This document shows, piece after piece, positions 1-48,460 of a stretch of DNA of 48,460 bases. Positions within the stretch are counted from its first letter, which is position 1; the number at the start of each line of letters is the position of its first letter. Made by a program: the position numbers and the translations under genes. Source of the stretch: Deltaproteobacteria bacterium (lineage in GTDB: Bacteria; Desulfobacterota; DSM-4660; Desulfatiglandales; HGW-15). The notes beneath the pieces were generated by a model. It had not been told where the DNA came from, did no database searches, and was given only the letters and a program-made list of their open reading frames with translations. The stretch covers positions 1 through 48,460 of the forward strand of contig JAFDEE010000035.1 in the NCBI GenBank assembly GCA_019310525.1. The letters are read 5' to 3'.

Positions 1-316
1 GTCTCTCAGTAAGACGATTTTTCTCAGGGGCTATTCTCCTGCAAGGATTAGGCAGGTGGGTTTAACCCCTCCCCGAATGATCCCGTACCTTATAGAAGAG
101 GCTGGGGGAGTGTCAAGGATTCCAAATTTTCTTGACAGGCTCCACCCATCTGGTAGGAAACAGAACCCTGGAAAGAGGGACCCGGGGAAACGCTGGCCTG
201 TTTACGGCCTTCAGCCGGAGGCTTCTTCTTCCCCGGGGAGCTGATATCCCCTGCAAGGATATTGGAGGGAGGAACCCTGTGCCGGTGATTACCACTTTTT
301 TCGAAAGGACCGCCCA
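1..316. other. Gene-free 5' region, no assigned function
   Basis: No convincing coding frame is visible. The stretch contains a direct repeat of CTGCAAGGAT near 38-47 and 251-260 and some GC-rich inverted segments around 195-235. I compared it by eye with cobalamin, c-di-GMP, TPP and FMN riboswitch cores and with RNase P RNA, and none fits. It ends in a plausible ribosome-binding site (GAAAGGAC) for the gene at 317. Confidence 0.4.
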
Positions 317-1048
317 ATGGAATCGACTCCCATTTCCAGGGTGGACGTGAAGCCGAACGAAACCGTCGATGCCTTCCTGGATGGCCGCCTGCGTCTGATC
401 CAATCCAGAAATGGATACCGGTTTTCGATCGATGCTGTTCTCCTTGCTGGATTCGTAACGTCCAAGCCGGGCGAGGTGATCGTCGACCTCGGGACCGGTT
501 GCGGGGTCATTCCGCTCATGCTTCTTCTTACGCGTTCCATCTCCTATGCCGTGGGCGTTGAAATCCAACCGGACCTCGCCGACCAGGCCAGGAGAAATGC
601 GCTGCTGAACGGGTACGGCGAGAGGATGGCCGTCGTTCTCGGGGATGCCAGACACGTCCCTATCAGGCCCCTCTCCGCCGACATCGTTCTGTGTAATCCT
701 CCTTACCGCAAAAGGGACAGCGGGCGCATCAGCACCGACAGGGAGCGAGCCATAGCACGACATGAGATCAAGCTTTCCCTGGACGACATCCTGGAGGCCG
801 CCAGGATGCTTCTCAGGCCGCGGGGAAGGTTCGCCATGGTCTATCCGGCCTTTCGGCTCGTTGACATGCTGGTCAGGATGAGGGCCTTCGGCCTTGAACC
901 CAAGCGGATCCAGGTGGTCTATCCCGAACCCGAAACAGACTCAAAGCTGGTTCTGGTAGAGGCCGTCCCGGGAGGTGGGGTCGGGGTCAGGATCCTGCCT
1001 CCGCTCTTCGGACAGGGCGAGTTTTCCATCCCTGGAAAGGCCTTTTGA
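317..1048 (+). CDS. TrmN6/YfiC-type tRNA (adenine-N6) methyltransferase
   Basis: This 243-residue class I SAM-dependent methyltransferase resembles the TrmN6/YfiC family, whose E. coli member methylates A37 of tRNA-Val in the cytoplasm. A glycine-rich SAM-binding motif is visible (VDLGTGCGVIPL, about residues 56-67), an acidic residue ends the second strand (GVEIQPD), and the N6-adenine signature NPPY appears as LCNPPYRK near residue 130. The ATG at 317 has GAAAGGAC at a suitable distance. It stands alone on the plus strand, ahead of the convergent DUF721 gene. The methyltransferase class is clear, but the exact tRNA substrate is inferred from family resemblance, and other NPPY enzymes such as PrmC-like or RsmC-like proteins are less likely alternatives. 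Confidence 0.78.
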   Translation: MESTPISRVDVKPNETVDAFLDGRLRLIQSRNGYRFSIDAVLLAGFVTSKPGEVIVDLGTGCGVIPLMLLLTRSISYAVGVEIQPDLADQARRNALLNGYGERMAVVLGDARHVPIRPLSADIVLCNPPYRKRDSGRISTDRERAIARHEIKLSLDDILEAARMLLRPRGRFAMVYPAFRLVDMLVRMRAFGLEPKRIQVVYPEPETDSKLVLVEAVPGGGVGVRILPPLFGQGEFSIPGKAF

Positions 1049-1099
1049 AGGCCTTCCTCCCGTCTCAGCAGGAGGACGAATTGCTAACAATATTCAGGT

Positions 1100-1408
1100 T
1101 CAAGGGTCTCCGAGCCTGAATTCGATCTTTTCTACGGCCTTTCGTCCCAGGTGGGTATTGATCTTTTCCTTGATTTGCTCTTCCATAAACCCCAATTCCT
1201 GGAGCCAGATGGGATCCGATACCTTGACTTTCAACTTTCCACCCTTGATCCAAACAGGCCGGGCATGTTCCGCAATGACAGAGCCTACGATATCTTCCCA
1301 TCTTTTCCAGATAAGGGCGTCCGCGGGGTTGAAGGGGAGATCGGCTTCTCCCATCAGGCGGGTAAGGATATCCTTCAGGGATGTGAAGGGATTTTTTCTC
1401 GCGGACAT
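1100..1408 (-). CDS. DUF721 (DciA-like) protein
   Basis: A 102-residue protein of the DUF721 family. Members include DciA, the ancestral bacterial protein that helps load the DnaB helicase at replication origins. The KRWEDIVGSVIAEHARP segment (about residues 34-50) and the following beta-rich stretch GGKLKVKVSDPIWLQEL are characteristic of the family and resemble a KH-like fold. The start codon has a strong AGGAGG site about nine bases upstream. It has no operon partner in the window; upstream of it lies the first large repeat block. Assignment to DciA rather than a generic DUF721 protein is inference, since many short DUF721 proteins have not been studied. Confidence 0.7.
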   Translation of the reverse strand: MSARKNPFTSLKDILTRLMGEADLPFNPADALIWKRWEDIVGSVIAEHARPVWIKGGKLKVKVSDPIWLQELGFMEEQIKEKINTHLGRKAVEKIEFRLGDP

Positions 1409-1509
1409 AGATGAAAACCTCCTGTTTTATGATCCTGCTCAGGAACCACGATGATGGGTTATTTCTTGACGGATAACCAATATTCATACTATGCTAACAT
1501 AATATCTAA

Positions 1510-1864
1510 ATCTTGCATAAACAATCTTGAACCCGTAAAAATTCATTGAAATTCCCCCTAATAGGTCATAACTGGGTAAGGTGGAGTTCAGTCGATCGGA
1601 GAGAACAAAATAAAAAGTAATATTTTAAGATCGTTTACCCTTCGAGACCTTTGAAAAATGCTCAATTTTGGTCAAGTTCAAGGAAGGCGAAAATTTCAAC
1701 CGCAGGAATACATTTAGTATTTTGAGGATTGAAATTTGAGCCTGACGCCGCAATTGAGCGTCGATTTTACCCTGGATCTGCTTCGTTATCGGCCGCTTGC
1801 GGCAGGAGAGTACAGCTGCGCGGTCGATGCCCTGAATCTTTGGCAAACTCGACGCTTGCAAGAT
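1510..1864. repeat. Repeat family C copy 1, interrupted by an A2 element
   Basis: Starts with ATCTTGCATAAACAATCTTG and ends with CGACGCTTGCAAGAT, so the outer ends form an ATCTTGCA inverted repeat. The same sequence without interruption lies at 38853-39102. In this copy the text after GTTTACCCTTCG (about 1641) is broken by a reverse-oriented A2 segment up to about 1757 and then resumes at GCGTCGATTTTACCC. It ends 34 bases before the hflK start codon and so probably forms part of its leader or promoter region. Confidence 0.75.
1641..1757 (-). repeat. A2 element fragment nested in repeat C
   Basis: Begins AGACCTTTGAAAAATGC and contains the shared core of the A family in reverse orientation (AATTTTGGTCAAG, AAGGCGAAAATTTCAACC, ATTTTGAGGATTGAAAT, GAGCCTGACG). 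The far terminal repeat is missing, so this copy is truncated or decayed. Comparison with the uninterrupted repeat C at 38853-39102 marks it as an insertion. Confidence 0.65.
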
Positions 1865-1898
1865 TCAAGTAATACCTCATAAAATTACAGGTGTGCTT

Positions 1899-2939
1899 AT
1901 GGCTTGGGATTGGGAGAAGCTGCAACAGCAAAAGAGACCGGGCGGCGGGTCCACACCGCCCCAGATGGATGAAATCATGCACAAATTCAGGGGGATGAGG
2001 GGAAAGATCCCGCCAATATGGGCTATCATCCTGGCTCTCATCCTCATCTACATCGGTTCTTCCTGCTTTTTTACCGTAAAAGTAGACGAAGTGGGAATCG
2101 TTCAGCGTTTTGGAAAGTATGTGCGAACCACTCCCCCGGGGCTGAATTTTAAACTCCCCCGGGGCATCGAGAAGGTGACCAAGGTCAAGGTGCTCTTCGT
2201 CTACAAAGAAGAGTTCGGTTTCAGGACCATCCGGGCAGGGGTGCGCACCCAATACGCTGCGGGTTCCGCATATCTCAACGAGTCCCTGATGCTCACCGGG
2301 GATCTTAACGTTGCTGTCGTGCCCTGGATTGTTCAGTATCGCATAAAGGACCCTTACAAGTATCTCTTCAAGGTTCGGGACGTCCGGGCGACCCTCCGGG
2401 ATCTTGCCGAATCCAGCATGCGCCTCGTGGTAGGAGATCGAAGTATCGATGAGGTCATCAACAGGCGGGCGGAAATCGCGACCGAAGCGAGGGCGCACCT
2501 CCAGAAGGAGCTTGACGAGGCGGAGACGGGGATCAGCATCGCGACCATAGAGATGAAGAGAACAAACGTGCCCGAGCCCGTTCAACCTTCATGGAACGAG
2601 GTGAACCAGGCCGTTCAGGACAAGGAGAAGATGATCTACCAGGCCCGGGAGGAATACAACAGGGCCATCCCCCAGGCTCTGGGACGGGCCGAGAAGACCA
2701 TCAAAGAGGCTGAAGGGTTCGCACTTGACCGCGTGAACCGGGCAAAGGGAGATGCGGCGAGGTTTCTGGCCCTTTACGAAGAATACCGGAAGGCCAAGGA
2801 TGTTACCAAGAGACGCCTTTACCTGGAATCGCTCCGGGACATCTTCCCCAAATTAGGGAAGAAATTCATCATCGATTCAGATCTGAAGAACCTGCTTCCC
2901 TTGCTCAATTTGGGTCAGGGAAAAGGAGGCGAGCAATGA
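1899..2939 (+). CDS. hflK: HflK-like SPFH/prohibitin-domain membrane protein
   Basis: A membrane-anchored SPFH (stomatin/prohibitin) protein of about 346 residues. In E. coli, HflK and HflC form a large periplasmic-side complex that encloses and modulates the FtsH protease. A short cytoplasmic N-terminus (MAWDWEKLQQQ, typical of HflK) is followed by one transmembrane segment around residues 40-62, then the SPFH domain (VDEVGIVQRFGKYV...PGLNFKLP) and a long charged helical region (about 240-320) that would form the coiled-coil wall. I use the ATG at 1899 because the family starts with MAWDW; a GTG two codons upstream is possible. Its stop overlaps the start of the HflC-like gene by four bases, so the two are translationally coupled. 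The upstream region is made almost entirely of repeat C. Confidence 0.85.
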   Translation: MAWDWEKLQQQKRPGGGSTPPQMDEIMHKFRGMRGKIPPIWAIILALILIYIGSSCFFTVKVDEVGIVQRFGKYVRTTPPGLNFKLPRGIEKVTKVKVLFVYKEEFGFRTIRAGVRTQYAAGSAYLNESLMLTGDLNVAVVPWIVQYRIKDPYKYLFKVRDVRATLRDLAESSMRLVVGDRSIDEVINRRAEIATEARAHLQKELDEAETGISIATIEMKRTNVPEPVQPSWNEVNQAVQDKEKMIYQAREEYNRAIPQALGRAEKTIKEAEGFALDRVNRAKGDAARFLALYEEYRKAKDVTKRRLYLESLRDIFPKLGKKFIIDSDLKNLLPLLNLGQGKGGEQ

Positions 2940-3877
2940 AAACCAAAGTCCTGATCATTCCGGTCGTCATTGCCATTATCGTCTTTTCGAGCTCCGTCTA
3001 TGTGGTGGACGAGAGGGAACAGGTCGTTATCACTCAGTTCGGTAAGGCGGTGGGGAGGCCCATCACAGAGCCCGGGTTGAAATTCAAAGTCCCCATTATC
3101 CAGAAGGCCAACTTTTTCCCGAAACAACTCCTGGAGTGGGATGGAGATCCGGGCCAGATCCCGACTTTGGACAAGACCTTCATCTTCGTTGACACCTTCG
3201 CCCGGTGGAAGATCGTGGATCCCTTGAAGTTCTTTGAGACCGTCACCAATGTGGGGGGCGCCCTGGCCCGCCTGGACGATATCCTGGACTCGGCCGTCCG
3301 AAACTTTATCACTTCTTATCCCCTGATCGAGACGGTCAGGAAAAGCAACCGCAAGCTGGAATTCGAAATCGGAGCCAGCGATATGGAGAAAAAGGGTCTT
3401 CTTGGGAAGGTGACAACCGGGAGGGAGAAGATCGTCCGGGGGATCCTGAACGAGGCCCAGCCCAAGTTGGAGAAATTCGGCATCCAACTCGTGGACGTGA
3501 AAATCAAGCGGCTCAATTACGTGGAGGAGGTCCAGAGGTCTGTCTATGGCAGGATGATCGCGGAAAGGAAACAGATCGCAGAGAAGTTCCGTTCCGAGGG
3601 ACAGGGAGAGGCCCGGAAGATAGAAGGTGAGATGGAGAAGGAGCTGAAGCGGATCACCTCAGGGGCTTACAGGAAGGCCCAGGAAATCAAAGGAAAGGCC
3701 GATGCAGAGGCGGCAATGATCTACGCACAGGCCTTCGGCAAGGATCCGGAGTTTTACTCCTTCTTGCAGACGCTGAAGATTTACAAGGAGGCCATGAACA
3801 AGGATTCCTCGATGATCATGACGACGAATTCGGAATTCTTGAAGTATTTCAAGGGATATCAAGAGAAGGAGCAATAG
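2936..3877 (+). CDS. hflC: HflC-like SPFH-domain membrane protein
   Basis: Partner of the preceding HflK-like protein, 313 residues. The N-terminus is a single membrane anchor (about residues 5-23) directly followed by VDEREQVVITQFGKAVGRPITEPGLKFK, the classic opening of HflC and related SPFH proteins. The C-terminal half is a charged alanine/glutamate-rich helix (about 215-290, ERKQIAEKFRSEGQGEARKI) as expected for the oligomerising region. The ATG lies within the end of hflK (ATGA overlap), and an AAAAGGAGG site sits just before it. No ftsH is present in the window. Length and features match the family, and I see nothing truncated. Confidence 0.87.
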   Translation: MKTKVLIIPVVIAIIVFSSSVYVVDEREQVVITQFGKAVGRPITEPGLKFKVPIIQKANFFPKQLLEWDGDPGQIPTLDKTFIFVDTFARWKIVDPLKFFETVTNVGGALARLDDILDSAVRNFITSYPLIETVRKSNRKLEFEIGASDMEKKGLLGKVTTGREKIVRGILNEAQPKLEKFGIQLVDVKIKRLNYVEEVQRSVYGRMIAERKQIAEKFRSEGQGEARKIEGEMEKELKRITSGAYRKAQEIKGKADAEAAMIYAQAFGKDPEFYSFLQTLKIYKEAMNKDSSMIMTTNSEFLKYFKGYQEKEQ

Positions 3878-3918
3878 AAACCGTATCCTCCGGTGTCCCG
3901 TCCGAGAGGGAGGAGATT

Positions 3919-4401
3919 ATGGTTAGGACGGAGATCCAGCTTTTTTTGCGAAACGCCCCGGGCGAATTGGGGAGCTTGGCGAGCACTCTGGCGGAGGAGG
4001 GGATCAATATCGACGCCCTGACCATCCAGGATGCATCAGCCTATGTGTGGGAACTCTTCAAGGCCAGGGGAAAATCCCTCAAGCGAATAGCACCCGCGGC
4101 CTCTTACGGGTCCATGCAGAAAGACTCGGCCGATTACGCCCTGATACGGCTTTTGGTCAACAACACGGACAAAGCGGTGGACCTTTTGTCCAAGGGAGGC
4201 TATATATTCGACCTGATGCCGGTGATCGCCCTGGAAATCGAAAACAGGCCCGGCACCCTGGCTGAAATGGCCCGTAAGTTCGGAGAGGAAGGTATAAATA
4301 TCAACTACGTTTACGGGTCGGCCATGCCCCATGAAGAGAAGTCTCTTTTCGTATTCTCACCCGAAGACATCGAGTCCGCCGCTCAGATCTTCAAGGACTG
4401 A
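3919..4401 (+). CDS. Tandem ACT-domain protein
   Basis: A 160-residue protein made of two ACT domains and nothing else. Domain 1 begins at residue 4 (EIQLFLRNAPGELGSLASTLAEEGINI) and domain 2 at about residue 93 (VIALEIENRPGTLAEMARKFGEEGININYVYGS); both show the P-G-x-L turn where amino-acid ligands bind in ACT regulators. Stand-alone ACT proteins usually sense an amino acid and control a partner enzyme or transporter, but none is adjacent here. A GAGGGAGGAG site precedes the ATG. It lies 41 bases after hflC and could be cotranscribed. The ligand cannot be read from the sequence. Confidence 0.8.
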   Translation: MVRTEIQLFLRNAPGELGSLASTLAEEGINIDALTIQDASAYVWELFKARGKSLKRIAPAASYGSMQKDSADYALIRLLVNNTDKAVDLLSKGGYIFDLMPVIALEIENRPGTLAEMARKFGEEGININYVYGSAMPHEEKSLFVFSPEDIESAAQIFKD

Positions 4402-4425
4402 TCTTCAGCCTGAAAATAAATCTTC

Positions 4426-4460
4426 ACCCCCCGGGTTCGGCCTGCCCCACCTGGGGGGGT
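4426..4460. terminator. GC hairpin between convergent genes
   Basis: ACCCCCC (4426-4432) pairs with GGGGGGT (4454-4460) around a 21-base loop in the gap between the ACT gene and recJ, which converge here. A downstream U-run is lacking on the plus side, so it may act as a weak bidirectional terminator or only protect mRNA ends. Confidence 0.4.
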
Positions 4461-4472
4461 ATATCCACCTTT

Positions 4473-6215
4473 TCAAGGTTTCCGCACCAGCCTTTTTGCA
4501 TCTCCATTCCCGATCTCAAGATCGACCACCCGCAATTGAACCCTCCCGCGTCCCTGCCAATAGTGGATTCCAGGAGTATGGACCAGGTGTATGGAGGTGC
4601 CGATGTCCAGGGGATGATAGGGGGCGAGTCCGAAACCGATGGCCTCCCTGATTTCACCTGCCTGCCCGACCTTCAGCTTCAGGTGTCGTTCTCCCACGAT
4701 GGCGGATTCAAGAACGGTCAGGCCGGGACTGTAAAACAAGGGTGAGGGATTCCCTGAACCAAAAGGAGACAGATCCTCCAACCGTTTCACCGTTTCGAGA
4801 TCCAGGGCATGGAGCGGGACTTCCGCATCGATTTCCAGGCATGGGGCCGGCTCTGAATCTCCAAGGCTTTCCCAGGCCATGCGCTCTATTTCCTCCGAGA
4901 GGGTCCTGATGTTGGAGGTCTTGAGGGTCAACCCGGCGGCCCTGTCGTGTCCCCCGTAATGATCCAGCAGGTGGCTGACGCGGGCGAGGGCCCGGTGGAG
5001 ACTGAAGCCTTCAATACTCCTGGCGGACCCTGTCGCCATACCGTCCTGCAAGGAAAGGAGCAGGACGGGCCGGTGATATTTTTCCATGAGCCGTGAGGCG
5101 ACAATACCCAGGACCCCCTTGTGCCAACCCTTACCCGAAAAGAGGAGTGTTTTTCGGCCCTTGAGATCTGAAGTGGAAATATATTTCTCTTCGATTTCCT
5201 CAAAAATGGCCCGTTCCAAATCCTGCCTCATGGAATTCAATTTGCTCAGGTGCCTTGCCAGTTCGCGGGCAACGGAGAGCCGGTCGGTCGTGAGGAGCCG
5301 GATGCCGCTCCCGGCATCCCCCAACCTTCCCGATGCATTGATACGCGGGGCGAACTTGAAGGCAAGGTCGTCGGATCCAAGGGAAGAGGGATCTATGCCG
5401 GTGATCTCCCTGAGGGCCTCGAAACCGGGTCGGTGGAAGGTTTTCATCCTCTCGATTCCTGTCTTGGTCAGGACCCTGTTCAGGCCCACCAGAGGGACCA
5501 TGTCTGCGATAGTCCCCAGGGCGACCAGGTCAAGGAAAGCCCGCAGGTCCGGTTCCGCGCGATGTTTGAACCAGCCGCATTTTCTGAGCTTTCTTCTCAG
5601 GGCGATCGCGAGGAAAAAGGCTACTCCGACCCCGCAGAGGGGCCCGAAGGGAGAGGAAGAGCCGTTTCGATGGGGATTGACAAAGGGGCACTCGATCTGA
5701 AAATCATCGGGAACCTGGTGATGATCCGTGATCACCATGTGGAGATCAAGCCTCTCGGCAAGTTCAATCTCCTCCCTGTCTCCTGTACCGCAATCCACGG
5801 TGATCACCACTCCGGCCCCGGCCATGGAAATCTTGCGGATTGCTTCCCTGTTCAGCCCGTGTCCCTCCTCGAGACGGTCAGGGACATAATAAGAGACGGG
5901 AATGCCAAGCCTGGAGAAAAGGTTGAGGAGGAGTGCGGTGGCCGTCAGACCATCGGCGTCGTAATCTCCGTAAATGGTGATCCGCTGTCGGTGCTCAATC
6001 GCATAAATGATCCTTTCAACGGCCCGGTCCATGTCGACGAGCAGGCTCGGGTCTGTGATCTCCGAGAGCCTGGGATTGAGAAAATCTCTGGCGGATGCTT
6101 CCTCAGAGATGCCGCGGTTGATGAGGACCTGGGCCGCCGGGAGAGGGAGATCCATGCGTTGCGCCAACAGGGGGGCCAATGGGGAGAGTGGTCGGAGTTT
6201 CCAGATCTTGGTCAT
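4473..6215 (-). CDS. recJ: Single-stranded-DNA-specific exonuclease RecJ
   Basis: RecJ digests single-stranded DNA 5' to 3' in recombination and mismatch repair. All core DHH-family motifs are visible: YGDYDADGLTATALL (metal-binding D-x-D), VDCGTGD, the DHH motif in VITDHHQVPD, and the DHHA1 motif GGHDRAAGLTL. The C-terminal part carries the RecJ OB-fold region. I use the ATG at 6215 (580 residues), eight bases after the kdsB stop, because this length suits the family; a reading up to 6329 would overlap kdsB by about 100 bases and adds sequence unlike RecJ. It is the last gene of the minus-strand cluster FmdB-like / zinc ribbon / queD / kdsB / recJ. Confidence 0.92.
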   Translation of the reverse strand: MTKIWKLRPLSPLAPLLAQRMDLPLPAAQVLINRGISEEASARDFLNPRLSEITDPSLLVDMDRAVERIIYAIEHRQRITIYGDYDADGLTATALLLNLFSRLGIPVSYYVPDRLEEGHGLNREAIRKISMAGAGVVITVDCGTGDREEIELAERLDLHMVITDHHQVPDDFQIECPFVNPHRNGSSSPFGPLCGVGVAFFLAIALRRKLRKCGWFKHRAEPDLRAFLDLVALGTIADMVPLVGLNRVLTKTGIERMKTFHRPGFEALREITGIDPSSLGSDDLAFKFAPRINASGRLGDAGSGIRLLTTDRLSVARELARHLSKLNSMRQDLERAIFEEIEEKYISTSDLKGRKTLLFSGKGWHKGVLGIVASRLMEKYHRPVLLLSLQDGMATGSARSIEGFSLHRALARVSHLLDHYGGHDRAAGLTLKTSNIRTLSEEIERMAWESLGDSEPAPCLEIDAEVPLHALDLETVKRLEDLSPFGSGNPSPLFYSPGLTVLESAIVGERHLKLKVGQAGEIREAIGFGLAPYHPLDIGTSIHLVHTPGIHYWQGRGRVQLRVVDLEIGNGDAKRLVRKP

Positions 6216-6222
6216 CTTGCGG

Positions 6223-6966
6223 CTAGGAATCCGAATGGGACATGAGCTTTTCCACCTTGCCGATGTCCGCGGGTGTATCAACTTCGATTGAGTCGTGGGC
6301 GGTCTCCACCACCTTGATCCTGTACCCATACTCCAGGGCTCGGAGTTGCTCCAATTTCTCGGCGGATTCCAGGCGGCCTACCGGGAGCCGGGTAAAGGTC
6401 CTTAGGAAGGACATGCGATAGGCGTAAATGCCTATGTGCTTGTAATGTTCCCAATGTGAAGTATCGTCCCGGAAAAAAGGGATCGGTGATCTGGAAAAAT
6501 AGAGGGCGTGTCCCTTACTGTCGGTTACGACCTTGACGTGGTTGGGGTTTGAGAGTTCTTCCGGATCCTCAATCCTGCATTTAAGGGTGCTCATGGGGAG
6601 ATCCCTGTCCCGGCGCAAGGGCTCCACAAGGGCCGGGATGAGGGATGGGTGAAAGAGGGGTTGATCTCCCTGGATGTTGACGATGATATCGTCGTCCGCT
6701 GTCCCCAAAATTTCCGCAGCCTCGGCAATGCGATCCGTTCCGGAGGGGTGGCCTTTCCCGGTCAAAATGGCTCGGCCGCCGAAACCCTGGACACAACGAA
6801 TGATACGCTCGTCATCCGTCGCAATGGAAATTTCATTCACTTCCCCGCATGCAAGGGCCCGCTGATACACGTGCTGGATCATGGGCAGTCCCTGTATGAG
6901 GGCCAGGGGTTTTCCAGGAAAACGGGTGGACCCGTACCTTGCAGGAATCAATACTATTGTTTTCAT
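6223..6966 (-). CDS. kdsB: 3-deoxy-manno-octulosonate cytidylyltransferase (CMP-KDO synthetase)
   Basis: KdsB activates KDO with CTP for lipopolysaccharide inner-core synthesis in the cytoplasm, so this organism has an LPS outer membrane. The N-terminal nucleotide-binding signature is IPARYGSTRFPGKPL, followed by IATDDERI, GTDRIAEA, NIQGDQPL and the C-terminal EKLEQLRALE and EVDTPADI motifs, all in family order. The ATG at 6966 gives 247 residues, the usual length; longer starts would add unrelated sequence overlapping queD. It lies between queD and recJ with very short gaps, consistent with a common transcript. Confidence 0.95.
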   Translation of the reverse strand: MKTIVLIPARYGSTRFPGKPLALIQGLPMIQHVYQRALACGEVNEISIATDDERIIRCVQGFGGRAILTGKGHPSGTDRIAEAAEILGTADDDIIVNIQGDQPLFHPSLIPALVEPLRRDRDLPMSTLKCRIEDPEELSNPNHVKVVTDSKGHALYFSRSPIPFFRDDTSHWEHYKHIGIYAYRMSFLRTFTRLPVGRLESAEKLEQLRALEYGYRIKVVETAHDSIEVDTPADIGKVEKLMSHSDS

Positions 6967-6991
6967 GGGTCGTTTGGGGGCCTGAAATGCC

Positions 6992-7363
6992 TCAGGGCTC
7001 CATGTAAGTGGCACAGGCTGTTTCCGATTCCCACGCCGAGACCCAGGAGACCCTGACTTGATCATTGTTGAGTTTTCGGGACAGAGCTTCAAAAATGAAG
7101 CGGGCGATGTTTTCCGAGGAGGGATTTACGGTCTGAAAGGCCTCCAGTTCATTCAGGAATTCGTGGTCCAGGCCATCGAGCACTTCATCGGTGGCTTTTT
7201 TGATCTCCCTGAAATCCAGGAGGAGTCCGTTCTCGGCCAGTTGGTGTCCCGATACGGCTACTTCAACCTTCCAATTATGACCGTGCAACTTTTCGCACTT
7301 TCCGGCGAATTCCCTGAGTTGGTGGGCCGCCGCGAAATGGGTGACGATCTTCAATTCGTACAC
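6992..7363 (-). CDS. queD: 6-carboxytetrahydropterin synthase (QueD/PTPS family)
   Basis: QueD converts dihydroneopterin triphosphate to 6-carboxy-tetrahydropterin in the queuosine/7-deazapurine pathway. The zinc ligands and catalytic cysteine are visible: HFAAAH near the N-terminus and GKCEKLHGHNW (C-x3-H-x-H), then SSENIARFIF with the family glutamate. The start is a GTG at 7363 preceded by a strong GAGGAGGA site, giving 123 residues; the longer frame upstream runs through the zinc-ribbon gene in another frame. The start overlaps the end of the zinc-ribbon gene by 13 bases. No queC, queE or queF is in the window, so the rest of the pathway must lie elsewhere. Confidence 0.88.
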   Translation of the reverse strand: MYELKIVTHFAAAHQLREFAGKCEKLHGHNWKVEVAVSGHQLAENGLLLDFREIKKATDEVLDGLDHEFLNELEAFQTVNPSSENIARFIFEALSRKLNNDQVRVSWVSAWESETACATYMEP

Positions 7364-7647
7364 CGGGGGTCCTCCTCTTCCCCTCCGGACTCCCCGGACG
7401 GATCGGCCGAATAAGGTTTCCCGCACTCCGTGCACCTTCCATCAACTATAATCCCCGTGCAGGTGCCGTCGGGACACAGGACCCTGTTTTCTATATCAAA
7501 GGGGTCCGACTGCTCCGCCGGGTGGTCGTCCGTCTCCACGAACTTGGCACCGCAAAACATGCAAAACCGGCCGACTAAGGGAACGGACCGACCGCACTCC
7601 CGGCAAATCTTTCCTGATATTTCTTCTTGGCAATGGGGGCAATGCAT
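7351..7647 (-). CDS. Zinc-ribbon protein, function unknown
   Basis: A 98-residue protein with several zinc-ribbon knuckles: CPHC and CREC in the first 20 residues, CMFC at about 29-32, then CPDGTC and CTEC in the C-terminal third. The tail is acidic (SGGEEEDP). Such double-ribbon proteins are common, small and mostly uncharacterised; nucleic-acid or protein binding is possible. It lies in the middle of the cluster, five bases after the FmdB-like gene and overlapping queD, so it is likely cotranscribed. Confidence 0.65.
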   Translation of the reverse strand: MHCPHCQEEISGKICRECGRSVPLVGRFCMFCGAKFVETDDHPAEQSDPFDIENRVLCPDGTCTGIIVDGRCTECGKPYSADPSGESGGEEEDPRCTN

Positions 7648-7652
7648 TGGCT

Positions 7653-7817
7653 TTAGCTCTTTTTTGAGGTCTGAACCTGAAAAGGAGTAATCTGCTGCTT
7701 AACCTTGGCACTTTTACATTTTGGACACCTGAATTTGGTCTTTTCATATTCGGAGACAGTCATGGTCATTGAAAACTTCTTGTTGCATTTTTCACATTTG
7801 AAATCATAGGTAGGCAT
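7653..7817 (-). CDS. FmdB-type small zinc-ribbon protein
   Basis: A 54-residue gene starting MPTYDFKCEKCNKKF, with a second C-P-K-C pair about 20 residues later (KFRCPKCKSAKVKQQ). MPTY-F-C--C is the hallmark of the FmdB/regulatory zinc-ribbon family, found near formamidase genes and in many other places with no settled role. The ATG has a good AAAGGAGA site. It is the first gene of the minus-strand cluster that runs to recJ, so the promoter for the cluster should lie between 7818 and about 7990. Confidence 0.75.
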   Translation of the reverse strand: MPTYDFKCEKCNKKFSMTMTVSEYEKTKFRCPKCKSAKVKQQITPFQVQTSKKS

Positions 7818-7993
7818 GGCAAGTCTCCTTTCAAGAAATAAAATTTCTTGTCGACCAAATCATATTGATTTTCACACCTTTGTCAATACCTATGGAAAGA
7901 TCGGCCGCCTGCAGTCAGACTCCATACGGCGTCCGGTGAGCAATCCCTTGAATTACATGGACCCGAAAAGAGAGACCGGAGAAAAAATTTTGC

Positions 7994-8022
7994 TTGACAA
8001 ATGGGCCTGGTTACCATAAAAG
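7994..8022 (+). promoter_or_regulatory. Candidate sigma-70 promoter of the RdhA-like gene
   Basis: TTGACA (7994-7999), a 17-base spacer and TAAAAG (8017-8022), about 40 bases before the start codon at 8064. The -35 box is perfect and the -10 box is moderate. It is seen in the sequence only; no transcription start is known. Confidence 0.5.
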
Positions 8023-8063
8023 CAGACATGTAATAAGTCTGACATAAGGTGGAGGATTATCCC

Positions 8064-9251
8064 ATGGGCATTGTGACGACTTACCAGCGGGCATTCAACG
8101 GAAAACGACTGGATCCTTACCCCGTGGAGATCCTGAAAAGGGTGGATCGACCGACTACGATCGTCAGGGAGGACCAGGTACAGAGGGTGGACGAGCGGGA
8201 GAGCGGATTTAACAGGGCATTGAGGGGGGATTTCGGCCCCCAACTTTCAAAGGAGCGGCATCGCTTCGTATCCAAACATCCCCTTTCCGCCTCTCTCGTG
8301 AACATGCAGTTCGTTTTGAGCGAAATCGTGGACGGGATGGTCGCGGCCCAAAAAGCGCCTCTACCGGAAGATCCAAAAATCATGGCCCGGCATATAAAGG
8401 AAACGGCCTATTTTTTAAGGGCGGATCTCGTCGGGATCTGTGAATTGCCTCCCTATGCCGTATACAGCCATAGCATGCAGACCGGTGAACCTGTGGAACT
8501 CAATCACAAGTATGCCATCGCAATCGTGGTCGACCAGGATTGGAAAACGGCCCGGGCGACCGTGGGGAATGACTGGATCAGTAATTCCATGAGCTTCCTG
8601 GCCTATTCCACCTCAGGGTTCATCGCCTGTATTCTTGCAGATTATATAAGAAGACTGGGGTACCCTGCCAGGGCCCATCATGCCCGGAACTACCAAGTGG
8701 TCGTTCCTCCTATCCTGTTGATGGCTGGGCTCGGTGAGGTTTGCAGGATCGGCGACATCGTTTTGAATCCATTCCTCGGTCCCAGGTTCAAGGCCTCCGT
8801 GGTGACCACAGACCTCCCCCTTGCCGTAGACAAACCGATCGATTTCGGGCTCCAGGATTTCTGTTCCAAGTGCGGAAAGTGTGCCCGTTATTGTCCTTCG
8901 GGGGCCATCAGCTTCGGGGACAAGGTCATGTACAACGGATACGAGAAATGGCCCAACGACGTCGAAAAATGCACCCGGCAACGGGTGGGAAACAAGACAG
9001 GGTCCGGGTGCGGGGTCTGCGTCGCCGTCTGTCCCTGGAACAAACCCTATACTCCCTTTCACCGCTTCGTGCAGTGGAGCATGAGAAATATTCCCTGGAC
9101 CCGCCGGTTCGCTGTGTGGGGTGACGATCTTTTGGGGTATGGCAAACCGAAAAAGGAGTACAAGTGGTGGTTGGATTTGGAAGAGGTGGACGGCGTTTTG
9201 AGGGTTCCTGAGAAGGCCGGATACCGAGGAGATCATAAGCCCCCGAAATAG
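8064..9251 (+). CDS. Reductive-dehalogenase-like Fe-S protein without a Tat signal
   Basis: A 395-residue protein resembling the catalytic subunit of reductive dehalogenases and their corrinoid-binding relatives. Two C-terminal iron-sulfur clusters are visible: C267-x2-C-x2-C-x3-C277 followed by P (CSKCGKCARYCP) and C303 ... C316-x2-C-x3-C323 (CGVCVAVCPW). The middle part (YAIAIVVDQDW, GYPARAHHARNYQVVVPPILLMAGLGEVCRIG) fits the corrinoid/nitroreductase-like region. Respiratory RdhA proteins begin with a Tat RRxFxK signal and pair with a small RdhB anchor; both are missing here, so a cytoplasmic role is inferred. The ATG at 8064 has AAGGTGGAGGA seven bases upstream; a GTG at 8049 lies inside that site and is rejected. 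A FadR-like regulator follows on the same strand. Organohalide use is not proven. Confidence 0.72.
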   Translation: MGIVTTYQRAFNGKRLDPYPVEILKRVDRPTTIVREDQVQRVDERESGFNRALRGDFGPQLSKERHRFVSKHPLSASLVNMQFVLSEIVDGMVAAQKAPLPEDPKIMARHIKETAYFLRADLVGICELPPYAVYSHSMQTGEPVELNHKYAIAIVVDQDWKTARATVGNDWISNSMSFLAYSTSGFIACILADYIRRLGYPARAHHARNYQVVVPPILLMAGLGEVCRIGDIVLNPFLGPRFKASVVTTDLPLAVDKPIDFGLQDFCSKCGKCARYCPSGAISFGDKVMYNGYEKWPNDVEKCTRQRVGNKTGSGCGVCVAVCPWNKPYTPFHRFVQWSMRNIPWTRRFAVWGDDLLGYGKPKKEYKWWLDLEEVDGVLRVPEKAGYRGDHKPPK

Positions 9252-9342
9252 TCCCGGTTGACAAGATCCACCTGGACGGGTAAGGGTAAAAGAGGGTGTT
9301 TTTCAATGATTCCATGGGCTTTGAAATCGCTTCAAGGGAAAT

Positions 9343-10071
9343 ATGTCTACCATGACGGAAACGATGTTTAGACCTCTAAAGAAAAGGCGTTATTCTGACC
9401 AAATCGCCGAGATGATCCAGGAAAGGATCTTCAACCAGCACCTGAAAATCGGAACCAATCTTCCCTCTGAACAAGAGTTGGCACAGGAATTCCAGGTAAG
9501 CCGGTCTGTAGTCAGAGAGGCCTTGCGTATCCTGGAGATATCGGGTTTGGTCAAGATAAAAAAGGGCCCCGCGGGGGGCATTTTCGTCTCCAACGGTTAC
9601 CGCCGTCCCATCAGGAAGTCCCTCAAGTACATGGTCGCTTCAGGAGAGGTGACCATTGAACACCTCTTCGACGTCCGCTTGCTGATCGAACCCCATGTCG
9701 CCGGAGAGGCGGCCCTTCATGCCAGCCGGGAGGACCTGGAAAAACTGGAGGCCCTGTTTAAGGAGTGTGAAGCCCACCAGAATGATCCGGTCCTGTTAAA
9801 AAAGAACAACCTCAATTTTCATTTGCTCCTGGCAGGGGCATCGGGAAATCCGCTGTTTTCCATTCTCCTTGAGGCCGTATTCGAACTTCTCATCGAGAGC
9901 ACCCTGGATTTCTTTGATCTTGCCCTTGAGAGGCATTTTTACCGGGTCCATCAGAAGATATTCGAGGTCATTTCCAGGAAGGAGCCGGAGGAGGCTGCAA
10001 GGCTCATAAAGGAGGATATCCTGGATGTAATGGAAAAGATCAGGTCCCATAAGAAAGGCGTTGAGGAGTAA
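9343..10071 (+). CDS. GntR-family regulator, FadR/FCD type
   Basis: A 242-residue DNA-binding regulator. The N-terminal winged helix is typical of GntR proteins (YSDQIAEMIQERIF, then LPSEQELAQEFQVSRSVVREALRILEISGLV, about residues 17-68), and the C-terminal part (about 95-235) is an all-helical FCD ligand domain (FDVRLLIEPHVAGEAA, FHLLLAGASGNP, VHQKIFEVI). FCD regulators usually respond to organic acids or sugar acids and are often linked to TRAP transporters. Here the TRAP genes follow about 0.9 kb downstream on the same strand, and the RdhA-like gene lies just upstream. Candidate operators are annotated in the downstream gap. The ligand is unknown. Confidence 0.85.
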   Translation: MSTMTETMFRPLKKRRYSDQIAEMIQERIFNQHLKIGTNLPSEQELAQEFQVSRSVVREALRILEISGLVKIKKGPAGGIFVSNGYRRPIRKSLKYMVASGEVTIEHLFDVRLLIEPHVAGEAALHASREDLEKLEALFKECEAHQNDPVLLKKNNLNFHLLLAGASGNPLFSILLEAVFELLIESTLDFFDLALERHFYRVHQKIFEVISRKEPEEAARLIKEDILDVMEKIRSHKKGVEE

Positions 10072-10094
10072 AGGATATTGGGGCCAGGTGGACA

Positions 10095-10145
10095 CAATTT
10101 TTTGTCGCATGCCCGCAGATTTTTGTCATGTTGACAATTTTTTGT
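10095..10145. promoter_or_regulatory. Cluster of inverted/direct repeats, candidate operator
   Basis: Two copies of ACAATTTTTTGT lie at 10095-10106 and 10134-10145, and between them TTGTCA-TGT-TGACAA (10123-10137) is a perfect inverted repeat. This sits directly after the FadR-type regulator gene. GntR/FCD operators are commonly short palindromes of this kind, so binding by that regulator is a reasonable guess. Confidence 0.4.
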
Positions 10146-10383
10146 GATACAACCTGAGCGTTTGAAAAGGTTGAACTCCCGTTTTTCCGAGAACTTGCAG
10201 GGGGCGGTGGGATTGGCATGCATCATGAATTAATTAAAAGTTTAAACTGAATTATCAAGCTCCTTGGGGAAAAGGGCCATTTATGGATGGGCACGAAATT
10301 AAGGATTTTTCCCATGGAGCAAACCTCCATTGAAAGGAAACCCTGCAAAACCACCAAGATAGTCCTGGTGACAAGAACCATTT

Positions 10384-10604
10384 GAGACCTTTGCAAACCG
10401 CCTGACGTTGTTCAACTTTCCGCCTTCGCCACGGCTATGGCGGACAAGTTGTGTCAGGCTCAAACCGGAGAGCTGCTCGAAGGGTGAAGCCCTGAGGTCG
10501 CGTGCAAAGAAATTTCAATCCTCGAAATACTTAATTTATTCCAGTGGTGGAAATTCTTATCTTCATCTGACTTTGAACAGAATTGAAGGTTTTTCAAAGG
10601 TCTC
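10384..10604 (+). repeat. A2 element (MITE-like) with 5-bp target duplication
   Basis: Bounded by GAGACCTTTGCAAA at the left and TTTTTCAAAGGTCTC at the right and flanked on both sides by CATTT (10379-10383 and 10605-10609). The inside shares the family core (CTACGGC-like hairpin arm, GTCAGGCTCA, ATTTCAATCCTCGAAATAC, TGAACAGAATTG). No coding frame is convincing. The rest of the gap from 10146 to 10956 shows no gene. Confidence 0.75.
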
Positions 10605-10878
10605 CATTTATGAGTGTGCTGGCATATCCACTGTCCAAGAATTCCAAATCGAGATAAAGAACAAGGCCACAAACCGTAAGCGACTGATTTCCCGAGTCCG
10701 AGTGTTGTAAAGTCCAAGCCCTCGGTGTGCCTAAACAAAGGGGAATCGGGGGAGTATTTCAGTTCCGTAATGCCGTGGGCCTGGGCAAGGAGGCAGTCCC
10801 CGGACCTAAGATTTCGGCGGGCGAAATATTTTTATTGATTCAAGCGAGGGAGGTGAGAGATGGAAAGGTTGTTTTGAT

Positions 10879-10891
10879 TCACGATTCGTGA
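10879..10891. promoter_or_regulatory. Palindrome upstream of dctP, candidate operator
   Basis: TCACG-ATT-CGTGA is a perfect inverted repeat about 65 bases before the dctP start, in the position expected for a transcription-factor site controlling the TRAP operon. The binding protein is not known. Confidence 0.35.
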
Positions 10892-10956
10892 GAGGGAAGA
10901 AACGGGGTAAAAGCCTGCTCCATGGGAAGCAAATTATTTAACAGTAAAGGAGGGCA

Positions 10957-11988
10957 ATGATGAGAAAGGCATTCGTGATTGGTCTTTTAATTGTGCTGGT
11001 CGTAGGCGGGATGGTGATAGGCCGGACCCAGGAGGTCATGGCGAAGACCATCGAGCTGAAACTGGCCCACTTCATGTCCCCGATGCATGTTCAGCATCGC
11101 AAGTCCTTCGTCCCCTTTGCCGAGAAGGTGGAAAAGTTGACTGGTGGACAGGTCAAGATCAAAATCTTTCCCGGAGGCGCCCTCGGGGGACCCAAACAAC
11201 TGCCCGATGCGGTCAAGGCGGGCATAACCGACATGGCCTTCATCATTCCTTCATATACCACGGGCCGATTCCCCAGAATGGCTGTCCTGGACCTTCCCTT
11301 CATGGTCGAGAGTGCTACACATGCCACCAAAGTGATCTACGACCTGTTTGACAAGTACCTCGCTGAGGATTTCAAGGATTACAAGGTGCTGTGGTTTTAT
11401 TCATGCGGGGCCGGCCAGTTACATTCTGCAACAAAGCCCATCAGGAAGGTGAGCGACCTGAAGGATATGAAGATGCGTGCTCCTTCTGCTTACATGAGCA
11501 AGGCCTTGAAGCTCATGGGCTCGACCTCGGTCGGCATGCCTATTTCGGAATTGACTATATCCTTGCAGAAAGGGGTCATTGACGGGATGTTGACACCCTT
11601 CAGCGCCATTCCCGACTTCAGGTTGTGGGATCTGGTCAAGTATGTGACCCATGTCAATATGTATGTATCCCCCATGGCCGTGGTGATGAACAAAGAGAAG
11701 TTTAATTCCCTTCCCGCCGAGGCAAGAAAGGCTATAGATGAGGCGTCGGGAAGACAGTGGGGGTTGCACGCGGCCCAGGTGTACGACCAGGAAGACCAGG
11801 AGGTCGTGGATAAGATCAAGCAAGGGAGCAAGATCAAACTCATCGAGCTTTCCGATGGCGAAAAGCAGGCATTTGTGAAACACCTTGCGGTCATGAAGAC
11901 CGACTGGGTGAAGGAGATGGCCAAGAAGGGACTTCCCGGCAAGGAACTCCTGGATGCCGCCCATGCCTCTGCTGAGAGAAATAAGTAA
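10957..11988 (+). CDS. dctP: TRAP transporter solute-binding protein (DctP family)
   Basis: The periplasmic binding subunit of a TRAP transporter, 343 residues. A signal peptide is visible (MMRKAFVIGLLIVLVVGGMVIGRTQEVMA, cleavage probably after residue 30), followed by LKLAHFMSPMHVQHRKSFVPFAEKVEKLTGGQVKIKIFPGGALGG, the usual DctP start. The conserved arginine that binds substrate carboxylates lies in the MKMRAPSAYMSKALKLMGS region (about residue 173), and DGMLTPFSAI follows. The ATG is preceded by AAAGGAGGGCA. Together with dctQ and dctM it forms a complete three-part importer. The substrate is probably a carboxylate, but the class is not determined by what I can see. Confidence 0.9.
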   Translation: MMRKAFVIGLLIVLVVGGMVIGRTQEVMAKTIELKLAHFMSPMHVQHRKSFVPFAEKVEKLTGGQVKIKIFPGGALGGPKQLPDAVKAGITDMAFIIPSYTTGRFPRMAVLDLPFMVESATHATKVIYDLFDKYLAEDFKDYKVLWFYSCGAGQLHSATKPIRKVSDLKDMKMRAPSAYMSKALKLMGSTSVGMPISELTISLQKGVIDGMLTPFSAIPDFRLWDLVKYVTHVNMYVSPMAVVMNKEKFNSLPAEARKAIDEASGRQWGLHAAQVYDQEDQEVVDKIKQGSKIKLIELSDGEKQAFVKHLAVMKTDWVKEMAKKGLPGKELLDAAHASAERNK

Positions 11989-12067
11989 TGGAGTGTTTCT
12001 TATGTAATTAAAGCGGGAAGGGGCCGATTCACGGTCCCTTCCCGCAAGGAAAGGGCTTGCGCGTGTT

Positions 12068-12574
12068 ATGAAAGACAAGGGATTGAGTCGATGGATCGAG
12101 GGCTGGGTGTATCCGGTTTCCAGGGTCATGAATCGGATTGCCTCGATCGCCCTTTTCGTAATGATGGTATTGACAATGGTGGATGTTTTCGGGAGAAAGG
12201 TCTTCAGCCATTCGATTCACGGGGCTGTCGAACTCACGGAATTCCTGCTGGTGATCCTCATCTTTTTCTCCCTTGCACAGACCGAGGTTCGGAATGGTCA
12301 CGTACAGATCGACCTCATCTTGTCGAAGTTCGGGAAGCGGGTTCAGGGGGTGGTAAACGCTATAACCCAGCTTTCCGGATCTGTTTTATGCGGGCTGATT
12401 ACCTGGTCGACATTTCTTTATGCCGAAAAGATGCGGCTTTCCGGAGAGGTATCACAGGATCTCTGGATCCCGAAATTCCCCTTTGTCTATGTGGTGGCAT
12501 TGGGTTGCGGGATTCTGGCCTTCACTCTTTTGGTGAACTTTTTCACTTCGTTGTCAAAGGTGGTTAAGTCATGA
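12068..12574 (+). CDS. dctQ: TRAP transporter small permease (DctQ family)
   Basis: A 168-residue membrane protein with four hydrophobic segments (about residues 22-42, 58-76, 97-120, 138-158), the standard DctQ topology. The conserved VDVFGRKVFSHSIHGAVELTEFLLVILIF stretch is typical. It lies 79 bases after dctP, and its stop codon overlaps the start of dctM (ATGA at 12571-12574), so translation of the two membrane subunits is coupled. No strong ribosome-binding site is visible before the ATG at 12068. Confidence 0.88.
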   Translation: MKDKGLSRWIEGWVYPVSRVMNRIASIALFVMMVLTMVDVFGRKVFSHSIHGAVELTEFLLVILIFFSLAQTEVRNGHVQIDLILSKFGKRVQGVVNAITQLSGSVLCGLITWSTFLYAEKMRLSGEVSQDLWIPKFPFVYVVALGCGILAFTLLVNFFTSLSKVVKS

Positions 12575-13875
12575 GTCCGGTCGTAGTAGGCGTCGCGGGG
12601 ATTATATTGTTGCTGGTATTGATTTCCATGCGGATGCAGATCGGTCTCAGCATGGCCCTGGTGGGTTTCTTGGGATTCGGGATCCTGGTCTCGATGAAAC
12701 CGGGATTTACACTCCTGGGAATGGAGCCGTTCAAGATCGGGGCCAGTTACGGCCTGACAGTGATTCCCCTTTTCATCCTCATGGGTCAGTTCGCCAATTA
12801 CTCCAACATGGGCACGGAGATCTACCAGACGGTGTATCGTTGGGTCGGTTTCCTGCCCGGGGGGCTGGCCATGGCCACTATCGGGGCGTGCGGCGGGTTC
12901 GCCGCGATCTCGGGGTCTTCCCTCGCATCAGCCGCGACCATGGGAATGGTGGCCCTGCCGGAGATGAAACGGTTCAAGTACGATGATGCTCTCGCCACGG
13001 GATGTATCGCGGCAGGGGGAACCCTCGGGATTCTGATTCCACCGAGCACAGTGATGATCATTTACGGTATCCTGACGGAACAATCCATCGGAACCCTGTT
13101 CATCGCCGGCGTACTTCCCGGGATCTTGCTCATAGGCCTCTTCATCTTCTCAATTTTCCTCCTGACCCGGTGGAAGCCGGATCTCGCCCCTCCGGGTCCC
13201 AAATTCAGCATGAGGGAAAAGATCCATTCTCTCAAGGATACATGGAGCATCCTTTGCCTCTTTCTCTTGGTAATCGGGGGATTGTACGCGGGATGGTTCA
13301 CCCCCACGGAGGCAGCCGGTGTGGGGGCTTTCGGGGCTTTTCTCATTACGATTTTGAAAGGACGCCTCAACTGGGAGAGCCTCAAGGGATCCCTCGCCCA
13401 GACGACCTTGACCACGGCCATGGTCTTTCTCATCCTGATCGGGGCCCACATTTTCGGCTACTTCCTCACTGTCAGCCAGATACCCGATCAGCTTTCCGGG
13501 CTGGTCGTGGGGGCCGGGTTGAATCGATACGTAGTGCTGGCCTTGCTGGTCCTTGCCTATATCATCCTGGGGTGTTTCATGGAGGGGCTGGCCATCATGG
13601 TCCTAACCATACCCATCGTTTATCCCATGATCATCACTATGGGTTTCGATCCCATCTGGTTCGGGGTGATTATCACATTGGTCATGGAAATGAGCCTGAT
13701 TACTCCACCGGTTGGGATCAACGTGTTTATCATCAGCGGGATCACCAAAGAGGTTCCGATGGAAACCATATTCAAGGGTGTAATCCCCTTCTGGTTTTCC
13801 ATGCTTGTGTGCATCATACTGCTCTGCGCTTTCCCTGGAATCGCCCTATGGCTTCCAACGACCATGGGGGGCTGA
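12571..13875 (+). CDS. dctM: TRAP transporter large permease (DctM family)
   Basis: The ion-coupled transport subunit of the TRAP system, 434 residues with about twelve hydrophobic segments. Family signatures are seen in order: LFILMGQFANYSNMG, GGFAAISGSSLASAATMG, CIAAGGTLGILIPPSTVMIIYG, GWFTPTEAAGVGAFGAF, and near the C-terminus MEMSLITPPVGINVFIISGI. The length is normal. It is the last gene of the operon; a strong terminator follows within 50 bases. Confidence 0.93.
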   Translation: MSPVVVGVAGIILLLVLISMRMQIGLSMALVGFLGFGILVSMKPGFTLLGMEPFKIGASYGLTVIPLFILMGQFANYSNMGTEIYQTVYRWVGFLPGGLAMATIGACGGFAAISGSSLASAATMGMVALPEMKRFKYDDALATGCIAAGGTLGILIPPSTVMIIYGILTEQSIGTLFIAGVLPGILLIGLFIFSIFLLTRWKPDLAPPGPKFSMREKIHSLKDTWSILCLFLLVIGGLYAGWFTPTEAAGVGAFGAFLITILKGRLNWESLKGSLAQTTLTTAMVFLILIGAHIFGYFLTVSQIPDQLSGLVVGAGLNRYVVLALLVLAYIILGCFMEGLAIMVLTIPIVYPMIITMGFDPIWFGVIITLVMEMSLITPPVGINVFIISGITKEVPMETIFKGVIPFWFSMLVCIILLCAFPGIALWLPTTMGG

Positions 13876-13912
13876 GAGTGGGGCTGACTGTGTAAATCCC
13901 ATACGCCCGAGG

Positions 13913-13963
13913 AAAAAAAGCGGAAACCCGGTTTAACAACGACCCGGTTTCCACTTTTTTTTT
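13913..13963. terminator. Rho-independent terminator after the TRAP operon
   Basis: GCGGAAACCCGGT (13920-13932) pairs imperfectly with ACCCGGTTTCCAC (13942-13954); nine T residues follow on the plus strand, and an A-run precedes the stem, so it could work in both directions. Confidence 0.8.
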
Positions 13964-14018
13964 CGCCTGCGTTTGCCTTGCCTCAGCTGCGCTCGCTACG
14001 TTTTTCAACGACCTGTTA

Positions 14019-14168
14019 ATGTCCCAATCTGGGAATGGGGAACCTCGGGCCTTCAGGCGAAAACTTTAGTCGGATCGTTTTTTTGAGTAGGGTCAAGGAT
14101 TCAAGGGGTCCAGGGTTCGAGTGAGAAATCGGGATTTGAGAAAAGATGATTTTCAACTGACCCCTTGA
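14019..14168 (+). repeat. Repeat family B copy 1
   Basis: Contains GGGCCTTCAGGCGAAAAC, TCAAGGATTCAAGGGGTCC and AGGGTTCGAGTGAGAAATCG, shared with copies near 29194, 46668 and 47671. The preceding segment GCTGCGCTCGCTACGTTTTT (13987-14006) recurs at about 43952. No coding frame. The remaining sequence up to 14323 shows no gene. Confidence 0.7.
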
Positions 14169-14323
14169 CAAATGCCTTCTCATGAAAGTCATTTCAGAAA
14201 AGGGCCATCGGCCCTTGCTCGAACTATCCTTCCAGGCAGAAAAGGACCGAAAACATCAAGCCTTGGTACTTGAATTTCAACTGTAACTGAACCTCTTGAG
14301 CAGGAGTGACAAATGGGCCTTTT

Positions 14324-15148
14324 TCAAAGGTCTTTAAGCATTATCAGGGTTGCGAACCGTCCTGTGGTTCCTTCCCCTCGGTAGGAAAAGAATAGATCGG
14401 TTCTGCATCTGGTGCAGAGTCCCGCCACTTCGATGTGGTTTTCTTCAAGCCCCGCCTCGATGAGTTGAAACCGACTGATTTCCCAAAGGTTGAAATAATT
14501 CTCTCTGACCATGAAGGGCCTGAATTCCTTTGGAAAGATCTCCTCATGGGTTACGAATTCGGCGCAGCACGGCCCAAGGGAAGGCCCGATACCAGCCAGG
14601 ATTTCGGCCGGGTTGCACCCGAATTCCTTTCTCATTGTTTCCACCACGGCCCCGAGGATGTTTTGCCGGTTACCCCTCCAACCGCAATGCACATTGGCGA
14701 TGACCCTTCGGGAGGGATCATAGAGCAATACGGCCTGGCAGTCGGCCTGTTTCACCATCAGGGCGATTCCTTCACCGTCCGTGATCAGGGCGTCTCCCTG
14801 CAGAGGTTCCGGAAGTGGCGCCCTTGTCGCTTTTCCTTTCAGGACCAGGATTTCCTTACCGTGTACCTGGTCCATGAAGGCGAGGGCCCTTGCATGCAGG
14901 ATATCCTTGATCCTCCTGAGATTCTCCCGGACCCGCCCGGGATCGTCTCCGTTTCCGAAGGCGGTATTCAGGGTATGAAAAGGGGGACGGCTCACACCGC
15001 CGTGTCGTGTGAAAACCGCATGGTTCAATCCCTCACAAGGGGAAAGGACCGAGAATTGAAACAAGGGAATCCTGGAAGGGGGTTCCGTTGCTTCTGAACC
15101 GGGAGGGGGCTGGAGGAGGGGCGGGAGGGGCACTTGTTTCAAGTTCAC
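14324..15148 (-). CDS. YfiH/DUF152 family protein (purine nucleoside phosphorylase-like, multicopper-like fold)
   Basis: A protein of up to 274 residues in the YfiH/LACC1 family. Members have been assigned polyphenol oxidase, adenosine deaminase and purine nucleoside phosphorylase activities. The conserved zinc/active-site residues are visible: HAVFTRHGGVS, MDQVHG, VKQADCQAVLLYDP, NVHCGWRG and GIGPSLGPCCAEF. The C-terminal CTRCRTDLFFSYRGEGTTGR is also typical. The listed start is a GTG with a weak ribosome site, and about 25 proline-rich residues at the N-terminus are atypical, so the true start may lie downstream. The stop is close to a CTTTTTCAAAGGTCTT remnant of an A2 end. Confidence 0.83.
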   Translation of the reverse strand: MNLKQVPLPPLLQPPPGSEATEPPSRIPLFQFSVLSPCEGLNHAVFTRHGGVSRPPFHTLNTAFGNGDDPGRVRENLRRIKDILHARALAFMDQVHGKEILVLKGKATRAPLPEPLQGDALITDGEGIALMVKQADCQAVLLYDPSRRVIANVHCGWRGNRQNILGAVVETMRKEFGCNPAEILAGIGPSLGPCCAEFVTHEEIFPKEFRPFMVRENYFNLWEISRFQLIEAGLEENHIEVAGLCTRCRTDLFFSYRGEGTTGRFATLIMLKDL

Positions 15149-15203
15149 GGCTTAGCGATGCTGGAGGTGAAATTTAAAGAGTCGGCTGGATCCATAAAAA
15201 TAA

Positions 15204-15486
15204 AAAAGACCTTGGCCGTGCATCCCCATTCGAGCGACCTGTTTCCTGCTTTCATCGCCCGGAGAGTAAGGTAGATATCATCACGACACAGCCGGCTTTG
15301 CTTACCGCTGCTTCCTTCCGGACCTGACGGGGTTCACAAACGTCTGTCACGTGAGGTCCACCTTCTCTCCCAGGTAATGGAAAAGCAAGACCGGGGGCCG
15401 TTCTCCTGGAGGACTTTCGACCCCGCATAAGCGGATTTCGGGTAACAGGGCACCGCTAGCTCCCCGTCTAGCACGACCAAGGCCCC
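15204..15486 (-). ncRNA. ffs: Signal recognition particle RNA, large (Alu-containing) bacterial type
   Basis: Read on the minus strand, the region contains the nearly invariant SRP core GTCAGGTCCGGAAGGAAGCA followed by GCGGTAA. About 110 bases upstream is GCTAGCGGTGCCCTGT with CCCGAAATCCGC, the signature of the Alu domain of large bacterial SRP RNAs. The ends pair: CCTTGG near 15481 with CCAAGG near 15211, and a T-run (15202-15207) closes the gene. The RNA would be about 280 nt, with Ffh guiding ribosomes that translate membrane and secreted proteins to the inner membrane. Exact ends are estimated from the closing helix. It lies between hup and the YfiH-type gene on the same strand. Confidence 0.9.
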
Positions 15487-15497
15487 ATCAGGCGATG

Positions 15498-15773
15498 CTA
15501 AATGTCGACCCTGTCTTTAAGTTCCTTGCCCACCTTGAAGAAGGGGAGTTTTTTGGCGGCCACGTTGATCACTTCGCCCGTTTTGGGGTTCCGTCCCTGG
15601 TAGCCTTCGTAATTTTTTATCTTGAAACTCCCGAAACCCCTGATCTCCACCCTTTCGCCCCGGGCCAACGCCTTTTCCATGTCTCCGAAAACAGTGTTGA
15701 CCACTTCCTCGGCCTTCTTCAGTGCAAGGTTCTCTTCTTTGGCTAGTGCCTCGATGAGTTGGGACTTGTTCAT
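15498..15773 (-). CDS. hup: HU-family DNA-binding protein
   Basis: A 91-residue histone-like protein that bends and compacts DNA as a dimer. MNKSQLIEALAKEENLALKKAEEVVNTVF forms the helical dimer region, GERVEIRGFGSFKIKNY is the HU signature, and GRNPKTGEVINV forms the DNA-clamping arm including the conserved proline. The length is exact for the family. The gene is monocistronic or runs into the SRP RNA, which starts 12 bases beyond its stop. A promoter candidate lies about 100 bases upstream. Confidence 0.95.
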   Translation of the reverse strand: MNKSQLIEALAKEENLALKKAEEVVNTVFGDMEKALARGERVEIRGFGSFKIKNYEGYQGRNPKTGEVINVAAKKLPFFKVGKELKDRVDI

Positions 15774-15873
15774 GAGTTTACTCTCTTATAACTGATGAAT
15801 TTCCTATGTGAGTTGATGTTAACAATCCTGCCAGGAAAACTGGTTTGAATCCCGATCAGGTTGAAATTTCAAG

Positions 15874-15902
15874 AAAATAATGAATTTTGGCCTGTAAGTC
15901 AA
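15874..15902 (-). promoter_or_regulatory. Candidate sigma-70 promoter of hup
   Basis: On the minus strand TTGACT (15902-15897), a 17-base spacer and TATTTT (15879-15874), about 100 bases before the hup ATG. Both boxes are good matches to the consensus. Confidence 0.6.
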
Positions 15903-15996
15903 GTATAAACCTCCCTGAGTGGGCTCGATCAGTACTGCCTGTTCCCACAAGGAGTAAAGATAGTGATAACATCTTAAAATATCAAACTTTTTTAAT

Positions 15997-16042
15997 CCAG
16001 CATAAAAGCCCTTGCTTGCAGGACCAAGGCTTAAACGCTGGA
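15997..16042. other. Imperfect hairpin in the hup-cmk gap
   Basis: TCCAGC ... AAGCCCTTG pairs with CAAGGCTT ... GCTGGA around a short loop. Its role is unknown; no T-run follows. It lies just before an A1 element and may be part of an older repeat. Confidence 0.35.
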
Positions 16043-16052
16043 ATTAAAACTA

Positions 16053-16252
16053 GTGCCCATCCATAAATGGCCCTTTTCCCCAATCTTCCGCCTTCGTTAT
16101 GGCTACGGCGTGACAAGCGGCGTCAGGCTCAGATTTTAATCCTCGAAATACTTCAATGTATGGTGCCTCTGCCGCTTGTCATCCTAAGCGGGGTGGTTGA
16201 AATCTTCGCCTTCCTTGACCTTGAACAAAATTGCCTATTTATGGATGGACAC
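16053..16252 (+). repeat. A1 element (MITE-like) with 6-bp target duplication
   Basis: Begins GTGCCCATCCATAAATGGC and ends ATTTATGGATGGACAC, so the outer 16 bases form an inverted repeat. The flanks are AAACTA on both sides (16047-16052 and 16253-16258). The inside has the common core (GTCAGGCTCAGATTTTAATC, CTCGAAATAC, TTCGCCTTCCTTGACC, TGAACAAAATTGCC). No gene is seen in the rest of the gap up to 16478. Confidence 0.85.
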
Positions 16253-16478
16253 AAACTAATGATTTCATGGTGGCGGGTGTTTTCCAGACAAGGGCGAGCG
16301 GACCCAATTCCTTCCTTTTGAGAAGGAGTCGAGCATGTCCAGGGCTTGTCCGCCTCATCTGAAACAGCATTTTTTGGGTTTCTATCGTGAAATACCTTGA
16401 TATTTCTTGATACTTTGGTATAAAAACCGAACGGGATCCGGTCGTGCTCCGTTTGCCGGTTCCTTAAACCTGAAATCG

Positions 16479-17159
16479 ATGTCCAGAAAAATCGTTACCA
16501 TTGACGGCCCGGCGGGCTCCGGGAAGAGTACCGTAAGTCGATTACTTGCTGAAAGACTTGGGGTGTTGTATCTCGATACCGGGGCCATGTACCGGGCCGT
16601 AGCGCTTCAGGCAAAAAGATTGGGGATGGAGCCTGACGAGGAAAAAGAGATCGGAAGGATCTGTCGGGACCTTGATATAAGATTCCAGGACGACGGTAAC
16701 GGACTTCGGATTTTGTTGGGAGATGAAGACGTCTCCCAGGCCATTCGAACTCCCGAGATGGATCTTTGGGCTTCCAGAGTGTCCGCCCTCGGCGAGGTAA
16801 GGGCGGCCATGGTGGAACTGCAGCGAAAGATCGGGAGGGCGGGGTCATTGGTGGCAGAGGGAAGAGATATGGGGACAGTCGTCTTCCCTGAAGCGGATTA
16901 CAAGTTTTTTCTAACAGCTCCACTTGAAGTGAGGGCATGGAGGCGTTACAAGGAGCGCCTCGAGAGGGGGGAAAGGGTGAGCGAAGAGGAGGTGCTTGCC
17001 GAGCTGGAAAAGAGGGATACCTGGGACCGAACTCGCTCCATCGCCCCCCTTCGTCCTGCCGCAGATGCCGTCATTATTGATACGAGTGATTGGAGCGCGG
17101 TGGAGGTGGTGGAGCAGGTGTTGAAAAATATGGAGGAAAGAGGGCCCTGTGGATCATGA
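16479..17159 (+). CDS. cmk: Cytidylate kinase
   Basis: Cmk phosphorylates CMP and dCMP with ATP in pyrimidine nucleotide supply. IVTIDGPAGSGKSTVSRLLAERLG is the P-loop region (about residues 5-28), LYLDTGAMYRAVA the CMP-binding segment, EGRDMGTVVFPEADYKFFLTA the central motif and KRDTWDRTRSIAPLRPA the C-terminal arginine-rich substrate loop. The ATG at 16479 gives 226 residues, the normal length; the longer frame adds unlikely sequence. Ribosomal protein S1 follows 128 bases later, the widespread cmk-rpsA order. Confidence 0.95.
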   Translation: MSRKIVTIDGPAGSGKSTVSRLLAERLGVLYLDTGAMYRAVALQAKRLGMEPDEEKEIGRICRDLDIRFQDDGNGLRILLGDEDVSQAIRTPEMDLWASRVSALGEVRAAMVELQRKIGRAGSLVAEGRDMGTVVFPEADYKFFLTAPLEVRAWRRYKERLERGERVSEEEVLAELEKRDTWDRTRSIAPLRPAADAVIIDTSDWSAVEVVEQVLKNMEERGPCGS

Positions 17160-17287
17160 GACTGAAGGGGATGGCCCGATTTGTATTGAAAAAAGCGTGA
17201 TGAAAACATTGTGTTTTGTATGAATGTTTGTTATTAGGGGAAAGTTTAGATCTTTCCTGATATTTTGGAGAAAACATTTAGGGGGTA

Positions 17288-19240
17288 ATGAGGTTAATGG
17301 AGAACCAGGCAAACAACACGGGGAATTTGGTCCAGGACCAGGTCGATGAGGAACAGGATCTCCGCGGGAACGAGGAAACCCCTCCCGTTGAGGCGAAAGG
17401 GGAACCCGGTCCCGAGGAAAGCAAGGGGGACCAGGAACCCACAAGCTTCATGGAGCTTTACGAGGAGAGCCTCAAGAGCATTCAGGAGGGGAGTGTTGTA
17501 ACCGGTGAGATTGTCAAGATCGACAAGGAATTTGTTCTCGTGGACATCGGCTACAAGTCCGAAGGCCAGATTCCCATCAGTGAATTTCTCGACTCGGAAG
17601 GAAACCTGTGCGCTGAGGTCGGAGACAAGGTGGATGTCCTCCTGGAACGGGAGGATGAAGAGGGAGGGATACTCCTCTCAAAGGAAAAGGCCGCCAAGAT
17701 CAAGATTTGGGATGAGATACAGGAAATCTATGAGAAAGGCGGCACTATCCGGGGAAAAATTACTGCACGCGTAAAGGGCGGCATGTCAGTGGATATCGGC
17801 ATACCGGCCTTCTTGCCCGGGTCTCAGATTAACCTTAAACCCATCCGGGATTTCGATTCCTATATCGGAACGGTCCACGATTTCAAGATCCTGAAATACA
17901 ACAAGCGGCGGTCCAATATCGTTCTTTCCCGAAGGGCCATTCTGGAGGCCGAACGGGCCATTTTAAGGGAGAAAACTCTCAAGAAGATCGAGAATGGTGC
18001 TATCCTGGACGGAACCGTCAAGAACATCACTGAATATGGCCTTTTTATCGATTTAGGAGGCATTGACGGTCTCCTTCATATCACTGACATGTCCTGGGGC
18101 CGAGTGGGCCATCCCTCTGAGATGTACCAGATAGGGGACAAGATCACGGTCAAGGTTCTGAATTTCGATCCGGAGACTGAGAGGGTCTCCCTCGGTCTCA
18201 AGCAACTCAAACCGGATCCCTGGACCACGGCGGAAGAAAAATATCCCATTGGAACCCGAATTCGGGGCCGTGTGGTCAGCTTGGCCGATTACGGTGCCTT
18301 CGTGGAAGTCGAAGAGGGTATCGAAGGTCTGATACATGTGTCCGAGATGTCCTGGACCAGAAAGATCAGGCATCCCTCCCAGGTCCTTAAAGTGGGAGAT
18401 GTCACGGATGCAATGGTACTGAACATTGACGCCGGAAAGAAGAGGATCTCACTCGGGCTTAAGCAGTGTGAGCCGAATCCATGGGATGTTATAGGCGAGC
18501 GTTATCCTGTAGGGACCACCATCGAGGGAAGGATCAAAAACATCACGGACTTTGGGATCTTCATCGGGATCGACGAAGGGATCGACGGCCTTGTCCACAT
18601 CTCGGATATTTCCTGGACCAAGAGGATCAAACATCCTTCCGAGCTTTACAAGAAGGGCCAGGAGGTCCAGGCCGTAGTGCTCAATATCGACAAGGAGAAT
18701 GAACGGTTTTCTTTGGGGATTAAGCAGCTTACTCCGGATCCCTGGGACGAGGTCCCTGAGAAATACAGACCCGGCACCCGGGTCACTGGAACGGTCACGA
18801 ATATCACCGATTTCGGGATTTTCGTAGAACTGGAGGAAGGGATTGAAGGGCTGATTCATGTCTCGGAACTTGCCAGAGAAAAGGGCGGCAATCCATTGAG
18901 CCGGTTCAATGTGGATGACGTGATTCAGGCCAAGGTGATCAATGTCTCGAGGAAGGACAAGAAGATCGGCCTCTCCATCAGGAAACTGGAGGAAAGCGAA
19001 GAGAAGGAAATTTACAGGAGCTATATGGACCACCGCAACGGGGCCACTTCCAATCTGGGAGAACTCCTGAGAAAGGGAATGATGGACCTTCAGAACCAGG
19101 TCGAGAAGGAAAAGGGCGGGGAGGAGAAAGGCGTGGAACCAGAGACCTCCGACACTATTGACGAGGAAGAAGAAACCGCCCAGACCGAAACACCCGAGGA
19201 TTCCAAAGAAAAAGAAACAGAAGAAAACGCCGAGGAGTAA
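17288..19240 (+). CDS. rpsA: 30S ribosomal protein S1
   Basis: S1 binds mRNA leaders and the 30S subunit to help start translation. Six S1 (OB-fold) repeats are visible at about residues 66-133, 151-217, 238-306, 323-393, 410-480 and 497-568, with the HVS/HISDISW motifs in repeats 3-6. At 650 residues it is longer than the usual 550-580, due to an acidic N-terminal extension of about 55 residues and an acidic, low-complexity tail of about 60 residues (EEEETAQTETPEDSKEKETE). The start may be the ATG at 17288 or one three codons later. It follows cmk and precedes sppA, a common order in this group. Confidence 0.93.
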   Translation: MRLMENQANNTGNLVQDQVDEEQDLRGNEETPPVEAKGEPGPEESKGDQEPTSFMELYEESLKSIQEGSVVTGEIVKIDKEFVLVDIGYKSEGQIPISEFLDSEGNLCAEVGDKVDVLLEREDEEGGILLSKEKAAKIKIWDEIQEIYEKGGTIRGKITARVKGGMSVDIGIPAFLPGSQINLKPIRDFDSYIGTVHDFKILKYNKRRSNIVLSRRAILEAERAILREKTLKKIENGAILDGTVKNITEYGLFIDLGGIDGLLHITDMSWGRVGHPSEMYQIGDKITVKVLNFDPETERVSLGLKQLKPDPWTTAEEKYPIGTRIRGRVVSLADYGAFVEVEEGIEGLIHVSEMSWTRKIRHPSQVLKVGDVTDAMVLNIDAGKKRISLGLKQCEPNPWDVIGERYPVGTTIEGRIKNITDFGIFIGIDEGIDGLVHISDISWTKRIKHPSELYKKGQEVQAVVLNIDKENERFSLGIKQLTPDPWDEVPEKYRPGTRVTGTVTNITDFGIFVELEEGIEGLIHVSELAREKGGNPLSRFNVDDVIQAKVINVSRKDKKIGLSIRKLEESEEKEIYRSYMDHRNGATSNLGELLRKGMMDLQNQVEKEKGGEEKGVEPETSDTIDEEEETAQTETPEDSKEKETEENAEE

Positions 19241-19309
19241 TCTCCGGATTCATCTGTTTTGCAAGGAAGACATTCGGTCCTTTGAATCCCTGAGAGTCCT
19301 GGAAATATC

Positions 19310-20209
19310 ATGGCAGAAAAGAGACACCCCGTTCTTATCGCCCTTTTGATCCTGGGGTTTGTGACCCTTTTCTTGGGCGGAGTCATGATCCTCGTCATGA
19401 GATTCAGCGGTCCCCCGGCCGCACTTTCCTTCGGTCCCAAGATCGGAGTGATTCCTATCCAAGGGGCTATCCTTGATCCAGAGCCTGTCCTCACCCAACT
19501 CATCGAATTCAGGAAAGAGAAACAGATCAAAGCCATAATACTCAGGATCAATTCTCCAGGAGGAGGAGTCGCTCCCTCCCAGGAGATCTACCGTGAGGTC
19601 AGGAGAACAAGAAAGACCAAGAAGGTCATCGCCTCCATGGGTAGCATGGCGGCCTCGGGGGGATACTACGTGGCATCGGCCGCCGACAAGATCGTGGCCA
19701 ATCCCGGCACTCTGACGGGAAGCATCGGGGTCATCATGGAGTTCCTGAATGTCAAGGAACTTCTGGAGAAGTTCGGGGTGGGGATGGAGGTGATCAAGAG
19801 TGGGGAATTCAAGGATATAGGCTCTCCCCACAGAAAGCTTACCGAGAGGGAGAAAGCCCTCTTGCAAGGACTCATTGCCGAGATTCAGGAGCAGTTCGTG
19901 ACTGCAGTGGCTGAAGGCAGGGGGATTTCCAAGAAGAAGATCAGGGAGATCGCGGATGGGCGTGTCCTGTCAGGAGAGAAGGCCAAGGCCCTGGGCCTTG
20001 TGGATGCTCTTGGAAACTTCAGGGATGCCGTAGAGTTGGCGAAAAGGGAGTGCGGCATCAAAGGTGAGGTGAGTCTCGTATATCCAAGGAAGCCCCGGAA
20101 GAAGCTGTGGGAGGTTTTCCTGGAAGACACCTCCAAGCTAGTTGAGCAGGCGATACGGAATGCTTTTAGCTCCCGCATTGAATTCAACAGGTTCGCCCTT
20201 TCCTATTAA
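19310..20209 (+). CDS. sppA: Signal peptide peptidase SppA (S49 family)
   Basis: A membrane-bound serine protease that degrades cleaved signal peptides. An N-terminal membrane anchor (about residues 9-30) is followed by the S49 domain: INSPGGGVAPSQEIYREV, then GSMAASGGYYVASAADKIVANPGTLTGSIGV, where Ser116 is the likely nucleophile, and SGEFKDIGSP, where Lys168 is the likely general base. The 299 residues match the short single-domain SppA type rather than the duplicated E. coli type. The gene lies 69 bases after rpsA, probably on the same transcript. No clear terminator was found after it. Confidence 0.92.
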   Translation: MAEKRHPVLIALLILGFVTLFLGGVMILVMRFSGPPAALSFGPKIGVIPIQGAILDPEPVLTQLIEFRKEKQIKAIILRINSPGGGVAPSQEIYREVRRTRKTKKVIASMGSMAASGGYYVASAADKIVANPGTLTGSIGVIMEFLNVKELLEKFGVGMEVIKSGEFKDIGSPHRKLTEREKALLQGLIAEIQEQFVTAVAEGRGISKKKIREIADGRVLSGEKAKALGLVDALGNFRDAVELAKRECGIKGEVSLVYPRKPRKKLWEVFLEDTSKLVEQAIRNAFSSRIEFNRFALSY

Positions 20210-20295
20210 TGGAGGCTTTTTCAAGGGCCCGCTTTTTGAAGAAGGGGTGAACGAAAGACGGGATCAAAGGTCCATCCTGAGACAAGGAAAAATTT

Positions 20296-20886
20296 TCATA
20301 AAAAACTGCTTACATCACCCTTCCCCACACGAATAACTTCGGGATAATCTCCGATCAGGGAAATCACGCTGGAAGCATTTGGGTAGACTCCACCCCCATC
20401 GACCACTATCTGGAGGTTCCGGCCGTAAATTTCCTGGATTTCGTAAGGATCGTCGTATCCGGCACTGGTGCTGATGATGGGCCGTCCGAGAGCCCCCACA
20501 ATGGCCAAGCAGATCCTGTTGTCCGGGACCCGTATGCCTACCGTCTTTCTTTTGGTTTGCATGATTTTGGGAACGAGCTTGGTGGCCTCCAGGATAAAGG
20601 TGTATGGGCCGGGAAGAAATTTTTTCATCGTTTTGTATGCATAATTGGTCACCTGGGCATACCGGCTGATTTCCTTGAGGCTGTCACAGATAAAGGAGAA
20701 GGGCTTTTTGAGGGGGCGGTTTTTCAATCGGTGGATAAGCTGGATCCCCTTCGTATTCCGTATGTCACACCCTATCCCGTAAAAAGTATCCGTAGGATAG
20801 GCGATCAGCCCCCCTTGGTCCAGAACCTCACAGACCCGGTTGATAAGGCGTTTCTGGGGATTGTCTGGGTTGATGGATAAAATCAT
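20296..20886 (-). CDS. YrdC/Sua5/YciO-family protein
   Basis: A 196-residue member of the YrdC/Sua5 family. Sua5/TsaC make threonylcarbamoyl-AMP for the t6A37 tRNA modification; YciO paralogues are less well understood. Visible motifs: GGLIAYPTDTFYGIGCD (nucleotide/threonine pocket), RLKNRPLKKPFSFI (the K-R-S/K-P-x loop), LPGPYTFIL and GIRVPDN, then PIISTSAG. The single-domain length and the LIHRLKNRPLKKPFS variant resemble YciO more than Sua5, so I leave the gene unnamed. The ATG at 20886 (with AAAGGG upstream) suits the family; the 30-residue upstream extension runs into repeat C. Confidence 0.82.
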   Translation of the reverse strand: MILSINPDNPQKRLINRVCEVLDQGGLIAYPTDTFYGIGCDIRNTKGIQLIHRLKNRPLKKPFSFICDSLKEISRYAQVTNYAYKTMKKFLPGPYTFILEATKLVPKIMQTKRKTVGIRVPDNRICLAIVGALGRPIISTSAGYDDPYEIQEIYGRNLQIVVDGGGVYPNASSVISLIGDYPEVIRVGKGDVSSFL

Positions 20887-20913
20887 GATGCCCTTTATAA
20901 TCATATCACTAGA

Positions 20914-21132
20914 ATCTTGCAAGAGTCGATTTAGCCGAAGATACGAGACCTTTGAAAAACGCCCCCTTTTGCCCAATTTCTGCGTCAGGCTTAAATTTCA
21001 ATCCTCAAAATACTAAATGTATTCCTGTGGTTGAAATTTTCGCCTTCCTTGAACTTGCGGTTGCGTAACAATAACCGCCTACTGCAAAGGCTTATAACGA
21101 AGCTGATTTGGTAAACTCGACGCTTGCAAGAT
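20914..21132. repeat. Repeat family C copy 3 containing an A2-type core
   Basis: Starts ATCTTGCAAGAGTCGA and ends GTAAACTCGACGCTTGCAAGAT, a longer inverted repeat than in the other C copies. Inside, from 20945, it carries GAGACCTTTGAAAAACGC and the A-family core in forward orientation to about 21060, without the second A2 terminus. It fills the gap between the YrdC gene and the prepilin peptidase gene. Confidence 0.65.
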
Positions 21133-21181
21133 TGCGGATATCAATAACCCCTCTCAATCGATTGTAAGGCTGGGGGATGAA

Positions 21182-21967
21182 ATGGTGCAGGGTCCTATGG
21201 CTCCTCTATTCTCTTTCTTGTTCGGCCTTGTCCTGGGAAGCTTTTTGAATGTATGCATCTTTCGCCTGCCCCGCGAAAGGTCCATCGTTCGTCCGCCCTC
21301 CAGTTGCCCGCAGTGCGGCCATAGGATCCGATTCTACGACAATATTCCCGTCCTGAGTTATATCTTACTCCGCGGGAAATGTCGATCCTGCCGTGCTCCC
21401 ATCCCGATCCACTATCCCGTGGTGGAACTCGTGACAGGGCTCCTGAGCCTGTCCCTTTTTCTCCGCTACGGCCCGAGCTTTTCTTACGGCACCCTCCTGA
21501 TCTTTTCATCATCCCTTGTGGTGATCAGTTTTATTGATCTACACCACAAGATCATCCCGGATATCATCTCCCTTCCGGGTATAGCCGCAGGTTTCCTGGC
21601 TTCCCTGCCGGGATGGACCGGGACGACTTGGTCGGATTCCCTTATCGGAGTCATCGGGGGGGGAGGTTTTCTTTTTCTCATTGCCTTGCTGTTCAAAAAA
21701 CTCACAGGAAAAGAAGGCATGGGAGGTGGAGATGTAAAACTGCTGGCCATGATAGGAGCCTGGCTGGGATGGCGGAGTCTCCCTTTCGTTATTCTCACCT
21801 CCTCCCTTGCCGGAATCCTTATTGGAGGGCTTTCGCTCCTTGTATCGGGTAAAGGGTTGCGGAGCAGGATTCCCTTCGGTCCCTTCCTCGCTCTCGGCTC
21901 CCTGATGTATCTCTATTTCGGGGAAGCCCTCCTCATCTGGTATCTCGGGATGCTGTCAGGGAATTAA
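21182..21967 (+). CDS. Prepilin peptidase / N-methyltransferase (PilD family)
   Basis: A membrane aspartic protease that processes type IV pilin and type II secretion pseudopilin leaders and methylates the new N-terminus. The N-terminal GSFLNVCIFRLPRE and the C-x2-C pairs CPQCGHR and CRSC (zinc-binding cytoplasmic loop) are visible. The first catalytic aspartate lies in FIDLHHKIIPD, and the second is in the GxGD-type motif of GMGGGDVKLLAMIGAWLG. Seven or eight hydrophobic segments fit the family. It lies seven bases before the sensor kinase gene. No pilin genes are in the window, so the substrate is encoded elsewhere. Confidence 0.92.
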   Translation: MVQGPMAPLFSFLFGLVLGSFLNVCIFRLPRERSIVRPPSSCPQCGHRIRFYDNIPVLSYILLRGKCRSCRAPIPIHYPVVELVTGLLSLSLFLRYGPSFSYGTLLIFSSSLVVISFIDLHHKIIPDIISLPGIAAGFLASLPGWTGTTWSDSLIGVIGGGGFLFLIALLFKKLTGKEGMGGGDVKLLAMIGAWLGWRSLPFVILTSSLAGILIGGLSLLVSGKGLRSRIPFGPFLALGSLMYLYFGEALLIWYLGMLSGN

Positions 21968-21973
21968 TGGATT

Positions 21974-23521
21974 ATGGGAAAATCCTTCTACAGCCTGAGG
22001 ACCGGAATACTTGTCGAGTTGATCTTTCTCATCCTGGCCGCCATGCTCCTGATCAACGTGGTCATGGTGAAGTTCGCTGAAAGGGACCTCATCCAGGCCA
22101 GGGTCCAATCCTCCAGAATAGTTTTCCATGCCATAGAGCAACGTTTGACCCGCTGGCTGCACGAAAACGGAAGAGCAGTTAGAGAGCCTCTAGAGGAATC
22201 CTTCGAAAGCGAGACGAGGGAATTGCTCGAAGATCTGGGTGAGGCTGCTTTTGTTATTTTCGATTCCGACGGTAAAGAGATATGTCGTGTAATCTCTCCC
22301 GGAATCAGGAGGCAGGACCTGCCCCTTCCTGATTTCCAATCTTTTCCTAAGAACGGCCCCTCCTTTCGTTTTGAAGAGAAGACCTGGGGGGTTATCTGGC
22401 ATGCTCCCAGATTCATTACCATAACCGCCCCATTTCCATTGTCGCGGGAGCCTTTCGGGTTCCTGCACCTGAGATCATCCCTCGAGCCTCTGTACCGGCA
22501 GCTCAGGGCGTCTCAGCGGGTCATTCTCATGTATGTTCTTCTTGACAGTTTCATTCTCCTCCTGGTGGGCGGATATCTCCTTTCCCGCATCGTTCTCCGG
22601 CCGATCAGGAAACTTCTCAAGATTACTTCCGAATATGGGAAGGGCGAGTGGATCCCACCCATTGAAGATGAGAGCGGAAATGAAATCGGGGAATTGTCCA
22701 AGGCCCTGAACAACATGATTAAGCGTTTGGAGGAGAACAAGCTCCAGCTCGAGCAGCATGTGGAATCCCTGGAAAAGGCCAATAGAGAACTGCGGCAGGC
22801 GCAACAGGAAATCATCCGCTCCGAGAAGTTTGCATCCGTTGGAAAACTGGCGGCCGGAATCGCCCACGAGATCGGGAATCCTATTGGAATCGTGCTCGGA
22901 TACATCGAATTGCTGGAGAAGGGAGAAGTAAGCGAGGAAGAGAAGAAAGACTACCTGGAGCGTATGGAAGAAGAGATCACGAGGATCAACGGCATCATCC
23001 GGAAACTCCTGGATTTTTCCAGGCCGTCGGAGGGGGAGCCGGAAGTGGTGTCCGTCCATGATTCTCTGCGGAAGACCCTGGATATCCTCGCCCCCCAACC
23101 CATGATGTCGGAGGTCACGGTCCACCTCCACCTCGAGGCCAGGAAAGACCGTGTTTTCGCGGATTCCAACCAGTTGCAGCAAGTCTTCCTCAACGTTATC
23201 ATGAATGCCGCGGACGCCATGGCTGAAGGAAATCCCGGCGGGGAACGAGAAGATTCAGGGTCCCTCACGATCAGGAGCGAATGCAGGGATGGTGCCATTG
23301 AGCTGGTCTTTCAGGACACGGGTCCTGGGATCGGCCCGGAAGATCTCTCCCGGATCTTCGATCCCTTTTTTACTACCAAAGAGCCGGGAAAGGGGACGGG
23401 GCTGGGATTATCCGTATCCTATAGCATCATCGAGGGGCTCGGGGGCACCATGGAGGCGGAAAGCAGACCGGGCGAGGGAACGAGAATCAGGATCACCATT
23501 CCCCTTCACGAGGGGAAATAG
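21974..23521 (+). CDS. Sensor histidine kinase (HAMP, HisKA, HATPase)
   Basis: A 515-residue membrane sensor kinase. Transmembrane segments lie at about residues 10-32 and 175-198, enclosing a periplasmic sensor region of about 140 residues. A HAMP domain (about 198-255), a coiled segment, and the dimerisation/phosphoacceptor domain with His298 in [12 protein letters not shown] follow. The ATPase domain shows [16 protein letters not shown] (N box), [24 protein letters not shown] (G1 and F boxes) and [18 protein letters not shown] (G2). It is 12 bases upstream of the response regulator, so they form a cognate pair. The signal is unknown; the SIGNP variant of the H box fits the NtrB/PilS-like HisKA group. 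Confidence 0.92.
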
Positions 23522-23533
23522 ACGGGAAAGGGC

Positions 23534-24910
23534 ATGGGAGAGAAACGCGTACTCATAATCGACGATGAAAAGAACATGCGCCACATGCTCAGAACGATGT
23601 TGAGCAAGGCCGGGTACGCGGCCGAGACCGCCGCGGACGGCCTTGAGGGTATTCGAAGGATGGAGCGGATGGATTTCGATTTTGTCCTTTGCGACCTGAA
23701 GATGCCGAAAATGGACGGAATGGCTTTCCTGGAGAAGGCCAGGGAGATGTTCCCGGAAAAGACCTACATCATGATGTCCGCTTACGGGACCATTGATACC
23801 GCCATCGAGGCCATGAAGTCAGGGGCCTATGATTATATCTCCAAACCCTTCAAACAGGACGAAGTGCTTCTCACCTTGAAAAAGGCCGAGGAACGAGAAA
23901 GGCTCAAAGAAGAGAACCGGGAGCTCAAGACCAGGATCCATGAGATCGAGAAGAAATACTCTTTCAATAATATAATTGCGAGAAGCGAGGCCATGGCCGA
24001 GGTCTTCGAACTGGTCCGCAAGGTTTCCGACCACAAGACCACAGTACTCATCACAGGGGAGAGCGGAACCGGAAAGGAATTGATAGCCAAGGCCATCCAT
24101 TCGAGCAGTCCCAGGGCGGATCGTTCCCTTGTGAGCATCAATTGCGCAGGGATCCCGGAGACTCTCCTGGAAAGCGAACTCTTCGGGTATAAGAAAGGGG
24201 CCTTCACAGACGCCGTCCGGGACAAGCCGGGCCGGTTCGAAGAAGCGGACGGCGGGACCCTTTTTCTCGACGAGATCGGGGATATGCCCCTTTCCCTTCA
24301 AGTCAAGCTGCTCAGGGTCCTCCAGGATCAGGAAATTATGCCTCTCGGTTCCTCCCGTTCAAAGAAGGTGGATGTCAGGGTCATCGCGGCCACGGCCAGG
24401 GACCTACAAAGAGAGGTAAAGGAAGGTCGGTTTCGGGAGGATCTCTTTTACAGGATCAATGTCCTCACCATCCACCTGCCTCCACTCAGGGAGAGGCGTG
24501 GTGATATTCCCTTGCTCTTCGGTTACTTCATCGATGTTTTCAATAAGAAACTCGGGAAGAATATCCAGGGGCCCTCTTCCCAGACCATGCCCATTCTTAT
24601 GGGATATTCCTGGCCGGGAAACGTCAGGGAGTTGGAAAATGTGACGGAACGAGCGGTATTGCTTGCAAAGGGCCGGTGGATCACCCCGGATGACCTACCT
24701 TCCTCCATCACCTCGGGCGAGGGATATCCAGTGGCGGAAGACCCGGAGCAGACCCTGTCCATCAAGAAGGCTTCCCGCGTCCTGGAGCGAAACCTCATAC
24801 GCAGGGCCTTGGAACTGACGGGAGGAAACCGCTCCCGGGCGGCCAAGATCCTGGAAATCAGCCGGCCGATACTCCACGCGAAGATCAAAGAATACAAGCT
24901 GGACGCTTGA
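23534..24910 (+). CDS. Sigma-54-dependent response regulator (NtrC family)
   Basis: A 458-residue transcription activator for sigma-54 promoters. The receiver domain has Asp10/Asp11, the phosphoacceptor Asp54 in LCDLKMPKMDG and Lys104 in ISKPFK. The AAA+ domain has Walker A GESGTGKE (175-182), the sigma-54-contacting loop at 222-227 reads GAFTDA instead of GAFTGA, and Walker B is GTLFLDE (241-247). A Fis-type helix-turn-helix closes the protein (ALELTGGNRSRAAKILEISRP). It follows the sensor kinase in one operon. Its 3' end overlaps the convergent ComB-like gene by 26 bases. Confidence 0.93.
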   Translation: MGEKRVLIIDDEKNMRHMLRTMLSKAGYAAETAADGLEGIRRMERMDFDFVLCDLKMPKMDGMAFLEKAREMFPEKTYIMMSAYGTIDTAIEAMKSGAYDYISKPFKQDEVLLTLKKAEERERLKEENRELKTRIHEIEKKYSFNNIIARSEAMAEVFELVRKVSDHKTTVLITGESGTGKELIAKAIHSSSPRADRSLVSINCAGIPETLLESELFGYKKGAFTDAVRDKPGRFEEADGGTLFLDEIGDMPLSLQVKLLRVLQDQEIMPLGSSRSKKVDVRVIAATARDLQREVKEGRFREDLFYRINVLTIHLPPLRERRGDIPLLFGYFIDVFNKKLGKNIQGPSSQTMPILMGYSWPGNVRELENVTERAVLLAKGRWITPDDLPSSITSGEGYPVAEDPEQTLSIKKASRVLERNLIRRALELTGGNRSRAAKILEISRPILHAKIKEYKLDA

Positions 24911-25616
24911 TTCCTCTCCCTTTGACCGGGAAGACCCGAATCCTTTCATCCGCCCTGCGAGCGGTCAGTGCGAAATCGAAAAGATCCCTTTGGAGGCAGA
25001 TGGTCGGGTCTTCCCGGGGCAGATAGGACCGGGTACCAAGGATGAATTTCTGGGCGGTAGGCTGATAGAGGATGTCCTTGATGGCCTGAAGAGGGTCATA
25101 TGAGCGTCCCGTGAGCAGGTGTTCAATGTAGTCGGCACAGGCGTCATCCTCCGGGGCCGGTCTCTCGGCCCGGTCTCCCATGGCTACGAGGGTTACGACC
25201 CCGGGAGATATTTCGTGGATATACCCCGCAGTGGCCGCAGCCGTCAGGTAACTTCCAAGGAGTACCTCATCGGCCGTGTCGATGGCTGCGAAGACCCCTC
25301 TCACACCGGCCGTCGTCCTGTGAAGCACGGTCCGGCCACGGAAAAAGGACTCTCCTTTTAGAATCACTTCCGAGGGGGAATTGCCAAGGTCCGCGCCGGG
25401 TAAAGGAACTTCGTTCTGCTCGCCTACCAGGATCCAGTCAGGGTGCTCCCTTTTCAACCGCATCGCCTCCCGAGGTCGGGCTTCAAGGAAGACTCTTTCG
25501 GCCCCGAAATGAAAAAAGAGGGGTTCGCAGGAAAAGGCCCTGAAGACGTCGATAATCACAACTGTGCCTTCAGCCTCCCCCGCCCCCTCCGCGAAACGTT
25601 TCCTGATGACCTTCAT
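24885..25616 (-). CDS. 2-phosphosulfolactate phosphatase-like protein (ComB family)
   Basis: A 243-residue ComB-type phosphatase. In methanogens and some bacteria ComB removes phosphate from 2-phospho-3-sulfolactate, on the way to coenzyme M or sulfolactate. The family motifs are visible: TVVIIDVFRAFS near the N-terminus, LVGEQNEVPLPGADLGNSPSE in the middle and VLHRTTAGVRG. The ATG at 25616 begins MKVIRKRFAEG and fits the family N-terminus; longer starts overlap the ThiF-like gene. It is the last gene of a minus-strand group with the ThiF-like and two beta-grasp genes. The true substrate may differ in a bacterium like this one. Its 3' end overlaps the response regulator gene by 26 bases. Confidence 0.8.
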   Translation of the reverse strand: MKVIRKRFAEGAGEAEGTVVIIDVFRAFSCEPLFFHFGAERVFLEARPREAMRLKREHPDWILVGEQNEVPLPGADLGNSPSEVILKGESFFRGRTVLHRTTAGVRGVFAAIDTADEVLLGSYLTAAATAGYIHEISPGVVTLVAMGDRAERPAPEDDACADYIEHLLTGRSYDPLQAIKDILYQPTAQKFILGTRSYLPREDPTICLQRDLFDFALTARRADERIRVFPVKGRGIKRPACIL

Positions 25617-25632
25617 CCTTTTTACCACCGAT

Positions 25633-26544
25633 TCAGGACCTCGTATCCCGGTTTTCTTCATCAAAGGAGAACGTCTCCAAACTGCCGCCATCCAGGTCTG
25701 CGTATAGCATTCTGTTTCTCATCAAGGGGCCTCTTCCGAGCAGGATTTTTATGGTTTCCATGGCCTGAAGCGTGGCAAGGAGGGCGGGGGTGGGCGCCGG
25801 GACACCTAAAAGGGCCTCCGGGGTGGTCCTGCCCTCTTCCCCTCCATCCTCGACCCCGTACAATGAGGCCATCCCGGAATCTTCAGGGAAGATGGTCATC
25901 AGCCGCCCCTCGAACCCCGCCACGGCCCCATGTACCAGGGGAATGCCGAGTTCCCTGGCCGCCCGTTCCAGGATAAATCGGTCGCTGATCGTGTCCAGGG
26001 CATCCACCACCACATCCGATCCCCGAAGGATCTCCGGGGCAGTGGAGGCGTCCAGTCGAGTCTGGTGGGGGATGACGGTCACCCCGGGATTCACTTTTTG
26101 AACCACCTCCTCGGCTACCTGGGACTTGAACCGACCTAAGGCTTCCACCGTACAGAGGGCCTGGCGGTTCAGATTGGTTTCATCAAAGCGATCCCCATCC
26201 GCTACCACCAGATTTCCGACCCCGATCCTGGCGAGGATCAGGATGACCTGGCCGCCAAGACCCCCTGCCCCGATGACGGCCGCACGGCTGCGGGCTAGGA
26301 TCCACTGGTCCTTGACGGAAAGGCTTTCCAGGTTTCGAATATACCTGCGGGGGCAGATCCTCTGTTCGAGGGCCGCGAGGAAAACCCCTGGGATTCCGAG
26401 ACCGCACTTTTCTGCGATATCCAGCGCATCCTGTTCTCCGATGACCTTGATTTCCCTGCCCCCCGGATGTATGATTCCACGGGCCCGCTCCTCAAGAAGA
26501 CGCCGGATGTCTTCTGTTCGCCGTTTACTATTCCCCTTTTCCAT
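25633..26544 (-). CDS. ThiF/MoeB-type E1-like adenylyltransferase
   Basis: A 303-residue E1-like enzyme that would activate the C-terminus of a beta-grasp sulfur carrier with ATP. An N-terminal extension of about 85 residues is followed by the Rossmann core AAVIGAGGLGGQVILILARIGVGNLVVADGDRFDETNLNRQ (about residues 87-128), the DALDTISDRF acidic motif and the C-terminal LQAMETIKILLG helix. The two C-x2-C zinc pairs present in E. coli MoeB and ThiF are missing; only three cysteines occur, none paired. It lies directly after the two beta-grasp genes (ORFs at 26550 and 26878) and upstream of the ComB-like gene, so it probably serves the pterin cofactor of the divergent AOR. Confidence 0.85.
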   Translation of the reverse strand: MEKGNSKRRTEDIRRLLEERARGIIHPGGREIKVIGEQDALDIAEKCGLGIPGVFLAALEQRICPRRYIRNLESLSVKDQWILARSRAAVIGAGGLGGQVILILARIGVGNLVVADGDRFDETNLNRQALCTVEALGRFKSQVAEEVVQKVNPGVTVIPHQTRLDASTAPEILRGSDVVVDALDTISDRFILERAARELGIPLVHGAVAGFEGRLMTIFPEDSGMASLYGVEDGGEEGRTTPEALLGVPAPTPALLATLQAMETIKILLGRGPLMRNRMLYADLDGGSLETFSFDEENRDTRS

Positions 26545-26549
26545 TTCTC

Positions 26550-26876
26550 TTAGGATTTCTCCTTTCCGGCCCGTTTGATGTTCTCCCTGATCATCCCGAG
26601 AAAGACCCGATAGGGCCCCGGGGTCCCTTTCGGGAAAAAGGCCACCCTGTCCCCTGGAAAGACCCGGTCGTGAATATTGATCACCCGTCCGTTACGGAAG
26701 ACGGCCTCGATTTCGCCGGGAGGCAGACCGAGGCTTCGGGCGATGTCCCGGGCGATCCCGCCCGCTGAAGAGAGGCTTCGTTCCAGCTCAAAGGGGAAAT
26801 CCTGCCTTTCCAGGTGCCGTCTAAGGGAGCCGAAGACCCGGATTTCAAGCAGATCGGGTGATGCCTGTTCCTTCAT
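26550..26876 (-). CDS. MoaD/ThiS-like beta-grasp protein with an extended C-terminus
   Basis: A 108-residue ubiquitin-like beta-grasp protein. The pattern EIRVFGSLRRHLE ... AGGIARDIARSLGLPPGEIEAVFRNGRVI ... PGDRVAFFPKGTPGP matches MoaD/ThiS proteins. In MoaD the chain ends in Gly-Gly, which becomes the thiocarboxylate. Here the segment after AFFP reads KGTPGP and continues for another 20 or so residues, so there is no free GG end. It may work after processing or as a non-conjugating partner. It lies one base after the second carrier and five bases before the ThiF-like gene; its ATG has a good ribosome site only through coupling. Confidence 0.72.
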   Translation of the reverse strand: MKEQASPDLLEIRVFGSLRRHLERQDFPFELERSLSSAGGIARDIARSLGLPPGEIEAVFRNGRVINIHDRVFPGDRVAFFPKGTPGPYRVFLGMIRENIKRAGKEKS

Positions 26877-26877
26877 C

Positions 26878-27117
26878 CTAACCCCCTCCTACAGGGGGAA
26901 AAAGGGCTACCCTTTCATTCCCGGTCAAGGTGTGGTCCAGGGATTTGCTCCGTCCGTCCACCATGATGACTTTGACGGAGTCAGCGGGAATCCCCAGTAT
27001 TCCGCAAACCTCAGCCACGCTCGCGCCCTTCTCTACAGTCAAATCCAATCCCGTATCGGGATCGTAGCTTGGCACGAATTTACGAAGAGAAGAACTCAAG
27101 AAAATCCTCAGTGCCAT
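26878..27117 (-). CDS. MoaD/ThiS-like sulfur carrier with Gly-Gly-Gly end
   Basis: A 79-residue beta-grasp protein ending ERVALFPPVGGG. The terminal glycines are the hallmark of a sulfur carrier activated by an E1-like enzyme. The internal DLTVEKGASVAEVCGILGIPADSVKVIMVDGRSKSLDHTL follows the MoaD pattern. It is the first gene of the minus-strand group, with GGGAGG upstream, and is divergent from the AOR gene at 27360. Most likely it feeds sulfur into the tungstopterin dithiolene for the AOR. Confidence 0.85.
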   Translation of the reverse strand: MALRIFLSSSLRKFVPSYDPDTGLDLTVEKGASVAEVCGILGIPADSVKVIMVDGRSKSLDHTLTGNERVALFPPVGGG

Positions 27118-27359
27118 TGCCTAGCCTCCCCGGAATAGGGCGGGGCCGGAAAGTCCGTGTTTAAACAGGCGGCCCCGTTAAAAATGATTATTTCCTAAAA
27201 GGGTTCCCCAAGTCAACAGAGGGGGAAAAAGATATGTCAATAATGATATAACTGCTTGAGTTCTTTGTGTTTTTGCTTGCTCCGGGCACCCCGGGTGTGG
27301 CATCATGTCTTGAATCCGCTATTGTTCATCTCCATTTATTTTTCTGAAAGGAGGCCGCC
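27118..27359. promoter_or_regulatory. Divergent control region, sulfur-carrier genes and AOR
   Basis: This 242-base gap separates the start of the minus-strand carrier gene from the AOR start and should hold both promoters. An AT-rich stretch (about 27225-27260) is the likely location. I could not settle on specific boxes. The AOR ribosome site AAAGGAGG lies at 27347-27354. Confidence 0.4.
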
Positions 27360-29096
27360 ATGTTTAAGATCCTGAGAGTCAACATGTCCGATCTTTCCGC
27401 ACGATACGAAGACGTACCCGAAAAATACCAGGGGCTTGGAGGAAGAGGTTTAACATCGGCCATCGTCGCTAATGAAGTGGATCCCACCTGTACGGCCATC
27501 GGGCCAGGTAACAAGCTGGTCCTGGCTCCGGGTCTTCTTGGTGGAACCAATTGCGCCAATTCCGGGAGGATCTCGGTGGGAGCCAAGAGCCCCTTGACGG
27601 GAACCATCAAAGAATCCAACTCCGGCGGTCAGGCGGGCCTCTACCTCGCCCGGCTCGGCATCGCAGCGATCGTGGTAGAAGGTCTCCCTGAAAAGGAAAG
27701 TCTTTACAAACTTTATGTCTCCAAAGACAAGGCGGAGTTGACGCCGGCCGATGACTTGAAGGGACTTGGAAATTACGAAACAGTGGAAAGGCTCAGGCAG
27801 ACATACGGTGACCAGGCGGGGTATGTAAGCATCGGACAGGCCGGGGAGTGGAGGCTGAGTGCCGCCACTGTGGCGTTCACGGACCGGGAACTGCGCCCGA
27901 CGAGGCATGCGGGCCGGGGCGGGATGGGAGCCGTGATGGGTTCGAAAGGTCTCAAGGCGATCGTCATTGACCCATCGGAGGGCGCACAGGCACCCATCGC
28001 AGACGTCGAGTCTTTCAAGGCCGCGGCGAAACGGTTCGCCAAGGCTCTCCAGGAACACCCGGTGACCAGCCAGGGGCTCACCAACTATGGGACTGATATT
28101 CTTATAAACATCATCAACGAGGCAGGTGGCCTTCCCACACGCAATTTCAGCTCAGGACGCTTTGAAGGGGCCGATAAGGTCGGAGGTGAGAGCCTGAATA
28201 AGATCACAACTGAGCGGAATGGTGACACGAGCCACGGCTGTATGACCGGGTGCGTCATCCGTTGTTCGGGCATCTTTAATGATAAGGAAGGCAATTATGT
28301 ATCCAAGTGGCCTGAATACGAGACGGTTTGGGCATGGGGGCCCAACTGCGGCATCGACGACCTGGATGCGATCGCGCGGATCGACCGAGCATGTGATGAT
28401 ATTGGACTTGATACCATCGAGACGGGAAATGCCGTGGCCGTGGCCATGGAGGCGGGAATCAAGGCCTTCGGGGATGCGGCCGGTGCCGAGGAATTGCTGG
28501 CCGAGATAGGAAAGGGGAGCCCCCTTGGTCGCATACTGGGCTCCGGGGCGGCCGTGGTTGGAAAGGCGTTCGGGGTGAGGCGGGTTCCCGTGGTGAAGGG
28601 ACAGGCCCTCCCGGCCTATGATCCCCGGGCCATCAAGGGGATCGGCGTGACCTACGCCACTTCGACCATGGGCGCGGATCACACGGCCGGTTACACCATC
28701 GGGCCTAATGTCATGAAGGTCGGCGGGGACGTGGATCCTTTGAAACCTGAAGGGCAGATGGCCCTCTCCAGGGATCTCCAGATCGTGACGGCGGCTGTCG
28801 ACTCGGCCGGCCTCTGCGTATTCGTGGCCTTTCCCGTTTCGGAGAACCCCGACGCTTACAACGCCATCGTTGACATGATTAATGCAAAGTATGGGCTGAC
28901 AATGAGTGGAGACGATTTCCTGGGGCTAGGGAAGAAGGTCCTGGCCATGGAAAGGGATTTCAACGCCCGGGCAGGGTTCACGTCGGCCGATGACCGGTTG
29001 CCGGAATTCTTCAAGACGGAAAAATTGCCCCCTCACAACGACGTTTTTGATGTCCCGGATCAGGACCTGGACGCCGTTTATGACTTTATGAAATAA
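27360..29096 (+). CDS. aor: Aldehyde:ferredoxin oxidoreductase (tungsten enzyme family)
   Basis: A 578-residue member of the AOR family, which uses a tungsten bis-pterin and one [4Fe-4S] cluster to oxidise aldehydes to acids with ferredoxin (or the reverse). The start LGGRGLTSAIVANEVDPTC, the APGLLGGTNCANSGRISVGAKSPLTG segment and NSGGQAGLYLARLGIAAIV are typical of the N-terminal pterin domain. The cluster ligands are probably C294, C298, C302 (CMTGCVIRC) and C486 (GLCVFVAFP); the first spacing is C-x3-C rather than the C-x2-C of the Pyrococcus enzyme. EYETVWAWGPNCGI and the DHTAGYTIG region are also conserved. AAAGGAGG sits six bases upstream of the ATG. The divergent neighbours are two beta-grasp carriers and an E1-like enzyme, an expected cofactor partnership. 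Confidence 0.93.
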   Translation: MFKILRVNMSDLSARYEDVPEKYQGLGGRGLTSAIVANEVDPTCTAIGPGNKLVLAPGLLGGTNCANSGRISVGAKSPLTGTIKESNSGGQAGLYLARLGIAAIVVEGLPEKESLYKLYVSKDKAELTPADDLKGLGNYETVERLRQTYGDQAGYVSIGQAGEWRLSAATVAFTDRELRPTRHAGRGGMGAVMGSKGLKAIVIDPSEGAQAPIADVESFKAAAKRFAKALQEHPVTSQGLTNYGTDILINIINEAGGLPTRNFSSGRFEGADKVGGESLNKITTERNGDTSHGCMTGCVIRCSGIFNDKEGNYVSKWPEYETVWAWGPNCGIDDLDAIARIDRACDDIGLDTIETGNAVAVAMEAGIKAFGDAAGAEELLAEIGKGSPLGRILGSGAAVVGKAFGVRRVPVVKGQALPAYDPRAIKGIGVTYATSTMGADHTAGYTIGPNVMKVGGDVDPLKPEGQMALSRDLQIVTAAVDSAGLCVFVAFPVSENPDAYNAIVDMINAKYGLTMSGDDFLGLGKKVLAMERDFNARAGFTSADDRLPEFFKTEKLPPHNDVFDVPDQDLDAVYDFMK

Positions 29097-29193
29097 TCCC
29101 AAATTATGCATGTGTTTGGCGCGGCTCGCCCGCCGGGTGTCTGGCGGGAACATCCCTTTTCCCTTCACCCATCGGGCGCTGTCAGTATGCTTT

Positions 29194-29432
29194 AATGTGC
29201 CATTCTGGGAAGGGGAGAACCTTGGGCCTTCAGGCGAAGACTTTAGTTCGTGCCCATCCATAAATGCCCCTTTTCCCCAATCTCTGCGCCTGCCTGTCCC
29301 GCTTAGTATCCCAAGCGGGGCGGTTAAAATCTTCGCCTTCCTTGACCTTGAACAAAATTGCCTATTTATGGATGGGCACTAGTTCGATCGGTTTTTTGAG
29401 TAGGGTTCAAGGATTCAAGGGGTCCAGGGGTA
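29194..29432 (+). repeat. Repeat family B copy 2, split by an A1 insertion
   Basis: Repeat B begins at 29194 (AATGTGCCATTCTGGGAA), runs through CTTGGGCCTTCAGGCG and stops at 29249 in CTTTAGTTC. An A1 element (29250-29379) intervenes, then B continues with TAGTTCGATCGGTTTTTTGA and TTCAAGGATTCAAGGGGTCC to about 29432. The six bases TAGTTC occur on both sides of the insertion and are a duplicated target. Confidence 0.8.
29250..29379 (+). repeat. A1 element inserted in repeat B, TAGTTC duplication
   Basis: Begins GTGCCCATCCATAAATG and ends ATTTATGGATGGGCAC (outer inverted repeat of about 16 bases). It is 130 bp long with the family core and flanked by TAGTTC (29244-29249 and 29380-29385). This is the shortest complete A1 copy in the window. 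Confidence 0.88.
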
Positions 29433-29514
29433 AGGCTTGCTGTTCTAAGAGCTTGAGCCAAGGGCTTGATGGATCGGACCAAGTGTTTGACGAGCGCCTG
29501 GAAGTAGAGCCCCG

Positions 29515-29634
29515 CAAATGTGACACCATGAAGGGCGTCGATCCCGCATGGGAGCAACCATGATGACACCGGACTACTTCTGGTGGCACGGCTTTTACGA
29601 AGGTAAGAAACGTTACAATAACTTCAGGGAAAAG
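29515..29634 (+). pseudogene. C-terminal remnant of a HAO/octaheme-type multiheme cytochrome
   Basis: In one frame this reads QM-stop-HHEGRRSRMGATMMTPD followed by YFWWHGFYEGKKRYNNF. This pattern (MWHHEGRR...MGA.MM.PDY.WWHGFYE) resembles a conserved stretch of hydroxylamine-oxidoreductase-like octaheme cytochromes of Desulfobacterota as I recall them. The TGA at 29521-29523 falls where the family has Trp (TGG), so this is a stop mutation. No heme-binding C-x2-C-H motif, upstream coding sequence or start remains. Recognition comes from memory of the family, not from a search. Confidence 0.45.
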
Positions 29635-29670
29635 GACTCGACATGTATGAAAAAAAATACATGTCGAGTC
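29635..29670. terminator. Perfect 14-bp palindromic hairpin
   Basis: GACTCGACATGTAT (29635-29648), an 8-base loop (GAAAAAAA) and ATACATGTCGAGTC (29657-29670). It directly follows the cytochrome remnant and could be its old terminator, but no clear T-run follows, so an operator or recombination site is also possible. From 29671 to 29987 no gene is seen; a TATAAT box at 29893-29898 could serve the gene at 29988. Confidence 0.5.
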
Positions 29671-29987
29671 AATATTTTGACGTTTCCGCTGGATCTCGAA
29701 AGGGTCCCCAGGCACGGTGAAGAGAACCGGTTCCATTTTGAAAGTACTTCCCTTTCACTGTGTTTGCTGCCCACTGCCCCTGAACGGCAGGGAATTAAGG
29801 GACCGTTTCGTTTTTCATGTTGAGAGAGAAGATGAAAGGGGAACACGGGAGGGTGAATTAAGGAAAGGATGTTTTGCGTTTTTGGTAATTGGTATAATTC
29901 TTGCAAAAATTTACCATAACCCCATTCTGTCGCGATACCATGATGGATCCATCCGGGGTCACATCATTACTCAGGGAGAAGGCGTGA

Positions 29988-30356
29988 ATGAAAACGGATG
30001 TCGCCGAACGAAAATCCCCTCCAAACGGATTCAGGGCCGGGACTGATGAGGAAGAAAAATTTGAAAGTGTAGAGTTCTCGATCCAGGGGCTGCAGTGCCT
30101 TCACCAGTTCCGAATCTGGAATACCGTTCCGGGATCTATGTGTGTTCTCGTGAAGGAGAATTCAGAAATTCTAGGAGCGTTGAAGGTGGGAGACGTACTC
30201 CCGCTCAAGTATTACACCGGGAACAGTGGACGACCCACACTTTACCTGGATACGGAGATCAGGCATATCACCAAGGAAGAGGAAGGCCGTTTCAAGGGGC
30301 ACTACCTGATCGGGCTTTCCATCCTTGAGGGCGGAGGGGAACGGCGGTTTCATTAA
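29988..30356 (+). CDS. PilZ-like domain protein
   Basis: A 122-residue protein whose sequence (FRIWNTVPGSMCVLVKEN, LKVGDVLPLKYYTGN, TEIRHITKEEEGRFKGHYLIGLSI) follows the pattern of small PilZ-like proteins common in Desulfobacterota. Classic PilZ domains bind cyclic di-GMP through an RxxxR motif and a D/N-x-S-x-x-G loop. Here the N-terminal RxxxR is not clear, so c-di-GMP binding is doubtful. It is convergent with asnS and shares a terminator with it. A weak promoter with TATAAT at 29893-29898 may drive it. Confidence 0.55.
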   Translation: MKTDVAERKSPPNGFRAGTDEEEKFESVEFSIQGLQCLHQFRIWNTVPGSMCVLVKENSEILGALKVGDVLPLKYYTGNSGRPTLYLDTEIRHITKEEEGRFKGHYLIGLSILEGGGERRFH

Positions 30357-30389
30357 AAGATCCGGTCCTTCAGCGGTTGGATCTTTTAA
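30353..30389. terminator. Bidirectional terminator between the PilZ-like gene and asnS
   Basis: TTAAAAGATCC (30353-30363) pairs with GGATCTTTTAA (30379-30389) around a 15-base loop. The A/T-rich outer part gives a U-run in both directions. The asnS stop codon (30386-30388) lies inside the right arm. Confidence 0.8.
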
Positions 30390-31777
30390 AAACTCACGTT
30401 GCCGGGGGTCCTGGGAAAGGGGATTACGTCCCGGATATTGGCCATCCCTGTCACGAACTGGATCAACCGCTCGAAACCCAGACCGAAGCCGGAATGGGGG
30501 GCGGTGCCGAACTTCCTCAGGTCCAGGTACCACCAGTAATCATCAGGGTTCAGCCCTGCTTCCTTTATTCTTTCAAGAAGCGTATCGTAATCATCCTCCC
30601 TCTGGCTCCCACCGATAATCTCACCGATCTTTGGCACCAGGACGTCCATGGCCCGGACGGTCTTGCCGTCCGGGTTGAGTTTCATGTAAAAGGCCTTGAT
30701 CTCCTTCGGATAGTCGATGAGAACGATGGGGCGGTTGAAAACCTTTTCGCAGAGATACCTCTCGTGTTCCGATTGTAAGTCGCATCCCCAGAAGACAGGA
30801 AACTCGAATTTCACCTTGGCCTTGCCCAGGAGATCCACGGCCTCGGTGTAAGTAATGACATCGAAATCCTTGGCAACGATTCCTTCAAGGGTTTCAAGGG
30901 TGGTAGGATCGATGAAGCGGTTGAAAAAGGCCATGTCTTCTGGGCACCGTTCAAGCACGTCACGGAAGATGTGCTTCAGGAGAGAAACGGCCAGCTCGAT
31001 GTTTCCATCCAGTTCGCAAAAGGCCATTTCAGGCTCCACCATCCAGAACTCCGCGAGGTGCCGCGAGGTGTTTGAGTTTTCCGCCCTGAAGGTGGGGCCG
31101 AAGGTATAGACATCTCCCAAGGCCAGGGCGTAGACCTCCGCTTCGAGCTGCCCGCTTACGGTCAGATTCGCCGGGGCGGAAAAAAAATCCTGTTGAAAAT
31201 CCACTTCCCCGTCCCTGCAAGGCACATCCCGGAGGTCAAATGTCGTCACCTTGAACATCTCCCCGGCCCCTTCGCAATCGCTCCCTGTAATGATGGGAGT
31301 GTGGATATAAAGAAAATCCCGCTCCTGGAAAAAGGTGTGGATGGCCATGCTCATCGTATTTCGAACCCTGGCCACGGCCCCGAAGGTATTGGTGCGGGGC
31401 CTAAGGTGTGCAATAGTGCGCAGGAACTCAAAAGAGTGCCGTTTTTTCTGAAGGGGGTATTTAGCGGGGTCCGCCCAACCCAGAACCTGGATCTCTTCAG
31501 CCCGCATTTCCACCTTTTGCCCCTTACCGGGAGAGGCCACGAGCATCCCCGTAACCCGGATGGAACATCCCGTATTGAGCTTGAGAACTTCTCCCGTGTA
31601 ATTTGGCAATTTTTCGTCCGCAATAATCTGGAGATTGCTCAGGCATGAGCCGTCATTCAACTCGATAAACGTGAATCCGCCCTTGGAGTCTCGCTTGGTC
31701 CTGACCCAGCCCATCACGGTGGCCCTGAAGTCGACCCTATCCGAGGCCAAAATTGCGGCGATTTTTTCCCTTCTCAA
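30386..31777 (-). CDS. asnS: Asparaginyl-tRNA synthetase
   Basis: AsnRS charges tRNA-Asn. The N-terminal OB domain ([24 protein letters not shown]), class II motif 2 (FKVTTFD ... [22 protein letters not shown]) and motif 3 ([15 protein letters not shown]) are all present. I use the TTG at 31777, which has AGGAGAG nine bases upstream and gives 463 residues, close to the E. coli enzyme; a longer reading starts at another TTG (31819) inside serC. No ATG is available near the start. The serC stop lies one base before the chosen start, so translation may be coupled. Having AsnRS means Asn-tRNA can be made directly here. Confidence 0.94.
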
Positions 31778-31778
31778 G

Positions 31779-32864
31779 TTAACCCTCTCTCCTTTCGAAT
31801 TCGCCCATGAAATCGACAAGGGCCTTCACTGCATCGATGCCCGTGGCGTTATAGATGGACGCCCGGCAACCCCCGACGGATCGATGCCCTTTAAGCCCCC
31901 CGAGGCCTTCTTTCAGGGCCTCGGCAACGAACTTGGTTTCCAGCTCTTCGGTGGGGCACCGGAATGTTACGTTCATCAGGGACCGGCTGTCGGGTTCCGC
32001 CGTGCCCCTGTAAAAATCGGACTTGTCGATGAAGTCATATATGAGCTTCCCTTTCTCCCGGTTGACCCGTTCCATCTCGGCCAGGCCGCCGATGGTCTCC
32101 TCCAGCCATTTCAGGACCAGGTCGATGACGTAGATCGTAAAACAGGAAGGCGTATTGTACATGGAGTTTTTTTCGGAGAAGGTGGTGTATTTCAACATGG
32201 TGGGGATCCCCTCAGGGACCCTTTCAAGCATGTCCTTTCGGATAATAACCAGAGCGGTGCCCGCAGGACCGATGTTCTTCTGGGCCCCGGCATAGATCAG
32301 GCCGAAAGGCTTGGCGTCGAAGGGACGGCTCATGATATCGGAGGACATGTCGCAAATCAGGGGTACGTCTCCCGCCTCAGGAAAGGTGCTCCACTGGGTC
32401 CCCTTGATGGTGTTGTTGGAAGTAAAATGGAGATAGGCGGCATCTTCGTCCACCCGGTACTCCTTCGGGATATAGGAGAAGTTTTTATCTTCCGAGGAGG
32501 CGATCACCCGGACGTCCTTCCCCTGGATTCTTGCCTCCTTGATGGCCTTGGTGGACCAGGTTCCCGTATCTATGTAGTCCACGGGCCTCCCTTCCAGGGC
32601 CAGATTCATGGGAATCATACAAAACTGTAAGCTGGCACCCCCCTGGATGAAGAGCACGTGAAAATCTTCTCCCAGCCCGAGCAGTCTCTTGGTTCGTTCA
32701 ACGGCGTCATTTATGACATCATCGAACCATTTCGACCTGTGGCTGATCTCTGTGATGGACATTCCCGAGCCCTTGAAATCGAGAAATTCTTCCTGGATCT
32801 CCTCAAGGACTGGTAAAGGGAGTGCAGCGGGTCCGGCGTTAAAATTGTGAATTCTCTTTCCCAT
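31779..32864 (-). CDS. serC: Phosphoserine aminotransferase
   Basis: SerC makes 3-phosphoserine from 3-phosphohydroxypyruvate in serine synthesis (and can act in pyridoxal phosphate synthesis). The opening [22 protein letters not shown] is a family signature; [18 protein letters not shown]-like substrate-binding text reads [12 protein letters not shown] here, and the PLP-binding lysine lies in [13 protein letters not shown]. The C-terminal [22 protein letters not shown] is complete. 361 residues is normal. AAGGAGGACA precedes the ATG. It is upstream of asnS on the same strand. Confidence 0.95.
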
Positions 32865-33012
32865 GGATATGTCCTCCTTGAAGGTTTTTTTGTTTCATCT
32901 GAAAAAAGCCCGATCAAGACCACGCACTCGATTCGGGGGTTACGCCGTTTTTTCGGATCAGAAAAGATTACACGGAATCACGGAGAAGACCTTAAAAGGG
33001 CAGGGGGCGTTT

Positions 33013-33780
33013 TTATCCATCCTGCTCCAGTTTTTCGATCATCTCGTTTACCACCGCCAGTGTGCTGCTCTCCTTTTCAAAGGGCGGACGGCCCTGGAGG
33101 TCGGCCTCGATGATGCCTTCTCCGAAGGGGATGAATCCGATAAACTCGAAGCCCGGCATGTGCCGGAGCAAAAAGTCCCGGTCTTCATCCTTCCGTATCT
33201 TGTTTCCTACCAGGCTCACCTTCTTCAGCCCGATGTCCCCGGCCAGGGACCGAATATGATTTGCCGTCTCGATGCTGCGCCTCCCCGGTTCGACAACGAC
33301 GATCAGCCTATCCACCGCCATGGCCGTGCCACGGCCCAAGTGCTCCAGCCCTGCCTCCATGTCCAGGACTACGGCCTCATCCCGGGCAAGGACCAAGTGG
33401 CGAACCAGACTCTTAAGGAGTGTGCTCTCAGGACATATACATCCAGCACCGCCCTTTTTTACTCCTCCCAGGACCATCAGTCGTATGCCGTTGATCCTGA
33501 TCGAAAGTTTCTCTGGCAGGTCGTCCACCTTGGGATTTAGTTTGAAAAAGGAGCCCATGGATCCGACCTTGGCCTCCGTCCTTTCCTCGATCAATGCCTT
33601 CATCTCGGAGATAGGTACGATATCTTCCCGGCCCTGAAAACCCAGGGCCTGGGCGAGATTGGCGTCCGGGTCCGCGTCAATGGCCAACACCTTCGTGCCC
33701 CTGTCAGCCAATGCCTTGATCAGGAAACTGGCAAAGGTGGTTTTCCCCACACCCCCCTTGCCGCTGATAGCGATTTTCAT
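33013..33780 (-). CDS. CooC-like nickel-insertion ATPase (MinD/NifH family)
   Basis: A 255-residue P-loop ATPase. KIAISGKGGVGKTTFASFL is the deviant Walker A motif, DADPDANLA follows, and GGVKKGGAGCICPESTLLKSLV holds the C-x-C pair of CooC proteins, which bind nickel or zinc between two subunits during maturation of carbon monoxide dehydrogenase. The ATG at 33780 has GGGGGAG upstream; the longer reading adds no family sequence. No CODH or acetyl-CoA synthase gene is in the window, so the client is elsewhere. It sits upstream of serC with a 148-base gap. Confidence 0.85.
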   Translation of the reverse strand: MKIAISGKGGVGKTTFASFLIKALADRGTKVLAIDADPDANLAQALGFQGREDIVPISEMKALIEERTEAKVGSMGSFFKLNPKVDDLPEKLSIRINGIRLMVLGGVKKGGAGCICPESTLLKSLVRHLVLARDEAVVLDMEAGLEHLGRGTAMAVDRLIVVVEPGRRSIETANHIRSLAGDIGLKKVSLVGNKIRKDEDRDFLLRHMPGFEFIGFIPFGEGIIEADLQGRPPFEKESSTLAVVNEMIEKLEQDG

Positions 33781-33839
33781 GGTCTCCCCCAAAGCGCTTC
33801 TGAGAATGGACAAGTGAAAGAATCCTATAATGTCAACCC

Positions 33840-33875
33840 GTGTCCATCCATAAATGGCCCTTTCCCTCAATCTCT
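33840..33875 (+). repeat. Left end of an A1 element cut by an A2 insertion
   Basis: GTGTCCATCCATAAATGGCC and a few more bases of the A1 left end are followed at 33876 by a complete A2 element. The right end of this A1 is not recognised downstream. Confidence 0.65.
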
Positions 33876-34153
33876 GAGACCTTTGAAAAACGCTCCCTTT
33901 TGCCCAATCTCCGCGCCTGCCTGTGCCGGGCCTACTGCCGTTCCAAGGGGACAGGCAGGCACGGCAGACAGGTCAGGCTCAAACCGGGGACCCACCCGTT
34001 GGGTGGGGTGTCGTCGCTACCGGGCGAACAAATTTTAATCCTCGAAATACTCCAATGTATGGATGCCTGTCCCGCTTGGCATTCTAAAGCGGGATGGTTA
34101 AAATTTTCGCCTTCCTTGGCCTTGAACAAAATGGAACATTTTTCAAAGGTCTC
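33876..34153 (+). repeat. A2 element (longest copy), TCTCT flanks
   Basis: Starts GAGACCTTTGAAAAACGC and ends TTTTTCAAAGGTCTC, with TCTCT on both sides (33871-33875, 34154-34158). The 278-bp copy contains the family core plus extra GC-rich segments. The flank repeats are low-complexity, so the duplication is less certain than elsewhere. From 34160 to 34575 no gene is seen. Confidence 0.78.
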
Positions 34154-34575
34154 TCTCTACGGTCTGGCTCAAGCCGGGAAACCGGCCGGAAACAGGCCAC
34201 GACCTGCCTCGACATGGAGTGGGACGAGGCCTGAATCGAAGCCGGATTGTTTTGATTCCGGTATGGCCACTTGAAAGGGCTCGGTACGAAGCTTCCTTAT
34301 AAAGGAATTCATTGTAATTCATCAAGAGGAAAATAAGATTACATGAAAATCGCGATCGCATTCCATGGACCTGAGGCCGCCTTAGGGAACTCGGGGCACC
34401 TGATTTAACTTGACAAGGAGAGGGGCTCTGAGTAAGCAATGTGCCGGGGGCTCTCTCTCCTGGAGAGTTTCGGGATCTCGAAGATTCGACCTGAGCCTCG
34501 TTTCGCCGGATTGATCCTCCCTGAAACGTGAAGCACACCAAGCATTCGGAACTTTAATAGATTGGAGCTGAGACC

Positions 34576-35577
34576 ATGAGCCGTGAACTTGAACGGGAAG
34601 TGGCCGTCCGGGCCGTCCTGAAAGCCTGCAGACTTTGCCGCAACGTCCAATCGGAACACATGTCCCGGCAAAAAGTAAACAAAACGGATGGATCCCCGGT
34701 AACGGTAGCCGATTTCGGGGGACAGGCCCTGGTGTCCCACCATCTGAGTATGGCGTTCCCGGCTGATCCCCTGATGGGAGAGGAAAGTTCGGATCAACTT
34801 CTCAGGAGGGAGAACGGGGCCCTCAAGGAATCCGTTATCCAACACGTGCGTCGAATCGTTCCGGAACTGGATGAGGAAGAGATCCTGGCGGCCATCGATC
34901 GAGGAAATGCCTCGGGTGGGCCTTCCGGACGATTCTGGGTCCTGGACCCCGTGGATGGAACGAAAGGGTTTTTAAGAGGTGCCCAGTATGCGGTGGCGCT
35001 GGCTCTCGTGGAAGACGGGGAAGTCACCCTAGGGGTGTTGGGATGTCCGAATCTTCCGTTGGTTCTCGATAACCCGGGGGGGCATCCTGGACAGGGGTGC
35101 CTTTTCTTTGCAGCCAAGGGGGAAGGGGCCTTTATGCGTCCCCTGGATGAGGAGAGAGAGCAACGGATCACTGTATCACTGGAGGAGCGGCCCTCTGGGG
35201 CCCTCTTTGCCGAGTCCTTCGAATCGGAACATTCTTCCCATAAAGACAGCGCCCGGCTCGCAAAAATGCTCGGAGTCACCAGGGAGCCCCTCCGGATGGA
35301 CGGCCAGGGGAAATACGGCCTTGTGGCCAGAGGGGAGGCCACTATCTATCTCCGGGTGCCGGTAGGGAAGGAATATGCAGAGAATATTTGGGATCATGCT
35401 GCAGGTGCTGTTATCGTGGAGGAGGCTGGCGGGAAGGTGACCGATTTGGACGGTCTTCGGCTGGACTTTTCCAGGGGTAAGAAGCTGGAGAAAAACAGGG
35501 GAATTTTGGCAAGCAACGGCAGACTTCACGATACCGTGCTGGAGGCCCTGGAAGGGTTGCCGGGGCAGAAGGAATAA
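34576..35577 (+). CDS. CysQ/HAL2-type 3'(2'),5'-bisphosphate nucleotidase (inositol monophosphatase superfamily)
   Basis: A 333-residue member of the lithium-sensitive phosphatase superfamily. The Mg-binding motifs are visible: VTVADFGGQA near residue 37, GEESSDQLL near 69, WVLDPVDGTKGFLRG (about 122-136) and IWDHAAGAVIVEEAGG near the C-terminus. The HAL2-type DPVDGTKGFLRG and the insertion around the second motif suggest a 3'-phosphoadenosine-5'-phosphate nucleotidase, which would clear PAP from sulfate assimilation or sulfotransferase reactions. It is 36 bases upstream of the DsrE-like gene and may be cotranscribed. The substrate is inferred from the family. Confidence 0.85.
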   Translation: MSRELEREVAVRAVLKACRLCRNVQSEHMSRQKVNKTDGSPVTVADFGGQALVSHHLSMAFPADPLMGEESSDQLLRRENGALKESVIQHVRRIVPELDEEEILAAIDRGNASGGPSGRFWVLDPVDGTKGFLRGAQYAVALALVEDGEVTLGVLGCPNLPLVLDNPGGHPGQGCLFFAAKGEGAFMRPLDEEREQRITVSLEERPSGALFAESFESEHSSHKDSARLAKMLGVTREPLRMDGQGKYGLVARGEATIYLRVPVGKEYAENIWDHAAGAVIVEEAGGKVTDLDGLRLDFSRGKKLEKNRGILASNGRLHDTVLEALEGLPGQKE

Positions 35578-35613
35578 GATTGATCAGTAACTTTTTGAGA
35601 GGGGAGGGGTAAA

Positions 35614-35964
35614 ATGGCCGATTTCTTGTTTGTCCTGAGTCATGATGACAATGAAAAGGCGACCCGGTGTTTTCAGTTCGCAAAGATCGCCCATTCAAAG
35701 GGACATCGGGTCAATCTGTTTTTTATCGATGGGGGAGTTATGTGGGCAGACTCTGAGAGGGATATGAATATCAAGACCCTCACCGGTGACTGCCCCAACG
35801 ACTATTTCCCCTACCTAGTGGAAAACGAGGTCCCCATCGGAGTTTGAATCCCCTGCGCAAAGGCTCGTCAGGTTGACGAGTCCAAGTTTTTCTCCAACAT
35901 GGTCCTGGACGGCGGTCCGCACCTGATCGATTTGGCCGCTGAGTCCAAGGTCTTCAATTTTTAG
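35614..35964 (+). CDS. DsrE-like protein, probable selenoprotein (in-frame TGA at codon 78)
   Basis: Read with the TGA at 35845-35847 as selenocysteine, this is one gene of 116 residues. The first 77 (ADFLFVLSHDDNEKATRCFQ...) match DsrE family proteins. The TGA would be Sec78, giving U-I-P-C-A-K-A-R, where relatives have C-T-P-C-A-K-A-R; this is a redox C-x-x-C turned into U-x-x-C. The frame stays open for 38 further family-like codons to TAG at 35962-35964. 16 bases past the TGA a perfect 6-bp stem (CTCGTC/GACGAG) with loop AGGTT (35864-35880) resembles a bacterial SECIS. GGGGAGGGG precedes the ATG. The other explanation, a nonsense mutation, would not explain the hairpin. Confidence 0.82.
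35862..35882 (+). promoter_or_regulatory. Candidate bacterial SECIS hairpin
   Basis: GGCTCGTC pairs with GACGAGTCC-type sequence (one G-U pair) around the apical loop AGGTT. It starts 15 bases after the in-frame TGA, and the loop is about 23 bases after it, in the range used by SelB. The guanines in the loop resemble the AGGU loop of the E. coli fdhF element. Confidence 0.7.
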
Positions 35965-35999
35965 AGGGCCTCAAGACTTCGTGAGGGGACGGGGGTCGG

Positions 36000-36779
36000 C
36001 TAGCTCCCGTTGCGGCCGTCCTTCCACCCGTACTGCCCCTCCAGATCCCATCCTTCGATTTCCTCCTTTTGGGGGGGTTGGTAGAGGCCTATCCTGCTAG
36101 GACCCCATTTGAACCGGGCCTTCAAGTCCATCAGGAGTTCCAGGTACTTCAAGGGAGCGAGCAAGGGATCGATCACAGGAACGCCAAGGTCGGCCTGAAG
36201 TGCCCGGTAGAAGCCGAATCCCATGGTGCAACCCAGTAGGATGACCTCGGCACCGTCCCTCTCAATCGCTTCCAGCGCCGCTTCCTTGAAGCGGCGCTGG
36301 GTTTCTTCAGGGTCGCTTTGCAGGTCGGGAGCACCGAAATCTATGGCCTTCAGAGAGCAGAGCTTTGTTGTAAAGCCGTAACGATGCACTACTTCCAGCA
36401 TCCGGGGGATCCATTTGCGGCGGCCGAGAATAATCGAAAATGAATGCCCCAAGGTGGCGCCGATGTGCATGGAGGCCTCGGCCGGACCGGTCATGACCAG
36501 CCTTTCGGCGATCTCCCTGCCTTCTAAAAGCCCCACGTCATAGTAACAACCGACCACCGCCCCATCATATCCTTCCTGATCCGCCCGCTTGATCCAATGC
36601 AGGACGTCTGGCAATACCAGGGCTTCATAGAAGCGGTATTCTAGGTGGAGGGGTCCCCGGCTGAGGGAGACGGTTTTGATCTCCACATCCCGGGCCTTTT
36701 CTCTGTCAAGAAATTCCTTGATGGTCGTGTCGAGTTCGTCTGTCCCGACCGCCCTGATCCATAACACACTCTTAGGCAT
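36000..36779 (-). CDS. Asp/Glu/hydantoin racemase family protein (1)
   Basis: A 259-residue protein of the Asp/Glu racemase superfamily. Two catalytic cysteines are expected; they fit VVGCYYDVGL (first half) and ILLGCTMGFGF (second half). The LGVPVIDPLLAPLKYLE end is usual for hydantoin racemases and maleate isomerase-like enzymes. It is the last gene of the minus-strand peptide locus, 98 bases after dppF. A second, shorter racemase-family gene lies upstream in the same locus (44168-44869), so the two probably act on different products. The substrate is not known. Confidence 0.82.
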   Translation of the reverse strand: MPKSVLWIRAVGTDELDTTIKEFLDREKARDVEIKTVSLSRGPLHLEYRFYEALVLPDVLHWIKRADQEGYDGAVVGCYYDVGLLEGREIAERLVMTGPAEASMHIGATLGHSFSIILGRRKWIPRMLEVVHRYGFTTKLCSLKAIDFGAPDLQSDPEETQRRFKEAALEAIERDGAEVILLGCTMGFGFYRALQADLGVPVIDPLLAPLKYLELLMDLKARFKWGPSRIGLYQPPQKEEIEGWDLEGQYGWKDGRNGS

Positions 36780-36840
36780 GCTTTACGCCTCCTTTCACGG
36801 CTCCTTCGTAGTAGATTCATAGAGGCCTTCGAACCCAAAT

Positions 36841-36880
36841 TTTGCATAAACAATCTTGAATCTGTGGATACTCCCCCTTA
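36841..36880 (+). repeat. Fragment of repeat family C
   Basis: TTTGCATAAACAATCTTGAA is identical to the left end of repeat C at 1510 and 38853, followed by diverged sequence (ATCTGTGGATACTCCCCC) before the dppF stop. It is probably a remnant or a partial copy. Confidence 0.6.
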
Positions 36881-37846
36881 TACCCTGTGGCATGCCGCCC
36901 AGTGCCCCGGCTCGATCTCGATCAGCTCAGGCCGGATTTCCGAACATTGTGGGAGGGCATCGGAACAACGCGGATGAAAGGCACACCCGCCGGGCGGGTT
37001 TACCTGGCTGGGCACCTCGCCCCTGATCCCGCGGGGCTTTCTGGGGACGAATGGGTCGGGTTTTGGAACAGCGGAGAGTAGCGCTCGGGTATAGGGGTGC
37101 CCGGGGCGGGTGAACAGGGCGTTTCGGTCGGCCAGTTCCACGATCCGACCGAGGTACATGACGGCCACCCGATCGCAGATGTGGCGGACCACGCTCAAGT
37201 CATGGGAGATGAAGAGGTAGGTGAGGGAGAAGCGCGACTGAAGATCTAAGAGAAGATTGAGGATTTGGGCCTGGATGGAAACGTCAAGGGCTGAAACCGG
37301 TTCGTCGGCGATGATCAGTTTGGGGCTCAAGGCCAGGGCCCGGGCCACACAGACCCTCTGACGCTGTCCACCGGAAAACTCGTGGGGGTAGCGATAAACG
37401 TGCTCGGGCCGAAGGCCCACGAGGGCTGCTAATTCCTCCCTTCTTTTTTTTCTCTCATCCCTGGAGTAAAGTCCATGTACAGCGAAAGCCTCGCCGATGA
37501 TCCTGCCCACGGTTTTCCTGGGGTTCAGGGATGAGTAAGGGTCCTGGAAGATGATTTGCATATCCCGACGAATCGTTCGCATTTCCGAGCGATTCAACCC
37601 CGCTATATCTCGACCCTCGAAGAGGATCCGTCCACCGGTGGGTTCCTCGAGCCTGAGGATGCAGCGGCCGATGGTGGTCTTGCCGCACCCGGACTCTCCC
37701 ACCAGTCCGAAGGTCTCTCCTCGGCGGATGGTGAGAGATACACCGTCTACGGCCTTTACGAAGTGTTTCGGCTTCCTGAAAAATCCTCCGCCTATGGGGA
37801 AGTATTTTTTCAGTTCTTCTATCTTCAGTAACGCATCTCTATTCAT
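36878..37846 (-). CDS. dppF: Peptide ABC transporter ATP-binding protein (DppF/OppF family)
   Basis: One of two ATPases that drive the peptide importer. Walker A is [15 protein letters not shown], the Q loop follows in [16 protein letters not shown], the ABC signature is [14 protein letters not shown] and Walker [15 protein letters not shown]. The C-terminal [18 protein letters not shown] and [18 protein letters not shown] regions are the OppF-type extension that carries conserved cysteines. I use the ATG at 37846, which overlaps the dppD stop by eight bases; an ATG at 37867 with a better ribosome site is also possible. The gene precedes the racemase at 36000. Confidence 0.93.
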
Positions 37847-38816
37847 AGAGCCAACATCGCACTCCATGGCCTTCCTGGATTCGGATCAGGGGGGGCGGCT
37901 CCTCACGGCATTTTTTTAAGGCCCGGGGACACCGTTCCCGGAAAGTGCAGCCTTCCGGAAGGTGAAAAAGGCTGGGGACCAGGCCCGGGATGACCTCCAG
38001 GTGCTTGTCCTTTTGGATTGGCTTCGTGATACTGGGAATGGAGGCCATCAACCCTTGGGTATAAGGATGAAAAGGATTTCTGAAAAGGGCCTTGACCTTC
38101 GCTTCCTCCACTACTTGGCCCGTGTACATCACCGCCACCCGGCTGGCCATTTCGGCAATAACTCCAAGATCGTGGGTAATCAGGAGAACAGCTGCGCCCA
38201 TCTCCTCCTTGAGCTCAATGAGCAGGTCGAGGATCTGGGCCTGTATGGTCACGTCCAGGGCTGTGGTGGGTTCGTCGGCAATAAGGAGGGAGGGACGACT
38301 GGAGAGGGCCATGGCGATCATGACCCTCTGGCGCATGCCCCCGCTGATCTGGTGGGGGTATTCCCCGAATTTTCTGGAAGGGTCCGGTATGCCGACCTTA
38401 ATTAGCATCTCCAGGGCCGTTTCCTTTGCCTCGGCCTTCGAGACCCCCCGGTGAATCCTGATGATTTCCGTCATCTGGGCGCCGATCGTGAAAACCGGGT
38501 TCAGGGAGGTCATAGGCTCCTGGAAAATCATGGAAATGGAACGCCCCCGGATCCTTCGCATTTTCGCTTCACTCAGCCGAAGCAAATCCTGGCCCCTGAA
38601 CAGGACACGGCCCTTCAGGATGCGCCCGGGAGGATCCGGAATGAGCCGGATCACGGAAAGAGCGGTTACGCTCTTGCCGCACCCGGACTCCCCAACCAAC
38701 CCGAAGGTTTCACCCTCTTGGATGGTCAAGTCCAGCCCCTTCACCGCGAGGGCCGTTCCCTCATCGGTATTGAATCGGGTATGTAGATTTTTTACTTCCA
38801 GAAGTGGCTCAACCAT
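37839..38816 (-). CDS. dppD: Peptide ABC transporter ATP-binding protein (DppD/OppD family)
   Basis: The second ATPase of the importer, 325 residues. It opens with the typical [32 protein letters not shown], then Walker [15 protein letters not shown] loop [16 protein letters not shown], the ABC signature [14 protein letters not shown] and Walker [15 protein letters not shown]. The C-terminal [19 protein letters not shown] carries the OppD-type cysteine motif. It overlaps dppF. The gap of about 330 bases to dppC is filled by repeat C (38853-39102), an interruption within an otherwise compact operon. Confidence 0.94.
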
Positions 38817-38852
38817 TTTTTAAAGAGAAGAAGAAAATAATGTAATTCCTGA

Positions 38853-39102
38853 ATCTTGCATAAACAATCTTGAACCCGTTAAAAAATTCATTGAAATTCC
38901 CCCTGTTAGGTCATAACCAGAGGGGGATGGAAGTTCTGCCCGATGGGTGAGAACAGAATAAAGAGTAATATTTCAAGATTGTTTACCCTTCGGGAGCGTC
39001 GATTTTACCCGGGATCTGCTTCTTTATCGACCGCTCGCGGTAGGAGAGTATAGCTGCGCGGTCGATGCCTCGCATCTTCGGCAAACTCGACGCTTGCAAG
39101 AT
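38853..39102. repeat. Repeat family C copy 2 (uninterrupted) inside the dpp operon
   Basis: Runs from ATCTTGCATAAACAATCTTG to CGACGCTTGCAAGAT, 250 bases, nearly identical to the copy at 1510-1864 apart from the A2 insertion there. It lies between dppC and dppD and has no coding frame. Confidence 0.75.
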
Positions 39103-39144
39103 CCAGGTATTTGTCGTTTTCCCGACATCGGAGCGTTGAATCCT

Positions 39145-40020
39145 TCACTTCAATCGCAGCTTGGGATTGAACACCTCCCTTAACCCGTCGCCGATCAAGG
39201 TACAGCCGGCAACCCCCAACATGATGAACAGACCCGGGAAGACGGTGGTCCACCATTGGCCGTTTATGATGTATTGCCTCCCCTCGGCGATCATAAGGCC
39301 CCATTCGGGGGTGGGTAACTTGGCGCCAAGGCCGATGAAGCTCAGACTGGCCACCCATAGGACTCCGTAACCAGTATAGATGGTTCCCTGGACGATCAGG
39401 GGAGTCATGCAGTTGGGCAGCACATCGGTCAGGATGATCCTGAGATGCCCGGAACCCAGGGCATAGGCCGCTTGTATGTAATCCATGCGCTTCACCTGGA
39501 TAGCCCGGCTGCGGGCCATCCGGGCGAAGATGGGGATGTAGGAGATACCGATGGCCAGGGCTGCGTTGAGCAGGGAAGGTCCCAATCCCGAAACGATCGC
39601 CATGGCGAGGATCAGGGGAGGAAACGCCAGCAGCACGTCGGCCACCCGCATGAAGACCATGTCGATTCCCCGTCCGAAGTAGCCCGAAACGAGTCCCAGC
39701 GGCGTACCCGCGAGGATCCCGACCATCACTGCCACCAGGGCGGAAAGCAGGGTATAGCGCGCACCGGCGAATATCCGGCTCATGATGTCCCGGCCGTAAT
39801 TGTCGGTCCCAAAGGGATGGGACAGGGTAGGGCCCATGAGTTTTTCCTTGAAGCAGGTCCCCAGGGGATCGTGGGGGGCCAGGGCTTCTCCGAAGAGGAC
39901 CAGAACGAAGACCACGGCCAGGATCGCCAAACCTGCGATTGCCGGCTTGTTCTTCATGAACAGGCGAAATTTATAGCGGAGAGAATTGGTATCTATCGGA
40001 CTTTCTTCACTCGGTTTCAT
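39145..40020 (-). CDS. dppC: Peptide ABC transporter permease (DppC family)
   Basis: A 291-residue inner-membrane permease. The N-terminal cytoplasmic part and first membrane segment (IAGLAILAVVFVLVLFGEALAPHDPL) are typical of DppC, which is followed by HPFGTDNYGRDIMSRIFAGARYTL. The EAA loop that contacts the ATPases reads YIQAAYALGSGHLRIILTDVLPNCMTPLIV. It is separated from dppB by six bases. The family assignment is firm. Confidence 0.94.
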   Translation of the reverse strand: MKPSEESPIDTNSLRYKFRLFMKNKPAIAGLAILAVVFVLVLFGEALAPHDPLGTCFKEKLMGPTLSHPFGTDNYGRDIMSRIFAGARYTLLSALVAVMVGILAGTPLGLVSGYFGRGIDMVFMRVADVLLAFPPLILAMAIVSGLGPSLLNAALAIGISYIPIFARMARSRAIQVKRMDYIQAAYALGSGHLRIILTDVLPNCMTPLIVQGTIYTGYGVLWVASLSFIGLGAKLPTPEWGLMIAEGRQYIINGQWWTTVFPGLFIMLGVAGCTLIGDGLREVFNPKLRLK

Positions 40021-40026
40021 GGCCCA

Positions 40027-41046
40027 TTACTCCAATTGTACTCTGGGATCGATCAATCGATATGAGATATCCACGATCAGGTTGATCACTGCGAAGATGA
40101 GCACGTAGAAGAGGATAAATCCCTGAAGTCCCGCATAGTCCAGGTATTGGATCGATTCCACGGCGAAGGATCCCACTCCCGGCCAGGCGAAGATCACCTC
40201 CGTCAAGACGGATCCGCCTAGGAGACCTCCGTAAATGGCCCCGGCCATGGTCACGGTCGGAAGAAGGGCATTTCGGAGGGCGTGGCGGAAGAGAACAGAT
40301 CTCAGACCGACACCCATAGCCTTGGCCGTCCGGATATAGTCTTCCTCGAGGGTTTCGATCAGGTCGGCCTTGAGGGTCCGAACAATGATTGCCCAGTTGA
40401 AAAAGGAAAGGGTGAGCCCTGGTAGAATCAGTTGCTTCAACGCGCCCAGGAAGGCCTTTAGATCCCCGGCCAACAGGGTGTCGATCAGCAGCAGGCCTGT
40501 TACGGTCGGGGGATAGCCTAATTCGGGTGAAAGCCTCCCCATGGGGGGCGGGGCCAGGTTGAGGAGGTAAAAGAAGAAGTAGATCAGCAGAAGCCCGAAC
40601 CAAAAGATGGGCATGGATACACCGATTACTGTAAAGATGCTGATCATGTGGTCAGGTAATCGGTTCCGGTAGTAACCTGCGATGATGCCGAGGGGCAGAC
40701 TGATGACCACCATCAGCAGAAAGGCGAAGGTGGTCAGTTCGAAGGTCGCAGGAAAGCGGCGCAGGAGTTCCTTGCTCACCGGGCTCCCTGCCCGCCAGGA
40801 GTACCCCAGATCGCCTCTGAGCACATGTCCCACGTAGGTCAAGAATTGGATCGGGAGGGGACGGTCCAGGCCCATCATCCGGCTCAAGGCTTCAACGTTC
40901 TCTGGAGAGGAATGGGCCGGGCCGAGAATCATCAGTACGGGGTCACCCGGCAATACCCGTGTCACGATGAACATGAGCAGCAGCGCGCCGAATACCGTGG
41001 GAACGGTATATACCAGGCGCCGCAGGATATATCGACCCAGGCTCAT
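40027..41046 (-). CDS. dppB: Peptide ABC transporter permease (DppB family)
   Basis: A 339-residue permease opening with YILRRLVYTVPTVFGALLLMFIVTRVLPGDPV, the DppB signature. About six membrane segments are visible, and the EAA loop YIRTAKAMGVGLRSVLFRHALRNALLPTVT lies at about residues 228-257. The gene follows the binding-protein gene after a 99-base gap that contains a strong hairpin. Confidence 0.94.
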   Translation of the reverse strand: MSLGRYILRRLVYTVPTVFGALLLMFIVTRVLPGDPVLMILGPAHSSPENVEALSRMMGLDRPLPIQFLTYVGHVLRGDLGYSWRAGSPVSKELLRRFPATFELTTFAFLLMVVISLPLGIIAGYYRNRLPDHMISIFTVIGVSMPIFWFGLLLIYFFFYLLNLAPPPMGRLSPELGYPPTVTGLLLIDTLLAGDLKAFLGALKQLILPGLTLSFFNWAIIVRTLKADLIETLEEDYIRTAKAMGVGLRSVLFRHALRNALLPTVTMAGAIYGGLLGGSVLTEVIFAWPGVGSFAVESIQYLDYAGLQGFILFYVLIFAVINLIVDISYRLIDPRVQLE

Positions 41047-41092
41047 GAATCGATTGGAACCCGTTTCTAACAGCGAAATCCTTACTATTAAA

Positions 41093-41130
41093 GAGCACCT
41101 TCCACCCCGGGGGAGGGGGGGAAGGTGCTC
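41093..41130 (-). terminator. Hairpin between dppA and dppB, probable attenuator
   Basis: GAGCACCTTCC and GGAAGGTGCTC are perfect 11-base arms around a GC-rich 16-base loop; on the minus strand the right arm is followed by TTTAATAG, a weak U-run. It would allow more mRNA for the binding protein than for the permeases, as in many ABC operons. Confidence 0.65.
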
Positions 41131-41145
41131 CGCATCCTTCGGTTT

Positions 41146-42735
41146 CTACTCGAAATAAATGGTTCGAACGTGGAACTGATCGTCCGGATTCAGACAGAAA
41201 CCCTTGACCCGTTTGTTCATGGCCGTGTCGGCTATGGGCTGGAACATGAAGATCCAGAGGTCATTGTCGATCACGTACTTTTGTACTTTCCTGGCCAGGG
41301 CGTACCGGGCTTTCTTGTCCACCATGGTCGAGGCCTGCTCGATCCATGCGTCCAGTTGGGGATCCTTGATCCTGGCATAGTTGCAGAAGCTCTTGGAACC
41401 CAGCAGGAACCCGAATTGGTACCAGGGATCTGTCACGAAGGAGGTCCATGCGACCATGAATATAGGGACTTTCCCGTTCTTGAGCTTGTCGAGGAACACC
41501 GCCTGGGGCAGAACATTGATATCCATTTTCACCCCAATCTTGGACAATTCCGCCTGCCAAGTCACGGCCACTTCCTTGTTGTTGGGGATTCGGCCCTCTC
41601 CGATCTGGAAGGAGAAGGAAAGGCCGTCCTTGTATCCGGCCTTGGCCAACAGTTCCTTGGCCTTTTTCAGATCCTGCTTGTAATGGAAAAATTCGGACGT
41701 GTGCCCGGGGCTCCCCTGGGAAGCTGGGCTGGTCATCTGGATGGCCCTGCCGTAAAGGACGTTGTTGATGACCGACTTATAGGGGAAGGAGTAGGCCAGG
41801 GCCTTTCGGACCAGAGGGTTGTTGAAGGGGGGATGGTTGCGGTTCATGTCGATGTAGTTGATCTTGATGGTCGGTCGGCCGATGACCTTCAGGTTTTTCT
41901 TCTTTGACAGCAGCGCGTAGTCCTTGGAGGGGATCCACCACATGATGTCTGTTTTTCCCCGCTCCAGCAACATCGCCCTGGTCGATTCTTCGGGAATGAT
42001 CTGGTAAATCACCTTCTTTATCTTCGGCTTGGGCCCCCAGTACCTTTCGAAACGCTCGAAGACTATCTCCACCCCCGGCTTGTATGATACCAGTTTGAAG
42101 GGCCCTGATCCGCAATCGTTTCTGGCCACCCACTCGTTTATCTTCCCCTCCATTACTCCGCCATGGGCCTCGACCGTTTTGGGGTCCTGTATCCCCAGGT
42201 TCAGCATCTGCAGGTAGTCCAGCAAAAGGGGGTTGGGCCCTTCCAGCTTGAAGCGGATGGTGTGCTCATCCAGGACCTCCATTCCCTTCTCGGTGATTTT
42301 TGCCAGCCACAGCACGGTCTTTGCCGCCAGTTTCGTTTTCCGGTACCTGGTGAAGGTGTATTTCACCGCCTGGGCATTGACCGGGTTTCCGGAATGAAAG
42401 ACTGCGTCTTTCCGGAGATAAAAGGTCCATTCGGACATGTCTGCGTTGTGTTCCCATCGCTCGGCAAGCATGGGCACCACCTTGGTGGTGTCTACCTTGA
42501 CGGTGCCGTCGGGCTGAGGGACTCTTTCGTACTGGACCAGAAAATCATACATCGCTCCAACGGCCGCATACCCTGTGTAGTCGCGGGTTATGGTCGCGGG
42601 ATCGAAGGTTCGGGCATCGGTTATAAAGGCTACCCTTAGGGTATCTTTCGCCTTGACCGATGGGATTGCCACCCCGACTCCCAAGAGAATCGTGAGGGTC
42701 AGGGCTAGAGCCGTCGATTTGATTGAAAAACGCAT
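41146..42735 (-). CDS. dppA: Peptide ABC transporter substrate-binding protein (family 5)
   Basis: A 529-residue periplasmic binding protein of the Dpp/Opp/Nik family 5. The signal peptide is visible at the N-terminus (MRFSIKSTALALTLTILLGVGVAIPSVKA) followed by KDTLRVAFITDARTFDPATI. Family features in order: MYDFLVQYERV, DMSEWTFYLRKDAVFHSGNPVNAQAVKYTFTRY, and the C-terminal DPQLDAWIEQAS segment. The ATG at 42735 has GGAGGGGGAAA upstream; the longer frame is not needed. No lipoprotein box is seen, so it is free in the periplasm. The ligand is a peptide or related oligomer; the exact type is unknown. Confidence 0.9.
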   Translation of the reverse strand: MRFSIKSTALALTLTILLGVGVAIPSVKAKDTLRVAFITDARTFDPATITRDYTGYAAVGAMYDFLVQYERVPQPDGTVKVDTTKVVPMLAERWEHNADMSEWTFYLRKDAVFHSGNPVNAQAVKYTFTRYRKTKLAAKTVLWLAKITEKGMEVLDEHTIRFKLEGPNPLLLDYLQMLNLGIQDPKTVEAHGGVMEGKINEWVARNDCGSGPFKLVSYKPGVEIVFERFERYWGPKPKIKKVIYQIIPEESTRAMLLERGKTDIMWWIPSKDYALLSKKKNLKVIGRPTIKINYIDMNRNHPPFNNPLVRKALAYSFPYKSVINNVLYGRAIQMTSPASQGSPGHTSEFFHYKQDLKKAKELLAKAGYKDGLSFSFQIGEGRIPNNKEVAVTWQAELSKIGVKMDINVLPQAVFLDKLKNGKVPIFMVAWTSFVTDPWYQFGFLLGSKSFCNYARIKDPQLDAWIEQASTMVDKKARYALARKVQKYVIDNDLWIFMFQPIADTAMNKRVKGFCLNPDDQFHVRTIYFE

Positions 42736-42810
42736 TTTCCCCCTCCTCTTTTGTATCGGTTCCTGAATCATGGGCCCCGCTCCCGGGCCGAGGTCGGCCC
42801 GGGGCACCTC

Positions 42811-43875
42811 TTAATAACCCGCCACTCCAAGTGCACGGCAGGCGTCAACGAGGTCCGGATGGACATAACGGCCTTCTTCTTCGATGGTCTTGCCATCGAA
42901 GACGATGGTCGGGTTGAGAACAATGCCGTCGGTGTGGGCGGCGGCCTTCCAAGTCTTCCCCATGATCTGGGCCCCCTGGGATCCGATACCCATCTCGATG
43001 CAGCCGAAGACCCTCTCGTCCTCCACGATCCGGCCGGTAACCTTGGTCACGCCGGGATTGAAGCCAAGGGAGTAATGGGCCAACCTGTACATGTTGGGGT
43101 CATTGAATCCCGCCAGCCACTTTTCAAAACGCCTGGCCTCCGGACCGCCCTCCACCTTGGTGACCACCCCCTCCTCCAGGGTCAAATGGACGGGCTCCCG
43201 GAGGATTCCCAGATCTGTCGGAGGATAGAGGGCCCCGTCGAAGGCGAGCCTGCCGTTGATCGTTTCCTCCATCGGGCACCAGGATACCTGTCCTCCCAGC
43301 ATGACGGGTTCGCCGGGTGTATCGGCCAGTTTTCCCGATTGGCGTGCCTTTCGGCCCTTGTTATAGGCCGTAAGCTCGGTACCGGCCGGGCTGTAGATTT
43401 CCACCTTGTCAGCCGACATGATCATCTCCTTCAATCGCTCCCCGAGGGCGATCAGTTTGTGGATATCCACCCGGTAAATGGTATTCACCAGCATGACGGC
43501 GTCCATGCCGGTCAGGCAGATATACCGGGCGCCGTTCTCAATGGCCTTCGAGTAAGCGTTGGACAGGAAGATCAGCCCGACGGCGAATTCGATCCAGACA
43601 TCCGCCCGGGCGATGGCCCCTGCCACCGGGGCCGGTGGCTCCTGGTATCCTTCGCTCTGGGTGGGATGGACGATGACAACCGGGACGGCCCCGGTGGCCA
43701 TGGCGGCCCTGGCCGTGGCCTGAACCACCCTCATGTCCGTACTGGTATCGGCGGTGATGACTACGTTCTCACCGGGTTTTACCAGCATTATCTGCTCCAC
43801 GAGCTTCCGGGCCCCGGCCTCCACTTCCCAGCTCAGGTATTCGTCCCTAACTTCAGTTCCAAGGGTTAATTCCAT
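42811..43875 (-). CDS. M29 aminopeptidase / NicX-like metalloenzyme
   Basis: A 354-residue protein similar to M29-type aminopeptidases and to the iron-dependent NicX ring-cleaving enzyme, which share one fold. The C-terminal text FNDPNMYRLAHYSLGFNP, then GCIEMGIGS, then HTDGIVLNPTIVFDG is typical for both groups and carries the likely Glu/His/Asp metal ligands (H281-type, E and H). In a peptide locus an aminopeptidase is more likely than ring cleavage, but I cannot decide from sequence alone. The ATG at 43875 has AAAGGAGG upstream. It is the gene before dppA in transcription order. Confidence 0.72.
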   Translation of the reverse strand: MELTLGTEVRDEYLSWEVEAGARKLVEQIMLVKPGENVVITADTSTDMRVVQATARAAMATGAVPVVIVHPTQSEGYQEPPAPVAGAIARADVWIEFAVGLIFLSNAYSKAIENGARYICLTGMDAVMLVNTIYRVDIHKLIALGERLKEMIMSADKVEIYSPAGTELTAYNKGRKARQSGKLADTPGEPVMLGGQVSWCPMEETINGRLAFDGALYPPTDLGILREPVHLTLEEGVVTKVEGGPEARRFEKWLAGFNDPNMYRLAHYSLGFNPGVTKVTGRIVEDERVFGCIEMGIGSQGAQIMGKTWKAAAHTDGIVLNPTIVFDGKTIEEEGRYVHPDLVDACRALGVAGY

Positions 43876-44167
43876 CAATAACCTCCTTCCTTTGAAAAAA
43901 CGCCCACTTTTGCCCGATTTTCCGCCTCTCTCACGGCTACGGCGTGACAAGCTGCGCTCGCTACGTTTTTCATCACCCTGTTAATGCCCAAAATAGGATT
44001 TATTCTTCAAGCAGGCGCTCCTGAGAACATCCGGAACCCTGTTTACCGTTGCCTCCGAGTTGTAATCCCTCCGGGCCCGAGGCTTGACTCTGAACAAAAT
44101 TGAACATTTTTCAAAGGTCTCGTGTTCAGGGTATCCTGGATCGGGAGGTGCGGGAATCCTGGAGGCA
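43876..44167. repeat. Composite A2-like / B-like repeat remnants
   Basis: Between the M29-like gene and the second racemase gene. CCTTTGAAAAAACGCCC near 43889 resembles an A2 left end; GCTGCGCTCGCTACGTTTTT (about 43952-43971) matches the segment before repeat B at 13987; CTGAACAAAATTGAACATTT and TTTTTCAAAGGTCTC (44106-44120) are an A2 right end. The copy looks mosaic, with pieces of A and B families joined. No gene is seen. Confidence 0.6.
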
Positions 44168-44869
44168 TCAGCGTTCCGGGACCGGCAGGGGTTCCATGAA
44201 GGCTCGCTTGCTGTGCCGGTAACCAAGATCCAGCATCAGTTCCGCCTGCTTAAGGGTCACCGGGCCGGGATCGATCACGGGAATCCCCAGGCGGTCCTCG
44301 AGCTTCGCCCGCATGTCCGGCAGGGCGCCGCAACCCAGGATCATTGCCTCGATTCCGTCTTTTCCCAGCATGTCTAAGGCCCGTTCCAGCACCCGCTCCT
44401 CGACCTTGGAAATCTGGTCGTATTCAAGTACCGGAAGATTCAAGGGCCGGATCACCGGGATGCGGTCACCCAAGCCCCGTGCGGCGATCTTGCGTCGGAT
44501 GCGATTGACCGATTGATCCAGGGTCGTGAGAATCCCAATCTTCTCGGCCAGGGTCAGGGCGAACACTTGGGAAGTTTCGCCGATGCCGAGGACCGGGATC
44601 CGGGCGATCTCACGGGAACCGGCCAGGCCGGGGTCCGAGAAGCACCAGATGATCACGGCCTGGAAACCTTCTTCCTCCGCCCCTTTCACCAGAGGCAGGA
44701 CATGGGCGGCCCCCCTGGCCTCGTCATATTCAGACTGGATCGCCTCGGGACCGTGAGCAAGGTTGCGGATTTCGACCTCTATTTTCGGCCTGAGCCAGCG
44801 CCGGGCCGCGGCCTCCACGCTTTGGTTCCACTTTTTCGTGGAGACTGGAATGATTACCCTTATTTTCAC
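44168..44869 (-). CDS. Asp/Glu/hydantoin racemase family protein (2)
   Basis: A 233-residue racemase-family protein. Cysteines likely to serve as acid/base catalysts lie in VIIWCFSDPGL and MILGCGALPDM, and the end LGIPVIDPGPVTLKQAELML is typical of hydantoin racemases. It starts 15 bases after pepD and lies upstream of the M29-like gene. It differs clearly from the first racemase at 36000 (shorter, different central segment). The substrate is unknown; conversion of amino-acid or hydantoin enantiomers is a reasonable guess. Confidence 0.83.
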   Translation of the reverse strand: MKIRVIIPVSTKKWNQSVEAAARRWLRPKIEVEIRNLAHGPEAIQSEYDEARGAAHVLPLVKGAEEEGFQAVIIWCFSDPGLAGSREIARIPVLGIGETSQVFALTLAEKIGILTTLDQSVNRIRRKIAARGLGDRIPVIRPLNLPVLEYDQISKVEERVLERALDMLGKDGIEAMILGCGALPDMRAKLEDRLGIPVIDPGPVTLKQAELMLDLGYRHSKRAFMEPLPVPER

Positions 44870-44884
44870 GGGGCCCTTCCTTTC

Positions 44885-46354
44885 TCACTCCCCCAGGTCC
44901 CGGAGAAGGGAGGTTAAAAAGGACCAGAGTTCCAGGACCGATGTGATCTCAAGGGATTCTTCCGGGGAATGGGCGTTTCGGATCGTAGCCCCCAGACTGA
45001 TGGCGTCCAGTCCCTTGAATTTGCTGCAAAGCACTCCACACTCCAGTCCGGCATGGATTGATGCAACGGTCGGCTCCCGCCCGAAGACCCTGGAGTAAAT
45101 CTTCTTCGCCCGTTGAAGGAGGGGGGAATCAGGCCGGGGTTTCCATCCGGGATAACCGACACCCGTTTCCGTCTCCCCACCGGCCAGAGTAGCGCAGGCC
45201 CGAACCGTGTCGCTGAGAGCCTCCATTTCCGAATCCACGAAGCTTCGCTGTTTGGTCCCCAGGGTCAACCGCTCCCCGGACATACCGATCGCCCCCAGGT
45301 TGGTGGAGGTTGTGACCATTTCCGGATTTTGGGGATCCCAGGAAACAGCACCTTGAGGAATTGCCATGATGAGATTGATGAGCTTCTCTTCAAAATTCAG
45401 GGTGAAAACCTTTTTCCCATCAAGGGCACCGCCCGTTTCAATCCTGATCCCTAAGTCCGGCTCGGCCTGTTGATACTCGGTTTGCAGGATTTCGGTAATT
45501 GCAGAAACAGCACTTTTTATGCTCTCCAAGCCGCTCACCGGGATCCCCCCTTCCGCTTCGGCCCGGCGGGGAATGGCGTTCAGGGAGAATCCTCCCTGAA
45601 TGGCCCCCAGTCGAAATTCGGTTGCATCACCGTACCGGATGGCGTGAAGGCCCCTTCCCAGCAGTTTGATGGCGTTGGCTCGGCCCCTGTGGATGTCCAG
45701 CCCGGAATGACCCCCTTTCAGTCCTTCCACGATCAGTTTGATCCCAAGCAGCCCGGGAGGGGCCTCCTCCCATTCCGGGACAAGGTTGATAAACGTGGAC
45801 CTGCTGCCCGCGCTTCCTATGTAAAAGGTTCGGATATCCTCGCAATCCAGATTGATGAGGATTCTTCCGGAGATCAGGTCCGGAGAGATTCCCTGGGCAC
45901 CGATAAGTCCGGTTTCCTCCCCTACAGTGAACAGGCATTCCAAGGGCCCGTGTGGATGATCTGCCGTTTCCATCAGGGCCAGTGAGACGGCCACGCCCAC
46001 ACCGTTGTCTGCACCAAGGGTGGTACCCTTGGCCTTGAGCCAGTTTCCCTCCCGCATCCATTCTATAGGATCCGTTTTGAAGTCAAAGGCAAGACCCGGT
46101 TCCTTTTCGCAGACCATGTCCAGATGGCTTTGTAGGACAACTACAGGAGAGTCCTTGGCCGGGCCCACCGGGGGTTTCAACACTACCAGGTTGCCGGCCT
46201 GATCCATCCGGTGATGCAATCCCAATCTGGAGGCCTGTTTCATGACATATTCGCGGACCTTCTCTTCTCCTCCAGAACAACGGGGGATCCGGGAAATGCG
46301 GTAGAAATGGCGCCAAAAGGCTTGCGGTTCAAGACCTTTGAGAATGGTTTCCAT
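44885..46354 (-). CDS. pepD: Cytosolic nonspecific dipeptidase (PepD, M20 family)
   Basis: A 489-residue zinc dipeptidase, close in length to E. coli PepD. The N-terminal catalytic domain shows LQSHLDMVCEK, GTTLGADNGVGVA and VGEETGLIGAQGI, which hold the metal-binding His, Asp and Glu residues, and GGHSGLDIHRGRANAIKLLGR is the lid domain region. The C-terminal VASIHAGLECGVLCSKF is also typical. The ATG at 46354 suits the family; an extension to 46426 is not needed. This is the first gene of the peptide locus. A good promoter and operator lie directly upstream. Confidence 0.93.
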   Translation of the reverse strand: METILKGLEPQAFWRHFYRISRIPRCSGGEEKVREYVMKQASRLGLHHRMDQAGNLVVLKPPVGPAKDSPVVVLQSHLDMVCEKEPGLAFDFKTDPIEWMREGNWLKAKGTTLGADNGVGVAVSLALMETADHPHGPLECLFTVGEETGLIGAQGISPDLISGRILINLDCEDIRTFYIGSAGSRSTFINLVPEWEEAPPGLLGIKLIVEGLKGGHSGLDIHRGRANAIKLLGRGLHAIRYGDATEFRLGAIQGGFSLNAIPRRAEAEGGIPVSGLESIKSAVSAITEILQTEYQQAEPDLGIRIETGGALDGKKVFTLNFEEKLINLIMAIPQGAVSWDPQNPEMVTTSTNLGAIGMSGERLTLGTKQRSFVDSEMEALSDTVRACATLAGGETETGVGYPGWKPRPDSPLLQRAKKIYSRVFGREPTVASIHAGLECGVLCSKFKGLDAISLGATIRNAHSPEESLEITSVLELWSFLTSLLRDLGE

Positions 46355-46456
46355 GGCTGGAGTCTCTCGTTTAAGAAAATACGAAGGAATGCACTTGACA
46401 GGATAGAGTCCGGGGGATCGCCCCAAAAGGGACCTGCCTACGGTACCCGGCCTAAT

Positions 46457-46467
46457 ATTGTATACAT
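46457..46467. promoter_or_regulatory. TGTATACA operator at the pepD promoter
   Basis: ATTGTATACAT with the palindromic core TGTATACA at 46459-46466. It overlaps the -10 box and likely transcription start of the pepD promoter below. A second copy lies at 46632. TTGTATACAA-type sites are typical of FCD-type GntR repressors. Confidence 0.65.
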
Positions 46468-46494
46468 GCTATATAAGGAGTCTAACCTTGTCAA
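46466..46494 (-). promoter_or_regulatory. Candidate sigma-70 promoter of the pepD-dpp operon
   Basis: On the minus strand TTGACA (46494-46489), a 17-base spacer and TAGCAT (46471-46466). The -35 is perfect; the -10 is partial. It lies about 110 bases before the pepD start and is overlapped by the TGTATACA site. Confidence 0.6.
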
Positions 46495-46631
46495 GGCTTT
46501 TTTATGAAATGGTTGCAAGGAAGGCGCATGGTAAAATAACCAAGAAATTCAAAGAGTTTTGTGATGCAGGCTGATGAAGAAATCGCCGTTCATGGCAATC
46601 GCATTGCTTTGGGAATTATGTTATCATATTT

Positions 46632-46643
46632 TTTGTATACAAA
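46632..46643. promoter_or_regulatory. TGTATACA operator upstream of the GntR gene
   Basis: TTTGTATACAAA, a perfect 12-base palindrome, between pepD and the divergent GntR gene. It may allow autoregulation of the regulator gene at 46958 and, with the copy at 46457, cooperative control of the divergent operon. Confidence 0.65.
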
Positions 46644-46667
46644 TTTTCGCCTCCTTGTTATTCTCCT

Positions 46668-46870
46668 TTTCGGGGAATGGGAGGAATCTTCGGCCTTCAG
46701 GCGAAGGCTTCAATTCGACCTTTTTTTAACATGGTTCAAGGATCCAAGGTGTTCAGGGGGTCGAGAGAGAAAAAAGGATTTGAGGTAAAATGGTTTTCCT
46801 TTGAACCCTAAACCCTTGGCCCCTCTAGATTCGAGTTGAAAAAACGTTCAATTTTGATCAAGGTCAAGGA
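46668..46870 (+). repeat. Repeat family B copy 3 with a short A2 remnant
   Basis: TTCGGGGAATGGGAGG, CGGCCTTCAGGCGAAGG and GGTTCAAGGATCCAAGG match repeat B in diverged form (to about 46825). From about 46838 GTTGAAAAAACGTTCAATTT and TCAAGGTCAAGGAATCTGAA are a reversed A2 remnant. No gene is seen between 46355 and 46957. Confidence 0.6.
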
Positions 46871-46957
46871 ATCTGAAAGAGATCCGGTATCTTCACAACC
46901 CGGGTCTTTCATCCGTTTTGCCGGGGGTGGAAACAGGAAGGGAGGCGGTTTCAAAAG

Positions 46958-47626
46958 ATGGGCCTGAAGGATAACGTGGTGGTGAGGTTGAGGGAAGCCA
47001 TTGTCAGGGGAGAGTATCGCGGTGGGGAACGTTTAAAGGAAATAGAACTTTGCAGAAGGTTCAATGTTAGCAGAACCCCTGTCCGTGAGGCCCTGAAGGA
47101 ATTGGAGCAGGAATGCCTTGTCGAGATCACCGCTCACCAGGGAGCCAGGGTCAAAGAACTGACTGTCGAGGATATCTACAATATATACGATGTGCTGATC
47201 ATGGTCGAGGGAGTCGCGAGCCGGCTTGCCTGTTCCAAAATCACATCCGAGCAGGTCCAGCGGCTCGAGGAATACCAATTCATGATCGAAAGGGCAGCGG
47301 CCACCAAGAACTACGACTTGGTGCACCAGTTGAACCACCAGTTCCACCGGACGATTGCAGAGTCTTCCGGCAATCCGTATGTCTTACAGATCTGGAACAA
47401 CTTCCGCCACCTGTCCATCCTGCTGGGGCGTTATACCCTTTCTCCCATGATCCCGGACCAGCTCCAACAGACGCTCCTCCAGCATCCTGAAATCATCGAG
47501 GCCATCAAGGCCAAGAACGCCGCCCTGGCGGAGTTTGTCGCCAGACGCCACCTGGAGACGGGAAGGGGGCTCTTGCTGCAATACGTGCAGAAGTTGCGGG
47601 AGCAGCACCGAATCCGGGGCGAGTAG
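46958..47626 (+). CDS. GntR-family regulator, FCD type, of the peptide locus
   Basis: A 222-residue regulator divergent from pepD. The winged-helix domain (VVRLREAIVRGEYRGGERLKEIELCRRFNVSRTPVREALKELEQECLV, about residues 8-55) is standard. The FCD domain has VYDVLIMVEGVASRLA-type text, the metal-binding HQFHRTIAESSGNP, and RRHLETGR near the C-terminus. Two TGTATACA palindromes in the 600-base control region are the best candidates for its binding sites. It probably represses the pepD-dpp operon until an amino acid, peptide or related acid binds. The ATG at 46958 has GGGAGGCGG upstream. Confidence 0.9.
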   Translation: MGLKDNVVVRLREAIVRGEYRGGERLKEIELCRRFNVSRTPVREALKELEQECLVEITAHQGARVKELTVEDIYNIYDVLIMVEGVASRLACSKITSEQVQRLEEYQFMIERAAATKNYDLVHQLNHQFHRTIAESSGNPYVLQIWNNFRHLSILLGRYTLSPMIPDQLQQTLLQHPEIIEAIKAKNAALAEFVARRHLETGRGLLLQYVQKLREQHRIRGE

Positions 47627-47670
47627 AAAGCAAATAAGGCTCCTTATGAAAATTTGTGGGTGGCTTTTTA

Positions 47671-47820
47671 ATGTCCCATTCCGGGAATGGGAGAACCTTG
47701 GGCCTTCAGGCGAAGACTTTAGCTCGATTGTTTTATAATAGGGTTCAAGGATCCAAGGGGTCCAGGGTTCGAGTGAGAAATCGGAATTTAAGGGGAAATG
47801 ATTTTCACTTGACCCCTTGG
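47671..47820 (+). repeat. Repeat family B copy 4
   Basis: ATGTCCCATTCCGGGAATGG, CTTGGGCCTTCAGGCGAAG, GGTTCAAGGATCCAAGGGG and CAGGGTTCGAGTGAGAAATC; the cleanest full copy of the B family. Between 47627 and 48024 no gene is seen. Confidence 0.7.
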
Positions 47821-48025
47821 CCCATAAAGTTATCCAGCTTCAGCCGATAGTAGTTTGATTTGGGTTCAATACTGGCTTCTGAAGGGCCGCTGGCGCCTTT
47901 TCTTTCGTTCGGAGGCTCCCGGAAAAGATCCCCGAGCCCCCGCCTCAAGTAAATTCAAGGGGGGCAACGAGTCGAAGGGCCTAAGAGTTTTACATAGAAC
48001 CATCGTCCGCACCACCGGGAGAAGG

Positions 48026-48223
48026 GGCGTGGAGATCTTTTCGGAAGTGACCTGTTGGGAGGCCTTCGTTATTTCAGGGGGTTAGGGATGGGGGAAACCC
48101 CGGCTCCCGCTTGTAAAAGCGGGAGATCGGCGGAGGGGGCAGAACTCCCCCGTCCCTAACCCCTTGAAATAACCAGGCCGTGAGACTCGGGAACGAGGAA
48201 AAGATCTCCATGCCCCTTCGATC
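48026..48223. repeat. Long fold-back element, two-tier inverted repeat
   Basis: Inner arms GTTATTTCAGGGGGTTAGGG (48068-48087, continuing GATGGGGG) and CCCCCGTCCCTAACCCCTTG (to 48174, ending AAATAAC) pair almost perfectly. Outer arms CGTGGAGATCTTTTC and GAAAAGATCTCCATG pair as well, so nearly 200 bases can fold back on themselves. A small hairpin TCCCGCTTGTAAAAGCGGGA lies in the centre. No coding frame. It is directly followed by an A1 element. Confidence 0.6.
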
Positions 48224-48230
48224 TAAGCTA

Positions 48231-48372
48231 GTGTCCATCCATAAATGGCCCTTTTCCCCAATCTCTGCGTCAGGCTCAGATTTTAATCCTCGAAATACTT
48301 TAATGTATTCCTGTGGTTAAAATCTTCGCCTTCCTTGACCTTGAACAAAATTGCCTATTTATGGATGGACAC
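48231..48372 (+). repeat. A1 element, TAAGCTA flanks
   Basis: Begins GTGTCCATCCATAAATGGCC and ends ATTTATGGATGGACAC, 142 bases with the family core. Flanks are TAAGCTA on both sides (48224-48230 and 48373-48379). Confidence 0.85.
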
Positions 48373-48379
48373 TAAGCTA

Positions 48380-48460
48380 ACATTCCCGCTATAATTCTGG
48401 CGGGCAAGCACTGCCTATTTTGGCTCTTTCGCTCTCCCTGCCAGAATTATAGCGGGAATG
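48380..48460. repeat. Inverted repeat at the window end
   Basis: CATTCCCGCTATAATTCTGG near 48380 is repeated in reverse complement as CCAGAATTATAGCGGGAATG at the end of the window, enclosing about 40 bases. It may continue beyond the window. It could be another small element or a transcription terminator. Confidence 0.5.

Follow-up and report, generated by a model that had tools for sequence, protein, structure and literature searches.

The window analyzed here, a stretch of 48,460 nucleotides, carries a gene of the DsrE family whose codon 78 is an in-frame TGA, which raises the question whether this codon ends the protein or is read as selenocysteine (Sec) and, in the latter case, what the resulting protein might do. 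The region from 35614 to 35964 on the forward strand contains a single DsrE family gene in which the TGA is most likely read as Sec. The features of the locus are the following:

35603 to 35609, forward strand: likely ribosome-binding site, the purine-rich GGAGGGG directly before the ATG, as read from the sequence
35614 to 35964, forward strand: gene for the predicted DsrE-like selenoprotein, 116 residues with Sec78-Ile-Pro-Cys81, ending in TAG (reading frame, Pfam, homologs, predicted fold)
35845 to 35847, forward strand: TGA codon 78, predicted to be read as selenocysteine (TGC or TGT there in the Cys homologs)
35854 to 35856, forward strand: TGC codon 81, the second residue of the UxxC pair (reading frame, comparison of homologs)
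35862 to 35882, forward strand: putative SECIS hairpin of 9 bp with the loop GGU; core 35866-35869 paired to 35875-35878; the loop G at 35871 is conserved (folding, relatives)

The frame opens with the ATG at 35614 and, beyond the TGA, continues through 38 sense codons to the TAG at 35962-35964; the coordinates, the length of 116 residues and the positions of Sec78 and Cys81 given in the original prediction are all correct on re-reading of the sequence. The 116-residue reading matches the DsrE family of Pfam (PF02635) over residues 4-116 (E = 1.2e-18; 67.9 bits, with a cut-off of 22.7 bits), and the DsrE/DsrF domain match covers both sides of the in-frame TGA. Standard translation stops at this codon, so that ordinary annotation cuts the protein to 77 residues and loses the active site, here as well as in dozens of relatives. 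A search of the same genome at E <= 0.001 matched no second copy besides the gene itself.

The full 116-residue reading is predicted to fold as a complete DsrE domain (pLDDT 98.2, pTM 0.90), with residues 75-78 modeled as a strand, residues 79-84 as a helix and Sec78 at the strand-helix turn. The best PDB matches of the model are DsrE of DsrEFH (2hy5), a DsrE-like protein from Sulfolobus (3mc3) and YchN (1jx7). In the profile alignment, residue 78 coincides with the conserved Cys in each of these three, which in YchN is the first Cys of CxxC, and residue 81 coincides with the second cysteine of YchN; as counted from an alignment, Sec78 corresponds to chain position 78 of 2hy5_A, that is, the active Cys78 of A. 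vinosum DsrE.

Homologs of the gene come in two forms. Matches were detected in 45 of 148 related genomes, and the closest ones, 66-84% identical, all contain one in-frame TGA. A scan of 84,980 species, with one genome per species, yielded 80 loci, most of which belong to Desulfobacterota (sulfate reducers and related bacteria); after removal of duplicates, 49 loci have TGA at codon 78 and 49 have TGC (32) or TGT (17). Both Sec and Cys forms were added by a sample of 395 genomes of the phylum, 42 of which gave a match at E <= 1e-15. In all, approximately 50 related genes have TGA and approximately 60 others have TGC or TGT at this codon. The earlier observation that the TGA stands where relatives have a cysteine codon thus holds, and in the near relatives the TGA is retained along with the frame beyond it and the hairpin. 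Since genomes assembled independently share the TGA, it is very unlikely to be a sequencing error. Matched Sec and Cys orthologs are found at about 70-80% identity, and both forms are represented among cultured sulfate reducers, with the Sec form in Desulfacinum infernum and the Cys form in Desulfobacter, Desulfosarcina and Desulfogranum species. One related genome (G063; contigs C199, C227 and C139) harbors three TGA-containing copies of the gene. A distant DsrE homolog (L047:1501-1845, reverse strand) has the reversed pair C-K-A-U, in which the TGA is the codon of the second residue; inspection by eye showed no obvious stem directly after this TGA.

The hairpin at 35862-35882, GGCUCGUCA-GGU-UGACGAGUC, consists of 9 bp including one G-U pair, with a folding energy of -12.7 kcal/mol. 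Taken alone, the folding energy of this single sequence is unremarkable and does not differ significantly from that of dinucleotide shuffles of the 51-nt stretch (z = -1.28; 20 of 200 shuffles equally good). Across the whole window, 0.8% of the TGAs are followed by a comparable 9-bp stem, and when the protein is held fixed and synonymous codons are chosen at random, a 9-bp stem with the loop G arises in 0.19% of the trials. Across the relatives, the conserved part is CGUC-AGGUU-GACG, that is, a 4-bp core (CGUC/GACG) with an AGGUU loop, and the outer pairs differ. Of 51 distinct Sec forms, 50 possess the core stem together with the loop G, versus 5 of 62 Cys forms (45 of 46 versus 3 of 49 in the first set), a contrast for which a Fisher test overstates the significance, given that the loci share descent and are not independent. 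The only Sec form that lacks the core stem and loop G (L024) contains a mismatched C-A pair and folds weakly. Pairs 22-34, 23-33 and 25-31 are invariant; pair 24-32 is U-A in 38 sequences and C-G in 7, and in one sequence it is broken. The change from U24-A32 to C24-G32, with both sides altered, turns residue 88 from Asp to Gly and occurs mainly in one distinct group of Sec proteins. No other pair has changed on both sides, and the covariation score by itself does not exceed that of some slid controls, so that the weight of the hairpin is carried by the Sec/Cys contrast and the synonymous-site test. Among 40 Sec relatives, the synonymous difference is low over the eight codons of the hairpin (pS = 0.35) in comparison with the codons that precede the TGA (0.84) and those beyond the hairpin (0.92), and therefore the hairpin is constrained as a nucleic acid. 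By virtue of this comparative evidence, the hairpin can be considered more than a chance structure. It has the features described for bacterial SECIS elements (PMC1088965), being located just downstream of the TGA and containing a G in a small apical loop. The comparison bears out the SECIS hairpin of the original prediction and narrows its conserved part to the 4-bp core and the AGGUU loop. A window-wide scan for TGA codons with an open frame and a strong stem returned six other sites, which are candidates only.

The genome is fully equipped for Sec insertion. A search for the sel genes, which had been suggested as a check, detected all of them in the 3.78 Mb assembly (97% complete): selA; selB, scoring above the curated cut-off; selD, which carries an in-frame TGA at the customary position (GAG-U-ASK) and hence is itself Sec-coded; and tRNA-Sec with the anticodon TCA, identified by both the Rfam model and ARAGORN. 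The selA, selB, selC and selD genes are located on contigs other than that of the DsrE-like gene. In the selD locus of this genome (L018:391-2200), this selenoprotein gene is followed by a yedF-like gene that encodes a TusA domain and a part with CGTC.

Could the TGA nevertheless be a true stop, at which standard translation ends, leaving a truncated pseudogene or a 77-residue protein? This is very improbable considering that dozens of genomes have TGA at the same codon and that, judging from the model, the DsrE fold would require the C-terminal strands and helices. Furthermore, among 40 Sec relatives, the 38 codons after the TGA are under stronger constraint than those before it (pN/pS of 0.09 versus 0.18), and therefore the downstream part is translated and constrained. 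The open and conserved frame would also fit a TGA read as another amino acid, for example Trp or Cys, through reassignment or suppression. This possibility is hardly credible either, in view of the cysteine found at codon 78 of the homologs, the full Sec machinery in the genome and a SECIS hairpin that is retained with TGA and usually lost with Cys. The interpretation as a selenoprotein with Sec at residue 78, already proposed in the original prediction and supported by the machinery and by the TGA, frame and hairpin of the relatives, is almost certain; none of the refuting conditions named with that prediction was borne out. It is from the gene, the hairpin, the machinery and the model fold that we infer the actual insertion of Sec at this residue.

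The gene is soundly assigned, by its sequence, as a further member of the DsrE-like selenoprotein (UxxC) family, which, as the original prediction stated, is known from metagenome surveys, having been reported from the Sargasso Sea in 2005 (PMC1088965). Such a selenoprotein was described in Desulfovibrio vulgaris in 2006 (PMC1794560) and is included in reviews of 2022 (PMC9312934) and 2026 (PMC13188914), according to the latter of which the functions of such proteins are largely uncharacterized. The published members, among them AACY01486889 (PMC1088965) and WP_014524487.1 of D. vulgaris (PMC13188914), come from other species but, as compared by description, share PF02635, UxxC, a bacterial SECIS after the UGA and Cys homologs. 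The present analysis may add scale, with dozens of Sec and Cys orthologs, and a clean Sec/Cys contrast in the hairpin. Among characterized structures, YchN of Escherichia coli (1jx7) has the same fold (TM 0.81), a similar length (about 117 residues) and CxxC at the same place, but it employs Cys-x-x-Cys without Sec and is only 16% identical in the structural match. DsrE of DsrEFH, or TusD (2hy5), likewise shares the fold, and its active Cys78 aligns with Sec78, but it lacks CxxC and forms a hetero-hexamer with DsrF and DsrH; against the TusD equivalog model TIGR03012, the present protein scores 20.9 bits, far under the cut-off of 89.25. YedF (TIGR03527) resembles it in having a DsrE-like domain with CGxC and a link to selenium, but contains an additional TusA/SirA domain and is here a separate gene beside selD.

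With respect to function, a selenol-based sulfane-sulfur carrier or reductase is proposed because residue 78 falls on the active cysteine of DsrE, where DsrE proteins carry sulfur; characterized members bind sulfur groups at this conserved cysteine (PMC4175335). SelB with GTP and Sec-tRNA(Sec) would bind the hairpin right after the UGA and insert Sec at residue 78, and the resulting Sec-Ile-Pro-Cys pair would lie at the end of a beta-strand and the start of a helix. The selenol of Sec78 could then attack a persulfide, polysulfide or thiosulfonate, and Cys81 could resolve the Se-S bond, which would free the product and allow re-reduction of the protein. For the resolving step this is an argument from analogy, since the second cysteine of DsrE3A is part of a C-X7-C motif instead of CxxC (PMC4175335). 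To a cytoplasmic role of this kind in a sulfite-reducing bacterium, judged from the fold and the position of the active cysteine, we give roughly even weight. The genome encodes dsrA, as do 23 of 23 genomes with the gene versus 17 of 25 nearby genomes without it, in sets matched neither for kinship nor for completeness; a connection to dissimilatory sulfite reductase is thereby suggested at most.

A less favored but still appreciable alternative is that the Sec protein acts as a general oxidoreductase on thiol-disulfide or peroxide substrates. Thiol oxidoreductases typically contain UxxC pairs, the surveys of 2005-2006 place the DsrE-like selenoprotein among thiol-based redox proteins (PMC1088965, PMC1794560), and the DsrE-like domain of YedF with its CGxC has also been proposed to be redox active (PMC5322559); the predicted fold, however, is that of DsrE and not of thioredoxin, and it is sulfur groups that characterized DsrE proteins bind at the same cysteine. 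Delivery of selenium, as selenide or selenopersulfide, towards SelD appears improbable: the yedF-like gene with TusA and DsrE-like parts directly after selD ties a DsrE-like domain to selenium in this genome, in line with the YedF link (PMC5322559), but the DsrE-like gene itself is not adjacent to the sel genes. The matched Sec and Cys orthologs, some of them in cultured sulfate reducers, make the role of selenium in the DsrE fold testable.

In a tree built from 99 sequences, 4 changes suffice to explain the Sec and Cys labels, compared to 33 for shuffled labels, and one large Cys clade is nested among the Sec forms. Within a Sec group, a gene from Syntrophobacteraceae (L061:636-980) is a Cys form (TGC) that keeps the full SECIS stem in a genome that retains selA, and accordingly looks like a recent Sec to Cys change, likely with a fossil SECIS and without loss of the machinery. 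For the other changes, the direction varies with the placement of the root. Nearly all sampled genomes with Cys forms keep selA; none was found in that of Desulfosarcina cetonica (L091). The Cys form of Desulfogranum japonicum (L106:3001-3348) retains the 4-bp core stem CGUC/GACG with an altered loop, possibly a decayed SECIS. Tentatively, a broader scenario can be outlined in which a stand-alone sulfane-sulfur carrier of sulfite-reducing Desulfobacterota uses Sec where DsrE has its active cysteine, and the lineage exchanged Sec and Cys repeatedly, keeping the Sec machinery and leaving behind at least one fossil SECIS (that of L061). If so, these natural Sec/Cys pairs would allow testing what selenium buys in sulfur transfer.

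The context of the gene gives no pathway because its neighbors are not conserved among relatives: no family is common to more than 7 of the approximately 99 loci, and widespread families, such as ABC ATPases, make up the largest clusters. In the window, no DsrF/DsrH (TusC/TusB) partner genes are adjacent to the gene, which is flanked by one gene from the inositol monophosphatase family and one from the Asp/Glu racemase family. An in-frame TGA at 44885-44887 on the reverse strand was rejected as a read-through site; an M20 peptidase gene simply terminates there, and a separate gene of the Asp/Glu racemase type follows in the same frame. The region 36000-46426 encodes, on the reverse strand, two proteins of the Asp/Glu/hydantoin racemase family, an oligopeptide/dipeptide ABC transporter with its binding protein and the M20 peptidase; together with the GntR/FCD regulator located beyond these genes (46958-47626, forward strand), it looks like an amino-acid or peptide utilization cluster.
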